NCBI GenBank assembly: GCA_028693055.1
Contig: JAQUWD010000007.1
Coordinates: forward strand, 1 to 64,000
Direction: 5' to 3'
DNA: 64,000 nucleotides
From: Eubacteriales bacterium
GTDB lineage: Bacteria > Bacillota > Clostridia > Christensenellales > Aristaeellaceae
Each line of letters opens with the position of its first letter. Position 1 is the stretch's first letter. This document shows, one piece after another, positions 1-64,000 of this stretch. Under the pieces are notes generated by a model that was not told where the DNA came from, did not search any database, and saw only the letters and a list, made by a program, of their open reading frames with translations. A program made the position numbers and the translations under genes.

Positions 1-188
1 TCAACTATTTCAGATTTATTTAAATCTTCATTTGTTGTAGTTTGTTCAATTATTGCAACAGGTTCATTTTGTGTACTTGCAATAGTATCCTTAGCCAGAA
101 AATCATCCAAGGAGATGTCCTTATTCCGCGCCTTTAGGGCGTCAATTAGTTCCTGTGGATTTTGTCGAATCCTGCGAATGTCCAGCAT
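1..188 (-). CDS. serS: SerRS-like N-terminus, partial, runs off the left edge
   Basis: The frame opens with ATG at 188 after a GGGAGGT ribosome binding site. The first ~31 residues (MLDIRRIRQNPQ..., then ALKARNKDISLDDFL) match the start of bacterial seryl-tRNA synthetase, which charges tRNA-Ser in the cytoplasm. A T-box leader directly upstream fits an aminoacyl-tRNA synthetase gene. From about residue 33 the frame stops looking like SerRS: the usual LDxxRR coiled-coil continuation is missing and a Thr/Asn/Gln-rich stretch follows. Bases 1 to ~85 are also clearly AT-rich (roughly 30% G+C by eye) compared with the rest of the window. It could be a divergent SerRS, an insertion, a SerRS-derived chimera or an assembly junction. 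The first 31 residues are a firm match; the identity of the complete protein is not. Confidence 0.6.
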   Translation of the reverse strand, partial: MLDIRRIRQNPQELIDALKARNKDISLDDFLAKDTIASTQNEPVAIIEQTTTNEDLNKSEIV

Positions 189-459
189 GTTTTCTTACCT
201 CCCGATTTAATGAAAAACCGCCCCTTAAAATCGACTTGCGATTTCAGGGACGGAGAGAAGCGTGCTCCGCGGTGCCACCCGACTTAAGATTGAACCGCTC
301 AATCGGTTCAGCCTTCACTTTTTTGCGCTGTATCGGGCGCGCCCGATGGGTTCGTCGCCCACTGACTCCCGTGACGGAATGGAAGCCCGCGCTGCAACCT
401 CGCACCATCCGGCTGCTCTCTTGAAAACGTGGGGGCTTCGACTTTCACGATCTCTGCCA
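189..459 (-). promoter_or_regulatory. T-box leader upstream of the SerRS-like gene
   Basis: On the minus strand the leader carries an AGAGAG element with a nearby GGTG segment, and the diagnostic T-box core GGGTGGCACCGCGG (complement of 267-280), which pairs with the acceptor end of uncharged tRNA. The core is followed by an intrinsic terminator, the RBS and the start codon. This is the standard transcription-attenuation layout: uncharged tRNA stabilises the antiterminator and allows readthrough. I did not assign the specifier codon; a serine codon is expected from the downstream gene. Confidence 0.88.
213..253 (-). terminator. T-box attenuator terminator
   Basis: Hairpin with arms at 239-253 and 218-234 on the minus strand, followed by a run of five T. 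It lies between the T-box core and the start codon, so it is the regulated terminator of the leader. Confidence 0.8.
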
Positions 460-466
460 TGGCCGT

Positions 467-495
467 ATTATACGCGCTTTTTGAGGGAAAGGCAA
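467..495 (-). promoter_or_regulatory. Promoter of the T-box transcript
   Basis: Sigma-70/A-type promoter on the minus strand: -35 TTGCCT (complement of 490-495), 17-bp spacer, -10 TATAAT (complement of 467-472). It begins 4 bases after the stop of the upstream small gene. Confidence 0.75.
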
Positions 496-498
496 GGA

Positions 499-768
499 CT
501 AATTAAGGCTATGCTTTACCCGATCACGTTCCTCGGCTCGCTTGGCGTTGTTAAAACGGTCCAGCGTTCCTACCAGATAGCCGGTAATGCGACGGATGCG
601 GTGAAAAGGACGCGCGCCCAAGTCGTAATCCAGCTCGACCTCGTCGCCGCAGACATTGATGTCAATATGTCGAGGCTCCACTCCATACTTCTTGGCGGCT
701 CGGTCGATATAAGCCTGAATTTCCTGCTGCTCAAGGGATCCATTGGTAACGCTGACGGTACAAGCCAT
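499..768 (-). CDS. Small protein resembling the C-terminal tail of anaerobic ribonucleotide reductase (NrdD)
   Basis: 89 residues, no signal peptide or membrane segment. The C-terminal third (RRITGYLVGTLDRFNNAKRAEERDRVKH) resembles the extreme C-terminal region of anaerobic ribonucleoside-triphosphate reductase, where a GYL...RWN.GK.AE..DR pattern follows the catalytic domain. The glycyl-radical loop and the CxxC zinc motifs of real NrdD are absent; only one Cys remains (in NVCGDEVEL) besides Cys3. It is too short to be a reductase, and similar short proteins in Clostridia tend to carry the NrdD name by inheritance. ATG at 768 has a good AAAGGAGAG ribosome binding site. It is a single-gene unit ending just before the T-box promoter. 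Function unknown; a regulatory or nucleotide-binding role is only a guess. Confidence 0.72.
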   Translation of the reverse strand: MACTVSVTNGSLEQQEIQAYIDRAAKKYGVEPRHIDINVCGDEVELDYDLGARPFHRIRRITGYLVGTLDRFNNAKRAEERDRVKHSLN

Positions 769-821
769 AGTATATCTCTCCTTTGAAACGTGATATGTTA
801 TACAATATGTGGTGCATTTTT

Positions 822-830
822 ATTATACCA
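822..830 (-). promoter_or_regulatory. Extended -10 promoter for the small NrdD-like gene
   Basis: Minus strand TGGTATAAT (TGN plus a perfect -10). The -35 region is weak (TTCATT at 15-bp spacing). Transcription would give a leader of about 50 bases. Confidence 0.55.
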
Positions 831-932
831 CGTAATCATCGGAATGAACCCTCTATTCTACAAATTACAATAATTTCTCTGAATGAATGGAGCAGCAACC
901 AGCGCGGCTTTTTTGCAGTCGCTACAAAATAT

Positions 933-960
933 TGACAGTCCTCATCTGTCCTGCTACTAT
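933..960 (+). promoter_or_regulatory. Likely promoter of the capF-capG pair
   Basis: Perfect -35 TTGACA at 933-938, 16-bp spacer and a weaker -10 TACTAT at 955-960, 40 bases ahead of the first gene. Confidence 0.5.
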
Positions 961-1000
961 GGAAAAGGTATCCATCCATGATGTTTTGGGAGGTAATTTC

Positions 1001-2119
1001 ATGAACCTACTCATTACGGGCGCTTATGGGTTTATGGGCCGGAACCTGTTAGCGGCATTGAAGCAAACCGACCATACCCTGTTTCCCATCGATATTCAGA
1101 ATACGAAGGAAGAGTTAGCGACGGCCTGCCACGAGGCTGATTTTGTATTCCATCTAGCTGGGGTGAACCGCCCCCAAAATCCCGAGGATTTCAAACGAGG
1201 CAATAGCGATTTTACGGCGCAGCTGCTTTCGATGCTGGAGAACGAAAAAAAGCCGCCGGTGCTGTTGAGCGGTTCCATCCAAGCCGCCCTTCAAAATCCC
1301 TATGGTGAGAGCAAGCTGGCTGCCGAGCAGGCGGTGTGCGATTATGGGCAGCGCAATCACACGCCCGTTTACTGCTATCGCTTGCCTAATGCCTTTGGCA
1401 AGTGGAGCCGTCCCAATTATAACAGCGCGGTGGCCACCTTCTGCCATAATATCGCCCGAGAATTGCCCATTACCGTGAACGACCCGGAAACGCTGTTGAA
1501 GCTGGTATACATCGATGATATCGTTGCGGAGTTTCTTCGCGCCATGGAGGGCAAGCCCAATCGAGAGGGCGATTTCTGCGCGGTGCGCCCTGTGCACGAA
1601 ATCAAGCTGGGAAAGCTGGTGGAGCTACTCCATTCCTTTGCGGATATGCGAAACAGTCTGACTGTGCCCGACCAATCGGATCCATTGATAAAAAAGCTCC
1701 ATGCCACCTATTTGAGCTTTCTACCTCCAAAGGATTTTAGCCGTACTCCGGTCATTCATAGCGACGAGCGCGGCTCCTTTACGGAGCTGCTTCATATGCA
1801 GGGACACGGTCAGGTGAGCCTGAACGTCTCTAAACCCCATGTTGTGAAGGGCGAACACTGGCATCATACCAAGCACGAAAAGTTTATTGTGATCGCAGGG
1901 GTGGGCGTGATCCGTTTCCGAAAACCAAGCGATAGCACGGTCATTAGCTATCGGGTCTCCGGGGAGACGCGCACTGTCGTTGATATCCCGCCGGGATATA
2001 CTCATAACATCGAAAATCTGGGAGATACGGACATGCTTACTTTGATGTGGGCGAACGAAAGCTTCGACCCGGCGCATCCTGATACGCTGCGTCTAGCGGT
2101 CGATGCAGAGAAGGAGTGA
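1001..2119 (+). CDS. capF: CapF/WbjC-like bifunctional SDR-cupin reductase for UDP-FucNAc precursor synthesis
   Basis: 372 residues. The N-terminal two thirds form an extended short-chain dehydrogenase: Rossmann motif GAYGFMG at residues 7-13 and the YGESK form of the YxxxK catalytic pair at Tyr101/Lys105. The C-terminal ~125 residues form a cupin with a His-rich metal-site signature (GEHWHHTKHEKF). This SDR-plus-cupin fusion is characteristic of CapF/FnlB/WbjC, which reduces the 4-keto intermediate on the way to UDP-L-FucNAc for capsule or surface glycan. The start at 1001 was chosen because the Rossmann strand begins there and GGGAGG precedes it; the upstream extension of the frame is not protein-like. 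The next gene overlaps the stop region, so the two are coupled. No CapE-type dehydratase is present in the window. Confidence 0.85.
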   Translation: MNLLITGAYGFMGRNLLAALKQTDHTLFPIDIQNTKEELATACHEADFVFHLAGVNRPQNPEDFKRGNSDFTAQLLSMLENEKKPPVLLSGSIQAALQNPYGESKLAAEQAVCDYGQRNHTPVYCYRLPNAFGKWSRPNYNSAVATFCHNIARELPITVNDPETLLKLVYIDDIVAEFLRAMEGKPNREGDFCAVRPVHEIKLGKLVELLHSFADMRNSLTVPDQSDPLIKKLHATYLSFLPPKDFSRTPVIHSDERGSFTELLHMQGHGQVSLNVSKPHVVKGEHWHHTKHEKFIVIAGVGVIRFRKPSDSTVISYRVSGETRTVVDIPPGYTHNIENLGDTDMLTLMWANESFDPAHPDTLRLAVDAEKE

Positions 2120-2124
2120 AGAAT

Positions 2125-3252
2125 ATGAAAAAACTGAAGCTGATGACGGTTCTGGGTACGCGCCCGGAGATTATTCGCCTGTCCGCGGTCATCCGTACAG
2201 CGGATTGTTATTTTGACCATGTTTTGGTTCATACCGGTCAGAATTACGACCCAACGCTGAATGATGTGTTCTTTCGCGAGCTTGAGCTTCGCGCGCCCGA
2301 TTACTATCTGGACGCGGTGGGAGAGCATCTAGGCCAAACCATGGGCAATATTATCTCCAAAAGCTATGAGGTCATCCGGGATGAAAAGCCGGACGCGCTG
2401 TTGGTGCTGGGCGATACCAATTCGGCCTTGGCGGCGATATCGGCAAAACGCCTAAAGGTTCCTATTTTCCACATGGAGGCTGGAAACCGTTGCTGGGATT
2501 GGAATGTCAGTGAGATGATCAATCGAAAAATCGTTGATCATATCTCTGATATCAACATGCCTTACACGGAAAACAGCCGCCGCTACCTGCTTAGCGAGGG
2601 GGTTGACGGCAAAACCATTTTTGTAACAGGCTCCCCCATGCGGGAGGTGCTAAACCGCGCCATGCCGCAGATTGAACAAAGCGACGTGCTTACCCGTCTC
2701 CAGCTGGAAAAGGGTAAATATATTCTGGTTTCTGCTCACCGGGAGGAGAACATTGATTTGGAGGCTAATTTCCTGTCTTTGATGCAGGCGATCAACCACA
2801 TGGCGGAAACCTATCGCGTGCCTGTCATTTATTCAACCCACCCTCGAAGCATGAAATTTATTAAGCAGCGCAATTTTACCTTCCATCCGCTGGTGCGAAG
2901 CCTGCCGCCTTTTGGCTTCTTTGATTATAATCATTTACAGATGAATAGCTTGCTAGTGTTAAGCGACAGCGGCACCCTCAGTGAGGAAAGCGCAATGCTG
3001 GGCTTCTGCGGTGTGCTGATTCGTACATCCACCGAACGGCCGGAGGTGCTGGATAAGGGTACGGTGGTGATCGGCGGTATTACTGAGGACAGCGTGCAGC
3101 AGGCGGCGGAGCTGGCTATCGCCATGCAGGAGGCGAAGGAGCCCCGGGCGATGCCGCTGGACTACGAGGACACAAACGTGGGGGCTAAGGTGGTAAAGCT
3201 AATACAAAGCTATACGCCGATCGTAAACCAGACGGTTTGGTTGAAGCGTTAG
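2125..3252 (+). CDS. capG: UDP-GlcNAc 2-epimerase family, CapG/FnlC-like
   Basis: 375 residues, cytoplasmic. The N-terminal GTRPEIIRLSAVI and the central SAHREEN motif are signatures of non-hydrolysing UDP-N-acetylglucosamine 2-epimerases (WecB fold, two Rossmann-like lobes). The MEAGNRCWDWNVSEMINRK region resembles the CapG/FnlC branch, which performs the last C2 epimerisation to UDP-L-FucNAc, rather than WecB, so substrate is inferred from sequence and from the CapF partner. ATG 2125 has AAGGAG at 2111-2116; the GTG at 2116 overlaps that RBS and is rejected. The RBS lies across the capF stop codon, which indicates translational coupling. No convincing terminator follows. Confidence 0.85.
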   Translation: MKKLKLMTVLGTRPEIIRLSAVIRTADCYFDHVLVHTGQNYDPTLNDVFFRELELRAPDYYLDAVGEHLGQTMGNIISKSYEVIRDEKPDALLVLGDTNSALAAISAKRLKVPIFHMEAGNRCWDWNVSEMINRKIVDHISDINMPYTENSRRYLLSEGVDGKTIFVTGSPMREVLNRAMPQIEQSDVLTRLQLEKGKYILVSAHREENIDLEANFLSLMQAINHMAETYRVPVIYSTHPRSMKFIKQRNFTFHPLVRSLPPFGFFDYNHLQMNSLLVLSDSGTLSEESAMLGFCGVLIRTSTERPEVLDKGTVVIGGITEDSVQQAAELAIAMQEAKEPRAMPLDYEDTNVGAKVVKLIQSYTPIVNQTVWLKR

Positions 3253-3303
3253 ACAGTAAAATGGACGCTTAAAACGCGAAAAGATGCTTTTTGTGGAAAA
3301 AGA

Positions 3304-3332
3304 CTGACAAACAGCCGCAGTTGCTGTATACT
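3304..3332 (+). promoter_or_regulatory. Promoter of the secreted protein gene
   Basis: -35 CTGACA at 3304-3309, 17-bp spacer, -10 TATACT at 3327-3332, about 70 bases ahead of the start codon. Confidence 0.6.
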
Positions 3333-3400
3333 ATTTTTCGTACGATGCATATAACAAAGGCATGCCGTAGGAAATGAAATACATGAAGGAGGAACAATTG

Positions 3401-4912
3401 ATGATTCGTAAGGTATTCACAACGTTGCTGTGCCTGCTATTGGCTTTGGCACTGCCTTTGAGCGCTATGGCCGCTACGGAGGTTTCATTTAGTGTAACGC
3501 TGGGAGACGCATTGGGTGCAGAGGCTGGGCTGAAGGATTTGTTTGACGCACTTTCCTTGCGCCTTTTAAAAGGGGAGAGCAGCGGACTGCTTGGGCTTTC
3601 CATGGAGAAGGAGGAACTGCTCACGCTGGCTGTGAAGGCAGACGGCGAGGGCGTATATGTGGAAAGCGCTGCTTTAGGCGCTAAGCCCCTCTATTTTTCC
3701 AAGGAGGAGCTTACTGACTTCGCCGTTTCCGCGGCAAAGCAGAACGCCGACATGGATGAAGAGAACATAGCGGTCATTCGGCAGAGCATTGATCAGGCCT
3801 TCGCTTATTTTGATCTTATGAGCAAAGGCGAGCAAGCTACGGCTTCCGCAAGCGAAGCCGTTGACGAGACCGTCAGCAATGAAAAGCTGAACGAGATGCT
3901 GCAAGCCTTCTCCGAGGATAAGGCGCTGCAAAGCTATATCACCGGCATTATTGATAAGGTTCAGGTGACCGACGGTGATTATACTGCTGAGAATCGGGAT
4001 CCCGCCACGCAGAAGATCGACCTCACCGTTACTAGTGAGGATTTGATCAAGCTAGCTGATAGCACGATGGTTCAGGGCTTTTTGATCTCCGCCTCTAAGG
4101 AAGATGGAAAGACCCTTACCAACGAGGAAGCCGCCGCAAAGCTGAAAACCATGCTTGAGGCGCTTGATTACAACGCTCCCATCACCGTCTATACTGCCGA
4201 CGAAGGCAATACCATCGTCGGTATGGAAGTAACGGCGACGATGAAGGGCACCATCAATACCACGGATGAGGACGGAAAGGCTGATACCGAGGACATTGAT
4301 TTCACCATGGATATGGAATATACCCGGTTGAGCGGAGATGCGGGTATTCAGCATGGATTGTCCTTCTCCGCCAAGGATGAGGACGAGGAAAAAATGAAGG
4401 GCAACGCAGCGGTTGTGGGAGACGGCAAGGGCGGATATACGCTGACGGGCGAGATGACGGTCATTGACGACGACAAGCCCGAGACGCTTCAAATGCGCGG
4501 CGCGCTAAACACTGCCGACAAGGCTGTGGATGGCTGGCTGGGTTTGGTGGCAGATAAGTCTCAGATCACCTTCGGGTTTACCGGTAAGACGGAGGAAAAC
4601 AGCGCCGCATTTGACCTGTCGATTTATACCCGTGACGATGCGGCTTCTGTGATTGAATTGTCCGCTTCCGATCGTCCTATCATTACCTTCCATGTTATCG
4701 CTGATGGCAACGCCGACGAAGCTGTTCTGTCTGCCGTCAATGAGGCTACGCTGGAAAGCTCCACCCAGCTGCTGAAGCTAAGCGGGGAAGAACAGACCAA
4801 GGCTCTCCAGGAGCTGCAAACTAGCGCGATGCAAGTGCTGTATACCCTGATGGGCAAGCTTCCGGCTAGCACGCTGCAAATGCTGACCTCTTCGGGCACT
4901 ACAACGAAGTAA
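3401..4912 (+). CDS. Secreted protein of unknown function
   Basis: 503 residues from ATG 3401, which has a strong AAGGAGG at 3386-3392; the upstream ATG at 3374 precedes that RBS. The N-terminus is a type-I signal peptide: MIRK, a hydrophobic Leu/Ala stretch and a cleavage site near LSAMA|ATEV, with no lipobox Cys. The mature protein is acidic (many DED/EDE clusters), Thr/Ala-rich and probably beta-rich in its second half, with no Cys. No catalytic motif, cell-wall anchor or known domain was recognised. It is transcribed alone from its own promoter and closed by a strong terminator. A cell-surface or envelope-associated protein is the most that can be inferred. Confidence 0.75.
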   Translation: MIRKVFTTLLCLLLALALPLSAMAATEVSFSVTLGDALGAEAGLKDLFDALSLRLLKGESSGLLGLSMEKEELLTLAVKADGEGVYVESAALGAKPLYFSKEELTDFAVSAAKQNADMDEENIAVIRQSIDQAFAYFDLMSKGEQATASASEAVDETVSNEKLNEMLQAFSEDKALQSYITGIIDKVQVTDGDYTAENRDPATQKIDLTVTSEDLIKLADSTMVQGFLISASKEDGKTLTNEEAAAKLKTMLEALDYNAPITVYTADEGNTIVGMEVTATMKGTINTTDEDGKADTEDIDFTMDMEYTRLSGDAGIQHGLSFSAKDEDEEKMKGNAAVVGDGKGGYTLTGEMTVIDDDKPETLQMRGALNTADKAVDGWLGLVADKSQITFGFTGKTEENSAAFDLSIYTRDDAASVIELSASDRPIITFHVIADGNADEAVLSAVNEATLESSTQLLKLSGEEQTKALQELQTSAMQVLYTLMGKLPASTLQMLTSSGTTTK

Positions 4913-4951
4913 TCGCATACGCGCTACTCATAAAGCTCAAAACAAAAACAG

Positions 4952-4979
4952 AAACGGCATGGCGAAAGCCATGCCGTTT
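4952..4979 (+). terminator. Terminator after the secreted protein gene
   Basis: Perfect 12-bp stem AAACGGCATGGC / GCCATGCCGTTT closed by a GAAA tetraloop, 40 bases after the stop. The T tract is short (TTT). The same hairpin recurs at 5136-5159. Confidence 0.7.
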
Positions 4980-4980
4980 A

Positions 4981-5160
4981 GACTGCTTAGAAATTGGGGT
5001 GTCGGGGGAGCCCAAAGGCTACCCTGACTGTATTCGTATCGCCCAGCTTTGCCGGGCGGACGGGCAGTTTGCGGCTCTGCCGCAAACAGTACCCGTAACT
5101 GGCGAAAAAGCGCGTAGCGCTTTTTTGACACGCTGACGGCATGGCGAAAGCCATGCCGTT
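4981..5160. repeat. Hairpin-rich intergenic cassette bounded by a duplicated hairpin
   Basis: Between the secreted protein gene and plsY there is no credible gene. The interval holds several inverted repeats: a long stem at 5060-5096 (ACGGGCAGTTTGCGGC opposite GCCGCAAAC...CCCGT), a hairpin AAAAGCGC-GTA-GCGC followed by TTTTTT at 5106-5126, and a second copy of the ACGGCATGGC-GAAA-GCCATGCCGT hairpin at 5136-5159. The copy at 4952-4979 and this one flank the structured insert like boundaries. Confidence 0.6.
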
Positions 5161-5209
5161 TCCCATTTGAGAGTTCAGTTTTACGTCAGTTTTCTTTTTA
5201 TAGGTTCTA

Positions 5210-5218
5210 TGGTATAAT
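5210..5218 (+). promoter_or_regulatory. Extended -10 promoter of plsY
   Basis: TGGTATAAT at 5210-5218 (TGN plus perfect -10) with a poor -35; about 50 bases upstream of the plsY start. Confidence 0.65.
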
Positions 5219-5268
5219 GGCAGACGAAATGAGCGAAGGTGTTTTCGCAAAACAGGAGGGCTTTCCCC

Positions 5269-5904
5269 ATGAAAGAGATATTGCTTTCCATTCTGATTGC
5301 CGCGATATCCTATCTATTAGGTAGTTTTTCTACAGGTACCATCGTATCCAACGCCAAAGGGGTCAATATCCGAAACGAGGGCAGTAAAAATACCGGAGCT
5401 AGCAACGTGCTGCGGGTAATGGGTCTCAAATCCGGGTTGGTTACCTTTATCGGTGATTTTGTCAAGGCTACGCTGGCATGTTGGATTGGCAGTTTACTTC
5501 TTCCGGGGAGCACCTTTGGCGCGGCTGGCTACGGTATGATGCTGGCGGGGCTGTTTGTAATCGTCGGTCACAACTGGCCGCTGTTCTACCATTTTAAAGG
5601 CGGCAAAGGCGTGGCGTGCTCCGTGGCGGTTATTTTTTTTGTCAATCCATTATGGGGTGCAATCTCCATCGTAATCTGCATCGGGGTGATTGCCCTGACA
5701 AAATACATCAGTCTAGGTAGTATGACCATGCTGCTTTGCTATATGGTGCTGATGAATATTGCCCTGTGGGGACAGTGGATGGTTAGCCTGTTTACGGTCG
5801 CGCTGTTCGTGATGTGTATGTGGCGACATCGTACTAATCTCCAGCGCTTAAAGAACGGAACGGAGAATAAGATTGGTCAGAAGGTAAAGCCTGCCGCGAA
5901 GTGA
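5269..5904 (+). CDS. plsY: Acyl-phosphate:glycerol-3-phosphate acyltransferase PlsY
   Basis: 211 residues, integral membrane protein with about five hydrophobic segments. It transfers an acyl group from acyl-phosphate to glycerol-3-phosphate, the first membrane step of phospholipid synthesis. The three family loops are visible: LGSFSTGTIV near residue 16, GSKNTGASNVLRVMG (substrate loop; the usual form is GSGNPGATN) and GHNWPLFYHFKGGKGVA. Length is typical. ATG 5269 is preceded by AGGAGG at 5254-5259; the longer frame starts before that RBS. A C-terminal basic tail follows the last membrane segment. Monocistronic; the downstream gene is convergent. Confidence 0.93.
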   Translation: MKEILLSILIAAISYLLGSFSTGTIVSNAKGVNIRNEGSKNTGASNVLRVMGLKSGLVTFIGDFVKATLACWIGSLLLPGSTFGAAGYGMMLAGLFVIVGHNWPLFYHFKGGKGVACSVAVIFFVNPLWGAISIVICIGVIALTKYISLGSMTMLLCYMVLMNIALWGQWMVSLFTVALFVMCMWRHRTNLQRLKNGTENKIGQKVKPAAK

Positions 5905-5912
5905 GCAAGCCC

Positions 5913-6755
5913 TTATATCAGCTGCATTTGCTGGCCAGCCTCCAGCTTGCGAGGCTCGCCGTTGCAGGTAAACCACACGGGAATCGCCCAGGGGTTTTCT
6001 ACAAAGGAGCCGTTGCAGCTGAACCGAAGGCCACGGAAGGCTTCCACATAATCATATAGCTCAATGTTGGTAGCGTAATAGACATCGTCCCGGTTGCCTA
6101 CCAACGCGGCAAAATTCTCGATGACGGCCCAGTTGTTTTTTTGCTCGAACTCATAGCTGTGGCCCCAAAGATAGAAAAACAAAGGCTTTCTTTCCACAGG
6201 ATCGTTTAAAAAGCGTTCGCCCAGCCCCATTAGCTCGGGATCATTATGGTGGCAGGTGGGGTTTAAGCGCAGCCAATCCCGGGGAATCTCGAAGGTGCGG
6301 GTAGAACGCACTGTGCGGCAGTAAGCCGTACCTCCTGCCCGAAGCCCGTTGACAAGCTCGTCGCTGTAGGTGCCAAAGGGATAGGCTCCGCCGCGAACCA
6401 GCATGCCAAATTCGTTCTCTAAGCGCTCACGGTCACCCATCAGCTCCCAAAGCTGCCGGTTGGGCGTGAGATCTTCCATATAGGGATGGCTCATGCCATG
6501 AAAGCCGATTTCTTGCCCGCTTTGCAGATATAACCCTTTTGCTGCGGCTAATGACATCCGCCGATGGATTTGCCCTGCGGGATAAACGGCTCCCTCGGGG
6601 GCAAATAAATCACTGTTGAGGTTAAAGGTTCCCTTTAAGCCGTGACGTGCCATGATTTCCAGCAAAGGGATATCCTGCTCCACACCGTCGTCGTAGCTCA
6701 AGGTAAGAGCCCGGGCTTTACCGCCGGGATAGCGCATATAAAGGGTTGGTATCAT
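5913..6755 (-). CDS. Polysaccharide deacetylase family protein (NodB-like, CE4)
   Basis: 280 residues without a signal peptide. A NodB homology domain starts near residue 15: LTLSYDDG supplies the catalytic base and metal-binding Asp pair, and FHGMSH the two metal-binding His residues of motif 2. Family members remove N- or O-acetyl groups from chitin, peptidoglycan or xylan; a cytoplasmic member would act on imported oligosaccharides. A C-terminal ~40-residue segment (FSCNGSFVENPWAIPVWF...) looks like a small beta extension. It is divergent from the pectinesterase across 105 bases, so the two are likely co-regulated and may act on acetylated or methylated plant oligosaccharides. Exact substrate not determinable. 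Confidence 0.82.
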   Translation of the reverse strand: MIPTLYMRYPGGKARALTLSYDDGVEQDIPLLEIMARHGLKGTFNLNSDLFAPEGAVYPAGQIHRRMSLAAAKGLYLQSGQEIGFHGMSHPYMEDLTPNRQLWELMGDRERLENEFGMLVRGGAYPFGTYSDELVNGLRAGGTAYCRTVRSTRTFEIPRDWLRLNPTCHHNDPELMGLGERFLNDPVERKPLFFYLWGHSYEFEQKNNWAVIENFAALVGNRDDVYYATNIELYDYVEAFRGLRFSCNGSFVENPWAIPVWFTCNGEPRKLEAGQQMQLI

Positions 6756-6774
6756 CGAATCATTCTCCTTTGTA

Positions 6775-6803
6775 TTGTTTATTTTGGGTATCCAAATTAT
6801 AGC
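6775..6803 (+). promoter_or_regulatory. Possible pectinesterase promoter overlapping the divergent -10
   Basis: TTGTTT at 6775-6780, 17-bp spacer, TATAGC at 6798-6803. On the minus strand a TATAAT (complement of 6796-6801) could serve the deacetylase gene, so two promoters would share bases. Both -35 elements are weak. Confidence 0.4.
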
Positions 6804-6817
6804 ACGGCTCGAGCCGT
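6804..6817. promoter_or_regulatory. 14-bp perfect palindrome, candidate operator
   Basis: ACGGCTCGAGCCGT is its own reverse complement. It sits directly next to the overlapping -10 elements of the divergent deacetylase and pectinesterase genes, where a dimeric regulator could block both. It could also be a chance hairpin. Confidence 0.4.
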
Positions 6818-6860
6818 TTTAACAGAGCAGATTTTCAGACCTTTGGAAAGGATGTTGCCG

Positions 6861-7835
6861 ATGGAACAGCTGACGATCGTGGTAGATCAACAGGGTAACG
6901 GAGACTACGCCACTGTAGCAGAGGCGGTACAGGCCTCCCCCTACGATCAAGACGTGCTGATCAAGATCAGCGGCGGCGTATATCGGGAAAAGGTATTCTG
7001 CGAGAAACGCCGTATACATCTCATGGGCGCAGGAAGCGAAACTACCCGTTTGGAATGGGACGACAGCGGATACCGTCTCCATCCGGATGGTCGAAAGATG
7101 GGTACCTTTCGTAGCTATACGCTGTTTTTAGGTGGCGAAGATTGCAAGGTGAGCGGTTTGACCATCGCCAATACCGCCGGGGACGGCGAGCAGGCGGGGC
7201 AGGCACTGGCGGTATATGCAGACGCAGACCGCGTATGGATGGAGGACGTCAGGTTGGTGGGCTGTCAGGACACGCTGTTTTGTGGACCGCTGCCCGATCA
7301 GGTCCGTCTGCCGAACGGCTTTTTGGGGCCGCGCATGCTTGCCCCAAGAAGGCTGTCCCGGCAGTATTATCATCGGTGTCAGATCACAGGCGATATTGAT
7401 TTCATTTTTGGCGGCGCGGACGCGGTGTTTGATGACTGCATGATTCGCTCACGAGATCGCGGGAAGGCGGTAAATGGATATATCACAGCTCCTTCCGGGC
7501 GAAAGGACGGCCTCGGTTTCGTGTTTCGGAATTGTCGAATGGTTTCCGACGCAGAGCCCGGTACGGTGTATTTAGGTAGGCCGTGGCGCGCCTATGGCAA
7601 GACCACGCTAATTCGCTGCCAGCTTGGGAAACATATTATTCTCTCCGGCTGGGACGACTGGGATAACGTAGAAAACCATCAAACAGCCTCTTTTGCGGAA
7701 TATGGATGCACGGGCGAAGGCGCTATCACAGAGCAACGAGTGCCTTGGTGCAAAGTAGGCGACTTGGCGCAGGCAGAGCTAATCACGCAACGTGCAGACA
7801 GCCTGATAACCGAGCTGAAAAGGACAATGAAGTAA
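6861..7835 (+). CDS. Pectinesterase (CE8)
   Basis: 324 residues, no signal peptide, so probably a cytoplasmic enzyme acting on imported methylated oligogalacturonides; it hydrolyses methyl esters to free carboxylates plus methanol. A right-handed beta-helix protein with all CE8 hallmarks: GNGDYATVAEAVQ at the N-terminus, the QDTLF motif with the catalytic acid Asp, GDIDFIFG with the nucleophile Asp, and YLGRPW with the substrate-binding Arg and Trp. ATG 6861 follows GGAAAGGA at 6845-6852 and begins exactly at the family N-terminus; the long upstream extension of the frame runs over the divergent gene and is rejected. No other pectin gene is adjacent. Confidence 0.9.
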   Translation: MEQLTIVVDQQGNGDYATVAEAVQASPYDQDVLIKISGGVYREKVFCEKRRIHLMGAGSETTRLEWDDSGYRLHPDGRKMGTFRSYTLFLGGEDCKVSGLTIANTAGDGEQAGQALAVYADADRVWMEDVRLVGCQDTLFCGPLPDQVRLPNGFLGPRMLAPRRLSRQYYHRCQITGDIDFIFGGADAVFDDCMIRSRDRGKAVNGYITAPSGRKDGLGFVFRNCRMVSDAEPGTVYLGRPWRAYGKTTLIRCQLGKHIILSGWDDWDNVENHQTASFAEYGCTGEGAITEQRVPWCKVGDLAQAELITQRADSLITELKRTMK

Positions 7836-7945
7836 TACTAATCTTGCATGAAAACAACTTAATCTAGGAATATTTTTGTCCCATCGTCTGCATCAATCAA
7901 AATTTCCCCAAACAGTTCGCTGTTTTAACGAAGATAAGTATCATG

Positions 7946-7982
7946 CTAAAACCCATGTCGCAAGTCGCGGCATGGGTTTTAG
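7946..7982. terminator. Bidirectional terminator between pectinesterase and yebC
   Basis: 12-bp perfect arms CTAAAACCCATG / CATGGGTTTTAG at 7946-7957 and 7971-7982, with A/T tracts on both sides. It lies between convergent gene ends and can act in both directions. Confidence 0.7.
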
Positions 7983-8014
7983 TATAAAGGAATCAGGTAT
8001 AAAATAGGATAGGT

Positions 8015-8130
8015 TAAAAAAAGAGACTGTAGCTCTTGGCCCCATCACTTACACTCAACCAATGATGGGTCAAGGGCTATAGCCCTTGTCAGGGTGCAGG
8101 GGTGAAACCCCTGCCTTGCCTACAGTCTCT
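8015..8130 (-). terminator. Branched yebC terminator containing a dispersed palindromic element
   Basis: On the minus strand the arms AGAGACTGTAG (complement of 8120-8130) and CTACAGTCTCT (complement of 8022-8032) form an 11-bp perfect outer stem followed directly by a T run. Inside the loop there are three further hairpins: GCAGGGG/CCCCTGC, AAGGGCTATAGCCCTT and CCCATCA/TGATGGG. The result is a four-way-junction-like intrinsic terminator instead of a simple hairpin. The inner part (8064-8115) is the dispersed repeat also found near 60950. Confidence 0.7.
8064..8115 (-). repeat. Dispersed palindromic element, copy A
   Basis: 52-bp element nearly identical to 60946-60996 (about four substitutions and one indel). 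Its GCAGGGG-NNNNN-CCCCTGC hairpin plus the following ACCC is also the core of every unit of the gyrB-gyrA array. It is downstream of the yebC stop in the sense orientation of yebC. Confidence 0.75.
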
Positions 8131-8143
8131 GTGGTGGTCAGAA

Positions 8144-8890
8144 TTACTCTTCTTCCTCTTCCTCAGGTAGCTCAGCGTTGTGCCATACGTTTTGGACGTC
8201 GTCGTTGTCCTCTAGCATTTCCAGTAGCTTTTGCACCTTGTCGAGGACGTCGTCGTCGGCGGGAGCAACAGTGTTTTGAGGAATCATCTGCACCTCAGCG
8301 CTTAAGAAGCTGATGCCTTGCGCTTCCAGCTTTTCACGTACGACAGAGAACTCGTTGGGATCGGTGGTCACCTCGAAGGCGTCGTCCAGCGTCTGCATGT
8401 CCTCAGCGCCCGCGTCTAGGACGGTCATCATCATCTCGTCCTCGTCGCTGTCGGCGGTGCGTTCAATGACCAGCACACCCTTTTTGTCGAACATGAAGCC
8501 GACGCTGCCAGTCACACCTAAAGAACCGTCGTTTTTGGCAAAGCAGTGACGGATGTCGCTGGCGGTGCGGTTGCGGTTGTCGGTGATGGTTTCCACGATC
8601 ACGGCAATTCCGCCGGGGGCATAGCCCTCGTAGTTGATCTCTTCATAATCCACATTGCCCAGCTCACCGGAGGCCTTTTTAATGGAGCGGGTAATATTAT
8701 CGTTGGGCATGTTGTTGCTCTTCGCTTTGGCGATTACGTCGCGTAGCTTGGAGTTGCTTTCGGGATTGGCGCCGCCCTCGCGCACTGCAATGGCGATTTC
8801 ACGGCCTATCTTGGTAAAAATCTTGCCGCGAATTGCGTCAGTCTTGCCCTTTTTCATTTGAATATTATGCCATTTGCTATGTCCGGACAT
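8144..8890 (-). CDS. yebC: YebC/PmpR-family protein
   Basis: 248 residues, cytoplasmic. The N-terminus [19 protein letters not shown] is the family signature, followed by the conserved three-domain YebC fold ([39 protein letters not shown]). Members have been described as transcriptional regulators and, more recently, as factors relieving ribosome stalling at polyproline stretches; which applies here cannot be told. The ATG at 8890 is the family start; the upstream extension is not conserved. The C-terminus ends in a run of six Glu, a small oddity. It is served by its own strong promoter and the unusual branched terminator. Confidence 0.92.
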
Positions 8891-8970
8891 CGTATCAGCC
8901 TTTCTTTGTTCAATGTCATTTGGCAAGACCCGCGGCCTTGACCGACCCAATCAATCTGTTTCGGCAAAAT

Positions 8971-8999
8971 ATTATAGCATAATTAAGACGCTGGGTCAA
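8971..8999 (-). promoter_or_regulatory. yebC promoter
   Basis: Minus strand -35 TTGACC (complement of 8994-8999), 17-bp spacer, -10 TATAAT (complement of 8971-8976). It lies right after the stop codon of the upstream glycosyltransferase gene. Confidence 0.8.
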
Positions 9000-9016
9000 A
9001 TTACGTAGATTTCTGG

Positions 9017-10645
9017 CTATTTCGCTTCGCCACCGTCTTTCTCATAAACGGTACAAAGTGCGTTGCCATAACCTGTCAGCGTAAAAAGCGGATGATACCC
9101 TTCCGGCGGTTCCACGCCGTAGATGAAGCCATAGGTGGTGTTAACCCATAAATAGGGCGCGTTTTGATCCTCTACCAGAGAAAGTTGTTCCCGCTCCTCA
9201 GGCGTGAGCGCTGCTCGGCCCGTATGTAGCCCGAACCAGCTCATGTCGTCTCGAGCGCCCAGAACCAGCGGTAAGCTTTGGTCGCGGTCGGCATGCAGCA
9301 ATTGCCGAACCGCATTGACGGTGCTGACGTCCCAATAGTCAAGCTCCATAGCCTCCTCCGCATGCTTGGAAACCAAAGGGTTGTAATAAACATACTGATA
9401 GGGATGATTGACCGCCATCGCTGTAGCAGTCGCCACAAGACATATACCGCATACCGTTGCCCCCGCGCGCTTCCAAGACTTGCCTGGGAGATGCGTCCAA
9501 AGGCTCTTCAGCCCCCAAGCCGCTAGAATCACCAAGCCCGCGTAGACAAAGTAGAAATGCCGCCAACCGTTATAGATTAACGGTCGTGTGAGTACCACAT
9601 AGCCGATAAACATAACCCATAAGAAGGTCGCGCAAAGTAAGCAAAGCGAAATCGGGTCGCATAGCAGCTTGCTTTTTTGCTTTGCACAGCGCTTTAGCAG
9701 CGATATCTGCCCAATAGCGCAGAGAGGGAAGAAGTACAACGGTACCGTGGTCAGCATTAGGTAGGGTAAATAGTAGCGTGGCAGCGGATTGATTTTATGC
9801 TCAAAGACCATGCCGCGAAAGAGAACCACCCCGGGCCAGCGGGTGAAACCGGATGCGTTGGTAAGCAGATAGGAGAAATACTCAATCGGATTTTTCCACA
9901 TGGCTGGGGTCAGCAAAGTATAAAACGCAGCGAAGGAAAAAAAGGTCGCAAGAGCTGCATTGACGGTTTTTTTGTTCCAGCTACGCTCTGCTGTTAATAA
10001 ACCAACGGCGCTTAAACTAAAGAGTCCCCAAACGGCAATACCCACAATTTTGGTGTTGGCTGCCATGGCTCCGGCTAGCGAAAAGGCGATTCCCTGCAGT
10101 GCCGTAGGCTTCTTCATCAGCCGAAGCCCAAGTAAAAAAATCCATAAGCAGAGCGTTAGCAGCACAATGTCTTTATTGTTATAATGCCCCTCGGCAAAAA
10201 ATCGCGGGCTGAGATAAAGCAGCAGCATGCCGACCATAGCGAGAGGGCGGCTTAGACCCAGCTCGCGTAGGAGAGCGTATAATGCGCCAACCCCCAGCAT
10301 AAAAAGGAGCCAAGTATATTGATGCCATAGCTCGGATAAGCGGCTGGAATCGATCTCGAGCATGCTTAGGATCGGCACAAAGGGGTAATAGGCGCATTGA
10401 CCATGATCGATTTCCAGGCTTTCACTGATGGGCTGCACCTGTAGCGCGTCATAGTAGGCAATAGCGCCGTTATCTCTTGTAAGAAGAGCGTATTCCTTCA
10501 TGTTTTCACGAAGAATGACTTGCTCGGAAAGTTGATCGCAGTATACGCCGTAATCGTCGGCGGTCAATAGGCCAATCCCGGTAAGAAGGATAAAAAGCAA
10601 CGCTATGACTAGCTTTGTCCTTTTCGTAGTGCAGATTCGCATCAT
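9017..10645 (-). CDS. GT-C type membrane glycosyltransferase (GT39/ArnT-like), paralog 1
   Basis: 542 residues, about ten or more hydrophobic segments and a soluble C-terminal part; the architecture of polyprenyl-phosphate-sugar-dependent glycosyltransferases that act outside the membrane. It shares with its two neighbours a first-loop DDYG...CD block, PRFFAEGHYNNKD, NGWRHFYF and HPYQYVYYNPLV...ELDYW. In the first extracytoplasmic loop, where the neighbours have WDE, this copy has CDQ: the acidic Glu is replaced by Gln, which may alter or abolish catalysis. ATG 10645 overlaps the upstream stop (ATGA) with AGGAGG ahead of it. Last gene of a three-gene set; no terminator seen before the yebC promoter. 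The acceptor and donor sugars are unknown. Confidence 0.75.
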   Translation of the reverse strand: MMRICTTKRTKLVIALLFILLTGIGLLTADDYGVYCDQLSEQVILRENMKEYALLTRDNGAIAYYDALQVQPISESLEIDHGQCAYYPFVPILSMLEIDSSRLSELWHQYTWLLFMLGVGALYALLRELGLSRPLAMVGMLLLYLSPRFFAEGHYNNKDIVLLTLCLWIFLLGLRLMKKPTALQGIAFSLAGAMAANTKIVGIAVWGLFSLSAVGLLTAERSWNKKTVNAALATFFSFAAFYTLLTPAMWKNPIEYFSYLLTNASGFTRWPGVVLFRGMVFEHKINPLPRYYLPYLMLTTVPLYFFPLCAIGQISLLKRCAKQKSKLLCDPISLCLLCATFLWVMFIGYVVLTRPLIYNGWRHFYFVYAGLVILAAWGLKSLWTHLPGKSWKRAGATVCGICLVATATAMAVNHPYQYVYYNPLVSKHAEEAMELDYWDVSTVNAVRQLLHADRDQSLPLVLGARDDMSWFGLHTGRAALTPEEREQLSLVEDQNAPYLWVNTTYGFIYGVEPPEGYHPLFTLTGYGNALCTVYEKDGGEAK

Positions 10646-12273
10646 GGCAGCGCGTCCTCCTTTGCATGGTAGACAGTACAAAGAACGGCTCCGTAAGATT
10701 GGATCGTTAGGACCGGCTCCATGGTTTGTGGGATTTCATAGCCCGCCATAAGCTGGTAGCTGGTGTTGGCAATGAGGTAACAGTCCGCCATATCCTCCAC
10801 CAGCTCCAGCCGCGCGTCCTCCTCCGGCTGTAAAAAAGTGGTGGCAAACGCATAGCCGCTGCGGGTGCGCTCATCCGTGCAGGCTACTCGTATCACAGCT
10901 GCGTTGGGCTCCAGCGCTAGTAGCTCCTTTACCGCTTGGTAAAGGCTTAGGTTCCAGTAGTCCAGCTCGTAGCGCTGGGATAGGGTAGTTCTGGCGACTA
11001 AGGGATTATAGTAGGCGTATTGATAGGGATGATTGAAGCAAAGAAGCATAGTTTGCGTAAGCAGCAGTAGGCTCAAAAGCCCGGCGCTGATTCGACGCGG
11101 CAAAGCGCGACTGCGGAGTCGTTGCCATAAGGCGTTTAAGCCGTAAACAGCCGTCACCACCATTGGAATGTAAATAAAATACAGATGCCGCCAGCCATTG
11201 TAAACCCGTACCTTCATGACCATGCAGCCCAGCAGAGGCAGTAGCCATAGAAGCGTTGCTAGCAGCGCCGCCCATTGCGCTTCCTCCTTTGGAAGCCGCT
11301 TGCGCACAAGTCCAGCGCCAAGGCAAAGCGTCCCCGCCAGCGTCAGCGAGAGCTGCAAAAGGGGCGTTGTGATGAGGATGGTCATGGGCAGATAGTAAAA
11401 CGGCGGCTTTGACGATGCTAAGGAGATTTCCTGCCCCATGAAGAGAAGCGTACCATTCCAACGGGTAAAATTGTAGGAGTTGCGAATCACATAGTTCAAA
11501 TAGCCGATAGGATCATTCAATAGCGCCGGGGTCAGTAGCGCGTAGCACAGTATGGAGCCTACCACGGCGATCGCTCCTATGCCGATGGCATGCCGGTTAC
11601 AGCGACGCTCCTTCACAAGGCGAAGCACAATCATCAGACCGCAAAGACCGCAGACTGCTGCGCCGATGATACGCGTGTTGACGCAAATGCCCGCCGCTAA
11701 AGCAAAAAGCAGCGCTCTGGAGACACACGGCTTCTCTGCCAGCCGAAGGCTCTGCCAAAGCACAAGCCCGGTGGCTGCCATGAGGGCAATATCCTTGTTG
11801 TTATAATGCCCGTCTGCAAAGAAGCGGGGCGATAGCAGCAATAGAAGCACTCCGATGCAGCAGAGCAGACGGTTGAGCTTCATTCGGCGGCAGACGGCAT
11901 ACAGAGAAATCAGCCCCAGTGTGAAAACCAGCCATGTGTAGCCCCGCCAAATCATGGTGAACTGGCGGTCTGTCAGCTGCTGGTTGCAGGCTGCCCATGC
12001 GATGGGGTAGTAAAAGGAAAAATTGTGATCCATTTCGATGCTTTCGGATAGCGGGATGATTCCCATTTCGGATAAGCTTTGGTGAAACGGAGCTTCAAAG
12101 GGCAGCGCCTCTCCGTATTCCATGATCGCCATGCGGAAGATGCGCATTTCGCCAAGCTCATCCCAATTGCGGCCATAATCCATGACCGTCAAAAGGCCAA
12201 GCAGCACGATCAGAATGAAAAATACGCAGACCCATCGCTTGCCGTGCTGCGTTAGCCTGGAGCAGAAAGTCAT
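10642..12273 (-). CDS. GT-C type membrane glycosyltransferase (GT39/ArnT-like), paralog 2
   Basis: 543 residues, multi-spanning. One N-terminal membrane segment is followed by the extracytoplasmic loop DYGRNWDELGEM with the Asp-Glu pair typical of GT-C enzymes. Further blocks in common with the neighbours are LSPRFFADGHYNNKD near residue 150, NGWRHLYFIY, and NHPYQYAYYNPLV...YELDYWNLS. ATG 12273 has GGGAGG 7 bases upstream and overlaps the previous stop as ATGA; the ATG at 12279 lies too close to the RBS. Middle gene of a translationally coupled set of three. It may decorate cell-wall polymers or lipid-linked glycans; the specificity is not readable from sequence. Confidence 0.77.
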   Translation of the reverse strand: MTFCSRLTQHGKRWVCVFFILIVLLGLLTVMDYGRNWDELGEMRIFRMAIMEYGEALPFEAPFHQSLSEMGIIPLSESIEMDHNFSFYYPIAWAACNQQLTDRQFTMIWRGYTWLVFTLGLISLYAVCRRMKLNRLLCCIGVLLLLLSPRFFADGHYNNKDIALMAATGLVLWQSLRLAEKPCVSRALLFALAAGICVNTRIIGAAVCGLCGLMIVLRLVKERRCNRHAIGIGAIAVVGSILCYALLTPALLNDPIGYLNYVIRNSYNFTRWNGTLLFMGQEISLASSKPPFYYLPMTILITTPLLQLSLTLAGTLCLGAGLVRKRLPKEEAQWAALLATLLWLLPLLGCMVMKVRVYNGWRHLYFIYIPMVVTAVYGLNALWQRLRSRALPRRISAGLLSLLLLTQTMLLCFNHPYQYAYYNPLVARTTLSQRYELDYWNLSLYQAVKELLALEPNAAVIRVACTDERTRSGYAFATTFLQPEEDARLELVEDMADCYLIANTSYQLMAGYEIPQTMEPVLTIQSYGAVLCTVYHAKEDALP

Positions 12274-13940
12274 GTCCATTCCTCCCGTTCATTGGTGCGC
12301 GTAGGGTTCTCATAAATGTGCATGATGGGACGGCTATAGGAGTACAGCGTAATCAACTCTCGAGCGCCGTCTAACGGGCTGTAGTGGCTGAAACAGGCAT
12401 AGGTTGGATTCACTAGCACATAGTCCGCTTGGTTGGCTTCCTCAACGAGTATAAAGCGTTCTTTAAGCTGCGGCTCCATGGAGGGTAAGGTGCGTTTCAG
12501 CCCGGCACAGGCCCATAAATCTCCATAGCCGATGCGGATAGGGGCAGAGCATTGCTGGGCTAGCTTTGTCAGAATGTTCATGACGCTGAGGTTCCAATAG
12601 TCCAGCTCAAAGGCGTTATCGTCATAACACAGCTGAATCAAAGGCTGATAATAGGCAAATTGATAAGGGTGTTGGGTGACAACTCCTACCCCGGTCAATA
12701 GCACGCACAGGGACAGCAGCCCGGCGGCAATCCGCCGAAGGACGGGCTTTTCCCTTAGCAGACGGAAGCCGTGAGATAGCCCGTAAGCGCCTTGGAGAAT
12801 CATGAAGCCATAAAGAAAGTAAAAATGCCGCCAGCCGTTATAGACGGTGGTACGGGTAAGAATGGCAAAGCATAAGGGCAGCAGCCATAGCAGCGTAGTC
12901 AGCAGCATCCCCAGCGTAGAATCGCCGATTGGACCCGCTTTACTGTTTTTGCAAAGCCTGCAAACGAAAAGAACAAGCCCCAGCCCAACGAGAAACAGCA
13001 CCCATAGGGGAGTGGTGGCGATGATCATATAGGGTAGGTAGTACCATGGCAGTTGATCAGTGGTCAAATCAAAGACCGTGTTACGGAAAAGAAGAAAGTT
13101 GCGCCATCGCGTGAAGGACAGAGCGTTTTCCACCAAATAGGATAAAAAGGCCGCTGGATTTTGCCAAAGAGCGGGAGTAAGCAAGGCGTAAAAAAAGCAG
13201 AAGCAAACCAGCGTCGTTACCCCGATTGTTAGGACGCGTCTATTCAGATTGCGCCGGATGATTTGCCGGATGAGCACAAATAATGCGCAAAGAAGCCAAA
13301 GGGCAAGCCCGACCACCTTGGTGTTGGCGGCGAAGGCTCCGACCAGCGCAAACAGAAGCGCTCTGCAAAAGGTAGGCTTCTTCATCAGGCGAAGCCCCTG
13401 CCACAGTACGCATAGGGAAAGAGACAAAAGAACGATATCCTTGTTATTGTAATGCCCTTCCGCAAAAAAACGGGGGGATAGCAGCAGAAACAAAGAGCCG
13501 CAAAGGCAAATCCATCGCGGTAGCTCCAGCTGTCGCCCGCAGGCGTACAAGGCGAATAAGCCTAAGGTGAACAGGGCCCAGCAATATAGATGCCAGAGAA
13601 GCGTTCGGGAGTGCTCGGTGATGGCTGTGTCCAGCACCACGCCTGCTAAAGGGTAGAAGGCGGAAACCCCGTGATCCTGCTCGATGCTTTGGCTGATGGG
13701 GGTCAGCGTAGAAATGGTTTCGCTTTCGCGCGCCGTCCACTTTTCAAAGAGCGAATCGTCCAACCCCAAGCGAAGGGTGTATTCCCATAGGTTCATGCGC
13801 AGAATATCAGTTTCGTCGTTTTCGTCCCAAGGGGAGCCGTAATCCGGCACGGTGAGAAAGCCTAATATCAGCGTTAGCACAAAAAATAGGGCAACCAGCC
13901 AGCGGGTTAAACCGCTTCTTTTGGCAAAGGAAAACGTCAT
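12270..13940 (-). CDS. GT-C type membrane glycosyltransferase (GT39/ArnT-like), paralog 3
   Basis: 556 residues, first gene of the paralogous set. It has the clearest catalytic loop (DYGSPWDENDET), then PRFFAEGHYNNKD, VYNGWRHFYFLYG and QHPYQFAYYQPLI...FELDYWNLS. ATG 13940 gives an N-terminus aligned with paralog 2 (MTFSFAKRSG... versus MTFCSRLTQ...); an in-frame ATG at 13979 would add 13 residues and cannot be excluded. It lies downstream of the gyrA terminator on the same strand. The three copies differ substantially from each other, so the duplications are old and the copies probably do different jobs. Confidence 0.77.
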   Translation of the reverse strand: MTFSFAKRSGLTRWLVALFFVLTLILGFLTVPDYGSPWDENDETDILRMNLWEYTLRLGLDDSLFEKWTARESETISTLTPISQSIEQDHGVSAFYPLAGVVLDTAITEHSRTLLWHLYCWALFTLGLFALYACGRQLELPRWICLCGSLFLLLSPRFFAEGHYNNKDIVLLSLSLCVLWQGLRLMKKPTFCRALLFALVGAFAANTKVVGLALWLLCALFVLIRQIIRRNLNRRVLTIGVTTLVCFCFFYALLTPALWQNPAAFLSYLVENALSFTRWRNFLLFRNTVFDLTTDQLPWYYLPYMIIATTPLWVLFLVGLGLVLFVCRLCKNSKAGPIGDSTLGMLLTTLLWLLPLCFAILTRTTVYNGWRHFYFLYGFMILQGAYGLSHGFRLLREKPVLRRIAAGLLSLCVLLTGVGVVTQHPYQFAYYQPLIQLCYDDNAFELDYWNLSVMNILTKLAQQCSAPIRIGYGDLWACAGLKRTLPSMEPQLKERFILVEEANQADYVLVNPTYACFSHYSPLDGARELITLYSYSRPIMHIYENPTRTNEREEWT

Positions 13941-13991
13941 GGGGTTCACCTGCCCTTCCTCATGTACAGAATCAGCCAAGGAAGTGTAGCA

Positions 13992-14027
13992 AAAGGGGCT
14001 GTACGCCTCATGCCGAACAGCCCCTTT
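13992..14027 (-). terminator. gyrA terminator
   Basis: Arms AAAGGGGCTGT and ACAGCCCCTTT (13992-14002 and 14017-14027) form an 11-bp perfect stem, followed on the minus strand by a short T tract. It starts ten bases after the gyrA stop. Confidence 0.72.
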
Positions 14028-14037
14028 AGGTACTACA

Positions 14038-16569
14038 TTAAATATCCGTGTCGCCGTCTTGGCTGCCGTCGATAACGGATTCGTCGTTGTCCGTCATGGC
14101 TTCGATGGCTTCTTCGTATTCGGCTTCCTCGGCGTCCTCTTCCTGCTCCTGCTCGGCCCGGGCTACGGCGACTATCTGTGCGCCCTCGGCGATGCGCATC
14201 AGACGCACGCCTTGGGTGGAGCGGCCGCTCTCCCGGATGCTATCCACCGACATGCGGATGATGGTGCCATCATCGGTGATCAGCAGGATATCCTCGTCAA
14301 GGTTGACAGCTAGCTGAGCGGCTAGCACACCGGTTTTGTCGGTGAGGTTCATGGCCTTGATGCCCATGCCGTTGCGGCCCTGCTCCCGGTATTCGTCGGG
14401 ATCGGTGCGTTTGCCGTAGCCATTGGTGGTAATGGCAAGCACCTGCTGGCCCTCTAGCAGCATAGACATGTCGATGATCTCGTCGTCCTCTCGCAGCCGC
14501 ATGGCGTGTACGCCCATGCCGGTACGGCCGATGATGCGCACGGCGCTTTCGTTAAAGCGGAGGGCACGGCCCAGACGGCTTGCGATGATCATGGACATGG
14601 TACCATCGGTCAGGTTGACGGAAACCAGCTCGTCATCCTCCTTGAGGGTGATGGCGATCAGCCCCGCCTTGCGCAGATTGGCAAACTCGCTGTAGGGCGT
14701 GCGCTTCATCATGCCCTTGCGGGTCATCATGACCAAATAATGCTCCTTGGCGTCCTTTGGCACGGGAATCATCGCGGTGACCTTTTCATCCCCGGCGATC
14801 TGCAGCAGGTTTACAATGGCCATGCCTCTGGCTGTACGCCCCGCCTCAGGAATCTGGTAGCATTTCAGTGTATAGACCCGTCCGCGGTTCGTAAAGAACA
14901 TGATGTCCTCGTGGGTATTTACAATTATTAACCGCTCCACGAAGTCCTCTTCCCGGGTGGTCATGCCGCTAACGCCCTTGCCGCCGCGATGCTGCGCCCG
15001 ATAGGTGCTCTTGGGCAGACGCTTCACATAGCCGAAGTGAGTCATGGTGACAGCCATATCGTCGGACTGAATCAAGTCCTCGATGTCGATTTCGCCCTCC
15101 ATATGGGTTAGCTCGGTACGACGGTCGTCGCCGAACTTGTCTCGGATGGCTCCCATTTCTTCCTTGATAACGCCCATAAGCAGCGCTTCGTTTTCTAGAA
15201 GGCTACGCAGATAAGCGATGGTCTTTTCCAGCTCCGCGTATTCTTCCTCCAAGCGCTCCCGCTCTAAGCCGGTCAAGCGAGCCAGACGCATATCCAGAAT
15301 GGCCTGAGCCTGCTTGTCGCTAAATTCGAAGGTTTCGATCAAGCGAGTACGGGCGGTGTTCACGTCCGGGCTCTTCTTGATGATGTCAACGATTTCGTCG
15401 ATATGGTCCAGCGCTTTGAGCAGACCTTCTAAAATGTGAGCGCGGGCTTCCGCTTTTCCCAAGTCGTACTGGGTGCGGCGGGTGACAACCTCCTTTTGGT
15501 GGCGGAGGTAATGGTAGATCATTTCCCGCAAGGTGAGAACCTTAGGCTCTCCGTCCACCAACGCTAGCATGTTAGCGCCGAAGGTTTCCTGCATGGAGGT
15601 GTGCTTGTATAAATAGTTGAGCACGATGGTGGGATGAACGTCCCGCTTAAGCTCGATGGCGATACGCATGCCGTTACGGTCGCTCTCGTCCCGAATGTCG
15701 GAAATGCCGTCCAGCCGCTTTTCGTGCACCAGCTCGGCAATACGCTCCACCAGCTTGGCCTTGTTGACCATGTAGGGGATTTCCGTAACTACGATGCGGT
15801 TGCGATTGTTAGGCATCGCCTCGATCTCGGTACGGGCGCGTACTAAAATCCGCCCGCGCCCGGTGTGGTAAGCAGCCCGAACGCCCGCGTGGCCCAGAAT
15901 AATACCCCCCGTGGGGAAATCCGGTCCCTTGATGAACTGCATAAGGTCGTCAACCGTGCAATCGGGATGATCGATCATATGGATGCACGCATCCACCACC
16001 TCTCGCAGATTATGAGGCGGAATGTTGGTGGCCATGCCCACAGCAATACCGCTGGAGCCGTTCACCAGTAGGTTGGGAAAGCGGCTGGGCAGTACGGAGG
16101 GCTGCAGAAGCGTTTCGTCAAAGTTGGGGTAGAAGTCTACCGTGTCCTTGTCGATCTCGCCGATCAGGTTCATGGTAAGCTTGGACATTCTTGCTTCCGT
16201 ATAACGCATGGCAGCTGCGCCGTCACCGTCCACAGAACCAAAGTTGCCCTGCCCTTCCACGAGCAGATAGCGGATATTAAAGTCCTGCGCCAGACGTACC
16301 ATAGCGTCGTAAACGCTGCTGTCGCCGTGAGGATGGTATTTACCCAAAACGTCGCCGACGATACGGGCGCTTTTACGGAAGGGCTTATCGGGGGTCATGC
16401 CCAACTCGTTCATGGCATAAAGAATACGCCTGTGAACCGGCTTTAGCCCGTCGCGAACATCCGGCAAGGCACGGGTAATGATAACCGCCATGGCATAGCT
16501 GATAAAGGACTTTTTCAGCTCGTGTTCCAGATCGGTTGGGATCAGCTTATCGTTAATCGTGGATGGCAT
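14038..16569 (-). CDS. gyrA: DNA gyrase subunit A
   Basis: 843 residues. It breaks and rejoins DNA in the A2B2 gyrase complex that introduces negative supercoils. The winged-helix/tower core is complete: [14 protein letters not shown] at 37-50, and [14 protein letters not shown] at 78-90 with quinolone-site residues Ser84 and Asp88 in the wild-type (susceptible) state. The catalytic tyrosine is Tyr123 in [10 protein letters not shown]. The C-terminal beta-pinwheel carries the GyrA box as QHRGGKG (usual QRRGGKG, second position changed). An acidic Glu/Asp-rich tail ends the protein, a known modulator of supercoiling in some GyrAs. It is downstream of gyrB with a ~775-bp tandem-repeat spacer between them. 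Confidence 0.97.
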
Positions 16570-16646
16570 GAGTAGGAATCAACTCCTTATTAGATTGCGA
16601 AAAAGAGAAATACGTAAAAACCGGCAAAAATAGCATTCTGTCAACA

Positions 16647-17421
16647 AACGCGAGCCGTGGGGCCTTGGCAACACCCACCAAACAAAACTACCCACCCTCT
16701 GCGCGGCCGCGCCGCGCAATCCGGAATGTAAGGTCACAGCCCCTGCGACAGTACTCCGTGAATAAACGCGAGCCATGGGGCCTGTCGCCCCATGGCGGCC
16801 TTGGCTGCGCCCACCAAACAAACTACCCACCCTCTGCGCGGCAGCGCCGCGCAGTCCGGGGTGCAGGGGCACAGCCCCTGCGACAGTACTCCGTGAATAA
16901 ACGCGAGCCGTGGGGCCTGTCGCCCCATGGCGGCCTTGGCTGCACCCACCAAACAAACTACCCACCCTCTGCGCGGCCGCGCCGCGCAGTCCGGGGTGCA
17001 GGGGCACAGCCCCTGCGACAGTACTCCGTGAATAAACGCGAGCCGTGGGGCCTGTCGCCCCATGGCGGCCTTGGCTGCGCCCACTGAACAAAACTACCCA
17101 CCCTCTGCGCGGCCGCGCCGCGCAATCCGGAGTGTAAGGTCACAGCCCCTGCGACAGCATTCGGTCAATAAACGCGAGCCGTGGGGCCTGTCGCCCCATG
17201 GCGGCCTTGGCAACACCCACCAAACAAACTACCCACCCTCTACGCGGCCGCACCGCGCAGTCCGGGGTGCAAGGGCACAGCCCCTGCGACAGTACTCCGT
17301 GAATAAACGCGAGCCGTGGGGCCTCTCGCCCCATGGCGGCCTTGGCTGCACCCACCAAACAAACTACCCAACCTCTGCGCGGCAGCGCCGCGCAGTCCGG
17401 GGTGCAGGGGCACAGCCCCTG
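16647..17421 (-). repeat. Six-copy 135-bp tandem repeat between gyrB and gyrA
   Basis: Units begin (AACGCGAGCC) at 16647, 16765, 16900, 17035, 17171 and 17306, giving periods of 118, 135, 135, 136 and 135 bp, and the last unit ends at 17421, one base from the gyrB stop codon. The shorter first unit lacks the 17 bases around TGTCGCCCCATGGCGG. Each full unit can fold three hairpins: TGGGGC/GCCCCA, CTGCGCGGC/GCCGCGCAG and GCAGGGGC/GCCCCTGC. A few units carry paired changes. The array keeps long open frames simply because 135 is a multiple of 3; no gene is inferred. It would be transcribed as the gyrB-gyrA spacer. Confidence 0.95.
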
Positions 17422-19491
<2,070 letters not shown>

Positions 19492-19555
19492 TTATGGGGG
19501 CTGACCATTGGCATGTGATTTTTCTTAGCTTATACACACCTTAGGCAACCAATCT

Positions 19556-19584
19556 ATTATACCATTTTTACAGCTTGAATGCAA
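19556..19584 (-). promoter_or_regulatory. gyrB promoter
   Basis: Minus strand -35 TTGCAT (complement of 19579-19584), 17-bp spacer, extended -10 TGGTATAAT (-10 is the complement of 19556-19561). It gives a leader of about 100 bases before the gyrB start. Confidence 0.75.
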
Positions 19585-19655
19585 ATTGCTTCATTATTAT
19601 AGTGCGTCGTTTTGGAGCAAGTTTTGGAGCGTTAGGTGTGCGTTGATGGATAAAC

Positions 19656-19681
19656 AAAAACCCGCCCTGATAAAGGGCGGG
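19656..19681 (-). terminator. Terminator of the peptidoglycan-binding protein gene
   Basis: CCCGCCC...GGGCGGG hairpin (19661-19681) with a T5 tract on the minus strand, about 20 bases after the stop. Confidence 0.85.
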
Positions 19682-19701
19682 TAGAGGAGAAAAGAGAATG
19701 A

Positions 19702-20484
19702 TTATTTGACGATATAGGTATTGTAGTCGCTTTCGCTAAAGGTGCCGGTGACAGCCTTGCCGGTCGCTGACTGCCAGTTCTTCAAGGCTGTTTCAGTGGA
19801 GGCGCCGAAGGTACCGGCTGCGTCCGTATTGGTATAGCCTAAACTGTCTAGGAATTGCTGCATGTGCTTGACCTCTTCGCCGGTGCTACCCTTGGCTAGC
19901 AGCATACTTTTTGAAACTTGAGTACTGCTTTGGGCGCTATTCAGCTTAGCCAGCGTTTTGGTACCGGCGATTCCGTCGGCATATAGCTTGTTGTCGCGCT
20001 GGAAACTTTTGACGGCCTTAAAGGTTAGGTCGCCGTATACGCCGTCAATCGTTCCGTTAAAATAGCCCGCTGCCTTTAAGGCCTTTTGCAGGTCGGTTAC
20101 TCTGGAGCCGGAATTGCCGTAGCGCAGGGAGCGGGGATTGGTGGTCGTTGTTTGCTTGAGGGCGGTGTTGCTGGTGGAATTCAAGGTTTTGGTCGTGCCT
20201 TCATAAAGCGCGGTAAGGGTTTTGTTGCCAGGTCTGCCATCGCTTTTCAAGCCCATGGAGGATTGAAAATTCTTAACGGCCGCTTTGGTGCTCGGCCCAA
20301 ATTTTCCGTCAATATCACCGCTATAAAAGCCTTTATTCTTCAACGCTTTTTGCATTTGGCGCACAGCGTCGCTTTGCTGACCATAGGGAATGGTACTATA
20401 GGCAAAAGCCGTAGCAAGAACAGATAAGGTAAGAATGCTAACCATTAGAAAGGCAAAAAGCTTTAGCCATTTAGCGCGTGACAT
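19702..20484 (-). CDS. Secreted protein with three peptidoglycan-binding (PG_binding_1) repeats
   Basis: 260 residues. Signal peptide at 1-26 (MSRAKWLKL, hydrophobic core, cleavage near ATAFA|YS). Then three PG_binding_1 modules of ~60 residues, each with the family pattern LQ.AL...G.Y.G.IDG.FG..T..AVK.FQ: first at ~30-95 (MQKALKNKGFYSGDIDGKFG), second at ~120-180 (LQKALKAAGYFNGTIDGVYG), third at ~200-260 (MQQFLDSLGYTNTDAAGTFG, most divergent, lacking the IDG). Ser/Thr linkers separate them. There is no catalytic domain, so it binds the cell wall without an obvious hydrolase. ATG 20484 has GGGAGGT just upstream. Monocistronic. Confidence 0.9.
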   Translation of the reverse strand: MSRAKWLKLFAFLMVSILTLSVLATAFAYSTIPYGQQSDAVRQMQKALKNKGFYSGDIDGKFGPSTKAAVKNFQSSMGLKSDGRPGNKTLTALYEGTTKTLNSTSNTALKQTTTTNPRSLRYGNSGSRVTDLQKALKAAGYFNGTIDGVYGDLTFKAVKSFQRDNKLYADGIAGTKTLAKLNSAQSSTQVSKSMLLAKGSTGEEVKHMQQFLDSLGYTNTDAAGTFGASTETALKNWQSATGKAVTGTFSESDYNTYIVK

Positions 20485-20554
20485 GAAAATACCTCCCTTT
20501 TCTTGGAAACCATGCAGTGGTGAGACGCACGATAATTTACAATTATACAAACTC

Positions 20555-20583
20555 ATTATAGTTCATATGGTTCGATTTGCCAA
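20555..20583 (-). promoter_or_regulatory. Promoter of the peptidoglycan-binding protein gene
   Basis: Minus strand -35 TTGGCA (complement of 20578-20583), 17-bp spacer and -10 TATAAT (complement of 20555-20560). A second TATAAT (complement of 20542-20547) lies 13 bases downstream. Confidence 0.7.
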
Positions 20584-20603
20584 GGGTTTTGTGATCATTG
20601 TTA

Positions 20604-20659
20604 CAAAATAAATACAGAATGGCTGTGATAACCTTCACGGCTATTCTGTATTTATTTTG
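20604..20659. terminator. Long hairpin terminator after the sugar permease operon
   Basis: 17-bp perfect arms CAAAATAAATACAGAAT (20604-20620) and its complement at 20643-20659, extended inward by GC-rich pairing. AT-rich outer arms make it usable in both directions; it closes the ABC permease operon read on the minus strand. Confidence 0.75.
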
Positions 20660-20715
20660 CCTGTAAGCAATTAAACTTTTTTTGCTGTAAGAAGAAAACA
20701 CGCGGAACTTCATGT

Positions 20716-21552
20716 TCAGCCCTTAATCGCTCCGGCAACCATACCTGACACAAAGTATTTCTGCATAAAGATAAAGAAAAGCGTGATCGGCATAATTGCG
20801 AGGGTCAAAGAAGCAATTCCATAATCCCAGCGAGTATAATACGAGGAAAAGAATGAATATACGGCTGTAGTCAGGGTTTTGTTTTGGGCAGAACGCAGTA
20901 GCAGGCTGGGCAGCGTATAGTCGTTCCATACCCAGAGCGTGAACAAGACAACGATGCTCGCAGTCGTGCTGCTCATCAGGGGAAAGACGATCTGAAAAAA
21001 GACGCGAAACGGGCCGCAACCATCAATAATAGCCGATTCTTCCAACGCCCGAGGAACGGTCTTTACAAAGCCGTGGTATACGAAAACTGCGAAGGGAGCA
21101 TAGAGCGGGACAAGCGTAATCATATACCCCAGTAGATTGTCCGATTGTCCAAGCCGATGTACCACCTGATAGACGGGCAGCATAATGCTTTGAAAAGGGA
21201 TGATCATGGATGCTAGCAGACAAACGATGAATACTTTGCTCTTGCGGTCATCCACTCGTGATAGCTTATAGCCGCACATGGCGCTTAGCACAACTGCTAC
21301 AACAACCACGACAATGGCGGAAAGGATTGTGTTCTTTAGGATGGTAAGATAGTTCATGGAATCCCAGACGTATAATAGGCTGTCTAAATAAAAGGAATCA
21401 GGAAAGGCGAAGGTATTTGTTAGAATTTTTTTGAATGGCTTAAATGCGTTAATGACCACGACGTAAACGGGCATAATCATTAACAAGGCGGCGAGCAATC
21501 CCAATAGCTCTAACAGGATATGCCGAATCCATTTTTGGGTCTTGCTACGCAT
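20716..21552 (-). CDS. Sugar ABC transporter permease, MalG type
   Basis: 278 residues with six hydrophobic segments, CUT1 family (carbohydrate uptake 1). The cytoplasmic EAA loop is clear: EESAIIDGCGPFRVFFQIVFPLM, which docks onto the ATPase subunit. It pairs with the MalF-type permease immediately upstream (start codon shares a base with that stop, TAATG), so the pair is translationally coupled. No ATPase gene is in the locus; CUT1 systems of this layout in Bacillota commonly use a shared MsmX/MsiK-type ATPase encoded elsewhere. The substrate is probably an oligosaccharide; the neighbouring glycosidase gives the only hint. Confidence 0.92.
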   Translation of the reverse strand: MRSKTQKWIRHILLELLGLLAALLMIMPVYVVVINAFKPFKKILTNTFAFPDSFYLDSLLYVWDSMNYLTILKNTILSAIVVVVVAVVLSAMCGYKLSRVDDRKSKVFIVCLLASMIIPFQSIMLPVYQVVHRLGQSDNLLGYMITLVPLYAPFAVFVYHGFVKTVPRALEESAIIDGCGPFRVFFQIVFPLMSSTTASIVVLFTLWVWNDYTLPSLLLRSAQNKTLTTAVYSFFSSYYTRWDYGIASLTLAIMPITLFFIFMQKYFVSGMVAGAIKG

Positions 21553-22418
21553 TATAGATCAACCTCCCGCTTTTTCGTATATCCTACCTGAAACAAAGTG
21601 ATGATCATTACGATTAGTAGTAGAATCATAGCCTTTGCTGATCCATAACCCATTTTACTGTTGGAAAACAGCTCTGTATAAACATCCAATGCTAATGCAA
21701 CGGTAGACTTACCTGGGCCACCGTTTGTGAGCGATACATTCATATCAAACAGGCGGAATGCATTGGCTGTGGACATAAATAGATTAATGGTGATCGATGG
21801 CATCAAAAGCGGTAGCGTTATATAGCGAAACCGGGCTAATCCGTTGGCTCCATCAATGGCTGCAGCTTCTTGATAGGCGGCGTCAATGCTGTTTAGTCCT
21901 GAAAGATAAATAAGCATATAGTAACCTACGCTTTGCCAGAGACTCACCATCAAGATAGCATAGAAGGCGTTTGTCGGATCTGATAGCCATTTGATTTGAA
22001 ACAAACCGATGGGAATTGCACTATATAAAGCTTTCGTACCTTGATTGAAAATAAACACCCAAACAAAGCCAACTACGATGCCGCTGATGATGTTGGGTAG
22101 AAAAAAGCAGGTGCGCATCATGTTGCGTACACGCAACTTGCTATTGACCCATAACGCCACGAAGATGGCTAACACATTGCCTAGAATGACGCTGAAAATG
22201 GCATACCGTGCGCTGAACCACATAGCTTGAAAATAGTCTTTATCTTGAAACAATCGAATATAGTTGTTTATACCTATGAATGTGGGGCTTTTATTCACGC
22301 CATTCCAATCAAGCAGCGAGTAGTAGGCGCACATGCCCACGGGAATGATAAAATATATGATATATAACGCCAATACAGGTAAGACAAATACCCAATAGAC
22401 GTATTTTTTTTCTTTCAT
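21552..22418 (-). CDS. Sugar ABC transporter permease, MalF/UgpA type
   Basis: 288 residues, six transmembrane segments, CUT1 family. EAA loop: YQEAAAIDGANGLARFRYITLPLL. ATG 22418 has AAAGGA seven bases upstream; the six-residue longer frame lacks an RBS. A terminator-like hairpin separates it from the upstream binding-protein gene, so permease expression is probably lower than that of the binding protein. Partner of the MalG-type permease downstream. Confidence 0.92.
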   Translation of the reverse strand: MKEKKYVYWVFVLPVLALYIIYFIIPVGMCAYYSLLDWNGVNKSPTFIGINNYIRLFQDKDYFQAMWFSARYAIFSVILGNVLAIFVALWVNSKLRVRNMMRTCFFLPNIISGIVVGFVWVFIFNQGTKALYSAIPIGLFQIKWLSDPTNAFYAILMVSLWQSVGYYMLIYLSGLNSIDAAYQEAAAIDGANGLARFRYITLPLLMPSITINLFMSTANAFRLFDMNVSLTNGGPGKSTVALALDVYTELFSNSKMGYGSAKAMILLLIVMIITLFQVGYTKKREVDL

Positions 22419-22497
22419 GGTTACGTCCTTTCCCAATTATTGTTAATGCATATTCTCCGCGTTTGGACAGCTACATTAACCAATTTGGAGTTTTTCG

Positions 22498-22534
22498 AAA
22501 AAATCCGGAATCTCAGTTGCCTAAGATTCCGGAT
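22498..22534 (-). terminator. Attenuating terminator between binding-protein and permease genes
   Basis: Arms ATCCGGAATC / GATTCCGGAT (22503-22512 and 22525-22534), followed on the minus strand by a T6 tract. Position inside an operon suggests partial termination that sets a high binding protein to permease ratio. Confidence 0.75.
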
Positions 22535-22550
22535 GGACGGCTCGGAACCG

Positions 22551-23783
22551 TTATTTGGTGAGATCAGCCCAGATGGTATCCATTTGAGCGAGTACATCGG
22601 CAGCCGTCAGATTACCCAAGATATATTCCTGATACAGCTTGCCTGCTTCGCCGCGGAAACCGTCCGGCCAGGTGGGCCAAGGCCAAGAAAAAACATTTCC
22701 ATCCTGCATTGCCGCATAGGGAGCAATACACAGCGGATTGGAACTGCCATCGTACTCCCAGCCCTTGAATACAGGGATTACTTTATAGGTGTTAAGTAAG
22801 ATTTCCTTCGCGCCTTCATCGGTGGCAAGCCAGTTTAGAATGTCAATGGCGATATCTGCATTGGCGCTTCCCTTGCCCACATGCCATACGCCGTTCACAT
22901 CAACCGCCATGCGGTTTTCGCTTACGTCGTCGCTAACAATCGTGCCAATCATGCCAAGTTGTAGCTCGGGATCAATGCTTTTGAGGGTATCCCATACCCA
23001 ATCGCCTTCGAACATCATAGCGCCTTCCCCTAAGGCAAAGGCTGTGCAAGCCTCGTTCCAGCCATAGCTTAGCGGATCATCCTGACCATACTGCAACATC
23101 AAATCGAGAATTTCAAAGCTGCGAAGCATTTGCTCGTTACCGGCAAAGGTTGCAGTACCGGCATATAAACCGTCGGTGAAAGACGCAGTGTCGGGAATTG
23201 TTGCGTAACCGCCGCAGGCAAGGAACTGCCCCAACAGCCAATCATCTTTAAACTCGTTCACAAAAGGGGTGACGCCTTGGGCTTTCAAGGCTTCGCAGAC
23301 GGCCTTCAGCTCGGTTAAGGTAGTCGGTTCGGTTAAACCATACTGCTCAAAAATCGCCTTGTTGTAAAGAATGCCTTCCGACTGAAACGTTACAGGCAAG
23401 CCGACGATCTTGCCATCAAGCGTAATGCAGTTGAGCGAAGCATCCACCAGTTGATCCACGAAGGGCTGATCAGACAGATCGGTTAGATAATCAGCATATG
23501 TTTTCATGTTGTTATAGCCTTCGGTCATGAAAATCTCAGGCACATCACCCGCTGTAAACATAGCCTTGAGAACCTCTGTCAGATTGGTGCCGTTGACCTC
23601 GGCGGTAATCTTGACGTCAGGATGCTGTTCCATGTACAGCTCTGTAAGCTGCGATACAGCCTCGGCTGCCTCGATTTGAAATTGCATCCAAGCGACATCT
23701 TTGGACTCGTCAGCAATTGCGCTTGTACCAATGATACCGCAAATCAGGACAGCGACCAGAAAAAGAGAGATACGCTTTAGCAT
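22551..23783 (-). CDS. Extracellular sugar-binding protein (family 1) of the ABC transporter
   Basis: 410 residues. Signal peptide 1-24 (MLKRISLFLVAVLICGII..., cleavage near SAIA|DES). Cys15 lies in a VLIC context that is not a valid lipobox, so the mature protein would be soluble outside the membrane. The body shows the SBP_bac_1 pattern: VTQL-like N-terminal helix, MFTAGDVPEIFMTEG hinge strand, LPVTFQSEGILYNKAIFEQYGL (typical ligand-lobe signature), and GEGAMMFEGDWVWDTL. Trp/Asp-rich C-terminal region suggests carbohydrate stacking. First gene of the transport operon, directly downstream of the two-component regulator, which probably controls it. Confidence 0.93.
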   Translation of the reverse strand: MLKRISLFLVAVLICGIIGTSAIADESKDVAWMQFQIEAAEAVSQLTELYMEQHPDVKITAEVNGTNLTEVLKAMFTAGDVPEIFMTEGYNNMKTYADYLTDLSDQPFVDQLVDASLNCITLDGKIVGLPVTFQSEGILYNKAIFEQYGLTEPTTLTELKAVCEALKAQGVTPFVNEFKDDWLLGQFLACGGYATIPDTASFTDGLYAGTATFAGNEQMLRSFEILDLMLQYGQDDPLSYGWNEACTAFALGEGAMMFEGDWVWDTLKSIDPELQLGMIGTIVSDDVSENRMAVDVNGVWHVGKGSANADIAIDILNWLATDEGAKEILLNTYKVIPVFKGWEYDGSSNPLCIAPYAAMQDGNVFSWPWPTWPDGFRGEAGKLYQEYILGNLTAADVLAQMDTIWADLTK

Positions 23784-23938
23784 GGGGAAACCTCCTTATT
23801 TAGTTGATGAATTCATTATAGTGAATGTACATAGGTATCGCTATGGGAATAATTGATCAAATCCGGCGAAATATTGACCGTATCATGCTTTAAACGATGG
23901 AGCAGGCTCCAATCGGGCTCCGTGGACGGCGATGCAGC

Positions 23939-24703
23939 TTATCGATCGGAAACGTCATGATACCGGCGATATTCACCTGGCGTAACATTATATCGCTTTT
24001 TAAAGGCTTTGCTGAGGTAGTTGCCGCAGCTAAAGCCTGATCGTACGCTGATTTCATCTATACTAAGTCCCGTCGCATGCAATAGCTCGCATACATGATC
24101 CAGCCGCATTTCGTTGATATAATCAAAAAGCTTCATGCCATACTTTTTTCTAAATAGCCTTGAAACGTGCTCTTTGGACACAAAGAAAAGACTTGCTATC
24201 TGCTCAAGTGTAAGCGCCAGCGCATAGTTGTGATCAATGTACTTTTTAATATCTTGGATTAACTTGCCGCTGCCGGCTTCCGTCCCGGCATCCGTCCCGG
24301 CATCCGTGAGCTCCTCGTTATCTCCGCGGCTTTCCAACGCGTTGTAAATTTCCAATAGATTTCGGTTGAGTTCCTCGCGTTTAACGGGCTTTAGAAGATA
24401 GTTTTGTACGCGCGATATAATGGCTTGGTGTGTATACTCAAAATCGGTATGACCGCTAACGACCAATATATATGGCTCGCAGGACATGGTGGATAGTTCT
24501 TTTAAAAAGGCGACTCCGTCAATTTCTGGCATGTTCATATCGGTGATAATCACGTCAATGGCGTGATTTTTAATTATATCCAATGCCATAGCGGATGAAT
24601 CCGCTTCCAATATCGTTCCCATGTTCAATTGATCCCAATCTCCCAGCTTTTTGAGTACCATTCGGGATGGACGTTCATCATCTACCAGTAATACGGTGTA
24701 CAT
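23939..24703 (-). CDS. Response regulator with AraC-type DNA-binding domain (YesN-like)
   Basis: 254 residues. Receiver domain 1-120: YTVLLVDDERPS supplies the acidic pocket, DVIITDMNMPEIDG the phosphoacceptor Asp, and YLLKPVKREEL the conserved Lys. A short linker contains a (TDAG)-type repeat. The C-terminal ~100 residues are a two-helix-turn-helix AraC domain (LEQIASLFFVSKEHVSRLFRKKYG and IDEISVRSGFSCGNYLSKAFKKRY). ATG 24703 has AAAGGAGG nine bases upstream and overlaps the kinase gene by 26 bp. It most likely activates the adjacent sugar ABC operon in response to the extracellular sugar. Confidence 0.94.
   Translation of the reverse strand: MYTVLLVDDERPSRMVLKKLGDWDQLNMGTILEADSSAMALDIIKNHAIDVIITDMNMPEIDGVAFLKELSTMSCEPYILVVSGHTDFEYTHQAIISRVQNYLLKPVKREELNRNLLEIYNALESRGDNEELTDAGTDAGTEAGSGKLIQDIKKYIDHNYALALTLEQIASLFFVSKEHVSRLFRKKYGMKLFDYINEMRLDHVCELLHATGLSIDEISVRSGFSCGNYLSKAFKKRYNVTPGEYRRYHDVSDR
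24279..24307 (-). repeat. 12-bp microrepeat in the response regulator linker
   Basis: Unit TCCGTCCCGGCA at 24279-24290 and 24291-24302, with a partial third unit. It encodes the TDAG-TDAG-TEAG linker between receiver and AraC domains; copy-number change would alter linker length by four residues per unit. Confidence 0.7.
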
Positions 24704-26465
24704 ACTCGTGAGCCTCCTTTGCCATATCAATTTGAATTTTTATCGCTGTTCCAACGCCTTCCTCACTTCGTATCTCAAATTTCATTTTGTCTTCAAAGAT
24801 AAGATATAGCCGTAGATATACGTTACTAATTCCCACATGCTCGCTGATGCTTTCCATGGTTTGAGCATCTCTTAACCAGCTGCGAACCTTGTCCAGTCGT
24901 TCTGTCGACATTCCCGTGCCGTTGTCCCGTACGATTAGCGTTAGCGTCTGTTCCTCCATTTGGATGTTGATCACTACGCTTAGTTGATCTGTCCCGCTGC
25001 GCAGCCCATGTTCAATGGAATTTTCTACAAGCGGCTGTAGAATTAAATTGGGGATTTCGGTTTTCAGCAGGGCGGGGGCTACGGAAACAGAGAATTGCAG
25101 TTTCTCTCCATAACGAATTTGTTGTAAATAAATGTAGTTTTTAAGATTTTCTATCTCTGTACCCAGGGGGACTCGTTGAAGATCCGCACGATAGCTGTAA
25201 TGCATCAAATCTGCCAATACGGTGATGGCGTTGTATACATCCATATTGTCTTTTTCCAATGCAAGGTTACCAATGGATTGAAGTAAGTTGTTCATAAAAT
25301 GTGGGTTGATCTGAGCGCGGAGCGCTACGATTTGGGCATTCTTGGCCAATAATCGGTTGGAAAAATCAGAGTTGATTAAATGGTCGATGCTGTCTGACAT
25401 TTCGTTAAACTTATCGGCTAGTCTGCCAATTTCATCATTACGATGATATTTGATATGAGGGAAACGTTCGCCGTTTTTCATTACGGAAATCGCATCGGAA
25501 ACATTAACGACCGGACGGATGACCTCTCGGTTTAGAAGAATAACTAAAATGCCGGCTAAAATAACGGATACGCCAATCATACAAACAATGTTTATCCAAA
25601 CCGCATGTACTACAGAAGCTTCGATGGTATGCATATCAATCACACGCCGAATGGTTAATCCGTTAAAGATGGTTTGACTAAAAATAAGGTATTTCTTTCC
25701 ATCCGCTTCTCCATAACCATAGCTTTCCATCGGCTCGGGAGCATCCATTTGCAACCGGGAAAAGAGCGCGGAGGCGGACGAATAAAGCGTATCTCCATCC
25801 TTTAAAAGAATGGCGACGTCGTTTTGGTTGCTCACGCTTAACAAGCTGACCAAACGCTCAGGCGCGATTTGTAAACTGATGATGGCTTGGCATACCGTAC
25901 CGCCAACATTTCGCATTACGCGATTGAACGTAAAAACATGGTCCAGTTTAACCTGCCCAGTACCTAATGAAAAATCAATTCTAGGCGCCACCTTTCCTAT
26001 GCTAACGAGACCTTCCGAATACAATGCCTGTTGATACCACTCTGCGTTTTCTACCTTTCGGTTAATCATTATGGTGCTTACCAAAACACGCGGAATGGAG
26101 TACAGATATCCATTACCGGGAATGTAGAGATAAATTTGTTGGATTTCATTATGGCCCGACGTCATTAAACGTAAGAGGCCTTCAATATAATCTTGCGCTG
26201 TGGCGCTGTTGCGATTAAATAATATATTGGAACAGAGCTTATCATCCAAAAAGATAGCCGCACATAATGAAGACAACTCCTGAAGATAGTAATTTACGTT
26301 GTCAGCATCTTTTTTCATAAGGGCAAGTTCCGTCTCGATTTGCGAGTTGCGCTCGTTTTGATATAAATACTTGGCGACTGAAAAACTGGCAAGCGCGAGA
26401 AAAGCCAAAGCAGCAATGACTGCAATTGCCAGAACCCGTATCGATAAACTGTTCCTTTTTTTCAT
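24678..26465 (-). CDS. Sensor histidine kinase (YesM-like)
   Basis: 595 residues. N-terminal membrane segment (~10-30), a large extracytoplasmic sensor region (~31-280, Cache-like by position), second membrane segment (~285-310), then HAMP (REVIRPVVNVSDAISVM) and the His_kinase motif INPHFMNNLLQSIGNLAL whose His is the autophosphorylation site. HATPase C-terminal half: NLILQPLVENSIEHGLR (N box) and VRDNGTGMS (G1). This is the LytS/YesM kinase subgroup that pairs with AraC-type regulators. The frame overlaps the regulator gene. It probably senses sugar, possibly via the binding protein. Confidence 0.94.
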   Translation of the reverse strand: MKKRNSLSIRVLAIAVIAALAFLALASFSVAKYLYQNERNSQIETELALMKKDADNVNYYLQELSSLCAAIFLDDKLCSNILFNRNSATAQDYIEGLLRLMTSGHNEIQQIYLYIPGNGYLYSIPRVLVSTIMINRKVENAEWYQQALYSEGLVSIGKVAPRIDFSLGTGQVKLDHVFTFNRVMRNVGGTVCQAIISLQIAPERLVSLLSVSNQNDVAILLKDGDTLYSSASALFSRLQMDAPEPMESYGYGEADGKKYLIFSQTIFNGLTIRRVIDMHTIEASVVHAVWINIVCMIGVSVILAGILVILLNREVIRPVVNVSDAISVMKNGERFPHIKYHRNDEIGRLADKFNEMSDSIDHLINSDFSNRLLAKNAQIVALRAQINPHFMNNLLQSIGNLALEKDNMDVYNAITVLADLMHYSYRADLQRVPLGTEIENLKNYIYLQQIRYGEKLQFSVSVAPALLKTEIPNLILQPLVENSIEHGLRSGTDQLSVVINIQMEEQTLTLIVRDNGTGMSTERLDKVRSWLRDAQTMESISEHVGISNVYLRLYLIFEDKMKFEIRSEEGVGTAIKIQIDMAKEAHEYVHRITGR

Positions 26466-26482
26466 AATTCTGCTCCTTCCTT

Positions 26483-27985
26483 TTAACTGAGCAGTACTTT
26501 ATCCGCTGGGACAGAACGGCCATCCAGCTTAACGCAAAGACCTACCTGATCATATTGAGTTCCATCCGCGTCATATTGCACAGACAGAAGATGCTCACCA
26601 ACGGGTAAACCCTCCAGTCGAAAAAAGGGTAACCCGTCCGCAAGCGGCTGAACAGATAACAAGTCTTCCTTATCCAAGCGCACACCACACAGACCGGTTA
26701 TAATCATATCACAATAGCCGGAATGATTGTAGTCCTTTCCGCGCTCAAAGCCGCCGATTTCTTTTGGCCACCCCTGAGATTCCAGAATTCTACGGCTTAG
26801 CCATTCTCCTGTCATCGGATCCAGATTTTCGTCAATCCAACATACGACGCGCCCATCTGGAAGCGTTCGATGATGGGAATGAGCATATGTCTTTAGCAGC
26901 TTCATATAATCCTGTTGGTTAAAATCGCAAGGCGAATAGCGATGTAAAAGATGTTCTGCCGCCAGTAAGGTCTGCGATGTTGCAAAAGGCCAGGAGGGCC
27001 CATTCCAAAGGCATTCGTGATCTGCTGGGTATTGATAGCGGGGATGGCTTTGATCCGCTGTCGTCGGTCCGTAGGGCGCTTGAAAACAGGCGCTTTCTTT
27101 TAAACGGTTAAATGCGATGCTTTGCGCCGCTGTAGGAATGTCAAAACACCATGGGATAAAGCCGATTTCTTCCATCACATTGTGTTCTTTTGGAACTTCG
27201 CAGGGTTTGTGGTATAAAAGCGGCTCGCGGGCAGAGCGCAAAGGGAGCGCTTTATAAAAACCGTCTTGCTCATCCCATAACATACGCCGCATTGTGCCTT
27301 GAAGAGACTTTGCCTTTGCTTCATACAAATTTGACAGTGCATCCATGTGCGCCCATCTTGCAATGATGGAGATGCTTTTCGCATTGGCATACATATAACT
27401 GTTAAGCGTTGGGCGAAGCCCGTCTCCGCTAATCGAATACTCCATCGCATCCCGGTCGTCGCAGGACCAGAAAAGACCGCTGGAATGCAGATGCGTTTTT
27501 TCACGCTGCTCATAGAAAGCCACAAGAGGCGATAGCAATTCCACGGCAAGAGCACGGTCTAAGGTTGCAGCGCAGGCATCTAATACGCTTTGGCCAATCC
27601 AGCAGCTGTAGGACTGAACATCGCCGCTACCGCCAAGCCAAAAACGCAGTTCATCCGGAAGATACCGATGCCTGTTACGCAGCCAACGTGCTTCCCGAAC
27701 ATGAAAGCCAAGTGCGCAATTGATTGAATTATAGGCCCCAGCCCATGGCACATCGGGCTGAAATTCGGTAATGATATACCCTTCCGGCGTATGCTTTATG
27801 TGCTTTTGTAAGATCCACCAGCGGAAATAGTAAATTTCTTCAATTTCTTTGTCGGCGCATTCAAACAGCGGAATGTTTTCTGCCATCCATTCAATCGAAT
27901 GCATAGTATCTTTGGGCTCTGCGAACGCATCCTCCTCGCTGAAACGTCGGACATAGTCATACAGTTTACTCTTTAAATCCATCAT
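26483..27985 (-). CDS. Cytoplasmic (alpha/alpha)6-barrel glycoside hydrolase, MGH1-like
   Basis: 500 residues without signal peptide. The sequence has the Trp/Tyr- and Asp-rich pattern of six-hairpin glycosidases (GH37/GH63/mannosylglycerate hydrolase-like): WAGAYNSINCALGFHVREARWL, SGLFWSCDDRDAMEYSI, YMYANAKSISIIARW, LWDEQDGFYKALPL and LWNGPSWPFATSQTLLAAEHLL followed by GEWLSRRILESQGWP. The last region resembles the acid/base loop of this clan. The substrate is unclear; a glucoside or mannoside delivered by the adjacent ABC transporter is likely. ATG 27985 or 27982 are both possible behind GGAGAG. It is the first gene of the cluster and divergent from the ADP-ribosylglycohydrolase gene. Confidence 0.78.
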   Translation of the reverse strand: MMDLKSKLYDYVRRFSEEDAFAEPKDTMHSIEWMAENIPLFECADKEIEEIYYFRWWILQKHIKHTPEGYIITEFQPDVPWAGAYNSINCALGFHVREARWLRNRHRYLPDELRFWLGGSGDVQSYSCWIGQSVLDACAATLDRALAVELLSPLVAFYEQREKTHLHSSGLFWSCDDRDAMEYSISGDGLRPTLNSYMYANAKSISIIARWAHMDALSNLYEAKAKSLQGTMRRMLWDEQDGFYKALPLRSAREPLLYHKPCEVPKEHNVMEEIGFIPWCFDIPTAAQSIAFNRLKESACFQAPYGPTTADQSHPRYQYPADHECLWNGPSWPFATSQTLLAAEHLLHRYSPCDFNQQDYMKLLKTYAHSHHRTLPDGRVVCWIDENLDPMTGEWLSRRILESQGWPKEIGGFERGKDYNHSGYCDMIITGLCGVRLDKEDLLSVQPLADGLPFFRLEGLPVGEHLLSVQYDADGTQYDQVGLCVKLDGRSVPADKVLLS

Positions 27986-28106
27986 GGTAACACTCTCCTT
28001 TATCTTATTATACTAAAGGAAATGATGTGGACAAGCTTACCTAAGAAACACATCAAGAAAATACACATAATGGCTTGCTTTTTACCAGTAGCTAACTGTT
28101 TGCCCG

Positions 28107-28115
28107 TGCTATACT
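28107..28115 (+). promoter_or_regulatory. Extended -10 promoter for the ADP-ribosylglycohydrolase-family gene
   Basis: TGCTATACT at 28107-28115 (TGN plus -10), with no good -35, about 70 bases upstream of the start codon. The remaining 200-bp divergent spacer shows no obvious palindrome. Confidence 0.45.
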
Positions 28116-28186
28116 GTTTTCATTGGGCAGAAATGTAAAAGAGGACAAAGCAATTTGTCCTACAATGACGAGAAGAGGTAAAGGGC

Positions 28187-29572
28187 ATGCCGGGATGCAC
28201 GGATTGGAAACATCTCTATTTGGAAGAGTATCAACAGTTACAGGAAGAGGGATACCCAGTTGGAAATTCGGCTTCACCTGAAAAGGATGAACGCTATTTA
28301 CCGATAGCGTCAAGCGTTGCTGTATCGGATGATGCGCAAACCGACCTTCTGTGGAAAGAAAGCTATGAGAAGCTATGGAAAATCCGCGAGAAGGGGATAC
28401 GTTCGGACTATCCGTACCAAGAGCCGGACGCCCTAGAGGAAATTTGGAAAAGTGCCTGTCCCATGACCTTTCCCAAATTATCGAAGGAGGAATACGAGAA
28501 GCGTATTTACGGGGCTTGGTTTGGACGCATCAGTGGGATTGTATTAGGAAAACCGTTGGAGATGGGGTTGAACCGCCGCAAAATTGAGAAATATCTGCGT
28601 AGTACCAATAACTATCCCTTGCATGATTGGGTTGCCGAATACTCAAAGTCAATGGATTTTAAGCTTCGAGAGGACTGTATTCCATCAACGCATGGGCATG
28701 TAGCTTACGCTCAGAGTGATGATGATATTCACTATACGGTCTTAGCCCTGCTTCTCGCAGAGCAGAAGGGCCTTGACTTTACAGCTATGGATGTAGGGGA
28801 AAACCTTCTCAATAATGTGCCCTATCATTGGCTGTGGTGCTCCTCCCGTCAAATGTATTATCATCTTGTGAAAATGAGTGAAGTTCCCGAACTCAAGGAG
28901 CGCTTGGATTCTCTGAAGCTTTTTATGAACCCCTTTCGCGAATGCATCGATGGACAGATTAGCGCAGATTTCTGGGGATATATTCAACCGGGATCACCAG
29001 CCAAAGCGGCGATGCTTGCGCACCGGGCTGCCAGCTTTTCGCTTGTGAAGAACGGCGTCTATGGCGCGATGTTTGTTGCTGGTTGCATTGCCTCTGCGTT
29101 AACCCCAAACCCTAGCATAGAGCAAATACTGGACGGTGGTCTTAGCGTAATACCATGTCAAAGTCGGTTGTATGAAGCGATAACGCGGGTACGAGACTGG
29201 TATAACGGATGTAAAGAATGGACGCAGGTATGTGATCAGATTGAAAAGGTTTACGGGCATTTACCATTTGGCGGCACGATCAACAACCTTTCGCTGACTG
29301 TGCTGGCACTGCTGGAGGGGCGCTTGGATCATGCGCGCACGATTGAAACAGCGGTAATGTGTGGAACGGATACGGACTGTAATGCAGGTACAGCAGGCAG
29401 CATTGTTGGAGCAGCGGTCGGATACGACAAGCTGGACGCCCGTTGGATAGCGCCCCTGCAGGATCGTGTCAAGACGGTTGTGGCTGGCTTTGGGGAAGGG
29501 AGTATTCACTCTCTGTGCGATAGAACCATAGCCGTATGTATTCGACAGTCCTCCCCCTTTACACGATCTTAA
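28187..29572 (+). CDS. ADP-ribosylglycohydrolase-family protein
   Basis: 461 residues, cytoplasmic. After a ~100-residue N-terminal extension the ADP-ribosylglycohydrolase (DraG/ARH) fold begins with YGAWFGRISGIVLGKPLE. The two dinuclear-metal motifs are QSDDDIHYTVLAL (near residue 180) and GTDTDCNAGTAGSIVGA (near 395), both with the expected Asp residues. Known members remove ADP-ribose from proteins, but many relatives in carbohydrate loci have unknown substrates. ATG 28187 is preceded by GAGGT. It is divergent from the glycosidase/two-component/ABC cluster, which suggests a role in handling a glycosylated or nucleoside-like substrate there, or regulation of it. The 3' end overlaps the candidate PhoP box of the next operon. 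Confidence 0.85.
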   Translation: MPGCTDWKHLYLEEYQQLQEEGYPVGNSASPEKDERYLPIASSVAVSDDAQTDLLWKESYEKLWKIREKGIRSDYPYQEPDALEEIWKSACPMTFPKLSKEEYEKRIYGAWFGRISGIVLGKPLEMGLNRRKIEKYLRSTNNYPLHDWVAEYSKSMDFKLREDCIPSTHGHVAYAQSDDDIHYTVLALLLAEQKGLDFTAMDVGENLLNNVPYHWLWCSSRQMYYHLVKMSEVPELKERLDSLKLFMNPFRECIDGQISADFWGYIQPGSPAKAAMLAHRAASFSLVKNGVYGAMFVAGCIASALTPNPSIEQILDGGLSVIPCQSRLYEAITRVRDWYNGCKEWTQVCDQIEKVYGHLPFGGTINNLSLTVLALLEGRLDHARTIETAVMCGTDTDCNAGTAGSIVGAAVGYDKLDARWIAPLQDRVKTVVAGFGEGSIHSLCDRTIAVCIRQSSPFTRS

Positions 29573-29597
29573 CATTCCCATGCTTCTTCCCTTAACA
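29558..29597 (+). promoter_or_regulatory. Candidate PhoP box upstream of pstS
   Basis: Three TTNACA half-sites in one orientation: TTTACA at 29558-29563, TTAACA at 29569-29574 (11 bp later) and TTAACA at 29592-29597 (23 bp later, about two helical turns). PhoP of Gram-positives binds direct TT(A/T)ACA repeats spaced ~11 bp. The last half-site could also act as a -35 for a weak TATACC at 29613-29618. Confidence 0.6.
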
Positions 29598-29647
29598 ATG
29601 GACTGGTATTCTTATACCCGTACCAAGAAGAAAGGAAGTAAAGAAGA

Positions 29648-30511
29648 ATGAAGAGGACTATGGGAATTTTGTTGAGCATGGTTTTGGGCTTGGGTTTGGT
29701 TTCAGGCGCGGTTGCGGAGTTTGACTACGCACAGGAGATCACGGTGGTCAGCCGGGAAGAGGGCAGCGGAACCCGCGGCGCTTTCGTAGAGCTGCTGGGC
29801 GTAGAAAAGAAGGATGAGAACGGCACGAAGGTTGATTACACCACCGAGGAAGCCGTTATCACCAACAACACCAATGTGATGATGACCACCGTAGCCGGCA
29901 ACGAGGCTGCCATCGGATATTCCAGCATGGGCTCCCTCAACGACACCGTAAAGGCGCTGCAAGTGGACGGCGTTGACGCTACGGTTGCGAACATTCAGGC
30001 TGGAACCTATACGGTCGCTCGCCCCTTCAACATTGCCACCAAGGGTGACGTTCAAGGAGCTGCCGCTGATTTCATCGCCTATATTTTGAGCGCCGAGGGT
30101 CAGGCTGTGGTGTCTGATAACGGCTACATCCCGCTGGAAACCGCCGAAGCTTATGCAGGCTCTCAGGTAAGCGGCAAGGTGATCGTGGCTGGTTCCTCCT
30201 CCGTAACGCCCGTCATGGAAAAGCTTAAGGAAGCTTATGCCGCTTTGAACCCCAATGCTGAGATTGAGATTCAACAGAGCGATTCCACCACCGGCATGCA
30301 GAGCGCTATCGACGGTGTGTGCGATATTGGCATGGCCAGCCGTGCGCTGAAAGATAGCGAGACCGAAGCGGGTCTTACCGGTATCACCATCGCCCAAGAC
30401 GGCATTGCCATCATCGTGAACACCGCAAACCCGGTGGAAACCATGAGCGTGGACGAGATCGAGCAGATCTTCGTAGGCGAAACCACCACTTGGGAAAGCT
30501 TCAATAAGTAA
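29648..30511 (+). CDS. pstS: Phosphate-binding protein PstS with swapped halves
   Basis: 287 residues. Signal peptide 1-23 (cleavage near GAVA|EFD) with no lipobox Cys. Two lobes are recognisable but in the reverse of the usual order. Residues ~27-180 hold ITVVSREEGSGTRGAF, IGYSSMGSLNDTVKALQVDG and the ARPFNIATKG...FILSAEGQAVV block normally found in the second half of PstS. Residues ~182-287 hold KVIVAGSSSVTPVMEKL, QQSDSTTGMQSAIDG and CDIGMASRALKD, normally the N-terminal phosphate-binding half, and the protein ends at the NPVETMSVDEIEQIF...TTWESF segment that usually precedes VSREEGSGTR. All phosphate-binding loops are present, so it should bind phosphate for PstCAB. Confidence 0.93.
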   Translation: MKRTMGILLSMVLGLGLVSGAVAEFDYAQEITVVSREEGSGTRGAFVELLGVEKKDENGTKVDYTTEEAVITNNTNVMMTTVAGNEAAIGYSSMGSLNDTVKALQVDGVDATVANIQAGTYTVARPFNIATKGDVQGAAADFIAYILSAEGQAVVSDNGYIPLETAEAYAGSQVSGKVIVAGSSSVTPVMEKLKEAYAALNPNAEIEIQQSDSTTGMQSAIDGVCDIGMASRALKDSETEAGLTGITIAQDGIAIIVNTANPVETMSVDEIEQIFVGETTTWESFNK

Positions 30512-30512
30512 C

Positions 30513-31367
30513 ATGGGGAAGCAGTTCAAAGAAAAGGCCATGCGGTGCGTATTTTGCGCAGCCGCATGCGCCTGTATCATCGCTGTTTTGTTGATCTGTC
30601 TGTTTCTCTTCGCAAACGGCTTGCCTTTCTTTGGCAAGGTGGACGCGCTCAGCTTCCTGACCGGGGAGAAATGGAAACCCACCAACGGCGTGTTCGGTAT
30701 TTTGCCCATGATATTAGGCAGCCTTTATGTCACCGGCGGGGCGCTGGTATTGGGCGCTCCCTTAGCCATACTGACCGCTGTGTACATGGTTCGGTTCTGT
30801 CCTAAACGGTTGTATCGCGTGCTTAAGCCCTGTGTGGCGCTGCTGGCGGGAATCCCCTCGGTGGTGTACGGCTTTTTCGGATTGAGCGCGCTGGTTCCCT
30901 TTGTGAAGGAGACCTTCGGCGGGAATGGGAATAGCATGCTGACGGCGTGCATTCTGCTGGCGATGATGATTCTGCCCACCATTATTCAGGTGGCGGAATC
31001 CGCGATTCGCTCGGTGCCCGAAAGCTATTACGAGGGTAGCCTTGCATTGGGAGCCACAAGGGAGAGCAGCGTGTTTCGGGCTGTGCTTCCCGCCTCCAGG
31101 TCGGGCATTCTGGCAGCGATTATTCTGGGCGTAGGCCGCGCTGTGGGCGAAACCATGGCGGTGATGATGGTGGCTGGAAATCAGGCGAGAATGCCTGCGG
31201 GAATCCTCAAGGGCGTGCGTACCATGACCGTGAATATCGTTATGGAAATGGGCTATGCCGCCGACCTCCATCGGGAGGCGCTCATTGCCACAGGCGTGGT
31301 GCTGTTCGTGTTTATTCTGCTGATCAACGCCCTTTTCTCCGTTTTGAACAGGAGGCAGACTCAATGA
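30513..31367 (+). CDS. pstC: Phosphate ABC transporter permease PstC
   Basis: 284 residues, six hydrophobic segments. Typical PstC opening (FLFANGLPFF..., WKPTNGVFGILPMILGSLYVTGGALV) and the cytoplasmic coupling loop YYEGSLALGATRESSVFRAVLPASRSGI. It starts one base after the pstS stop and has no separate Shine-Dalgarno, so it depends on coupling. It ends overlapping pstA by four bases (ATGA). Confidence 0.96.
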   Translation: MGKQFKEKAMRCVFCAAACACIIAVLLICLFLFANGLPFFGKVDALSFLTGEKWKPTNGVFGILPMILGSLYVTGGALVLGAPLAILTAVYMVRFCPKRLYRVLKPCVALLAGIPSVVYGFFGLSALVPFVKETFGGNGNSMLTACILLAMMILPTIIQVAESAIRSVPESYYEGSLALGATRESSVFRAVLPASRSGILAAIILGVGRAVGETMAVMMVAGNQARMPAGILKGVRTMTVNIVMEMGYAADLHREALIATGVVLFVFILLINALFSVLNRRQTQ

Positions 31368-32206
31368 GGCGATATATCCAAAACTTCCGGCGCTATCCTG
31401 GCTCCGGGCTGCTGCACCTGATCTGTACGGTTTCTATGGGGCTTGTGGCTGGAACCTTCCTCTTGCTGGTGGGATATATTCTGATTACCGGCGTGCCGGA
31501 GCTTAAGTGGAGCCTGTTCAGCTTGGAGTATAACAGCGACAACGTCAGTCTTTTCCCGGCGCTGGTGAATACGCTCTTGATGACGGGGTTAAGCCTGCTT
31601 ATCGCCGCGCCGCTGGGAATTGGCGGAGCGATTTATCTGGCGGAATACGCCAATCGGGGCAGCAAGCTGGTCAAGGCTGTTAGGCTGACCGCCGAAACCT
31701 TGTCCGGCATTCCGTCTATTCTGTATGGCCTTTTCGGGATGATGTTCTTTGTGACCAGCCTGAAATGGAGCTATTCGCTGCTGGCTGGCGGCATGACGCT
31801 GGCGATCATGATTTTGCCCCTCATACTGCGTACCACCGAGGAGGCGCTGCTTTCCATCCCGGACAGCTATCGGGAGGGCAGCTTCGGTTTGGGCGCGGGG
31901 CGGCTTCGCACGGTGATGAAAATCGTGCTTCCTCCCGCAGGCTCCGGCATTTTGGCGGGGATTATTCTGGCCATCGGCCGCGTGGTGGGAGAGACGGCAG
32001 CCCTCATCTATACGGCGGGTACGGTGGGCAATCTGCCGGACAGCCTGATGTCCTCCGGTAGGACGTTGGCGGTGCACATGTATGTGCTGTCCGGCGAGGG
32101 CTTGCATGTTAAGGAAGCCTCCGCCACTGCGGTGGTGCTGCTGGTGATTGTGGCTGGCATGAACGCCTTGAGCGCCGCCGTCGCCAAAAAATTGACGAAA
32201 GGCTAA
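31364..32206 (+). CDS. pstA: Phosphate ABC transporter permease PstA
   Basis: 280 residues, six membrane segments. PstA signature: FPALVNTLLMTGLSLLIAAPLGIGGAIYLAEY, LSGIPSILYGLFGMMFF and the coupling loop YREGSFGLGAGRLRTVMKIVLPPAGSGI, ending with VVGETAALIYTAGT. Forms the channel with PstC. ATG overlaps the pstC stop. Confidence 0.96.
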   Translation: MRRYIQNFRRYPGSGLLHLICTVSMGLVAGTFLLLVGYILITGVPELKWSLFSLEYNSDNVSLFPALVNTLLMTGLSLLIAAPLGIGGAIYLAEYANRGSKLVKAVRLTAETLSGIPSILYGLFGMMFFVTSLKWSYSLLAGGMTLAIMILPLILRTTEEALLSIPDSYREGSFGLGAGRLRTVMKIVLPPAGSGILAGIILAIGRVVGETAALIYTAGTVGNLPDSLMSSGRTLAVHMYVLSGEGLHVKEASATAVVLLVIVAGMNALSAAVAKKLTKG

Positions 32207-32209
32207 GCT

Positions 32210-32962
32210 ATGGACAAACTCAAGATAGACCATCTGGATTTATACTATGAGCAGTTTCATGCCTTGAAGGATGTGAACCTCACCATTCAGCGCAACGCCA
32301 TCGCCGCGTTTATCGGCCCCTCGGGCTGCGGAAAAAGCACGCTGCTGAAAACGCTTAATCGCATGAACGATTTGATCCCCGGCTGCAAAATCACTGGGGA
32401 GGTCAAGCTGGACGGGGAAAATATTCTGGCTCCCGATACCGACGTAAATCTGCTGCGTAAGCGGGTGGGTATGGTGTTTCAAAAGCCGAATCCCTTTCCC
32501 ATGAGCATCTACGATAACATCTGCTACGGCCCGCGCACCCATGGCGTACGGGGACGAGCAAGGCTGGACGAGCTGGTGGAAACCTCGCTGCGAAATGCCG
32601 CTATCTGGGAGGAACTAAAGGATCGGCTGAACAAAAGCGCCATGTCGCTTTCCGGCGGGCAGCAGCAACGGCTGTGTATAGCAAGGGCGCTGGCGGTGCA
32701 GCCGGAGGTATTGCTGATGGACGAGCCGACCTCCGCGCTGGATCCTATCTCCACCGCAAAGATCGAGGAGCTGGCCATGACCCTGAAAGAGAAGTATACC
32801 ATTGTGATGGTGACCCATAACATGCAGCAGGCGCTGCGCATTTCTGACCAGACTTCCTTTTTCCTCTTGGGCGAGATTGTGGAGACCGGGGAAACGGAAC
32901 GGTTGTTTTCAAAACCCCGGGACAAACGCACCGAGGAATACATTACAGGGAGGTTCGGCTAA
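32210..32962 (+). CDS. pstB: Phosphate ABC transporter ATPase PstB
   Basis: 250 residues. Walker [10 protein letters not shown] near residue 37, the PstB-specific Q-loop [19 protein letters not shown], signature LSGGQQQR, Walker [13 protein letters not shown], and the H-loop [10 protein letters not shown]. It powers phosphate import through PstC/PstA and, with PhoU, is part of the phosphate-sensing complex that restrains PhoR. It starts three bases after the pstA stop. Confidence 0.97.
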
Positions 32963-32964
32963 TC

Positions 32965-33621
32965 ATGAGACGGGTATTTGACAAACAGCTGGAGGAGCTG
33001 GAGCAAACCATGATCGCCATGGGCTCCATGATTGAGGAGGCCATCGACAAGGCTTGTCAGGCGCTATTGGACGACAATACGGAGCTGGCCCGTTCCGTTA
33101 TGGAAAAGGACGTGGCTGTGGACCAAAAGGAGCGGGAAATCGAGGGCATGTGCCTGCGCCTTCTTTTGAAGCAGCAGCCCATCGCCAACGATTTGCGCAA
33201 GGTATCCTCGGCGCTGAAAATGATTACGGATATGGAGCGCGTCGGCGATCAGGCGGCGGATATTTCGGAAATCGTAACCATGCAAAGCGGTATGAATGCG
33301 GTGCTTTCAAAACAACTGATGCAGCGCATGGCGCAGGAAACGGCTAAGATGGTGCACAGCGCTATTGACGCGTATGTGGCGGATGATGTAGACTTGGCAC
33401 GGGAGGTCATGGCCACCGACGATGTGGTGGATGACCTGTTTACGCAGATCAAGCAGGAGCTAATCCAGCATTTAAGCCGCGATGCATCCTTGGGACAACA
33501 GGCGCTGGATCTTCTGATGATCGCTAAGTACTATGAACGCATCGGCGACCATGCCGTCAATATCGGCGAATGGGTCGAGTTCTCCGTAACGGGTATGTAT
33601 AAGGGAGAAGAGCTGCAGTGA
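32965..33621 (+). CDS. phoU: Phosphate signalling regulator PhoU
   Basis: 218 residues, all-helical, two repeated three-helix halves each with the metal-binding E/DxxxD pattern (MERVGDQAADISEI in the first, YERIGDHAVNIGEW in the second). Links the Pst transporter state to the PhoR kinase, keeping the regulon off in high phosphate. It starts two bases after pstB and its end overlaps phoP. Confidence 0.96.
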   Translation: MRRVFDKQLEELEQTMIAMGSMIEEAIDKACQALLDDNTELARSVMEKDVAVDQKEREIEGMCLRLLLKQQPIANDLRKVSSALKMITDMERVGDQAADISEIVTMQSGMNAVLSKQLMQRMAQETAKMVHSAIDAYVADDVDLAREVMATDDVVDDLFTQIKQELIQHLSRDASLGQQALDLLMIAKYYERIGDHAVNIGEWVEFSVTGMYKGEELQ

Positions 33622-34307
33622 TCTATGTGGTGGAGGATGATCAGGGTATCCGAGAGCTGGAAAGCTATGCCCTCAGACAGGCTGGCTATGAGGTGGACAG
33701 CTTTGAGGAGGGCGCTTCCTTTTTTGCGGCGTTGGAAAAGAAGCTGCCCCGACTGGTGCTGTTGGATGTGATGCTGCCGGGGGACGACGGCTTTGCTATT
33801 TTAAAAAAGCTGAAAGAAAACAGCCGCTTCATGGATATCCCTGTGCTGATGGTCACCGCAAAGGACATGGAAATGGACAAGGTGCGCGGCTTGGACGGCG
33901 GCGCGGACGATTACGTTGTGAAGCCCTTTGGCGTGATGGAGCTGTTGAGCCGGGTCAAGGCGGTGCTTCGACGTTCGGCTGGCAAGCAAGAGACAGAGGA
34001 GCTGTGTATCGGCGGCTTAAGGCTGGATGACAGCCGACGCAAGGTGCTGGTCGAAAATCATGAAATATCGCTCACCTATATGGAATATGAGCTTTTGCAT
34101 TTTTTAATGCTAAATCGCGGTATGGCCCTGAGCCGGGAGCGATTGCTGGACGCAGTATGGGGGATGGATTATGTAGGCGATACCCGAACGGTAGACGTGC
34201 ATGTGCGCGCTTTGCGCGTGAAGCTTGGCGCGCTGTGCGGCTATCTGCAAACAGTACGCGGCGTAGGGTATCGCATGGAGGAATTTGATGGGAAAGAGAA
34301 TATTTAG
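33618..34307 (+). CDS. phoP: PhoP/PhoB-type response regulator (OmpR family)
   Basis: 229 residues. Receiver domain 1-115 with VVEDDQG acidic pocket, LVLLDVMLPGDDG phosphoacceptor Asp and VVKPFG Lys; winged-helix DNA-binding domain 130-225 with LTYMEYELLHFLMLNRG, LSRERLLDAVWGMDYVGDTRTVDVHVRALR and the C-terminal GVGYRM hairpin. Its position in the pst-phoU operon makes it the phosphate regulator and the probable ligand of the TTNACA boxes upstream of pstS. ATG/GTG start overlaps the phoU stop. Confidence 0.94.
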   Translation: MIYVVEDDQGIRELESYALRQAGYEVDSFEEGASFFAALEKKLPRLVLLDVMLPGDDGFAILKKLKENSRFMDIPVLMVTAKDMEMDKVRGLDGGADDYVVKPFGVMELLSRVKAVLRRSAGKQETEELCIGGLRLDDSRRKVLVENHEISLTYMEYELLHFLMLNRGMALSRERLLDAVWGMDYVGDTRTVDVHVRALRVKLGALCGYLQTVRGVGYRMEEFDGKENI

Positions 34308-35967
34308 AGGCGCGCTTTTCCTTTCCATAGTGGCTGCCGTGCTCATGGGGGCGCTGGCGGCGTTGGCGGGTTATCGCATGGCGGAGGAGCAGACGGAGAC
34401 AAGCCTGCGTCAGGAGGCGGTCATGGTGGCGTCCCTACGGGCGCAGACCGACGAAGCCGCTTTTTTGCAAACCTTGGAGGGGCTAAAGAGCACCAACCGC
34501 CTGACTTGGATTCTGGACGACGGTACGGTGGTTTATGATAGTCAAAGCTTGGCGGGATCCATGGAGAACCATCTGGAACGGGAGGAAATCGTCGCAGCCA
34601 AGGAGACAGGCTTTGGGGTTTCCAAACGCTATTCGGATACCTTGCTGGAGGAGCAGCTGTACTGCGCGGTTAAGCTGGAGGAAGGCGGCTATCTGCGGGT
34701 GGCGGCTGCGCAGAGGTCTGCGGTAGGCTATTTAAACCGCATGGTATGGGTGATGGTTTTTGGCGCTGGGCTGATCGGCTTGCTGGCGGCTTTACTGTCT
34801 AAGGGGTGGACGGCTCGGCTGGTGAAGCCTATTAACGAGCTGGATTTGGAAAACCCGCTCAACAATACCGTCTATGATGAGCTAAGCCCCATGCTTCGGC
34901 GTATGGCGGCACAGAATCGCAAGCTGGACAGCCAGTGGCAGGAGCTGTCCCGGCGCAATCACGAGCTGGACGCGATCTTAGGGCATATGGAGGAAGGGCT
35001 GGTCTTTCTGGATGCAGACCGTCATGTGCTGATGATGAACGAAAGCGCCAAGACGATTCTCCACGCAGATAAGCCGGTGGACGGAGCCACGCTGCTGTCC
35101 GTTTATAATCGTTCTCATACGCTATTGAGCGCTGTGGATACAACAGAAGAAAAGGGAAATGCCCATGTGGAGCTAAAGGCCTCCGGTCGGGATTATCTGT
35201 TGACCGTCAGCCGGGTCAAGGGCGAGGAGGCCATGGTTCTGCTTTTGCAGGACGTAACGGAGCAAAACGCCGCGGAGCAAAGCCGCAAACGGTTTAGCGC
35301 CAACGTCAGCCATGAGCTGCGCACGCCGCTGACCACGATTAGCGGCTACGCGGAGCTGATGCAGAACGGCATGATGCAGTCTCAGGACGTGCCGGTTTTC
35401 GCCCGTAAAATATACGAGGAAAGCCGTAGGCTGTTAAAGCTGATTGAGGACATCATGCATCTGAGCAAGCTGGATGAGGGCTATGTAGCCGGACGGCAGG
35501 AAGCGGTTGAGCTATTGGGGTTGGTGATGCAGGTAGGGGAGGAAATGGAGCCGCTGGCAAAGGAACGGAACGTAGCGCTTCATATCTCCGGCGATGAAGC
35601 CAGCGTGCAGGGCGACCCAGTGCTGCTGGACGAGATGCTGCGAAATCTTTTGGAAAACGGCGTGAAGTATAACAAGCCAGACGGGCAGGTGTGGGTTCGT
35701 ATCGAGAACGAAGGGAAGACTGTGCGCGTTACGGTGGAGGATACAGGCATCGGCATTCCCGCCGAGCATATGGGACGGGTTTTTGAACGGTTCTACCGCG
35801 TGGATAAGAGCCGCAGCAAGCAAATCGGCGGCACGGGTCTTGGCCTTAGCATCGTGAAGCATGGCGCGGAATACCATCATGCTCAAATTTCGATGAGCAG
35901 CGAGATGGACGTGGGAACCACCGTGGTGCTTACCTTCCCTGTGGACCCAAAAGTGGAAAACGTTTAA
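34288..35967 (+). CDS. phoR: Phosphate sensor histidine kinase PhoR
   Basis: 559 residues. N-terminal membrane segment (residues ~5-27), an extracytoplasmic domain (~28-150) and a second membrane segment (~155-175), then a HAMP-like linker, a PAS-like region (ILGHMEEGLVFLDADRHVLMMN), HisKA with FSANVSHELRTPLTTISGYAELM, and HATPase with the NLLENGVKYN N-box, VEDTGIGIP and GGTGLGLSIVKH. ATG 34288 follows GGAGG and lies inside the phoP end (20-bp overlap). Last gene of the pst-pho operon; a strong terminator follows. Confidence 0.94.
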   Translation: MGKRIFRGALFLSIVAAVLMGALAALAGYRMAEEQTETSLRQEAVMVASLRAQTDEAAFLQTLEGLKSTNRLTWILDDGTVVYDSQSLAGSMENHLEREEIVAAKETGFGVSKRYSDTLLEEQLYCAVKLEEGGYLRVAAAQRSAVGYLNRMVWVMVFGAGLIGLLAALLSKGWTARLVKPINELDLENPLNNTVYDELSPMLRRMAAQNRKLDSQWQELSRRNHELDAILGHMEEGLVFLDADRHVLMMNESAKTILHADKPVDGATLLSVYNRSHTLLSAVDTTEEKGNAHVELKASGRDYLLTVSRVKGEEAMVLLLQDVTEQNAAEQSRKRFSANVSHELRTPLTTISGYAELMQNGMMQSQDVPVFARKIYEESRRLLKLIEDIMHLSKLDEGYVAGRQEAVELLGLVMQVGEEMEPLAKERNVALHISGDEASVQGDPVLLDEMLRNLLENGVKYNKPDGQVWVRIENEGKTVRVTVEDTGIGIPAEHMGRVFERFYRVDKSRSKQIGGTGLGLSIVKHGAEYHHAQISMSSEMDVGTTVVLTFPVDPKVENV

Positions 35968-36007
35968 TCGTTACGGACGAGGACGGTATCCGAAAAAAGT
36001 ATGGTTG

Positions 36008-36046
36008 AACCTTGGCTTACGTTGATTACAAGCCAAGGTTTTTTTA
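36008..36046 (+). terminator. phoR terminator, target site of the intron
   Basis: 11-bp perfect arms AACCTTGGCTT / AAGCCAAGGTT (36008-36018 and 36030-36040) with a run of eight T to 36046. A group II intron begins four bases later, the preferred position of class C introns. Confidence 0.9.
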
Positions 36047-36049
36047 TTG

Positions 36050-36408
36050 GTGCGTCCGGCAAAGGCGATCGTTGAGGGGTGAAAGACCCCTGAGAACCTG
36101 GCAGTAGGAACCGCTAGCCAAAGGCAAGGGCGTCCGTCGTGAGGCGGAATAGAAGGAAGCCAAAGACCCGAGCTAACGAACAAGACTATGAGTGGGGCAA
36201 TACGCGACTTGGATACTGGCGCACAGTCCGATATGGCAGCGTTCCATTACAAACGAAAGGCTCGTAGCTGCTGGATATTACGAAATATCCATGCAGTACG
36301 AGCGACTAAGAAAACTACACATATGGGACCCGACCGCCGTGTACCGAACGGTACGCACGGCGGTGTGAAAGGTGGGCTAGGGCAGCAAGCCCTAGCCTCC
36401 TACTCGAT
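36050..36408 (+). mobile_element. ORF-less group II intron, class C-like
   Basis: A ~359-bp structured segment without a coding region. It begins with GTGCG (group II 5' consensus GUGYG) just after the phoR terminator and ends in ...CTCGAT (3' AY). Its 5' part has the AGAACCTGGCAGTAGGAACC-type domain I sequence common in Clostridial class C introns. Domain V is at 36333-36364: arms ACCGCCGTG / CACGGCGGT, upper stem TACC/GGTA with GAAC loop, a CG bulge and the CGC triad. Domain VI follows (GGGCTAGGGC...GCCCTAGCC, 36373-36397). Domain IV is only a few tens of bases, with no reverse transcriptase, so mobility would require a maturase in trans. Exact ends are approximate. Confidence 0.8.
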
Positions 36409-36481
36409 CATTCCCTGATCCTTTTCAACCAAAGGCGGTCAAGGATCGCACAAAGCGAAAAACCACGCTAGATCAATACCG

Positions 36482-38140
36482 TTATTTCGCAGGCGCTTCA
36501 TCCACCGCAACGATGCGTCCTTGTCCATAAATGTCAGAGTATTCGGCGCCGACAACGCCGCCCAGTACTTCGGTGATGTACTTGATGAGCGTCTGATTGT
36601 CCAGCATGACCTCGTCCAGCACAATGGGGTCATTGATGAACATGTTCAGACCGTCGCCGCCGCTTTTGAGCATGTAGTTGTGGGAGGCAACAATATAGGT
36701 CTTCTCCAAGTCAAGGCTCTCGTCGCCGACCATTACGTTTTTCACACGATACTCGCCGTCTACGCTCTTAAACAAGCCGTTTTCATCCAGCTGTACGGTA
36801 GAGGGCAAATAGGTATGGATTTCATAGGTCAGGCCAGAAACCTGAAGGAAACCGCCGTTTACGCCGGGAGTCTTGCGGCTTCCCATTTCCAATGCATCTA
36901 GAATCTGCTGTCCGGTGGCTTCTACCGTGCATAGGGCGTTGCCGAAGGGATGCACGCTTAGAATCTCACCATAGGTGATATCGCCCGCTTCAATGTTGGT
37001 GCGGATGCCGCCGCCGTTGACAAAAGCAACGTCAGCGCCGGACATGGCGCGGTATGCATCGGCGCACAGGTCGCCAAGGTTAGTTTCGGCAGCCCGAACG
37101 AGCTGAATATCTGTTCCGGGCTCCTTCATGATTAAGTCCACGTCGGTCTTGGCTACAACCGTATCCAGTTCCGCAGACAGAGCATCGCTGGCGGCAAGAA
37201 CCGCATCCTGTACCGGTCCAGTTAAGCCGAATAGATCGGCTGCGTTTACGGAGCTGCCCCATTTGTACAGCTCGGTCGATAGCGTACCGTCGGTGCTCAG
37301 ACGCAGCACGCCGATATTGGCTAGTTTCGTGCCGCAGGCCGCCAGAAGCACTTCATTACCATCTTTGTTCAGCACCTTTTCCTGCTCCAGCTCGGAATGG
37401 CTGTGACCGTCCAACAAAGCGTCAATGCCGGTGGTGTTGGCGATGACCTCGGTGCTCATCCAAGGAGAGGTTTCCTCAGCGATACCCAAGTGAGCCATGG
37501 CGACCACGTAGTCCGCACCCTCAGCGCGGGCTGCGTCGACGGCTTGCTGCACGCTGGCGTAAAGCGTGTCGCCCGTAGTGCCCTGCATGAAGCTGTAAAT
37601 ATAGTTGCCGTTTTCATCCTGGAAGTAGGTGGGGGTGGAGGAGGTTATGGTTTTGGGTGTGGTGATACCTACATAAGCGATTTTCACGCCGTCGTAGTCC
37701 ATGATCCGGTAAGCGTCGAAGACAAGCTCATCGTTCTTGGTAAAGTTGCAGGAAAGGTAGGGGAAATTCGCCTTGGAGACCAGCTCCAAGAAACGATCCA
37801 TGCCGTAGTCAAACTCATGATTTCCGGGGATGGCGAGATCGTAGCCAACGGTATTCATGAGGTCGATAATGGCTTCGCCGGTGGAAAGCGTGCCGATGGG
37901 CTCTCCTTGGATGGCGTCACCGTTATCTACTAAGGTTACATAGCATCCACTTTTCACCAATTGGTCGCGGACCGCCGCTACGCCGGTGTAACCAAAGCCT
38001 TTGGTTACGCCGCAGTGCGCGTCGCTGGTGAACAGCACGACGATATCCTTCGTCGGCAGCGCAGCGGTGCTTTCCTCAGCGAAAGCGGAACAGGTAAAGA
38101 GGAGGGACAAACCGAGTAAGAGCGCCAGCATTTTTCTCAT
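36482..38140 (-). CDS. Secreted 5'-nucleotidase / UDP-sugar hydrolase family protein (UshA-like)
   Basis: 552 residues. Signal peptide 1-22 (cleavage near SAFA|EES; Cys in a non-lipobox FTC context). N-terminal metallophosphatase domain with the dinuclear metal motifs FTSDAHCGV, DNGDAIQGEP, GNHEFDYG and GHSHSE, then a C-terminal 5'-nucleotidase domain with NGGGIRTNIEAGDITYGE and FGNALCTVEATGQQIL substrate motifs. It releases phosphate from extracellular nucleotides. No LPXTG or lipid anchor is present. The C-terminus is convergent with the pst-pho operon across the intron; likely a member of the same phosphate-scavenging set, although no PhoP box was identified in front of it. Confidence 0.92.
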   Translation of the reverse strand: MRKMLALLLGLSLLFTCSAFAEESTAALPTKDIVVLFTSDAHCGVTKGFGYTGVAAVRDQLVKSGCYVTLVDNGDAIQGEPIGTLSTGEAIIDLMNTVGYDLAIPGNHEFDYGMDRFLELVSKANFPYLSCNFTKNDELVFDAYRIMDYDGVKIAYVGITTPKTITSSTPTYFQDENGNYIYSFMQGTTGDTLYASVQQAVDAARAEGADYVVAMAHLGIAEETSPWMSTEVIANTTGIDALLDGHSHSELEQEKVLNKDGNEVLLAACGTKLANIGVLRLSTDGTLSTELYKWGSSVNAADLFGLTGPVQDAVLAASDALSAELDTVVAKTDVDLIMKEPGTDIQLVRAAETNLGDLCADAYRAMSGADVAFVNGGGIRTNIEAGDITYGEILSVHPFGNALCTVEATGQQILDALEMGSRKTPGVNGGFLQVSGLTYEIHTYLPSTVQLDENGLFKSVDGEYRVKNVMVGDESLDLEKTYIVASHNYMLKSGGDGLNMFINDPIVLDEVMLDNQTLIKYITEVLGGVVGAEYSDIYGQGRIVAVDEAPAK

Positions 38141-38210
38141 GGTGTTTTCTCCTTTTTCCGTTTAATATATGGGTAATCAGAGCTTTCAAGGGGGGAAGCC
38201 ACAGGCTTCG

Positions 38211-40052
38211 TTATTGTCCCTCAATAGCCTGATACTCATCCATCAGAGCTTCAAATCGCGTCATCAAACCGTTGATGAACTGATCGTCGGATAGGTCGAC
38301 TCCGGCGATGAGCAGCGTTTCAGCGGTGGAAGCGGGATCTCCGGAGGCGATATAGGTTAAATAGCTCTCTACGGAGCCGTCCTCGCCGTTGGTAATGCGC
38401 TGCGCAATATTGCAGGAGGCTGCAATGGCGGCGGCGTACTGGTATACATAATAGCCTTGGTAAAAATGTGGAATGCGCGCCCAGCTGCCGCTGGTTTCCA
38501 AAGATTCTAACGCGCCGCCACTGTATAATTCAACATTCTCTGCCCAAAGCTGATCCAGTAGGTCGGCGGTCAAGGTTTCGCCGCTTTCCAAGGCTTCCAT
38601 GCTGATCTGCTGAAAGCGTGCAAACTCTGCCTGAATAAAGAAGGTGGAATAGAGCGTGCTCATCTCCTGCGCAAGATAATACTTACGTTCCATATCCGTT
38701 TGTGCGTTTTTCACCATATAGTCATTCAGCAAAAGCTCGTTCAGCGTGGAGGTGACTTCGGTTATGATCGTACCCGGAGTTGCAAGATACACCGTAGGCT
38801 GCGACTGCTGCGAATACCATTGGTTCATGGTGTGCCCCAGCTCGTGGGCAAGGGTGGACACATTTTCATAGGTGCCGTCAAAGTTTAGCAGCATATAGGG
38901 GTGTACGCCTGAAACGCCCATGGAGTACGCACCGCTGGTTTTACCGTCGGCAGAGTAGACGTCTACCCAGCCGCCATACAGCGCTGTGCGCGCGTCTGTC
39001 ACATAGGTTTCGCCAAGGGGCTCAAGGGCGTTCAAAACCAGCTCGCACGCTTCGTCATAGGTGTAGCTGATGCCCGGATCGGGCGCGATCGGCAGGTTTG
39101 TGTCAAAGCTGTAAAGAACATCTAGCCCCAGCTCTTTTTTCATCAGCTCCATATAACGCCCAATCAGCCCACTGTTGGAAAGAGAAGCGTCAATGATGGC
39201 TTGGTAGAGGGCGGGCTCCACGGCGTCTCCGATCAGCGCCGCTTCCAGCGCGGAGGAATAGCCGTGAATTCTTGCGTCCTCACTGATGCCGGTCAGGTAG
39301 TTTTGAAAGTTTTGAGCATAGGTGGTGCGGAAGGCCCCATAAGCGCCCATCATGGCGATTGAATAAGCCTTTCGAAACTCCTGCGTAAAGCCGCCGTACA
39401 AGGCCAGCCCGTAGTTGTTCTCGTCTGCCGAACGGGTTACGCCGTCGGGAAACTCAATTTCCTGTCGGGGCAATTCCAAATCGCTCAAGGAATGATACAA
39501 TTCGCCTGCACCGCTAATCAGCCGGTATAGTGGAAGCAAAAGATTCTCTTGCTCTTCCGGTAGCAGATGGGAGCTTTGCTCCCGCGCGCGCTGAAAATCC
39601 AGCAGGTTGTTCGCCATACGCTCGTCCTGCTCCAGACTGTCTAAAAATGCATCGCTTTGTGAAAACAGCTCTATGTTGGCAAAGGCTGCGTTTTCACTGG
39701 CGGTGTATGATAGATTATCCAAACGCCCAGAAAGAGCTTGAGCCGCGCTGTCACCCGCATTCAAGCTTGTTTTCAGCGCTATATAGGCGCTAAGCCTGTC
39801 GAAAAGCATAGCATAATGATTATCAAAGGTATAAAACGCCGTCACGCCTTCCACCGTGTTCAGCGTGCCGCGGAATTCGGGGATTTGATCAACAAGCGCT
39901 TGAAGCTCGGTAAAGGCAGCCTCAACGGCTGCATCATCGGCGTAAAGATCCGTCAAGTCCCATGCGGTTGCACGTTCCTCTCCACAGGCGGATAGGCAAA
40001 CGGTGCACACCATCAGGATTGTCAGGATCCAGGAAATCCATTTTTTCATCAT
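38211..40052 (-). CDS. Oligoendopeptidase F-like M3 metallopeptidase, lipoprotein
   Basis: 613 residues. N-terminal signal peptide with a true lipobox (LSAC, Cys at about residue 23-24), so it is probably membrane-anchored; the peptidase faces outside, unlike the usual cytoplasmic PepF. All-helical M3 fold; the zinc site is HELGH at residues 403-407 (His403, Glu404, His407) and the third ligand Glu follows in TEVTSTLNELLL. Upstream NFDGTYENVSTLAHE is the M3B/PepF signature. It probably trims extracellular peptides. ATG 40052 or 40049 are both possible. It is the only exported protein in this window with a convincing lipobox. Confidence 0.88.
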   Translation of the reverse strand: MMKKWISWILTILMVCTVCLSACGEERATAWDLTDLYADDAAVEAAFTELQALVDQIPEFRGTLNTVEGVTAFYTFDNHYAMLFDRLSAYIALKTSLNAGDSAAQALSGRLDNLSYTASENAAFANIELFSQSDAFLDSLEQDERMANNLLDFQRAREQSSHLLPEEQENLLLPLYRLISGAGELYHSLSDLELPRQEIEFPDGVTRSADENNYGLALYGGFTQEFRKAYSIAMMGAYGAFRTTYAQNFQNYLTGISEDARIHGYSSALEAALIGDAVEPALYQAIIDASLSNSGLIGRYMELMKKELGLDVLYSFDTNLPIAPDPGISYTYDEACELVLNALEPLGETYVTDARTALYGGWVDVYSADGKTSGAYSMGVSGVHPYMLLNFDGTYENVSTLAHELGHTMNQWYSQQSQPTVYLATPGTIITEVTSTLNELLLNDYMVKNAQTDMERKYYLAQEMSTLYSTFFIQAEFARFQQISMEALESGETLTADLLDQLWAENVELYSGGALESLETSGSWARIPHFYQGYYVYQYAAAIAASCNIAQRITNGEDGSVESYLTYIASGDPASTAETLLIAGVDLSDDQFINGLMTRFEALMDEYQAIEGQ

Positions 40053-40101
40053 TGGTCACTGTCCTTTCGAAATGCTGTTAACCATTCTAGCGCCGTGCTT
40101 C

Positions 40102-41082
40102 TTACATGGCGGTTTCCGGCAGCTCCGATTTTTCAAACATCTTCTTGAATCGCTTGGACAAGCCGCAAAGCTTCTCATATACGTCAAAGCCGGGCGTGCT
40201 TCCCTGCGCTGCGTCCATGTAGTTGCGCATAACCATAATCAGTAGATAGGGCTTTACAAAGGTCGAGTGCAGCAGCATTGCAAACAAGAACGCCACCAGA
40301 ACAGCACCTATATAAAGCATACCGCGAAGCGTGAGCTCCGAGCCGTCATCCATGGTAAAAAGCACCATGTCTAGGGAGCCGTTATCCGGAAGAGCGGCTT
40401 CCAGCACAATGATATTCAGCGCGCAGAAAACGGCGAAGAAAATCAACACGGCTGCTAGGGTGAAAGCCATCACCTTCCCAGCGTTTTTAAGCAGCGTTTT
40501 CCAATTTTGAAAATATAGTACCGCGCCGTCGCAGGTGCTCTTGAAGGCGTTCTGCTCCGGATGATAGAATACCCAGCCCAGACAGCAGTAATTAACGTAT
40601 TCCAACACGATGTTGATAAACATCATGACCAAAGAGGCGATGGTTCCCAAAACGCCTTTATCGTTGCCGCTGGCGGCGGAGGTCAGGGTGTTCAGTCCGC
40701 TGGTAATCTGGGAGGTGATGGCTTTGATGCCGCTTTCAATGAGAAAGTAAACGTTGGCGGTAACAAAGCGCTTTTTTACGGCTGCTTTTCCTTCTGCCAC
40801 TACATCCTCCGGCAGCGTTCCCTCTGTTACGCCTCGCGTAATCATAGCGATTTGGCCTGCCTTGAGCATATACCCCAGATAGTGAACGATCAGTCCAAAA
40901 ACAACCATTCCAACGACTAAACAAATACCGGTTACCAATAAATGAGTGGTATCGTCAAGGCTTTTGCCGCATAGGTAGCCGACATACGTAATCAACGCGG
41001 CGGCTGCAATGCCAAGTACCCCGATGAGCAGTCGCAGCAGGGAGAATTTCAAGGTTTTTGAATAGATAGCGCCATTTTTCAA
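40102..41082 (-). CDS. Multi-spanning membrane protein of unknown function
   Basis: About 326 residues with six or more hydrophobic segments: two near the N-terminus (LLIGVLGIAAAALITYVGYL; LLVTGICLVVGMVVFGLIV), a central set around GTIASLVMMFINIVLEYVNYCCLGWVFY, and two towards the C-terminus. I chose a TTG start at 41082 because AAGGA precedes it and a good promoter has its start point near 41174; the ATG at 41196 lies upstream of that start point. The motif EYVNYCCLGWVFYHPEQNAFKSTCDGAV and a C-terminal cytoplasmic tail with KFFK-like basic residues are visible. No transporter or enzyme family was recognised. It follows its own promoter and is read towards the M3 peptidase. Confidence 0.7.
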   Translation of the reverse strand: MKNGAIYSKTLKFSLLRLLIGVLGIAAAALITYVGYLCGKSLDDTTHLLVTGICLVVGMVVFGLIVHYLGYMLKAGQIAMITRGVTEGTLPEDVVAEGKAAVKKRFVTANVYFLIESGIKAITSQITSGLNTLTSAASGNDKGVLGTIASLVMMFINIVLEYVNYCCLGWVFYHPEQNAFKSTCDGAVLYFQNWKTLLKNAGKVMAFTLAAVLIFFAVFCALNIIVLEAALPDNGSLDMVLFTMDDGSELTLRGMLYIGAVLVAFLFAMLLHSTFVKPYLLIMVMRNYMDAAQGSTPGFDVYEKLCGLSKRFKKMFEKSELPETAM

Positions 41083-41180
41083 GCATGCATTCCTTCTTTC
41101 TTGGGCTTCGCCTTCTGCCACGATATGGAGCTTGCTTGGGCGCTCGTAGCGGTATGCGAAACGCTGGTATTGTCGTTTAC

Positions 41181-41210
41181 AGTATACCTCATCCAATAGA
41201 TGGTTTGCAA
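41181..41210 (-). promoter_or_regulatory. Promoter of the membrane protein gene
   Basis: Minus strand -35 TTGCAA (41205-41210), 18-bp spacer, -10 TATACT (complement of 41181-41186). Transcription would start near 41174, excluding the ATG at 41196 as a start codon. Confidence 0.65.
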
Positions 41211-41325
41211 CGTAATTCGCGCAATTCCAAGGTCAATGGTGCAAACGGCGCGGCGCTTGGAGGAGTTGGATCAGAGCGACAACATGCCGAAGCGGTGAAG
41301 CCGATAATCCGGCTCCACCCGAAAC

Positions 41326-41368
41326 AAAAACGCCAATCCATCCCGAACAGACGAGATGAATTGGCGTT
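41326..41368 (-). terminator. metNIQ operon terminator
   Basis: Arms AACGCCAAT and ATTGGCGTT (41329-41337 and 41360-41368) with inner GATG/CATC pairing and a T tract on the minus strand, about 50 bases after the metQ stop. The rest of the 41083-41419 interval holds the membrane protein promoter and nothing else recognisable. Confidence 0.8.
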
Positions 41369-41419
41369 GAAGGGATACCGACGAGATAGGGGATCGTAAG
41401 AGAATGCGGGGTGATTTTC

Positions 41420-42232
41420 TTACGCGGCGGGGGTAAAGGTGGGGGCAAAGCCGGATTCAACGATCAGATCATATACCTTTTGGGTATAGATAACCTGCTC
41501 CAAGGCCTTTACCCAGTCGCTATCGGCGTTTTCAGGCTTCACGGCGACCAGATTCACATATGCTTCGGCGGCGGCGCTGCCAGCTTGCTCGGCGTAGAGG
41601 CCGTCTACATAGGGAACCAGATCGATCAGCGTGGCATTGTTGCCGTTGATAATCGCATAGGCAACATCCTCCCGCAGGCCGGGAATCAGCTCGGCGTTGA
41701 CTTCGTTGATCACCAGATTGTGGGGGTTTTCGACAACGTCGTTAGCGGTGCAGGTGCTTTCCAGCGTGGTGCCCTCGGGCAGCGTGATCAGGCCAGCATC
41801 CTGCAAAAGCAGCAGCGCGCGGTTCTCGTTGACCGGGTCGTTGGGCACTGCAATGGCGTCGCCGTCGGCAATGTCGTCTAGGCTGGTTTTGGTGCCAGCA
41901 TAGAGCGCCATGGGCTCGAAGTGAGTGAAGATAACGCCTTCCAGCTTTTCAGCGTCGCTGACGCTTTCGTTGTACTGGGCCAGATAGGGCACATGCTGGA
42001 AGAAGTTCGCCATCATGTCACCGGCGGAGGTGGCGGGGTTTTCTTGGGTGTAGTCGCTTACGATGGTGATTTCCAAATCGTAGCCCAGCGCAGCCAGATC
42101 GTCCTTGATGAGCTCAAGAATTTCGGCATGGGGGTTAGGCGTGGCGATAACGGTGATCTTTTCGCCAGCAAAGGCGGAGGTCAGGGAAAGGGTGAGAACC
42201 AGCGTCAGGAGTACGGCAAGGAATTTCTTCAT
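41420..42232 (-). CDS. metQ: MetQ-family methionine-binding protein (no lipobox)
   Basis: 270 residues, NlpA/MetQ family. Signal peptide 1-22 (cleavage near TSAFA|GEK); no Cys at all in the lipobox region, whereas MetQ is normally a lipoprotein. Family motifs are ITVIATPNPHAEILE, TQENPATSAGDMMANFFQHVPYL, VIFTHFEPMALYAGT, IAVPNDPVNENRALLLLQDAGLI and NNATLIDLVPYVDGLY. It delivers methionine (possibly also related sulfur amino acids) to MetNI. Last gene of the operon controlled by the upstream leader-peptide attenuator. Confidence 0.92.
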   Translation of the reverse strand: MKKFLAVLLTLVLTLSLTSAFAGEKITVIATPNPHAEILELIKDDLAALGYDLEITIVSDYTQENPATSAGDMMANFFQHVPYLAQYNESVSDAEKLEGVIFTHFEPMALYAGTKTSLDDIADGDAIAVPNDPVNENRALLLLQDAGLITLPEGTTLESTCTANDVVENPHNLVINEVNAELIPGLREDVAYAIINGNNATLIDLVPYVDGLYAEQAGSAAAEAYVNLVAVKPENADSDWVKALEQVIYTQKVYDLIVESGFAPTFTPAA

Positions 42233-42254
42233 GATTGGGTTTCTCCTTTCAAAT

Positions 42255-42911
42255 TTAGCGTCTTTTATGGTCTAGGCCGTGCGTTAAGCGCGTGCCGAAG
42301 ACGGTAATGATTTGCACCAGTGCAACCAATAGCAGACTGGCGGTATACAGAACGTCGAACTTGCGAATGTTCAGACCCTTCACAATGGCTAGCGACCCTA
42401 AGCCACCGCCGCCCGCCGCGCTAGCAAAGGCGGTATAGCTTAGGATGGTGGTGATGCTGATGGCTGCGCCGTTGATCAAAGATGGAATGGCCTCGGGCAG
42501 GAGCACCTTGAAAATGATTTGCATATTGCTGGAGCCCATGGATTGTGCGGCTTCGATAATGCCGTGATCCACTTCCTCCAACGAGCTTTCCACCATTCGG
42601 GCTACATAGGGGAAGGCGCTGATAACCAGCGGGAAAATGATAGCCGTAGTGCCGATGGCAGTTCCCATCACCGCCCGAGTGACGGGAAACAGCATCGCCA
42701 GCATGATGATAAAGGGAATGGAGCGTAAAAAATTGACGACAACGCCTAGTACGGAGTTAAAGCCGGGGCTGGCCATGATGCCGCCCTTCCTAGTGACTAC
42801 CAGCAGCACACCCAGCGGCAACCCCAGCAGATAAGCGATTACGCTGCTCCACAAAGTCATGTATAGGGTTTCCAGCATTCCCTGCCACAGCAGGGGCGCT
42901 AAATCAGTCAT
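42255..42911 (-). CDS. metI: Methionine ABC transporter permease MetI
   Basis: 218 residues, five membrane segments. MetI signature: LWQGMLETLYMTLWSSVIAYLLGLPLG, NFLRSIPFIIMLAMLFPVTR and the coupling loop VDHGIIEAAQSMGSSNMQIIFKVLLPEAIPSLI. Starts four bases inside the metN end (coupled) and is followed by metQ after a 22-bp gap. Confidence 0.95.
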   Translation of the reverse strand: MTDLAPLLWQGMLETLYMTLWSSVIAYLLGLPLGVLLVVTRKGGIMASPGFNSVLGVVVNFLRSIPFIIMLAMLFPVTRAVMGTAIGTTAIIFPLVISAFPYVARMVESSLEEVDHGIIEAAQSMGSSNMQIIFKVLLPEAIPSLINGAAISITTILSYTAFASAAGGGGLGSLAIVKGLNIRKFDVLYTASLLLVALVQIITVFGTRLTHGLDHKRR

Positions 42912-43927
42912 TGTCCGCTTACCTCCTCTACCGTTAGTCCTGCCTTTTCAAGATAGCCTTTGACCAGCTTCAGCTCCTCAGGCTCCTCGGGGCGTTGAAT
43001 CATCATCTGACCGAATACCTTTTGGTTTAGCTGACGGATATCCGCCGAGAGAATGTTCACATCCATGTTGCAGTCCTTCACCAATCGGCTGATGATGGGC
43101 TGACCGCTTGTTTCGCCGTTAAAGACGATGCGCAGGGCGGGTTGTGTAGGCAGCGCGTCCTCCTGCTCCGGCAAAATGCCGAATAGACGCTTTCCCGCGG
43201 CGGATTTGGTGTGCATGAATACCTCGTCCACAGTGCCCTTTTCCGCCAGCTTGCCGCCGTCCAGAATGGCGACCTTGTTGCAAATCTGCCGGATGACAGC
43301 CATTTCATGGGTGATCAGCACGACGGTAATCCCAAGCTCGGAATTGATTTTTTGCAGCAGCGCTAGGATACTCTGGGTGGTCATGGGGTCAAGGGCGCTG
43401 GTGGCTTCGTCGCACAGGAGCATTTCTGGATCGCCTGCCAAGGCTCTAGCGATGGCTACCCGCTGCTTCTGACCGCCGGAGAGCTGACCGGGGAACGCGT
43501 CCGCTTTTTCCTCCAGCCCCACGATTTTTAGCAGCTCCATAACCCGCTCGTTGGCTTTTTTCTTGGGCACACCCGCAATTTCTAGCGGATAACGAACGTT
43601 GCGGGCAACGTTCTTCTGCATCAACAGATTGAACTGCTGAAAGATCATAGCCATGCGACGGCGGGTGTTGCGCAAATCCTGCTTGTTCATGGTTAAGATG
43701 TTCTGTCCGTCAATAAGCACCTGTCCGTCGGTAGGCGTATCCAGACGGTTCAGGCAGCGGATTAAGGTGCTTTTTCCCGCGCCGCTCATGCCGATGATGC
43801 CGTATATATCCCCCTTTTCGATGGTCAGGCTGATGCTGTTCAGCGCCTGTACCTCGCCGCCGGGAATTTGGTACACCTTACACAAGCCGCGCAGCTCGAT
43901 TTGCGGAACATGCAGTTCCGTCTCCAT
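42908..43927 (-). CDS. metN: Methionine ABC transporter ATPase MetN
   Basis: 339 residues. Walker A GMSGAGKST near residue 45, Q-loop MIFQQFNLLMQKNV, signature LSGGQKQR, Walker B MLLCDEATSALD and H-loop ITHEMAVIRQ. A C-terminal NIL domain (~270-339: ISRLVKDCNMDVNILSADIRQLN) is the regulatory methionine-binding region of MetN. ATG 43927 lies behind AAAGGA; the longer frame runs into the attenuator hairpin and is rejected. First structural gene after the leader-peptide attenuator. Confidence 0.95.
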   Translation of the reverse strand: METELHVPQIELRGLCKVYQIPGGEVQALNSISLTIEKGDIYGIIGMSGAGKSTLIRCLNRLDTPTDGQVLIDGQNILTMNKQDLRNTRRRMAMIFQQFNLLMQKNVARNVRYPLEIAGVPKKKANERVMELLKIVGLEEKADAFPGQLSGGQKQRVAIARALAGDPEMLLCDEATSALDPMTTQSILALLQKINSELGITVVLITHEMAVIRQICNKVAILDGGKLAEKGTVDEVFMHTKSAAGKRLFGILPEQEDALPTQPALRIVFNGETSGQPIISRLVKDCNMDVNILSADIRQLNQKVFGQMMIQRPEEPEELKLVKGYLEKAGLTVEEVSGQ

Positions 43928-43958
43928 TCCGTTCACATCCTTTGCAATCTTTCCATAG

Positions 43959-43989
43959 AAAAACCCGCCTCGCATACTTGCGAAGCGGG
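43959..43989 (-). terminator. metN attenuator terminator
   Basis: Perfect 11-bp hairpin CCCGCTTCGCA-AGTA-TGCGAGGCGGG (43964-43989, with one G-T pair) and a T5 tract on the minus strand, 20 bases after the leader peptide stop and 32 bases before the metN start codon. Confidence 0.88.
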
Positions 43990-44008
43990 CTTAAAAACAT
44001 TTTTCCCT

Positions 44009-44086
44009 TTAAGCGACGCAACACAAAGAACACGAGCAATCGCACGCGCACATCATGTTCATTCGCATGGCACATAGGTTCGTCAC
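44009..44086 (-). CDS. Cys/Met-rich leader peptide of metNIQ
   Basis: 25 codons starting with GTG at 44086, eight bases after a strong AAGGAGG. Peptide: (M)TNLCAMRMNMMCACDCSCSLCCVA. It holds seven Cys codons and four internal Met codons in 24 residues, which is far above chance. It lies between the metN promoter and an intrinsic terminator, so it has the textbook organisation of a translation-coupled attenuator: ribosome stalling at Cys or Met codons when the charged tRNA is scarce would favour antitermination. I did not find the competing antiterminator fold by eye. No S-box riboswitch sequence was seen. Confidence 0.78.
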   Translation of the reverse strand: MTNLCAMRMNMMCACDCSCSLCCVA

Positions 44087-44135
44087 GAGCGACTCCTCCT
44101 TGCTTACGGTGTTGCCATCTTACTGGGTTGTTGGC

Positions 44136-44164
44136 ATGATACCATGGCTTCTTGCGGCTGTCAA
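44136..44164 (-). promoter_or_regulatory. metN promoter
   Basis: Minus strand -35 TTGACA (complement of 44159-44164), 17-bp spacer, -10 TATCAT (complement of 44136-44141). Drives the leader peptide and metNIQ. Confidence 0.82.
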
Positions 44165-44213
44165 CCTTTCAGCCCGTTTTTTTCCATGGGAATACAATCA
44201 AAATACAATCGGC

Positions 44214-45644
44214 TTACAGCTTTTCGTAGATTTTCACATATTCCGCGGCGCTGTGGGTCCAGCTGTAATCGCCGCTCATACCGCGGGCTTGCAGCGTGTG
44301 GATCACATCCCGCTGCTCGGTATAGTAGACCAGCGCACGCTGGATGACGCTGAGCATGTCGTGGGCGTTATAGTTGAGGAAGGTAAAGCCGTTGCCCGTC
44401 TGGTCGTAATCGTTATAGCTAAGCACCGTATCCCGCAAACCGCCGGTTTCCCGCACGATAGGTACCGTGCCGTAGCGCAGAGAAATCATCTGGCTTAAGC
44501 CGCAAGGCTCGAAGAGGGAGGGCATGAGGAAGAAATCTGCGCCCGCATATAGCTTGTGAGCCAGTCCGTGATCCATGGCAAAGCGAGCGGCTAGCTTGCC
44601 GCGGTATTGCTGCTCGGCCCAGCTAAACAGGTTGGTATATTGCGCGTCGCCCATGCCCAGCACCGCCATCTGGACGTTTTCCTTCATGACATCGCCCAGC
44701 ACACAGTCCACCAAATCCAGTCCCTTTTGGTTGGTGAGACGGCCAACCATGGCGATCAGGGGCACGTCCGGGTCTTCCTTTAAGCCCAAATCATGCTGCA
44801 GCATGGCTTTGTTTTTCGCCTTGTTGGTCATGTCCTTCTGGCTGTAGTTGGCATAGATGAGCGGATCGGTTTCGGGGTTGTATTCGCCAATGTCGATGCC
44901 GTTCAGCACGCCAAACAGGGAATCCTTCCGCGCACGGATCAGGCCGTCCAAGCGCTCGCCGTAATAGGCGGTGGTGATTTCCTCCGCATAGCTTGGGCTG
45001 ACGGTGGTAATGGCGTCGCTATACACCAAGCCGGCTTTCATAAAGTTTGCGCAGCCAAAGCATTCCAGCTTGTCGCTGCTCCACAATCCGTCGCCCAGCC
45101 CCAGCACGTCCTGCACCTCTTTGATGCCGAAAATGCCTTGATATTGCAGATTGTGAATGGTAAACACCGTGCGGATTTTAGAATAGAAGGGGAGATGGGC
45201 GTATTGAATTTTCAATAGTGCGGGTACCATGCCGCTCTGCCAATCATGAGCATGGATGACGTCCGGTTTGAAATCCAGCAGCGGCAGCGCGTCCAGCACC
45301 GCGCGGCAGAAGAAGCTGTAGCGCTCGTACTCATCTCCGCCCAGTCCGTAGACATAGGGGCGGCCAAAGTAATACTTGTTATCCAGAAAATAATAGGTTA
45401 CGCCGTCTTTACGCAGCATCTGCACGCCGCAATACTGTCTGCGCCAGCCCAGCTGCACGTCGAAATGCAGCTGAAACTCCATTTGGTGCTGCCATTTGGA
45501 ATCAATAGCCGTATACATAGGCACAACCACCCGAACGTCGTGCCCCAGCTTGGCTAGCACGGGGGCGAGGGCTCCCGCTACGTCGGCCAGACCGCCGGTT
45601 TTAACAAAGGGTACGCATTCGCTTGCGGTAAAGAGAATTTTCAT
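44214..45644 (-). CDS. glgA: Glycogen synthase (ADP-glucose:alpha-1,4-glucan glucosyltransferase, GT5)
   Basis: 476 residues, cytoplasmic. Full-length GT5: N-terminal KTGGLADVAGAL near residue 15 (ADP-glucose loop), HAHDWQSGMVP and FTIHNLQYQG in the first lobe, and in the C-terminal lobe LTNQKGLD, and the nucleotide-sugar motif MPSLFEPCGLSQMISLRYGTVPIVRETGGLRDTV with the conserved Glu. It adds glucose to the growing alpha-1,4-glucan. Third gene of the glg operon (glgC-glgD-glgA), 45 bases after glgD. No clear terminator follows; the metN promoter is close by on the same strand. Confidence 0.96.
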   Translation of the reverse strand: MKILFTASECVPFVKTGGLADVAGALAPVLAKLGHDVRVVVPMYTAIDSKWQHQMEFQLHFDVQLGWRRQYCGVQMLRKDGVTYYFLDNKYYFGRPYVYGLGGDEYERYSFFCRAVLDALPLLDFKPDVIHAHDWQSGMVPALLKIQYAHLPFYSKIRTVFTIHNLQYQGIFGIKEVQDVLGLGDGLWSSDKLECFGCANFMKAGLVYSDAITTVSPSYAEEITTAYYGERLDGLIRARKDSLFGVLNGIDIGEYNPETDPLIYANYSQKDMTNKAKNKAMLQHDLGLKEDPDVPLIAMVGRLTNQKGLDLVDCVLGDVMKENVQMAVLGMGDAQYTNLFSWAEQQYRGKLAARFAMDHGLAHKLYAGADFFLMPSLFEPCGLSQMISLRYGTVPIVRETGGLRDTVLSYNDYDQTGNGFTFLNYNAHDMLSVIQRALVYYTEQRDVIHTLQARGMSGDYSWTHSAAEYVKIYEKL

Positions 45645-45689
45645 AAGATCCGCTCCTTTTCTGTTGTGGGAAGGATAAGCGCCGAGCCT

Positions 45690-46811
45690 TTAAATCACCA
45701 TGTTCTTGGAGATCACAATGGGGTAGGCCTTTGGCCCGATCAGCCGTCCGTCCCGTTTTACGCGGGCCTGCTTGTCCAAAATACAATTTTCCAGATAAGC
45801 GCCTTCTTCTACGTGGCTATCCTGCATGATGATGCAGTTTTTAACGGTTGCACCCTTAGCAATATGCACGCCACGGAACAGCACGCTGTGCTCCAAAGTG
45901 CCGTCGATGATGCAGCCGTCCGCAACCATGGAATTGACCACTTTTGCATCGTCCAAATACCGGGCGGGCAGCTCGTCCCGCACTTTGGTATAGACGGGGC
46001 GATCTTCGGGGAACAGATGATGGCGAACGTCGATGTTCAGCGTGTCCAGATTGAAATTGAAGTACCCCTGTACGCTGTCCATGCGGTAGCACAGGTCTTT
46101 ATATTCGTAGCCCTTTACTTTCAGACCCGCATCCCGGATCATTCTTTGGATTACATCCCGCATCAGGTCGTGATAGCCGTGGGCTACGCCGCGATCCACC
46201 AGCTCCATGAGCAGAGATTTGGAAATCAAAATTGCATCCATACTCGTGTTCTCGTACCGGGGCTTGGTGGGATCGATTTCCACATCGCGAATCATGCCGT
46301 CCTTGTCCACGTCCAGATAACTGCCGTATTCGGGCCGCTGCATGCCGGGATCCTTGGTATACATCATAACCGCGTCGCAGTCTCCCTGAGCGTAAACGTC
46401 CATAATGGCGTTGAAATTCGCGTTGTAGACGATCAGGCTGTTGCAAAACAGCACATACTCCTGACGGCTGCGGCGCAGATAGCTCATGTTGGAATGGAGC
46501 GCGTCCAGAGAACCGGTATACACGCCGACGTTTTCCCGCGTCAGGAAGGGTGGCAAAATATATAGACCGTCGTTTTTGCCGTGAAGATCCCATTCCTTAC
46601 CGCTGCCCAGATGATCCATCAGGCTGTGATAATTCTTTTGCATGATAACGCCCACGTTGCGAATGCCGCTGTTTACCATATCGCTGACCAGAAAATCGAT
46701 CACGCGATAGCGACCGGCAACGGGCAGCGCCGCGATGGCTCGCAGCAATGTCAGCTCCCGTAAAAAGCTGTCCTTTTCGCCGGTATAAATGATACCCATA
46801 ACGTCCTTCAT
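45690..46811 (-). CDS. glgD: GlgD, regulatory-type subunit of ADP-glucose pyrophosphorylase
   Basis: 373 residues. Nucleotidyltransferase-like N-terminal domain (TLLRAIAALPVAGRYRVIDFLVSDMVNSGIRNVGV) and a left-handed beta-helix C-terminal domain with hexapeptide repeats (GCIIDGTLEHSVLFRGVHIAKGATVKNCIIMQDSHVEEGAYLENCIL). The catalytic pyrophosphorylase loop GGQGSRL is absent (replaced by GEKDSFL), which is typical of GlgD; in Bacillota it pairs with GlgC to form the active heterotetramer. It lies between glgC and glgA. Product of the GlgC/GlgD pair is ADP-glucose. Confidence 0.95.
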   Translation of the reverse strand: MKDVMGIIYTGEKDSFLRELTLLRAIAALPVAGRYRVIDFLVSDMVNSGIRNVGVIMQKNYHSLMDHLGSGKEWDLHGKNDGLYILPPFLTRENVGVYTGSLDALHSNMSYLRRSRQEYVLFCNSLIVYNANFNAIMDVYAQGDCDAVMMYTKDPGMQRPEYGSYLDVDKDGMIRDVEIDPTKPRYENTSMDAILISKSLLMELVDRGVAHGYHDLMRDVIQRMIRDAGLKVKGYEYKDLCYRMDSVQGYFNFNLDTLNIDVRHHLFPEDRPVYTKVRDELPARYLDDAKVVNSMVADGCIIDGTLEHSVLFRGVHIAKGATVKNCIIMQDSHVEEGAYLENCILDKQARVKRDGRLIGPKAYPIVISKNMVI

Positions 46812-46839
46812 GGCGTATTCCTCACTTCGTTATCAATAT

Positions 46840-48015
46840 TTACTTGCCGCTGCATTGCTCGCCGGGCTTTACAACGCTACCGGCGGGAAGAACGACGTTT
46901 TGGCCTACCACGGCGATATTGCCTGTTTCGCCGCCGATTACGGAACCGGCTCCGATGACGGCTTCCTCCGCAATGATAGCGCGCCTTACCTGAGCGCCCC
47001 GCTCTACCACCGCGCCGGGCATGAGCACGCTGTCGATAACGCTTGCGCCTTCCTTTACCACAACGCCGGCGAATAGCACGCTGTGATCTACACGGCCATA
47101 AACCTCGCAGCCTTCGGTGATCAGGCTGTTTTTGGCGCTGCCGCCCTCGGCGATAAAGTGAGGGGCCATGCCGGGATTTCGTCCGTAGATCCGCCACTTT
47201 TTGTCGTACAGATCAATGGGCATAGGCAGCGACAGCAGATCCATGTTAGCTTCCCAAAGACTTTCGATGGTGCCGACGTCCTTCCAATAGCCTTCAAAGT
47301 CGTAGGCGAACATCCGCTGGCTGTCTCCCAGCATAGCGGGAATGATGTTTTTGCCGAAATCGTTGGCGCTGCTAGGATCCTGCGCGTCGGCCATCAGGTA
47401 TTGGCGCAGCTTTTCCCAAGTGAAGATGTACACGCCCATGCTGGCCTTGTTGCTCTTGGGCTTAGCGGGCTTTTCTTCAAATTCTGAAATGCTGTTGTCC
47501 TCAGCGGTATTCATGATGCCAAAACGGCTGGCTTCGTCCCACGGCACCTCCCGCACTGCGATGGTGCAGTCAGCGTTGTTTTGGATATGGAACTGAAGCA
47601 TTCTGTTATAGTCCATTTTATAGATATGATCACCGCTTAGAATCAACACATAATCGGTGTTAAATTGCTCGATGAATTGCAGATTTTGATAAATGGCGTT
47701 AGCGGTGCCGGAATACCATTCGCCGGACTTGCCCTTAACGTAAGGCGGCAATACATAAACGCCGCCGTGGGCAAGGTCAAGGTCCCAGGGAGAACCGCTG
47801 CCGATATAGGCGTTCAGAACCTGCGGCTGATACTGCGTCAGTACGCCTACCACGTCGATGCCGCTGTTGGTGCAGTTGCTTAGGGGAAAGTCGATAATGC
47901 GGTATTTACCGCCATAGGGAATGGCTGGCTTTGCCATATCGGAGGTTAGGATGCCCAGCCGACTGCCTTGTCCGCCGGCTAACAGCATTGCAACACATTG
48001 CTTTTTGTTCATCAT
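46840..48015 (-). CDS. glgC: Glucose-1-phosphate adenylyltransferase GlgC
   Basis: 391 residues. Catalytic subunit making ADP-glucose from ATP and glucose-1-phosphate. Pyrophosphorylase loop [16 protein letters not shown], the substrate motif [20 protein letters not shown] and [10 protein letters not shown]-terminal beta-helix hexapeptide repeats ([38 protein letters not shown]). ATG 48015 was chosen behind AAGGAG at 11 bases; a GTG at 48027 would overlap the RBS. First structural gene of the glg operon, with a strong promoter and a small leader frame ahead. Confidence 0.96.
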
Positions 48016-48050
48016 GGAAGGGTTCACTCCTTCAAGTTTTCTTAATGAGT

Positions 48051-48104
48051 CTAACGAAGCCTATGGAAACCATGTGCATTTACGCACGGAGAATACTCAA
48101 ACAT
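48051..48104 (-). CDS. Small leader frame upstream of glgC
   Basis: 17-residue open frame ([17 protein letters not shown]) with a very good AAAGGAGGGG seven bases or so upstream of its ATG, ending 36 bases before the glgC start. Excellent RBS position suggests it is translated; no amino-acid bias and no attenuator hairpin indicate attenuation, so its role, if any, is unknown. Confidence 0.4.
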
Positions 48105-48305
48105 GTGTCCCCTCCTTTCGTCGTCCAAACGTCCTTGGAAAGGCGCCGGGTGTGCACGGGCACCGGGCTGGAGTTATTTATCGCGGTAATCAGGAAACGC
48201 AGCTATGAAGCAAAGACAACATCCCTCTATCGGGAAACCGTTGAAAAGGCTGGGCTGTTATGAGATCAACGCCTTGCCTTTGACGATTCTTTTTTTGCTA
48301 TTTAT

Positions 48306-48335
48306 ATTGTATGCGCTTTAAGGCACTTTCGTCAA
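48306..48335 (-). promoter_or_regulatory. glg operon promoter
   Basis: Minus strand -35 TTGACG (complement of 48330-48335), 18-bp spacer, -10 TACAAT (complement of 48306-48311). The leader is ~290 bases long before glgC; apart from the 17-codon frame it holds nothing else I recognise. 48336-48503 holds nothing I recognise. Confidence 0.75.
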
Positions 48336-48503
48336 GTATTTTTGCGAAAAACCAATAATTTGGTATCCGTTTTCATTATATGGCATTCAAGTCTCAGCGT
48401 CAATCATTACCTATAAAATGATAACATAAATGGATAGCATTGGGCATAAAACCTATTAAAATCAACGCTTCCAGAAAATGTGCGAAATATTTTCGCTTGC
48501 CTA

Positions 48504-48533
48504 TTGACAGATGTATTCGATGGGTGTTATAAT
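48504..48533 (+). promoter_or_regulatory. Promoter of the LacI-type regulator
   Basis: Perfect consensus TTGACA at 48504-48509 and TATAAT at 48528-48533 with an 18-bp spacer, ~50 bases before the start codon. Confidence 0.85.
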
Positions 48534-48536
48534 TCC

Positions 48537-48548
48537 GTAAACGATTAA
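48537..48548. promoter_or_regulatory. Candidate LacI-family operator
   Basis: GTAAACGATTAA, an imperfect palindrome with the central CG typical of LacI-family sites, just after the -10 element and therefore over the transcription start. It would let the regulator repress its own gene. Confidence 0.45.
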
Positions 48549-48581
48549 GTTAAGCAATGAGGATGCGGTGGTGCTGATGAG

Positions 48582-49592
48582 ATGGTAACGCTGAGAGAGA
48601 TATCGGAAAAGTGCGGGTGCTCGGTTGCTACGGTGAGCAAGGCCCTCAACGGCATGCCGGATATCAGCGAGGCGACGACGTCACATATCTGCAGCGTAGC
48701 TGCTGAGATGGGCTATATGCCTAACGCCGCCGCAAGGACATTGAAGACCAATCGTTCCCGAATGGTAGGCATGCTGATGTTCCTGCGGCAGGAAAACGTA
48801 TGGACCCACGATTACTTCTCGCAGATTGCAGCCAGCATTCAGGATGTGATGGAGCAAAACGGGTACGACATTACGCCCATCAACTGCAACCGCTCGGGGT
48901 TAGAGGGCAATCATCTCAACTACTGCCGCCACCGTGGCTATGACGGCGTGATCCTCATGAGCGCCGGTTTTGACGAGGCGGAGCTTACCGACCTTGAGCA
49001 GGGTGAAATCCCGTTGGTTACGATCGATTACGACTGTCCCAACCGAAGCTCGGTGCTGTCCGATAATACGCAGGGCACCGGCGAGCTGACACGTTACGCC
49101 TACATGATGGGCCATCGCCGGATTGCGTGCATCCACGGCGAGGACACCTCCGTTAGCAGAACCCGCCAAGAAAGCTACAAGGAAGCGCTCCGGGAGCTGG
49201 GCTTGCCGGTTCGGGAGGAGTACATTCGTTCAGGCTATTATCACGATCCGCTATCGGCGGCCGAGGCGACGATCCAGCTGCTTTCGCTGCCGCAGAAGCC
49301 CACCTGCATCCTCTATCAGGATGACTACTCCTATCTTGGCTGTATCAATTATTTGAAGGAGAAGGGCTTTATGCTTCCCGAGAACGTGAGCGTAGCGGGA
49401 TATGACGGCATCCGCATCGCCGATATCGTCAGTCCTCGCCTGACAACCTTCCGCCAAGATAATGTGGGCATTGGCAGAGAAGCGGCGAAGATGCTGCTGA
49501 GCGCCATGGAGAAGCCCCGTAATTTCGTCCCGCGGCACTTGGTGCTGCCCGGTCAGCTGATCAGGGGCGAAACCATACGCTCTTTGGATTGA
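48582..49592 (+). CDS. LacI-family transcriptional regulator
   Basis: 336 residues. N-terminal helix-turn-helix VTLREISEKCGCSVATVSKALNG and hinge helix NAAARTLKTNRSRMVG, then a periplasmic-binding-like ligand domain (ILMSAGFDEAEL, VTIDYDCPNRSSVLSDN, GHRRIACIHG, YDGIRIADIVSPRLTT). It probably senses a sugar released by the downstream hydrolases and controls the transporter genes 80 bases downstream. RBS before ATG 48582 is weak (no clear GGAGG). Ligand not predictable. Confidence 0.93.
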   Translation: MVTLREISEKCGCSVATVSKALNGMPDISEATTSHICSVAAEMGYMPNAAARTLKTNRSRMVGMLMFLRQENVWTHDYFSQIAASIQDVMEQNGYDITPINCNRSGLEGNHLNYCRHRGYDGVILMSAGFDEAELTDLEQGEIPLVTIDYDCPNRSSVLSDNTQGTGELTRYAYMMGHRRIACIHGEDTSVSRTRQESYKEALRELGLPVREEYIRSGYYHDPLSAAEATIQLLSLPQKPTCILYQDDYSYLGCINYLKEKGFMLPENVSVAGYDGIRIADIVSPRLTTFRQDNVGIGREAAKMLLSAMEKPRNFVPRHLVLPGQLIRGETIRSLD

Positions 49593-49670
49593 GCAGCCCC
49601 TTACCTACGTTCCTGACAGACCCTGACAAAGGGCCTGTGGAAAATAAATAAAATGGAGGAGAAGGACTTT

Positions 49671-51470
49671 ATGAACACTCGCAAACTAGTATCTCTGGTT
49701 ATCGCACTAGCCATGGTCATGACCATGTGCCTCAGCGCAAGCGCTGAGACCGTAACGGAACTCCCTCGCAACGAATCATTGTATTTCGCCGGCCAACAAT
49801 GGGGCGCCGTCGCCACGTGGAATCCCATCGGCGTAAACCAGAACAACGCCATGGCGTGCACGGCTCAGGCAATCGGCAGCCGTACCCTCATGTTTGAAAC
49901 CCTGTACATGTACAACTTCATGGATGGCTCCATGACGCCCTTGCTGGCGGATGGCGACTATGCATGGAACGATGGCATGACCGAAATGACCGTGAAGCTG
50001 AACAAGGCTGCTAAGTGGTCTGACGGCACCGCGATCACCTCTGCCGACGTTGTGGCTACTTGGGACATCGCCAACAAAATTGGCAATGGCACCGCCACCA
50101 ACTACGCTGCTTTCATCAGCGCCATCGAGGCCGTTGACGACAACACCATTTTGATCAAGTCCGCCTTGACCGAAGCCGGTGCTCCCGTGAACCCCTTGAA
50201 GGTTGTGGAATTCCTCGGCAACGCCTTCATCGTGCAGAAGGCTTGGATCGAGACTGTAGCCGCCCGTAACAACGACGACGCCACCGCTATCTTGAACGAT
50301 AAGGCTGACGATGTTGTTTGGTCCGGCCCCTACACCAAGTACATCTCCAACGACCAGCAGGTTGTGTTGATCCGCGACGACAACTACTGGGGCCAGGACG
50401 CCTCTATGTGGGGCAAGCTGCCTGTGCCGAAGTACATCGTGCATACCATCTTTGCAGACAACGCCGCTGGCGAAACTGCCCTGAAGGCCGGCGAAATTGA
50501 CGTTTGCCAGCAGTTCATCGGCAACATTCAGGACCTGTGGCTCAAGGATGGCCTGCCGATTTCCACCTACATGGAAGAAGCTCCCTATCAGGTTTGCTTG
50601 ACCATGCCCACCGCGTTCTTCAACCAGAACATCGCGGCTTGCCAAAACGTGACTCTGCGTAAAGCCATCGCCTTGGCTGTGGATTATGATTCCATCATCG
50701 CCAACGCTATGACCAACCAGAGCCCCACCTTCACCGATGTGCCCCGCTCTTTGATGAACCCCACCGAAGGCGAGCAGGCTCTCTATGATCACGACGCTGT
50801 GAAAGATCTCCAATGGGCTGGCAACGACATCGAAGGCGCTATCAAGCTGCTGGACGAAGCCGGCATCGTTGATACCGACGGAGACGGCTGGCGCGAGCTG
50901 GACGGCGAGAAGATCACTTTGAACGCTTGCTGCCCCAACGGCTGGACCGACTGGCAGGCTTCCATGGAAATCGTTGCCGACGCTGGCAAGAACATCGGCG
51001 TTGACATCACCACCTTGTATCCCGAATGGTCCGTATATCAGACCGTGTTCACCAATCCCTCTCAGACCGAATACGCGATCTTCATGTACTCTCCCGATGG
51101 GGCTGGCCCTGCTCAGCCTTGGGGACGTATTCGTCAGTTCATGGGCGGCGACCTGGTTGGCGTAGAGAACAACTGGACCGGTAACTGGGGACAGTACACC
51201 AACGCTCGCGCTGATGAAATCCTTGCCGCTATCCCCGTAACCACCGACGAAGCCGAGCTGAAGGCTCTGTACACCGAGGCTGTTGAAATCTACCTGACCG
51301 AGGTTCCCAGCTTCTCCCTGATGTATCGTCCCGCCGTGTTCCACGAAGTCAACGAGAGCGTATGGACCAACTATCCCGACGCGACCGATGGCCGGAACAT
51401 TCCGCCCGCGGACTGCACCGACGGTTATGGCATTGCCGCTCTGTACGAACTGGAGCTTGTCAATCCGTAA
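49671..51470 (+). CDS. Oligosaccharide/oligopeptide ABC binding protein (SBP_bac_5)
   Basis: 599 residues. Signal peptide 1-25 (cleavage near LSASA|ETV); Cys20 is in an MTMC context, not a lipobox. Family 5 binding protein (OppA/DppA-like): MFETLYMYNFMDGSMTPLLAD, MTVKLNKAAKWSDGTAITSADVVATWD and VTLRKAIALAVDYDSIIANAM motifs. Members close to beta-glucosidase or beta-mannosidase genes often bind gluco- or manno-oligosaccharides rather than peptides, which the GH3 and GH2 downstream genes suggest here (inference). ATG 49671 was chosen behind AGAAGGA; ATG 49653 precedes that RBS. Codon use is noticeably C-ending, as expected for a very highly expressed gene. Confidence 0.92.
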   Translation: MNTRKLVSLVIALAMVMTMCLSASAETVTELPRNESLYFAGQQWGAVATWNPIGVNQNNAMACTAQAIGSRTLMFETLYMYNFMDGSMTPLLADGDYAWNDGMTEMTVKLNKAAKWSDGTAITSADVVATWDIANKIGNGTATNYAAFISAIEAVDDNTILIKSALTEAGAPVNPLKVVEFLGNAFIVQKAWIETVAARNNDDATAILNDKADDVVWSGPYTKYISNDQQVVLIRDDNYWGQDASMWGKLPVPKYIVHTIFADNAAGETALKAGEIDVCQQFIGNIQDLWLKDGLPISTYMEEAPYQVCLTMPTAFFNQNIAACQNVTLRKAIALAVDYDSIIANAMTNQSPTFTDVPRSLMNPTEGEQALYDHDAVKDLQWAGNDIEGAIKLLDEAGIVDTDGDGWRELDGEKITLNACCPNGWTDWQASMEIVADAGKNIGVDITTLYPEWSVYQTVFTNPSQTEYAIFMYSPDGAGPAQPWGRIRQFMGGDLVGVENNWTGNWGQYTNARADEILAAIPVTTDEAELKALYTEAVEIYLTEVPSFSLMYRPAVFHEVNESVWTNYPDATDGRNIPPADCTDGYGIAALYELELVNP

Positions 51471-51487
51471 CAGCATAGGATGAATGC

Positions 51488-51519
51488 GGCCAAACTTCGG
51501 GCTTCCCCGAAGTTTGGCC
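51488..51519 (+). terminator. Strong hairpin between binding protein and permease genes
   Basis: Perfect 14-bp stem GGCCAAACTTCGGG-CTTC-CCCGAAGTTTGGCC. The following CTTTCCTTTCC tract is weakly T-rich, so it may terminate partly or protect the upstream mRNA end, giving binding-protein excess. Confidence 0.65.
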
Positions 51520-51586
51520 CTTTCCTTTCCGTCATGATTACGCAAGTAGGTGCGAATCAACTCACATCGGAGGAGGGGAACGGCAT

Positions 51587-52591
51587 ATGAAAGGCTACCG
51601 AAAGTATTTTACCAAAAAAGTCATATGGTTTGCGATTACCTTTGTAGTCGCCCTTGCATTGAATTTTATCCTGCCGCGGCTAATGCCGGCTGACCCGGTT
51701 GCAGCAATCACCGGTAGGTTGGTGAGCGGTTCCTCGGACGCGACTGCCGCGGCCAAGGTATACGAGCATTACCAAGAAGAGTTTGGAACCAATAAGCCCA
51801 TGCTGGAACAGTTCTGGATTTATATTAAGAATCTTTTCAGCGGCAATATGGGTACATCCTTTAGTCAATATCCTCGTTCTGTTAATGAAATTATTTCTTC
51901 CGCCATCTGGTGGACCATTTGTCTGCAGCTGCCGGCGATTATTGTAGGCTGGCTAATCGGTAACTTGCTGGGTGCGCTGGCTGCGTACATTCGGAAGGGC
52001 TTCGATAAGGTGCTGATGCCCTTAAGCCTCTTTTTAAGCAGTATTCCTGCATTCGGTATGGCGGTAATCCTGCTGGTATTTTTCGCCGTCAATTTAAAAG
52101 TTGCCCCGGTATCAGGCGCATATGGCTTTGATATGATACCAAACCTGAGTTGGAAATTTATCGGTTCGGTCATTTCGCATTATCAGCTGCCCTTCTGGTC
52201 GATCGTGTTGATCTCCATCGGCGGGCAGGCTGTGGGCATGCGCTCCATGTCGATCTACGAATTGAACGCCGACTATGTGAAATATGCCCGCTTCCTTGGA
52301 ATTAAGGACCGTAAAATCGTAGGCTATGTATTCCGCAACGCCATGCTGCCGCAGGTAACGGGCTTGGCGCTCTCCATCGGCACCATGATCGGCGGTGCGT
52401 TGGTTGCTGAAATTATCTTTAGCTACCCCGGTCTAGGCTCCGTTATGTACTCCGCTGTAACCGCTGCGGACTACCCCCTGATTTCGGCTACGACGCTTAT
52501 TATTACCATTATGGTTTTGATTGTTACCTTCCTGCTGGATCTGGTATACGCTTTGATTGATCCGCGTGTGAAGGCTGCACAGTTTGATTGA
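51587..52591 (+). CDS. ABC permease, DppB/OppB type
   Basis: 334 residues, six membrane segments. N-terminal [11 protein letters not shown] near the first periplasmic loop and the cytoplasmic EAA-type loop ([36 protein letters not shown]), then [19 protein letters not shown]. Opp/Dpp family. Forms the channel with the DppC-type permease that follows. RBS GGAGGAGGGG precedes ATG 51587. It ends 17 bases before the ATG of the next gene. Confidence 0.93.
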
Positions 52592-52607
52592 GGGGAGGCG
52601 GAAGAAT

Positions 52608-53858
52608 ATGAAGAATACATTAAGACAGGTCTTTCATTCGGGCAAATTCGTAGCTGGATTTTGCATCTTTGCTTTTATTCTGCTGATGATGATTATTTAT
52701 CCGCTGATTAACCCCGGCAATCCGTTGGAGCGTATCGGCGTGGGTACCTTCGCCAAGCCGGGCACTTATGTGTCTTTATACGACACCGTGGATACGGAAA
52801 CGGAAACCTTTAAGCTGGCGGACGCGGATGACAAGCGCCTTGCCAAAATCCTAAGCGACTCCGACCGGGTCAGCATGGTGGAATGGCTAACGCAGGCGGA
52901 GGTTGACCTGACCGGCGTGAGCATGAACGACACCGAGAAGCTGCTAGACCTGTGGCACGCTAATTATGACGATTCTATCCGCTTAAAGGGTATGACCAAG
53001 GCTCAGCGTAATTACTACGTACGGCTGAACAACAGCCTGAACAACGCCAGCAAGGCCGACACGCTGACGGTAACGGACGTGGATCCTGATACGAACGAAG
53101 TCGTTGAAAAAACGAAAATTCAGAAAACCGATTATGTCAACGTAGGTGACGTAGCCAATACCAAAACCCTCCCGCTGGGCACGGATAACTTTGGTCGGGA
53201 CGTTTTGAAGGAGCTGGTATCTGCCTGCGGAACCTCCATCATGATCGGCTTAATCGCCGGCTTGGTGGCGACCTTTATTGGGCTGCTGCTGGGCTTGCTG
53301 GCTGGCTATCTGGGCGGCGTGGCCGACGATATTATCATGTTTATCACGAATATTTTTACCGTTATTCCAAGCTTTGTACTGCTGATTTTGATCTCCTATT
53401 CGCTGGGGCAGGATCAGCGGGGCGCTACCACTGTGGCTATCGTCATTGGCTTAACCTCATGGGTTTGGACCACCCGTTCGGTTCGTTCACAGGTAATCAG
53501 CCTGCGTAACCGCGACCACGTTAATCTATCCAAGCTGTCGGGTCATAGCCTGATGCGGATTATCATGACGGATATCCTGCCCTACATCGCCAGCTATGTG
53601 GTAATGGCCTTCATTTTGCAGGTCAGCTCCGGTATACTGGCAGAAGCGCAGCTAAGCCTGCTGGGCCTTGGCCCCAAGACCACCGAGGTTCCTACCTTGG
53701 GCTTGATGATGAACTGGGCCATGCTGTACTCCGCGCACCTGAACGGCTCTTGGTGGGCTTATTTCCCCGTGATCTTGACCATCGCTGGCATCTCGTTCTC
53801 CATGAACCTGATGAATACGGGTCTGGATCAGGTGTTTAACCCCACCCTGAGAGATTAG
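52608..53858 (+). CDS. ABC permease, DppC/OppC type, with a large extracytoplasmic insertion
   Basis: 416 residues; typical DppC proteins are about 290-310. The first membrane segment is residues 14-35. Between it and the permease signature [10 protein letters not shown] at ~190-200 lies a ~125-residue acidic insertion (~60-185; rich in [25 protein letters not shown]) facing outside. The remaining membrane core is normal: [40 protein letters not shown], and the EAA loop [22 protein letters not shown]. The start at ATG 52608 follows GGGGAGG; the longer frame overlaps the previous gene. The insertion may contact the binding protein. Confidence 0.92.
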
Positions 53859-53871
53859 GAGGCATAGAGCT

Positions 53872-54882
53872 ATGAGCAAAACAATGTTGGAAGTCAAGGG
53901 CTTAACCACCAAATACATCACCCGTTTTCACGAGGATGTATATGCGGTGGATCATGTGTCTCTAAAAATTGAGGAAGGCAAAAGCCTCGGCATCGCGGGC
54001 GAGAGCGGCTGCGGTAAGTCCACGTTGGCGCTTTCCCTGATGGGCTACTATTTCCCGCCGCTGCATTATCAGAGCGGCGACATTATCATCGATGGTAAAA
54101 ACATTTCCGGCATGAAGCCGGACGATGTGCGCAAAAACGTGCTGGGAACAGAAATCGCTTACATTCCGCAGGCGGCTATGAACGCGCTGAATCCCACCCG
54201 GAAGATTTATAAGTTTATCGAGGACGTGGTAAAGGCTCATGACCCCAAGCAGGATGAAAAGACAATCCTAGAAATGGCTAAGAGCCGTTTTACCGAGCTG
54301 GGTCTGCCGCTGGACTCGCTGGATAAGCACGCGGTAGAGCTGTCGGGCGGTATGAAGCAGCGTGTGGTTATCGCCATTTCAACCATTTTGAAGCCCAAGG
54401 TGCTCATCGCCGACGAGCCTAGCTCCGCCTTGGACGTAACCAGCCAAAAGATGGTTATCAAAATGCTGCGGGATATGATGGATCGCGGCTTTATCAAATC
54501 CATGATCTTCATTACCCACGAGCTGCCCCTATTGTACAACGTGACGGATAACATCATGGTTATGTACGCCGGGCAGATTGTGGAACGCGGCTCTGCTAAG
54601 GAAATGGTGTTCGATCCCATTCACCCCTATTCCAGAGGCTTGATGAAATCCATTCTGGTGCCAGAGGAGGGCATGCGCGAGCACAAGCTGGCGGCGATTC
54701 CCGGCACGCCGCCAAACCTGAAAAAGCCCCCGCAGGGCTGCCGCTTCGCAGAGCGCTGCAAGTATGCCGTACCCAGCTGCCGCTTCAACAGCCTGCCGAT
54801 GATCGAGTTCGAGGGTGAGCGGGGCTATCGCTGCGGGCATTCCGTACAGCATTTGAGGGAGGTGTATCAGCATGAGGAATGA
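53872..54882 (+). CDS. ABC ATPase, DppD/OppD type
   Basis: 336 residues. Walker [10 protein letters not shown], signature LSGGMKQR, Walker [14 protein letters not shown]-loop ITHELPLLY. The C-terminal oligopeptide-ABC domain ([25 protein letters not shown]) has the Cys cluster that binds an Fe-S cluster in many OppD/DppD proteins. Pairs with the DppF-type ATPase, whose gene overlaps by 11 bases. Confidence 0.94.
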
Positions 54883-55702
54883 GGATATTTCCAGTCGCCC
54901 GCTGTGCTTGAGCGGCAGGGGAGTCACCAAGATTTTTACAACGGGAAAGACCCGTACCGTGGCCGTGGATCACGTAGACTTTGAGTTCCATGAGGGCGAG
55001 CTGATCTCCATCGTTGGGGAAAGCGGAAGCGGAAAAACCACGCTGTCCAAAATGCTTTTGGGCCTTTTGAACATTACCGAAGGTGAAATCTTATTTCAAG
55101 GTCAGCCGAGGGACATTTCCAATATGCATAAGCGCAGGGAATACTGGCGCGGCATACAGGCTATTTTTCAAGACCCCTTCTCCTCCTTCAACGTCTTTAA
55201 TAAGATCGACACCGTGCTGCTGGACTGCATCAATATGCGGGGCGGCAAGCGTCTGCCCATGGAAAAGAAAATCGAAATGATGACCGAGGCGTGCAGCTTT
55301 GTAAACCTGAAATTTGCGGAGCTGACCAACAAGTATCCCTTCGAGCTTTCCGGCGGACAAATGCAGCGGTTGATGATCGCCCGTATCTTCCTGCTAAAAC
55401 CCAAGATTTTGCTGGCTGACGAGCCGACCTCCATGATCGACGCGTGCTCCCGTGCTACCATACTGGATATGCTTCTGCAGCTGCGCGACGAGGTAGGCAT
55501 GACGATTATCTTCATTACCCACGATATCGGCTTGGCTTACTATATCTCGGACAGCGTGTACATCATGGAGCACGGTAAATTTGTGGAGAGCGGCTCTGCG
55601 GACGATGTGATCCTGAACCCGAAGGCTGCGTATACCAAGCGGCTGATTAGCGACGTACCGAAGATTTACGAGCCGTGGGATTTGAACACCGTGGCTCAGT
55701 GA
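54872..55702 (+). CDS. ABC ATPase, DppF/OppF type
   Basis: 276 residues. Walker [10 protein letters not shown], the Q-loop [13 protein letters not shown], signature LSGGQMQR, Walker [14 protein letters not shown]-loop [10 protein letters not shown]. No Cys cluster at the C-terminus, which fits the F-type partner. Starts inside the preceding gene; the GH3 gene follows after 10 bases. Signature residue MIDA replaces the more common ALDV. Confidence 0.93.
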
Positions 55703-55712
55703 GGTGACAGTG

Positions 55713-57977
55713 ATGGATATTAAAAAGACGATTGCTCAAATGACCTTGGAGGAAAAAGCCTCCTTATGCTCCGGCCTAGATTTTTGGCATACCAAGCCAG
55801 TGGAGCGGTTGAACATTCCCTCCGTCATGGTCAGCGACGGCCCTCACGGTCTTCGCAAGCAGGACGAGGAAGGCGACCATCTGGGCATTAACGACAGCAT
55901 CAAGGCGGTGTGCTTCCCGCCCGCCTGTGCGACTGCCGCCGGGTTTGACCGGGAGCTAATCCAAACCATCGGTGAAAATGTGGGCGATACCTGCCAGCAT
56001 GAAAAGGTAAGCGTGGTGCTGGGCCCGGCTGTAAATATTAAGCGTTCGCCCCTGTGCGGCCGTAACTTTGAATATTTCAGCGAGGATCCCTATCTGGCTT
56101 CTGAAATGGCGGTTGGGCATATCAAGGGTGTGCAGAGCCGCAACGTGGGCGTGAGCGTAAAGCATTTTGCCGCCAATAGTCAGGAAAACCGTCGGATGTC
56201 GTCAAATTCCGTGGTGGATGAACGCACGATGCGCGAAATCTATCTGCCTGCCTTTGAAATGGCTGTGAAACGGGCGAAGGCGTGGACGGTCATGTGCTCC
56301 TACAACCGCATCAACGGCGTTTTTGCTTCGGAAAACAAGGAATACCTGACGGATATTCTGCGGGGCGAATGGGGCTTTGACGGCTATGTCATGAGCGATT
56401 GGGGCGCAGTGAGCGATCGGGTAGCCGGTATCGCAGCGGGCTTGGATCTGGAAATGCCCGCCTCCGGTGGAGCCAACGATAAGCGAATTGTTGACGCGGT
56501 ACGGGCTGGAGAGCTGGACGAAAAGGATGTAGATCACGCGGTAGAGTGCATCCTCACCGTGAGCGAGCGGTATTTGCAAAATGCGAAGCCGGAAACGCCG
56601 TGGGATATGGAAGCCCAGCATGAGCTGGCGCGGAAGGCTGCCGCCGAGTGCATGGTGCTATTGAAAAACGACGGCGGGCTGCTGCCGCTCCAAAAGGGAG
56701 ACAGCATCGCTGTTATCGGTAAGTTTGCCAAGGAGCCGCGCTATCAGGGCGGCGGCAGCTCTCATATCAACAGCTTTAAGGTGACCAGCTTGATGGACGC
56801 TTTGGAAGGCCAAAGCGGCGTGACCTACGCCCAAGGCTATGATACCGTAAGCGAAGAGCCGGATCATCAGATGATCGCCGAGGCGGTAGCCGCCGCTAAA
56901 GCGGCCAAGGTGGCTGTGATTGTGGCGGGGCTGCCCGACGCATTTGAAAGCGAGGGGTATGATCGTACCCATCTGCGGATGCCCCAATGCCAGATTGAGC
57001 TGATCGAGAAGGTAGCCGAAGCCAATCCCAACACGGTAGTGGTGCTGTATAACGGCTCGCCCATCGAAATGCCGTGGTTGCCAAAGGTAAAGGCGGTCAT
57101 CGAGGCTTATTTGGGCGGTCAGGCGGTAGGCGGTGCCACGATGGATGTGCTCTTTGGCATTGTGAACCCCTGCGGTCATCTGCCGGAAACCTTCCCGCTG
57201 AAGCTGGAGGATACGCCCTGCTACCTGACCTATGGCGGCGAGGGAGATTATGCCCCTTATACCGAGGGCGTGTTTGTTGGCTACCGTTACTATGACAAAA
57301 AGAAGATGGAGGTTCTCTTCCCCTTTGGCTATGGGTTGAGCTACACCAGCTTCCAATATTCCAATCTAAAGCTGAGCGCTGATCAAATAAAGGATACCGA
57401 CACGATGACCGTAAGCGTGGACGTGACCAACACGGGCAAGCTGCCGGGCAAGGATGCGGTTCAGCTTTATGTGGGCGATGTGGAAAGTACCGTATTCCGT
57501 CCAGTGCGAGAGCTAAAGGGCTTTGAAAAGCTACTGCTCCAACCCGGAGAAACCAAAACGGTGACCTTCACGCTGGATAAGCGTGCGTTTGCCTATTGGA
57601 ATACGCAGCTCCATGACTGGCATGTGGAGAGCGGCGAATTTAACGTTGAAATCGGCTATTCCAGCCGGGAGATCGCATTATCGGCGAAGGTGATGGTAGA
57701 AAGCACAGTGGCGGTTCCCGTGACCTATACCATGAATTCGATTTTCGCGGATTTAATGAAGGATCCCAAGGCCATGGCCGTTCTGGAGCCGCTGCTGAAC
57801 CAGATGAAGAGCACGTTTGGCGGCGGGGAGACCGACGCGGCTGCCAGCGCCATCAGCGAGGATATGACCCGCGCTATGATCATGTACATGCCACTGCACG
57901 GCATGCTGAGCTTTGCAGGCGGTCGGCTCAGCTACGAACAGCTACAGGCAATGGTGGACGCGATCAATCGCGCTTAA
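55713..57977 (+). CDS. GH3 beta-glucosidase-type glycoside hydrolase
   Basis: 754 residues, no signal peptide, so it cleaves imported oligosaccharides. Layout: TIM barrel (~1-310) with the nucleophile Asp in VMSDWGAV (Asp229), KHFAANSQE, then the alpha/beta sandwich (~320-560; GGGSSHINSFKVTS and GSPIEMPWLPKVKAVIEAYLGGQ), then a fibronectin III-like domain (~580-680). An additional ~75-residue C-terminal helical tail (TMNSIFADLMKDPKAMAVLEPLL...) is not usual for the family. ATG 55713 follows GAGGTG. Coupled to the transporter genes, so it likely hydrolyses beta-gluco- or manno-oligosaccharides brought in by it. Confidence 0.93.
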   Translation: MDIKKTIAQMTLEEKASLCSGLDFWHTKPVERLNIPSVMVSDGPHGLRKQDEEGDHLGINDSIKAVCFPPACATAAGFDRELIQTIGENVGDTCQHEKVSVVLGPAVNIKRSPLCGRNFEYFSEDPYLASEMAVGHIKGVQSRNVGVSVKHFAANSQENRRMSSNSVVDERTMREIYLPAFEMAVKRAKAWTVMCSYNRINGVFASENKEYLTDILRGEWGFDGYVMSDWGAVSDRVAGIAAGLDLEMPASGGANDKRIVDAVRAGELDEKDVDHAVECILTVSERYLQNAKPETPWDMEAQHELARKAAAECMVLLKNDGGLLPLQKGDSIAVIGKFAKEPRYQGGGSSHINSFKVTSLMDALEGQSGVTYAQGYDTVSEEPDHQMIAEAVAAAKAAKVAVIVAGLPDAFESEGYDRTHLRMPQCQIELIEKVAEANPNTVVVLYNGSPIEMPWLPKVKAVIEAYLGGQAVGGATMDVLFGIVNPCGHLPETFPLKLEDTPCYLTYGGEGDYAPYTEGVFVGYRYYDKKKMEVLFPFGYGLSYTSFQYSNLKLSADQIKDTDTMTVSVDVTNTGKLPGKDAVQLYVGDVESTVFRPVRELKGFEKLLLQPGETKTVTFTLDKRAFAYWNTQLHDWHVESGEFNVEIGYSSREIALSAKVMVESTVAVPVTYTMNSIFADLMKDPKAMAVLEPLLNQMKSTFGGGETDAAASAISEDMTRAMIMYMPLHGMLSFAGGRLSYEQLQAMVDAINRA

Positions 57978-57990
57978 TAAGGATCATGGG

Positions 57991-58033
57991 AGGCCGTTCG
58001 GTTGGAGGAGAACAAGACCGAACGGCCTTTTTT
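57991..58033 (+). terminator. Terminator after the GH3 gene
   Basis: Perfect arms AGGCCGTTCGGT / ACCGAACGGCCT (57991-58002 and 58017-58028) with a T run to 58033. Ends the LacI-to-GH3 transcription unit, so the GH2 gene downstream needs its own promoter. Confidence 0.92.
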
Positions 58034-58042
58034 CGTAAAGAA

Positions 58043-58306
58043 TTAGCGGTTGCTGCTGAAAAGCCCGTCTGCGCGCAGGAGCCTTATGAAATTGTAACAG
58101 CTCATCAGCAGATCGTGCTCAGCTGAAACCAGTTGATATAGGAAGAGGAACCGATGACGGCAGTGGGCGTTCACGCCCAGCAGACGGCTGACGCTCCTGC
58201 TGCCGCACAGCCTATAAAGCTGCTGCAATAAAGAGGAAAGCCTCAATGGCAGCGCGAATTGTAACAGCAGTCGGAGCGGTCTGCCTTGGAGCATGTCTAG
58301 GGTCAT
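58043..58306 (-). pseudogene. Remnant of a MATE-family efflux transporter (N-terminus only)
   Basis: A frame from ATG 58306 reads MTLDMLQGRPLRLLLQFALP, then LRLSSLLQQLYRLCGSRSVS and RLLGVNAHCRHRF, a clear match to the start of MATE multidrug/Na+ antiporters (DMTxGP...LLFALPLLLSNLLQQLYNLVDSIIVGRFLG). After about residue 50 the similarity breaks into a rearranged YQLVSAEHDLLMSCYNF stretch and a stop; the remaining ~350 residues and their membrane segments are missing. Interrupted codons (R and C in membrane helix) indicate decay. The gene is read against the flanking glycoside hydrolase genes and its start overlaps the likely GH2 control region. Confidence 0.72.
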
Positions 58307-58385
58307 GAAGAAACCTTCTTTGACAGGTTGCTGATCAGGATACGTCAGATTGAATGTAAAGTACGTAGGAAAGCGGTTGATTTGC

Positions 58386-60869
58386 ATGGATAGGATGACA
58401 TTGAACGGACAATGGCGCATGCGGGAGCAAAGCGCGGAGCAATGGCACGACGCGATGGTTCCCGGCTCGGTCTACGCTGATTATCTGCGGGATGGAACGA
58501 TTCCCGATCCCTTTTATCGAGAAAACGAAAGGGAAGCCTTTGAGCTGCTGCGCAAGAATTATGAATACTGCCGCGATTTTGTGGTAACGGAAGAGATGCT
58601 GGGCGCAAAGCATGTGCTGCTGCATTGCGACGGGTTGGATACGCTGGCTCATGTGGCGATTAACGGGCAGACGGTTGGCTTTGCCAATAACATGCACAGG
58701 AGCTGGGAATGGGAGGTCAAGGAGCTGTTTCATGTCGGGGATAACCGAATCACCGTCTTGTTTGATTCCCCCATTGAGTACGCCCTTGCCGAGTATGAAA
58801 AACGCCCCTGCTGGTGCTCCACGGACGCTATTCCCGGCTATTCTCATTTGCGCAAGGCGCATTGCATGTATGGCTGGGATTGGGGCCCGCGCCTGCCGGA
58901 TGCGGGCATTTGGCGCAATATTGAGCTGCGCATGGTGGATGAGGCGCAGCTGGACAGCGTGCTGGTATTGCAGGAGCATGAGGAAAAACGCGTGACGCTG
59001 CGCCTACGCCCGGAAATTGCGGGAAACGTCGAACGTTGCCAATGGACGGCAACCGTCACCGGTCCGGATGGAATGGTCTATGGGACAGAAGCGCCGGTTG
59101 TGGGGAAAAGCGAGGCGGCGATTGTCATTGAAACGCCCAAGCTATGGTGGCCTGCCGGTTACGGCAGCCAGCCGCTGTACGCCGTGAAGGTGACCCTGAG
59201 CGCGGACGGCAAAGAGCAGGACGTATGGGAAAAGCGTATCGGACTGCGCACCATGAGCGTCAGCAGGGAAAAGGATCAATGGGGCGAAGAATTCTGCCAT
59301 ATCGTCAACGGCGTGAAGGTTTTCGCCATGGGCGGCGATTATATTCCTGAGGATAACCTGTTAAGCCGTGTTACGCCGGAACGCACCCGCAGATTGCTGG
59401 AGGACGCAAAGCTTGCCCATTTCAACACGATTCGGGTTTGGGGCGGCGGCTACTACCCCGACGATTTTTTCTATGATATCTGCGATGAGCTGGGCTTGAT
59501 GGTGTGGCAGGATTTGATGTATGCCTGTGCCCTTTACGATCTGCTGCCGGATTTTGAAGCCAATATCCGCGTGGAGACGGAGCAGAATGTAAAGCGCTTG
59601 CGCAGCCATCCGTCGCTGGCGATTCTCTGCGGCAACAACGAGATGGAACAGTTTGTGCAGTCCGCCATCATCACCCATGTACAGGGAGATATGGAAGCCT
59701 TTGGCCCGAAGCGTCACAGCCATTATGCCGATTATATCAAGATGTATGAGTACATTCTCCCGGCAATTTGTAAGGAGCATGCGCCGCAGACCTTCTGGTG
59801 GCCGTCCTCTCCCTCCTCCGGCGGCAATTTTGAAGCGCCGCAAGACCCCAGCAGGGGCGACGTACATTATTGGGATGTGTGGCATGGCGAAAAGCCCTTT
59901 ACCGAGTACCGCAAGTTTGCCTTCCGTTATGTATCGGAGTTCGGCTTTCAATCCTTCCCCTGCCTGAAAACGGTGGAGAGCTTTACCGTGCCGGAGGATC
60001 GTAACATTTTCTCCCGGATCATGGAGCGTCATCAGCGCAACAAGGCAGCCAATGGCAAGATCCTTGCCTATCTGTCCCAGACCTATCGCTATCCCAATAG
60101 CTTTGACGATCTGCTTTACGCTTCTCAGCTGTTGCAGGCGGACGCGATTCGTTACGGCGTGGAGCATTGGCGTCGCAACCGGGGCTGCTGTATGGGGGCG
60201 ATTATCTGGCAGCTGAACGATTGCTGGCCGGTGGCGTCTTGGTCCAGCATCGATTACTATGGACGCTGGAAGGCGCTGCACTATCTGGCTAAACGGTTTT
60301 TCGCTCCTGTGATGATCTCTGCTCAGGAGGAAGGAGAACTGACCCAAAACCCGCAGATCAACGAATATCATCCCGCGCCGATTGAAAGAAGCGTGCGGCT
60401 GAATGTGGCGAATGAAACCAGAGAGCCGGTCAGCGGCGAGGTGAGCTGGTCGCTGCGCACCGCCGACGGAGCCGTCATACGGCAAGGCAGTCAATGGCTT
60501 GAGGTTCCCGCACTTTCGTCTGCGTGGCTGGACAAGCTGGTTTTTGAGGAGGCCAGCATTACCGGCCATTATGTGTGCTTTGCCTTTGCTGTGAATGGCG
60601 AGGTGATTAGCTCGGGGACCGCCGTGTTCTGTGCGCTCAAGCATTTTGATTTTATGGATCCCCAGCTGTCGGCACGGGTGGAAAAGGATGAAATCGTGGT
60701 AAGCGCCCATGCTTTTGCCAAGCATGTGTGCGTGGAGAGCGAGGACGCAGATTTGCTCTTAAGCGATAACTTCTTTGACATGAATCCCGGCGAAAAACGG
60801 ATTCGGATTCTCAGAGGCAGCGCGAAGGAAGTTAGACTGCGCAGCGTATATCAGCTAGGAAGAGAATAA
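58386..60869 (+). CDS. GH2 beta-mannosidase
   Basis: 827 residues, cytoplasmic. N-terminal sugar-binding domain (~1-180; WHDAMVPGSVYADYLRDGTIPDPFYREN is typical of beta-mannosidases), immunoglobulin-like domain, TIM barrel with the acid/base Glu in CGNNEMEQ (Glu419) and nucleophile Glu in VSEFGFQSFP (Glu518), and C-terminal beta domains (ERSVRLNVANETREPVSGEV). The FYDICDELGLMVWQDLMYACALY block separates it from beta-galactosidases. ATG 58386 fits the family N-terminus; TTG 58350 and 58377 are alternatives. It is separated from the GH3 gene by a terminator and a transporter remnant but belongs to the same mannan/glucan theme. Confidence 0.93.
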   Translation: MDRMTLNGQWRMREQSAEQWHDAMVPGSVYADYLRDGTIPDPFYRENEREAFELLRKNYEYCRDFVVTEEMLGAKHVLLHCDGLDTLAHVAINGQTVGFANNMHRSWEWEVKELFHVGDNRITVLFDSPIEYALAEYEKRPCWCSTDAIPGYSHLRKAHCMYGWDWGPRLPDAGIWRNIELRMVDEAQLDSVLVLQEHEEKRVTLRLRPEIAGNVERCQWTATVTGPDGMVYGTEAPVVGKSEAAIVIETPKLWWPAGYGSQPLYAVKVTLSADGKEQDVWEKRIGLRTMSVSREKDQWGEEFCHIVNGVKVFAMGGDYIPEDNLLSRVTPERTRRLLEDAKLAHFNTIRVWGGGYYPDDFFYDICDELGLMVWQDLMYACALYDLLPDFEANIRVETEQNVKRLRSHPSLAILCGNNEMEQFVQSAIITHVQGDMEAFGPKRHSHYADYIKMYEYILPAICKEHAPQTFWWPSSPSSGGNFEAPQDPSRGDVHYWDVWHGEKPFTEYRKFAFRYVSEFGFQSFPCLKTVESFTVPEDRNIFSRIMERHQRNKAANGKILAYLSQTYRYPNSFDDLLYASQLLQADAIRYGVEHWRRNRGCCMGAIIWQLNDCWPVASWSSIDYYGRWKALHYLAKRFFAPVMISAQEEGELTQNPQINEYHPAPIERSVRLNVANETREPVSGEVSWSLRTADGAVIRQGSQWLEVPALSSAWLDKLVFEEASITGHYVCFAFAVNGEVISSGTAVFCALKHFDFMDPQLSARVEKDEIVVSAHAFAKHVCVESEDADLLLSDNFFDMNPGEKRIRILRGSAKEVRLRSVYQLGRE

Positions 60870-60881
60870 AAAATAAAGAAC

Positions 60882-60921
60882 AGAGCCGCATTCCATTTGG
60901 TGTCGGAATGCGGCTCTGCTT
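60882..60921 (+). terminator. Terminator after the GH2 gene
   Basis: Perfect 13-bp arms AGAGCCGCATTCC / GGAATGCGGCTCT (60882-60894 and 60905-60917) with a following T tract. Confidence 0.9.
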
Positions 60922-60945
60922 TTTATATTGCTTAGGGTCGCCAAA

Positions 60946-60996
60946 GATGGGTCAAGGGCATAGCCCCTGTCAGGGTGCAGGGGCGACGCCCCTGCC
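60946..60996 (-). repeat. Dispersed palindromic element, copy B
   Basis: 51-bp element matching 8064-8115; GCAGGGGC-GAC-GCCCCTGC hairpin plus ACCCTGAC. Compared with copy A the hairpin has a paired change (T-A to C-G), conserving the stem. It begins two bases after the stop codon of the ABC-2 permease gene, read in that gene's sense. Confidence 0.75.
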
Positions 60997-60997
60997 G

Positions 60998-61645
60998 TTA
61001 AAAGTCCAGCGCTTCGAAGCTTTGCTCCGCTTTGCGGCACGCGTCCCAGCTCAGTAATAGGAACAGCAGCAGGCCCACGGCCAGCGTGACGAGCTTCTCC
61101 GGCATAAACAAAGGATCGGGCGTGTCCAGACGGTTTTGGAAGAAGGGAAAAATAAAGGTGCTTGCCTCCGCAAAGAGAATGTAAACAAAGGTCATGATGG
61201 CGCTGAAGGCAAAGGCTTTGCCTACCTTTAAGGGATTACGATAGTAGCGGATAAAGAACAGATGGTTAAATAACCCCAGCATGATCAAGCTCAGACCGAA
61301 TAAGGCCACGTTAGCGTCCATACCGGCCTCGTTAGGGCCGATTTGCAGCGCGTTTCTCAGGAACACCACCAATGCCACCATAACGCATTGGCACAGCTCC
61401 ACCAGCATGGCGAATAGAATGCGGCTGCGCACTGCGTCCCGTTTCCGGATGGGCAGGGTCAAGGTGTATTCAATATCCTTGTTTTCCCGGCCTGTAACAC
61501 ATACGAAAAACAATCCAAGTACCGTATAGAAGAATACGACGTAGAAGGGATAGCTGGGGATGAGAAGCATCAGCGCCAGCCCAAAAAAGAGAAGAACGGT
61601 GGGATGAATCGCAAGCTTCCATTCCTTGATGAGAAGGTTTTTCAT
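60998..61645 (-). CDS. ABC-2 type membrane permease subunit
   Basis: 215 residues, six hydrophobic segments, starting MKNLLIKEWKLAI (typical ABC-2 exporter N-terminus). Contains TGRENKDIEYTLTLPIRKRDAVRSRILFAML, the cytoplasmic loop characteristic of this family. No binding protein is present, so it is an efflux or signalling ABC transporter rather than an importer. ATG 61645 overlaps the ATPase stop (ATGA), so it is coupled to it. Substrate unknown. Confidence 0.85.
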   Translation of the reverse strand: MKNLLIKEWKLAIHPTVLLFFGLALMLLIPSYPFYVVFFYTVLGLFFVCVTGRENKDIEYTLTLPIRKRDAVRSRILFAMLVELCQCVMVALVVFLRNALQIGPNEAGMDANVALFGLSLIMLGLFNHLFFIRYYRNPLKVGKAFAFSAIMTFVYILFAEASTFIFPFFQNRLDTPDPLFMPEKLVTLAVGLLLFLLLSWDACRKAEQSFEALDF

Positions 61646-62487
61646 GCTTCATGCTCCTTTTCCAGATGTATCATGACGGTTTCAAGATCGGTTGCTGTGG
61701 CGGAGGGGAAGGCGGGCGCGTCGTCAGCCTTGACGATGGCGCTGTAGCCGTGCTTGGCAGGCTTTAAACCGATCAGCTGAGGCTTCATAGCCTCCGTTAG
61801 CTCTTCTTCACGCAGCTCAACAGCGCGGTAGGCGCTGACAAAACGATTGATTTCTTCGCTGGCTACAATTTGGCCAGCATGAATATAAGTGATGCGATCT
61901 GCGCATTTATCCAAGTCGCTGGTGATGTGGGTGGAGAAAAGAATGCTGGTTCCCGCCTTGCTCAGCTCCAAGAAGATATCCAGCAGCTCGTCCCGGCTGA
62001 CGGGGTCAAGCCCGCTGGTGGGTTCGTCCAAAAGAAGAAGCTCGGCATGATGGGAAAGAGCTAAAACCAGATTGTATTTGACCTTCATCCCGGCAGAAAG
62101 CTCCGCTGGCGTTTTGTTTTCGTCCAGCCTGAACTGCTGCATATAGTTGGTGCAGGCTTCATCGTCCCAGTCGGGATAAAAACGCCGCGTTACGCTGGTG
62201 ATGACGCGTAGCTTTTTGTGGATGTAATAGTCCACGCCGCCGGATACGAAGCCGATTTTGCTTTTAATCGCCATTTCCGCCTCGGCAAAGGTTTGACCGA
62301 AGAAACGAATCTCTCCGCTGTCCGGATGTACAAAGTTGAGAATGGATTTTAGCGTTGTGGTTTTTCCTGCGCCGTTTCGCCCGATAAAGCCCATAATTTC
62401 ACCGGGCTGAACCGTGAAGGCAACGTTTTGAAGGGCAAAATGCTCGTATTGCTTGCAAAGACCCTGTACGGATAATACCGCATCCAT
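61642..62487 (-). CDS. ABC transporter ATPase
   Basis: 281 residues, single ATPase domain: Walker A GRNGAGKTT near residue 38, the Q-loop GFVSGGVDYYIHKKLRVITSV region, signature LSAGMKVKYN (canonical LSGGQ altered), Walker B LLLLDEPTSGLD, H-loop THITSDLD. A C-terminal ~70-residue extension follows. It drives the ABC-2 permease. The frame starts 12 bases after the upstream hydrolase end and belongs to the TetR-controlled operon. Confidence 0.9.
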   Translation of the reverse strand: MDAVLSVQGLCKQYEHFALQNVAFTVQPGEIMGFIGRNGAGKTTTLKSILNFVHPDSGEIRFFGQTFAEAEMAIKSKIGFVSGGVDYYIHKKLRVITSVTRRFYPDWDDEACTNYMQQFRLDENKTPAELSAGMKVKYNLVLALSHHAELLLLDEPTSGLDPVSRDELLDIFLELSKAGTSILFSTHITSDLDKCADRITYIHAGQIVASEEINRFVSAYRAVELREEELTEAMKPQLIGLKPAKHGYSAIVKADDAPAFPSATATDLETVMIHLEKEHEA

Positions 62488-62499
62488 GGTGATTCCTCC

Positions 62500-63600
62500 T
62501 TATATAAGCTGGTTGAGCTGCTCAAGCCCGTCCAGAAAATCCTTGGGGTGAACATAGTGAATGTCATGATCGCTGTAAGGCAGCTCGACCTTGGTGCACT
62601 TAGGAATGAGCAGGGATACCTGCCGTGCCGTCTCGTCGGAGGTGGCGCAGGTCATAACGCCGTCCATCATGTGGCTCTCCTTGGCATGGAGGTAAACCGT
62701 GGGGCATTGCACCGCTTGAAGCATCGCGTCCTCGTTAAGGCCGGAAAACCAGCTGTCGTCATAAAAGGCTTCTCCAAAGAGCAAATCGTACCGATTGTTG
62801 TAATACAACGAATTCATCATAGACGCGGGCATGTACCAAAGGGAGAAGGGAGCGTCAACGCCGGAGGCGGTGTAGGCGCGTCCGTCGTCTGCCAGCTTTT
62901 TTACCATGCCCTCCCCAAAGAGTTTCCAAATGGAGGCGTTTTCAAAATAATAGGCATAATAGCTTTTTTCTTCTGATTGATTCAGAAAATTATGGCTGAG
63001 CAAAAAACCGTCGCTCCATACAAAGGCGTTGTTGGCTTTCATTTCCTCCGGGCGGAAGCAGTGGAAGGGAGCGTCCTCGATTAGCAGCCCAAGCGCGTAT
63101 TCCGGGGCTGTTGCGGCAATGTTGGTGGCTAGCACTCCGCCGGAGGAATGGCCGGACAAAAGACAAGGCTTGCCAATGACGTTTTGGATAAACCAGATAA
63201 AATCCTCGGTCATAGCGGAGCAGGAATAGCGGGCGGGGTCGTGGCTGGAATTTCCATGACCGTGACAATCCACCGCGTAAATGTGATAGCTTTGAGCCAA
63301 CTGGGGCAGTACCCGGGAATAATCCTCCCAAGCCACCTGCTGCCCATGAATCAAAAACAGGGGAACACCGTCGGGAACGCCGCCCTCTCCATAGGCAAGA
63401 ACGGTTCCGTTGGGCAGCGTAGCCTGTTTTTCCACAAAACCCGCTTGCCAGACGTGATCCATCAGCCGGGTTTGCCAGCTAAGATTATCGTAGGCATACA
63501 ACCCGATGGAGCCGCCGACGATGAGCGCGATGATCAGCACGGCGATCAAGATTTTTTTCCAAACAGGCCGCTTTGACGGCTTGAGGATGATGGTGGACAT
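62500..63600 (-). CDS. Membrane-anchored alpha/beta hydrolase
   Basis: 366 residues. Short basic N-terminus and one membrane segment (KILIAVLIIALIVGGSIGLYAY at ~15-36), then the alpha/beta hydrolase fold, so the catalytic domain is outside. Oxyanion/strand motif FLIHGQQVAWEDYSRVLPQLAQSY, nucleophile elbow GHSSGG (Ser in LLSGHSSGGVLA), and a C-terminal SDHDIHYVHP that supplies the catalytic His. Resembles lipase/esterase or proline-iminopeptidase-like enzymes; substrate unknown. First gene of the operon with the ABC exporter; ATG 63600 follows GAGGAGG. Confidence 0.85.
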   Translation of the reverse strand: MSTIILKPSKRPVWKKILIAVLIIALIVGGSIGLYAYDNLSWQTRLMDHVWQAGFVEKQATLPNGTVLAYGEGGVPDGVPLFLIHGQQVAWEDYSRVLPQLAQSYHIYAVDCHGHGNSSHDPARYSCSAMTEDFIWFIQNVIGKPCLLSGHSSGGVLATNIAATAPEYALGLLIEDAPFHCFRPEEMKANNAFVWSDGFLLSHNFLNQSEEKSYYAYYFENASIWKLFGEGMVKKLADDGRAYTASGVDAPFSLWYMPASMMNSLYYNNRYDLLFGEAFYDDSWFSGLNEDAMLQAVQCPTVYLHAKESHMMDGVMTCATSDETARQVSLLIPKCTKVELPYSDHDIHYVHPKDFLDGLEQLNQLI

Positions 63601-63633
63601 GGAAGAGACCTCCTCTTTAAATAACTATTATTT

Positions 63634-63648
63634 CGTAACACGTGTTAT
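63634..63648. promoter_or_regulatory. TetR-type operator, copy 1
   Basis: CGTAACACGTGTTAT: palindromic half-sites TAAC and GTTA around ACGT. Adjacent to the -10 of the divergent operon promoter (63649-63654), where a bound dimer would block transcription start. Confidence 0.72.
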
Positions 63649-63677
63649 ATTATATTTTCTTTTTGAGGCCGTGTCAA
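63649..63677 (-). promoter_or_regulatory. Promoter of the hydrolase-ABC operon
   Basis: Minus strand consensus -35 TTGACA (complement of 63672-63677), 17-bp spacer, -10 TATAAT (complement of 63649-63654). Confidence 0.85.
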
Positions 63678-63712
63678 TAGAAATGCTCAAGATATACAGT
63701 TTTACGCCCCAT

Positions 63713-63741
63713 TTGACAGCGGACAGACAAATAGATATAAT
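63713..63741 (+). promoter_or_regulatory. Promoter of the TetR-like regulator gene
   Basis: Consensus -35 TTGACA at 63713-63718, 17-bp spacer and -10 TATAAT at 63736-63741. Confidence 0.85.
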
Positions 63742-63754
63742 AACAATCGTTACG
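63740..63754. promoter_or_regulatory. TetR-type operator, copy 2
   Basis: ATAACAATCGTTACG, whose reverse complement CGTAACGATTGTTAT matches copy 1 (CGTAACACGTGTTAT) except in the four central bases. It overlaps the last base of the -10 of the regulator's own promoter. Confidence 0.72.
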
Positions 63755-63784
63755 AGACATTAGTCATAATATGAGGTGATGCCT

Positions 63785-64000
63785 ATGCCGCCCAAGGTGA
63801 AGTTTTCCAAAGAAGCGGTTACGAAAGCCGCCCTTCAAATAGCCCGAAAGGATGGGATGGACGCCGTAAACGCCCGCGCTATCGCAGCGGTGCTGGGCTG
63901 CTCCACCCAGCCGCTTTTTCGGGAGTTCCAGTCCATGGAGCAGCTCAAGGGAGAGGTGCGTACCTTGGCCATGGGCGTATACGAGCAATATATCCTTCGT
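63785..64000 (+). CDS. TetR-like transcriptional regulator, N-terminal part, runs off the right edge
   Basis: First 72 residues only. ATG 63785 behind GAGGTG. The helix-turn-helix region (ALQIARKDGMDAVNARAIAAVLGCSTQPLFREFQSMEQLKGEV) fits TetR/AcrR regulators: a first helix, then the HTH with the CSTQPLFREF recognition region. The ligand-binding part is outside the window. Its divergent position and the matched palindromes at both promoters suggest that it represses the hydrolase-ABC operon and itself. Confidence 0.82.
   Translation, partial: MPPKVKFSKEAVTKAALQIARKDGMDAVNARAIAAVLGCSTQPLFREFQSMEQLKGEVRTLAMGVYEQYILR

Follow-up and report, generated by a model that had tools for sequence, protein, structure and literature searches.

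A predicted methionine-dependent leader peptide attenuator upstream of metNIQ in the Aristaeellaceae

The window analyzed in this study is the whole stretch of 64,000 nucleotides at positions 1 to 64,000 of contig JAQUWD010000007.1 (assembly GCA_028693055.1), from a bacterium of the family Aristaeellaceae in the class Clostridia. On its minus strand, a promoter is followed by a Shine-Dalgarno (SD) sequence, a 25-codon frame with a GTG start, an intrinsic terminator, and the genes metN, metI, and metQ. A sequence-only reading of this DNA had described a promoter, a ribosome-binding site, a 25-codon frame with seven Cys and four internal Met codons, a terminator, and metN, and all of these were confirmed in the sequence. 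The features are as follows.

44136..44164, minus strand: sigma-70-type promoter TTGACA-17 nt-TATCAT with TG before the -10 box (11/12 consensus matches)
44093..44100, minus strand: Shine-Dalgarno sequence AGGAGGAG (GGAGG), read from the sequence
44009..44086, minus strand: leader peptide gene MTNLCAMRMNMMCACDCSCSLCCVA with GTG start and TAA stop, from the open reading frame list; frame conserved in relatives
44065, minus strand: start of the conserved core, codon R8, placed from the leaders of relatives
44051..44062, minus strand: putative Met control codons M9-N10-M11-M12, from stalled-ribosome folding
44042..44049, minus strand: region 1, forming a short hairpin with the start of region 2 (fold and consensus hairpin)
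44009..44036, minus strand: region 2, predicted 5' strand of the antiterminator, also coding for the C-terminal Cys residues (predicted duplex and consensus)
43959..43990, minus strand: intrinsic terminator, hairpin 43990-43963 plus U-run (folds and covarying stem)
43969..43982, minus strand: region 3, terminator loop and flanks, predicted 3' strand of the antiterminator (folds and swap test)
42908..43927, minus strand: metN, ATPase of the methionine importer (best NCBIfam match TIGR02314, 347 bits, below its cut-off of 499.7)
42255..42911, minus strand: metI, permease (best match NF008049, 195 bits, below its cut-off of 212)
41420..42232, minus strand: metQ, substrate-binding lipoprotein (best match NF008285, 145 bits, below its cut-off of 374)

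The start of metN was taken as 43927; an in-frame ATG further upstream, at 43975, falls within the terminator hairpin. The terminator stretch folded at -24.5 kcal/mol, compared with a mean of -13.0 for shuffled sequences (z -4.49), and 0/200 shuffles were as good. This terminator was missing from the list produced by a pattern scan of the window, and separate folds do show it. A TTGAC box was located 74-95 nt upstream of the conserved core in 16 of the 17 relatives scanned, the 17th running into a contig edge. Directly upstream of the attenuator (window 44214-48027, minus strand) lie glgA and two adjoining frames upstream of it (373 and 395 aa), which we take to resemble a glgD/glgC pair.

Known RNA regulators were searched with Rfam models. 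No match reached the gathering score in the 64-kb window, so that neither an S-box (RF00162) nor a T-box (RF00230) was found at the locus. The only T-box-like match in the window lies near the contig start (243-463, minus strand; 59.2 bits, below the gathering score of 93). One S-box match each was present in 16/17 genomes of the genus, and the window's own genome (94.6% complete) has a single S-box match, which precedes metK; metNIQ therefore probably reads another signal. The same genome holds 11 T-box matches, four of them above the gathering score. Thirteen metN loci from other genomes, four of which have a Met-rich leader, gave no S-box and a single T-box, about 1.3 kb before metN (L039), indicating that S-box or T-box control of metN is not the rule in that small sample.

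We then surveyed the upstream regions of metN in the family. Among 300 family genomes, metN was found in 262, and the 90 best-scoring metN loci, window included, were examined down to genome G027, with G090 and G041 skipped. The 90 consisted of 30 returned loci and 60 fetched ones; two had too little upstream DNA, leaving 88 to be judged. A leader of the same build was present at 76 of these 88 loci, and 12 had no leader just upstream of metN. These 12 loci gave no Rfam match; one of them (L171) has a leader before metA in the same cluster, and in two (L123 and L126) the leaderless metN seems, by eye, to be placed after metQ. For the analyses below, 74 leaders were chosen manually from the open reading frame lists, with a Met-rich core as one of the criteria; two duplicates and loci repeating another leader were left out. 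Being relatives, these leaders are not independent samples.

The 71 distinct leaders carry 1-9 internal Met codons, with only one in three leaders, and 0-9 Cys codons. Their typical core is Met-Arg-Met-x-Met, and across relatives the peptides are 14-36 aa long (the start index of L119 is wrong in the list giving these lengths). In 56/58 cases, the DNA motif CGRATG shared its frame with the first start codon downstream of the SD sequence; this test began from the DNA motif and not from Met-rich frames. Up to the core, 246/749 codons were Met compared with 13.4 ± 3.5 after base shuffling, an excess that reflects in part the role of the Met-rich core in choosing the leaders; after the core, 176/864 codons were Cys compared with 52 ± 6.8 after shuffling. 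These three counts (56/58, 246/749, and 176/864) include a few leaders, such as L020, L085, L093, and L094, that have Arg-Cys close to the start and whose core is misplaced. The sequence-only reading had expected both Cys and Met codons to be conserved in relatives that keep metNIQ. This held for Met, which occurred in every leader taken, and failed for Cys, which is absent from 7 of the 71 leaders and occurs just once in 13. At locus L006 (4746-4897), the leader frame stops early, after 17 aa, and the downstream block TTTGTGCTGCGCCGCTTGA is retained, as expected if the RNA, and not the peptide end, is under selection.

A terminator hairpin was found between the stop codon and metN in 74/74 leaders, the weakest at -13.7 kcal/mol. 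When the downstream bases were shuffled, 38/74 gave no hairpin and 4/74 reached -13.7 kcal/mol. The terminator stem covaries. The folds also revealed a competing structure, formed by the second half of the leader gene together with the loop and arms of the terminator. We assessed this antiterminator in an alignment of 38 of the 74 leaders, hand-chosen as alignable, with very divergent leaders left out. In it, 80.7% of the cells were paired, and the covariation score was 0.233 compared with 0.180 ± 0.009 for shuffled alignments (0/500 as high) and at most 0.126 for slid versions. Cells changed on both sides numbered 36 versus 19.4 ± 3.4 in shuffles (0/500), and pairs with changes on both sides were less striking, at 11 versus 8.5 (reached in 55/500 shuffles). 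At one leader-loop pair, U-A occurred 10 times, G-C 5, A-U 4, U-G 3, C-G 1, and G-U 1, with 12 leaders unpaired and 2 gapped. All these figures are favored, since the structure was derived from folds of the same sequences on which it was counted. The leader segments also fit their own terminators better than swapped ones, with 0/20000 permutations reaching the observed fit for the 71 leaders; on sets of representatives the counts were 361/20000 (n=17), 25/20000 (n=31), and 1/20000 (n=39). The idea that the core AUGCGAA pairs directly with the terminator arm UUCGCA was attractive in close relatives and was rejected, as the complementarity is, by eye, lost in others.

To model a stalled ribosome, only the RNA left free downstream of the ribosome (A-site plus 13 nt) was folded. 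In the full-length fold, the mean probability of the terminator, P(terminator), was 0.93 with the frame free. It was 0.97 for a ribosome at the stop codon and lowest, at 0.57, when the A-site lay two codons beyond the core Arg. In one leader (L012), it was 0.00 at M8 and 0.98 at the stop codon, and L116 likewise shows a clear switch in this fold. The lowest value near the core averaged 0.485 and was below 0.5 in 36/71 leaders, compared with 0.886 for shuffled spacers. These family means, like the swap test, use a corrected core position, with L141 still placed on a secondary match and, in the family stall-folding profile only, L132 as well. Averaged over the family, the predicted stall position that disfavors the terminator most thus matches the Met cluster, and the one that disfavors it least is the stop codon.

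We also folded the leaders after removing the last 4 nt of the hairpin, which roughly imitates RNA that has yet to leave the polymerase. In the full-length fold, the antitermination zone covered 59/283 Met codons, 20/218 Cys codons, and 109/1112 other codons; with the last 4 nt absent, it covered 248/283 Met, 94/218 Cys, and 649/1112 other codons. The latter zone is wide, taking in 991/1613 codons of all leaders, and shuffled spacers often lose the terminator too under this setting (mean 0.361 vs 0.027 for the real ones).

For the window, the results depended on the state of the hairpin. With the complete hairpin, P(terminator) was 0.97 at M9, N10, and M11, and reached its minimum of 0.78 at M12; over the three codons that follow the core Arg it was 0.97 compared with 0.98 for shuffled spacers, 3/20 of which were as low (these first folds share the core misplacement noted above for a few leaders). 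With the last 4 nt absent, it was 0.20 at R8, 0.10 at M9, 0.00 from N10 to C13, 0.01 at A14, 0.49 at C15, 0.68 at D16, 0.92-0.97 from C17 onward, and 0.96 at the stop codon. M9, M11, M12, and C13 thus lie inside the zone and C15 is borderline, with M7, C5, C17, C19, C22, and C23 outside it. The alternative RNA folds that were to be looked for after the sequence-only reading appear in the family average, but in the window the terminator persists in the complete hairpin and dips only in the shortened one. Because it is seen only with the last nucleotides of the hairpin left off, the proposed switch of the window rests on a kinetic argument. The Cys-rich lineage, to which the window belongs, has a full-length minimum above 0.5 in 13/18 leaders and below 0.5 in L085, L089, L093, L094, and L095, the values for L086 and L088 coming from one of two folding runs.

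What the computation shows is the anatomy of the locus, a conserved frame with conserved Met codons, an antiterminator that covaries, and an association with methionine genes; from these we infer the stalling, its kinetics, and the signal. Taken with the terminator in 74/74 leaders and the predicted stall position, they give good support to leader-peptide attenuation, as the sequence-only reading had proposed. The locus is likely to control transcription by ribosome-mediated attenuation, with methionine sensed by way of the charging of elongator tRNA-Met. Under ample methionine, the ribosome would pass the Met cluster, reach the stop codon, and cover region 2, so that the terminator forms and metNIQ is off. 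When Met-tRNA is short, the ribosome would halt on M9-M12 and cover region 1, leaving region 2 available for pairing with the loop and arms of the terminator, which could then not close in time, and metNIQ would be transcribed. If there is no translation, region 1 would pair with region 2, and the terminator would form. Several observations count against this reading: the complete hairpin of the window does not switch, 12/88 metN loci have no leader just upstream, three leaders carry a single internal Met, and in three genomes of one genus the leader points away from metN.

The sequence-only reading had gone further and proposed that both sulfur amino acids are sensed, with a shortage of either Cys or Met stalling the ribosome and giving readthrough. 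Part of the folding evidence agrees with such a dual sensor. C13, right after the Met cluster, has a P(terminator) of 0.00 with the last 4 nt absent, and C15 is borderline; at least one Cys lies in the zone in 55/64 of the Cys-bearing leaders under this setting (19/64 in the full-length fold), as do 74/103 of the Cys codons located more than eight from the end, and the excess of Cys codons after the core points the same way. The predicted metL leader of Streptomyces lividans also mixes Cys and Met codons, according to the available text of its description (PMC8079986). However, we rejected the Cys codons as the main control codons: they vary among relatives, and only 20/115 of those in the last eight codons fall in that zone. 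In the window, C5, C17, C19, C22, and C23 sit where the terminator wins (0.92-0.97). At alignment column 91, 18 leaders have a U that makes the codon one for Cys, and a C in its place makes it one for Arg in eight leaders, His in three, and Leu in one. The pair of this column with column 143 is U-G in 21/38 leaders and C-G in 11/38, and since both combinations pair, the pairing is kept while the Cys is lost. For the most part, the C-terminal Cys codons thus probably follow from the sequence required in region 2 for RNA pairing. Furthermore, leaders before metA and metY have two and zero Cys codons, respectively. Together with the leaders that lack Cys or have only one, these results do not support sensing of both amino acids, and we regard a dual sensor as unlikely, although C13 or C15 may contribute to sensing.

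The Cys-rich lineage might instead use a two-input gate, in which stalls at Met (and C13) open the operon, but a ribosome stalled at the C-terminal Cys codons masks the antiterminator strand and causes termination. We hold this to be quite unlikely; if it were true, methionine would be imported only when Met is short and Cys is not.

The conserved Arg-Met pair raises another explanation, namely that the nascent peptide stalls the ribosome upon binding Met or SAM rather than through uncharged tRNA. Two features would suit such an arrest: the codon of the core Arg is mostly CGA (CGG in L003, L020, L088, L090, and L095), and the three leaders with a single internal Met have all retained the Arg-Met pair. 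In contrast, Arg is replaced by Gln, Ser, or Glu in L089, L099, L104, L107, L134, and L170, Arg-Met has become Arg-Cys in L094 and L095, and most Met-rich leaders of other families lack the pair. Moreover, an arrest by plentiful Met would turn uptake on when it is not needed. Ligand-induced arrest is thus very unlikely in our estimate. A ligand-binding, riboswitch-like RNA that needs no translation is extremely improbable: the strong nucleotide conservation of the core and of TTTGTGTTGCGCCGCTTGA would fit it, but the start codon, SD sequence, and frame are retained, the second conserved block fits the antiterminator, no Rfam match was obtained, and other families have Met-rich leaders of other sequence before metN. 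A functional small Cys/Met-rich protein, for example a metal-binding one, has next to no likelihood, as the composition of the window peptide favors it but Cys is not conserved, the length varies, and a terminator and an antiterminator lie downstream.

Leaders of this type also precede other methionine genes in the family, in favor of a methionine attenuator. A leader model matched at E 1e-5 or better in 45/150 family genomes, with one match in the window's genome. A leader was found before metA-metN in G027 (L204) and before metY-metF in G075 (L206). The former shows a folding dip at M11 (0.18) and the latter a weak full-length dip (0.70 at M9); with the last 4 nt absent, P(terminator) of the G075 leader is low even without a ribosome. 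Scanning of 30 metA upstream regions gave a clear leader only at the G027 metA (L238). Frames with at least two internal Met codons before metA at L215, L216, L219, and L223 were not accepted as members, and the genome of L215 (G016) has a weak leader-model match just before metA (E 0.00136). In the window's genome, neither metA nor the second metN-like gene has a Met-rich leader. In three genomes of one genus (G025, G090, and G065; loci L201, L202, and L203), the leader points away from metN, and at L201 the divergent leader is followed by a DUF218 gene. When L201 and L202 were compared, only L201 switched in the fold with the last 4 nt absent.

In ribosome-mediated attenuators of the trp and his type, a leader peptide carries the control codons, an antiterminator competes with an intrinsic terminator, and the operon serves the same amino acid. 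The present locus resembles them in its control codons, in the competition of antiterminator with terminator, and in the operon for the same amino acid, but differs in that the putative control codons are Met and that the leader gene itself, in its second half, contains the antiterminator strand, which pairs with the loop and arms of the terminator. In Bacillota, riboswitches, T-boxes, or repressors are usually credited with methionine control. The S-box, which is methionine-related, and the T-box likewise control termination in Bacillota, but neither was found at this locus.

For metNIQ, the sequence-only reading had called a leader peptide a different solution, and this was partly anticipated. 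In the open-access literature searched for methionine leaders, one direct precedent was found, metL, a leader peptide predicted before metNIQ of S. lividans TK24 and proposed to be a methionine-dependent attenuator (PMC8079986, available text). As described there, the transcript is leaderless, several hairpins but no typical Rho-independent terminator lie downstream, and termination is unclear. In both systems, metNIQ is preceded by a short leader peptide that contains Met (and Cys) codons; unlike metL as described in that text, the window family has an intrinsic terminator, a covarying antiterminator, and comparative support, and the two are likened by description only. Histidine leader peptides precede hisS/hisZ of bacilli in the Firmicutes, as far as the accessible part of PMC2965389 goes. 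Cys leader peptides are reported for the cys operon of Mycobacterium and cbs of Bifidobacterium, and, within the accessible text of the same source, no conserved RNA structure is given before methionine operons in Actinobacteria (PMC1262725); uORFC-8-2 is a cysS leader of Rhodobacterales (PMC8632094, in part). As these sources describe them, such leaders resemble the window's in having Cys codons near the peptide end, but there the Cys codons are conserved and cysteine genes follow, whereas here Cys is lost in relatives and methionine genes follow.

The mechanism is thus probably a known one, with a specificity predicted once before, for metL, and now with comparative evidence for the antiterminator. 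If this is true, methionine would become a well-supported specificity of ribosome-mediated attenuation, before metNIQ, metA-metN, and metY-metF. It would also imply a division of labor within one genome, with SAM read by the S-box at metK and charged tRNA-Met read at metNIQ.

We finally looked beyond the family. Across 391 genomes sampled from the whole class, the leader model matched at E 1e-5 or better only at the window's leader and at one other of its family, and outside the family the model gave weak or partial matches only. Met-rich leaders of different sequence were nevertheless present before metN, at 7/60 loci of a genome collection (several of them alike; the scan retained the best 80 metN loci) and at 3/29 class-wide loci, compared with 25/2320 random control windows, the 60 and 29 loci being top-scoring and not random. 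The three class-wide candidates (L246, L257, and L266) come from further families of the class sample. The seven from other Clostridia (L040, L056, L059, L060, L063, L064, and L079) have 6-10 internal Met codons, and stall folding of them showed a dip in three (L056, L060, and L064), partly at non-Met codons. The Clostridia with a Met-rich leader before metN include [Clostridium] clostridioforme AGR2157, and its presence in this cultured relative makes the idea testable.
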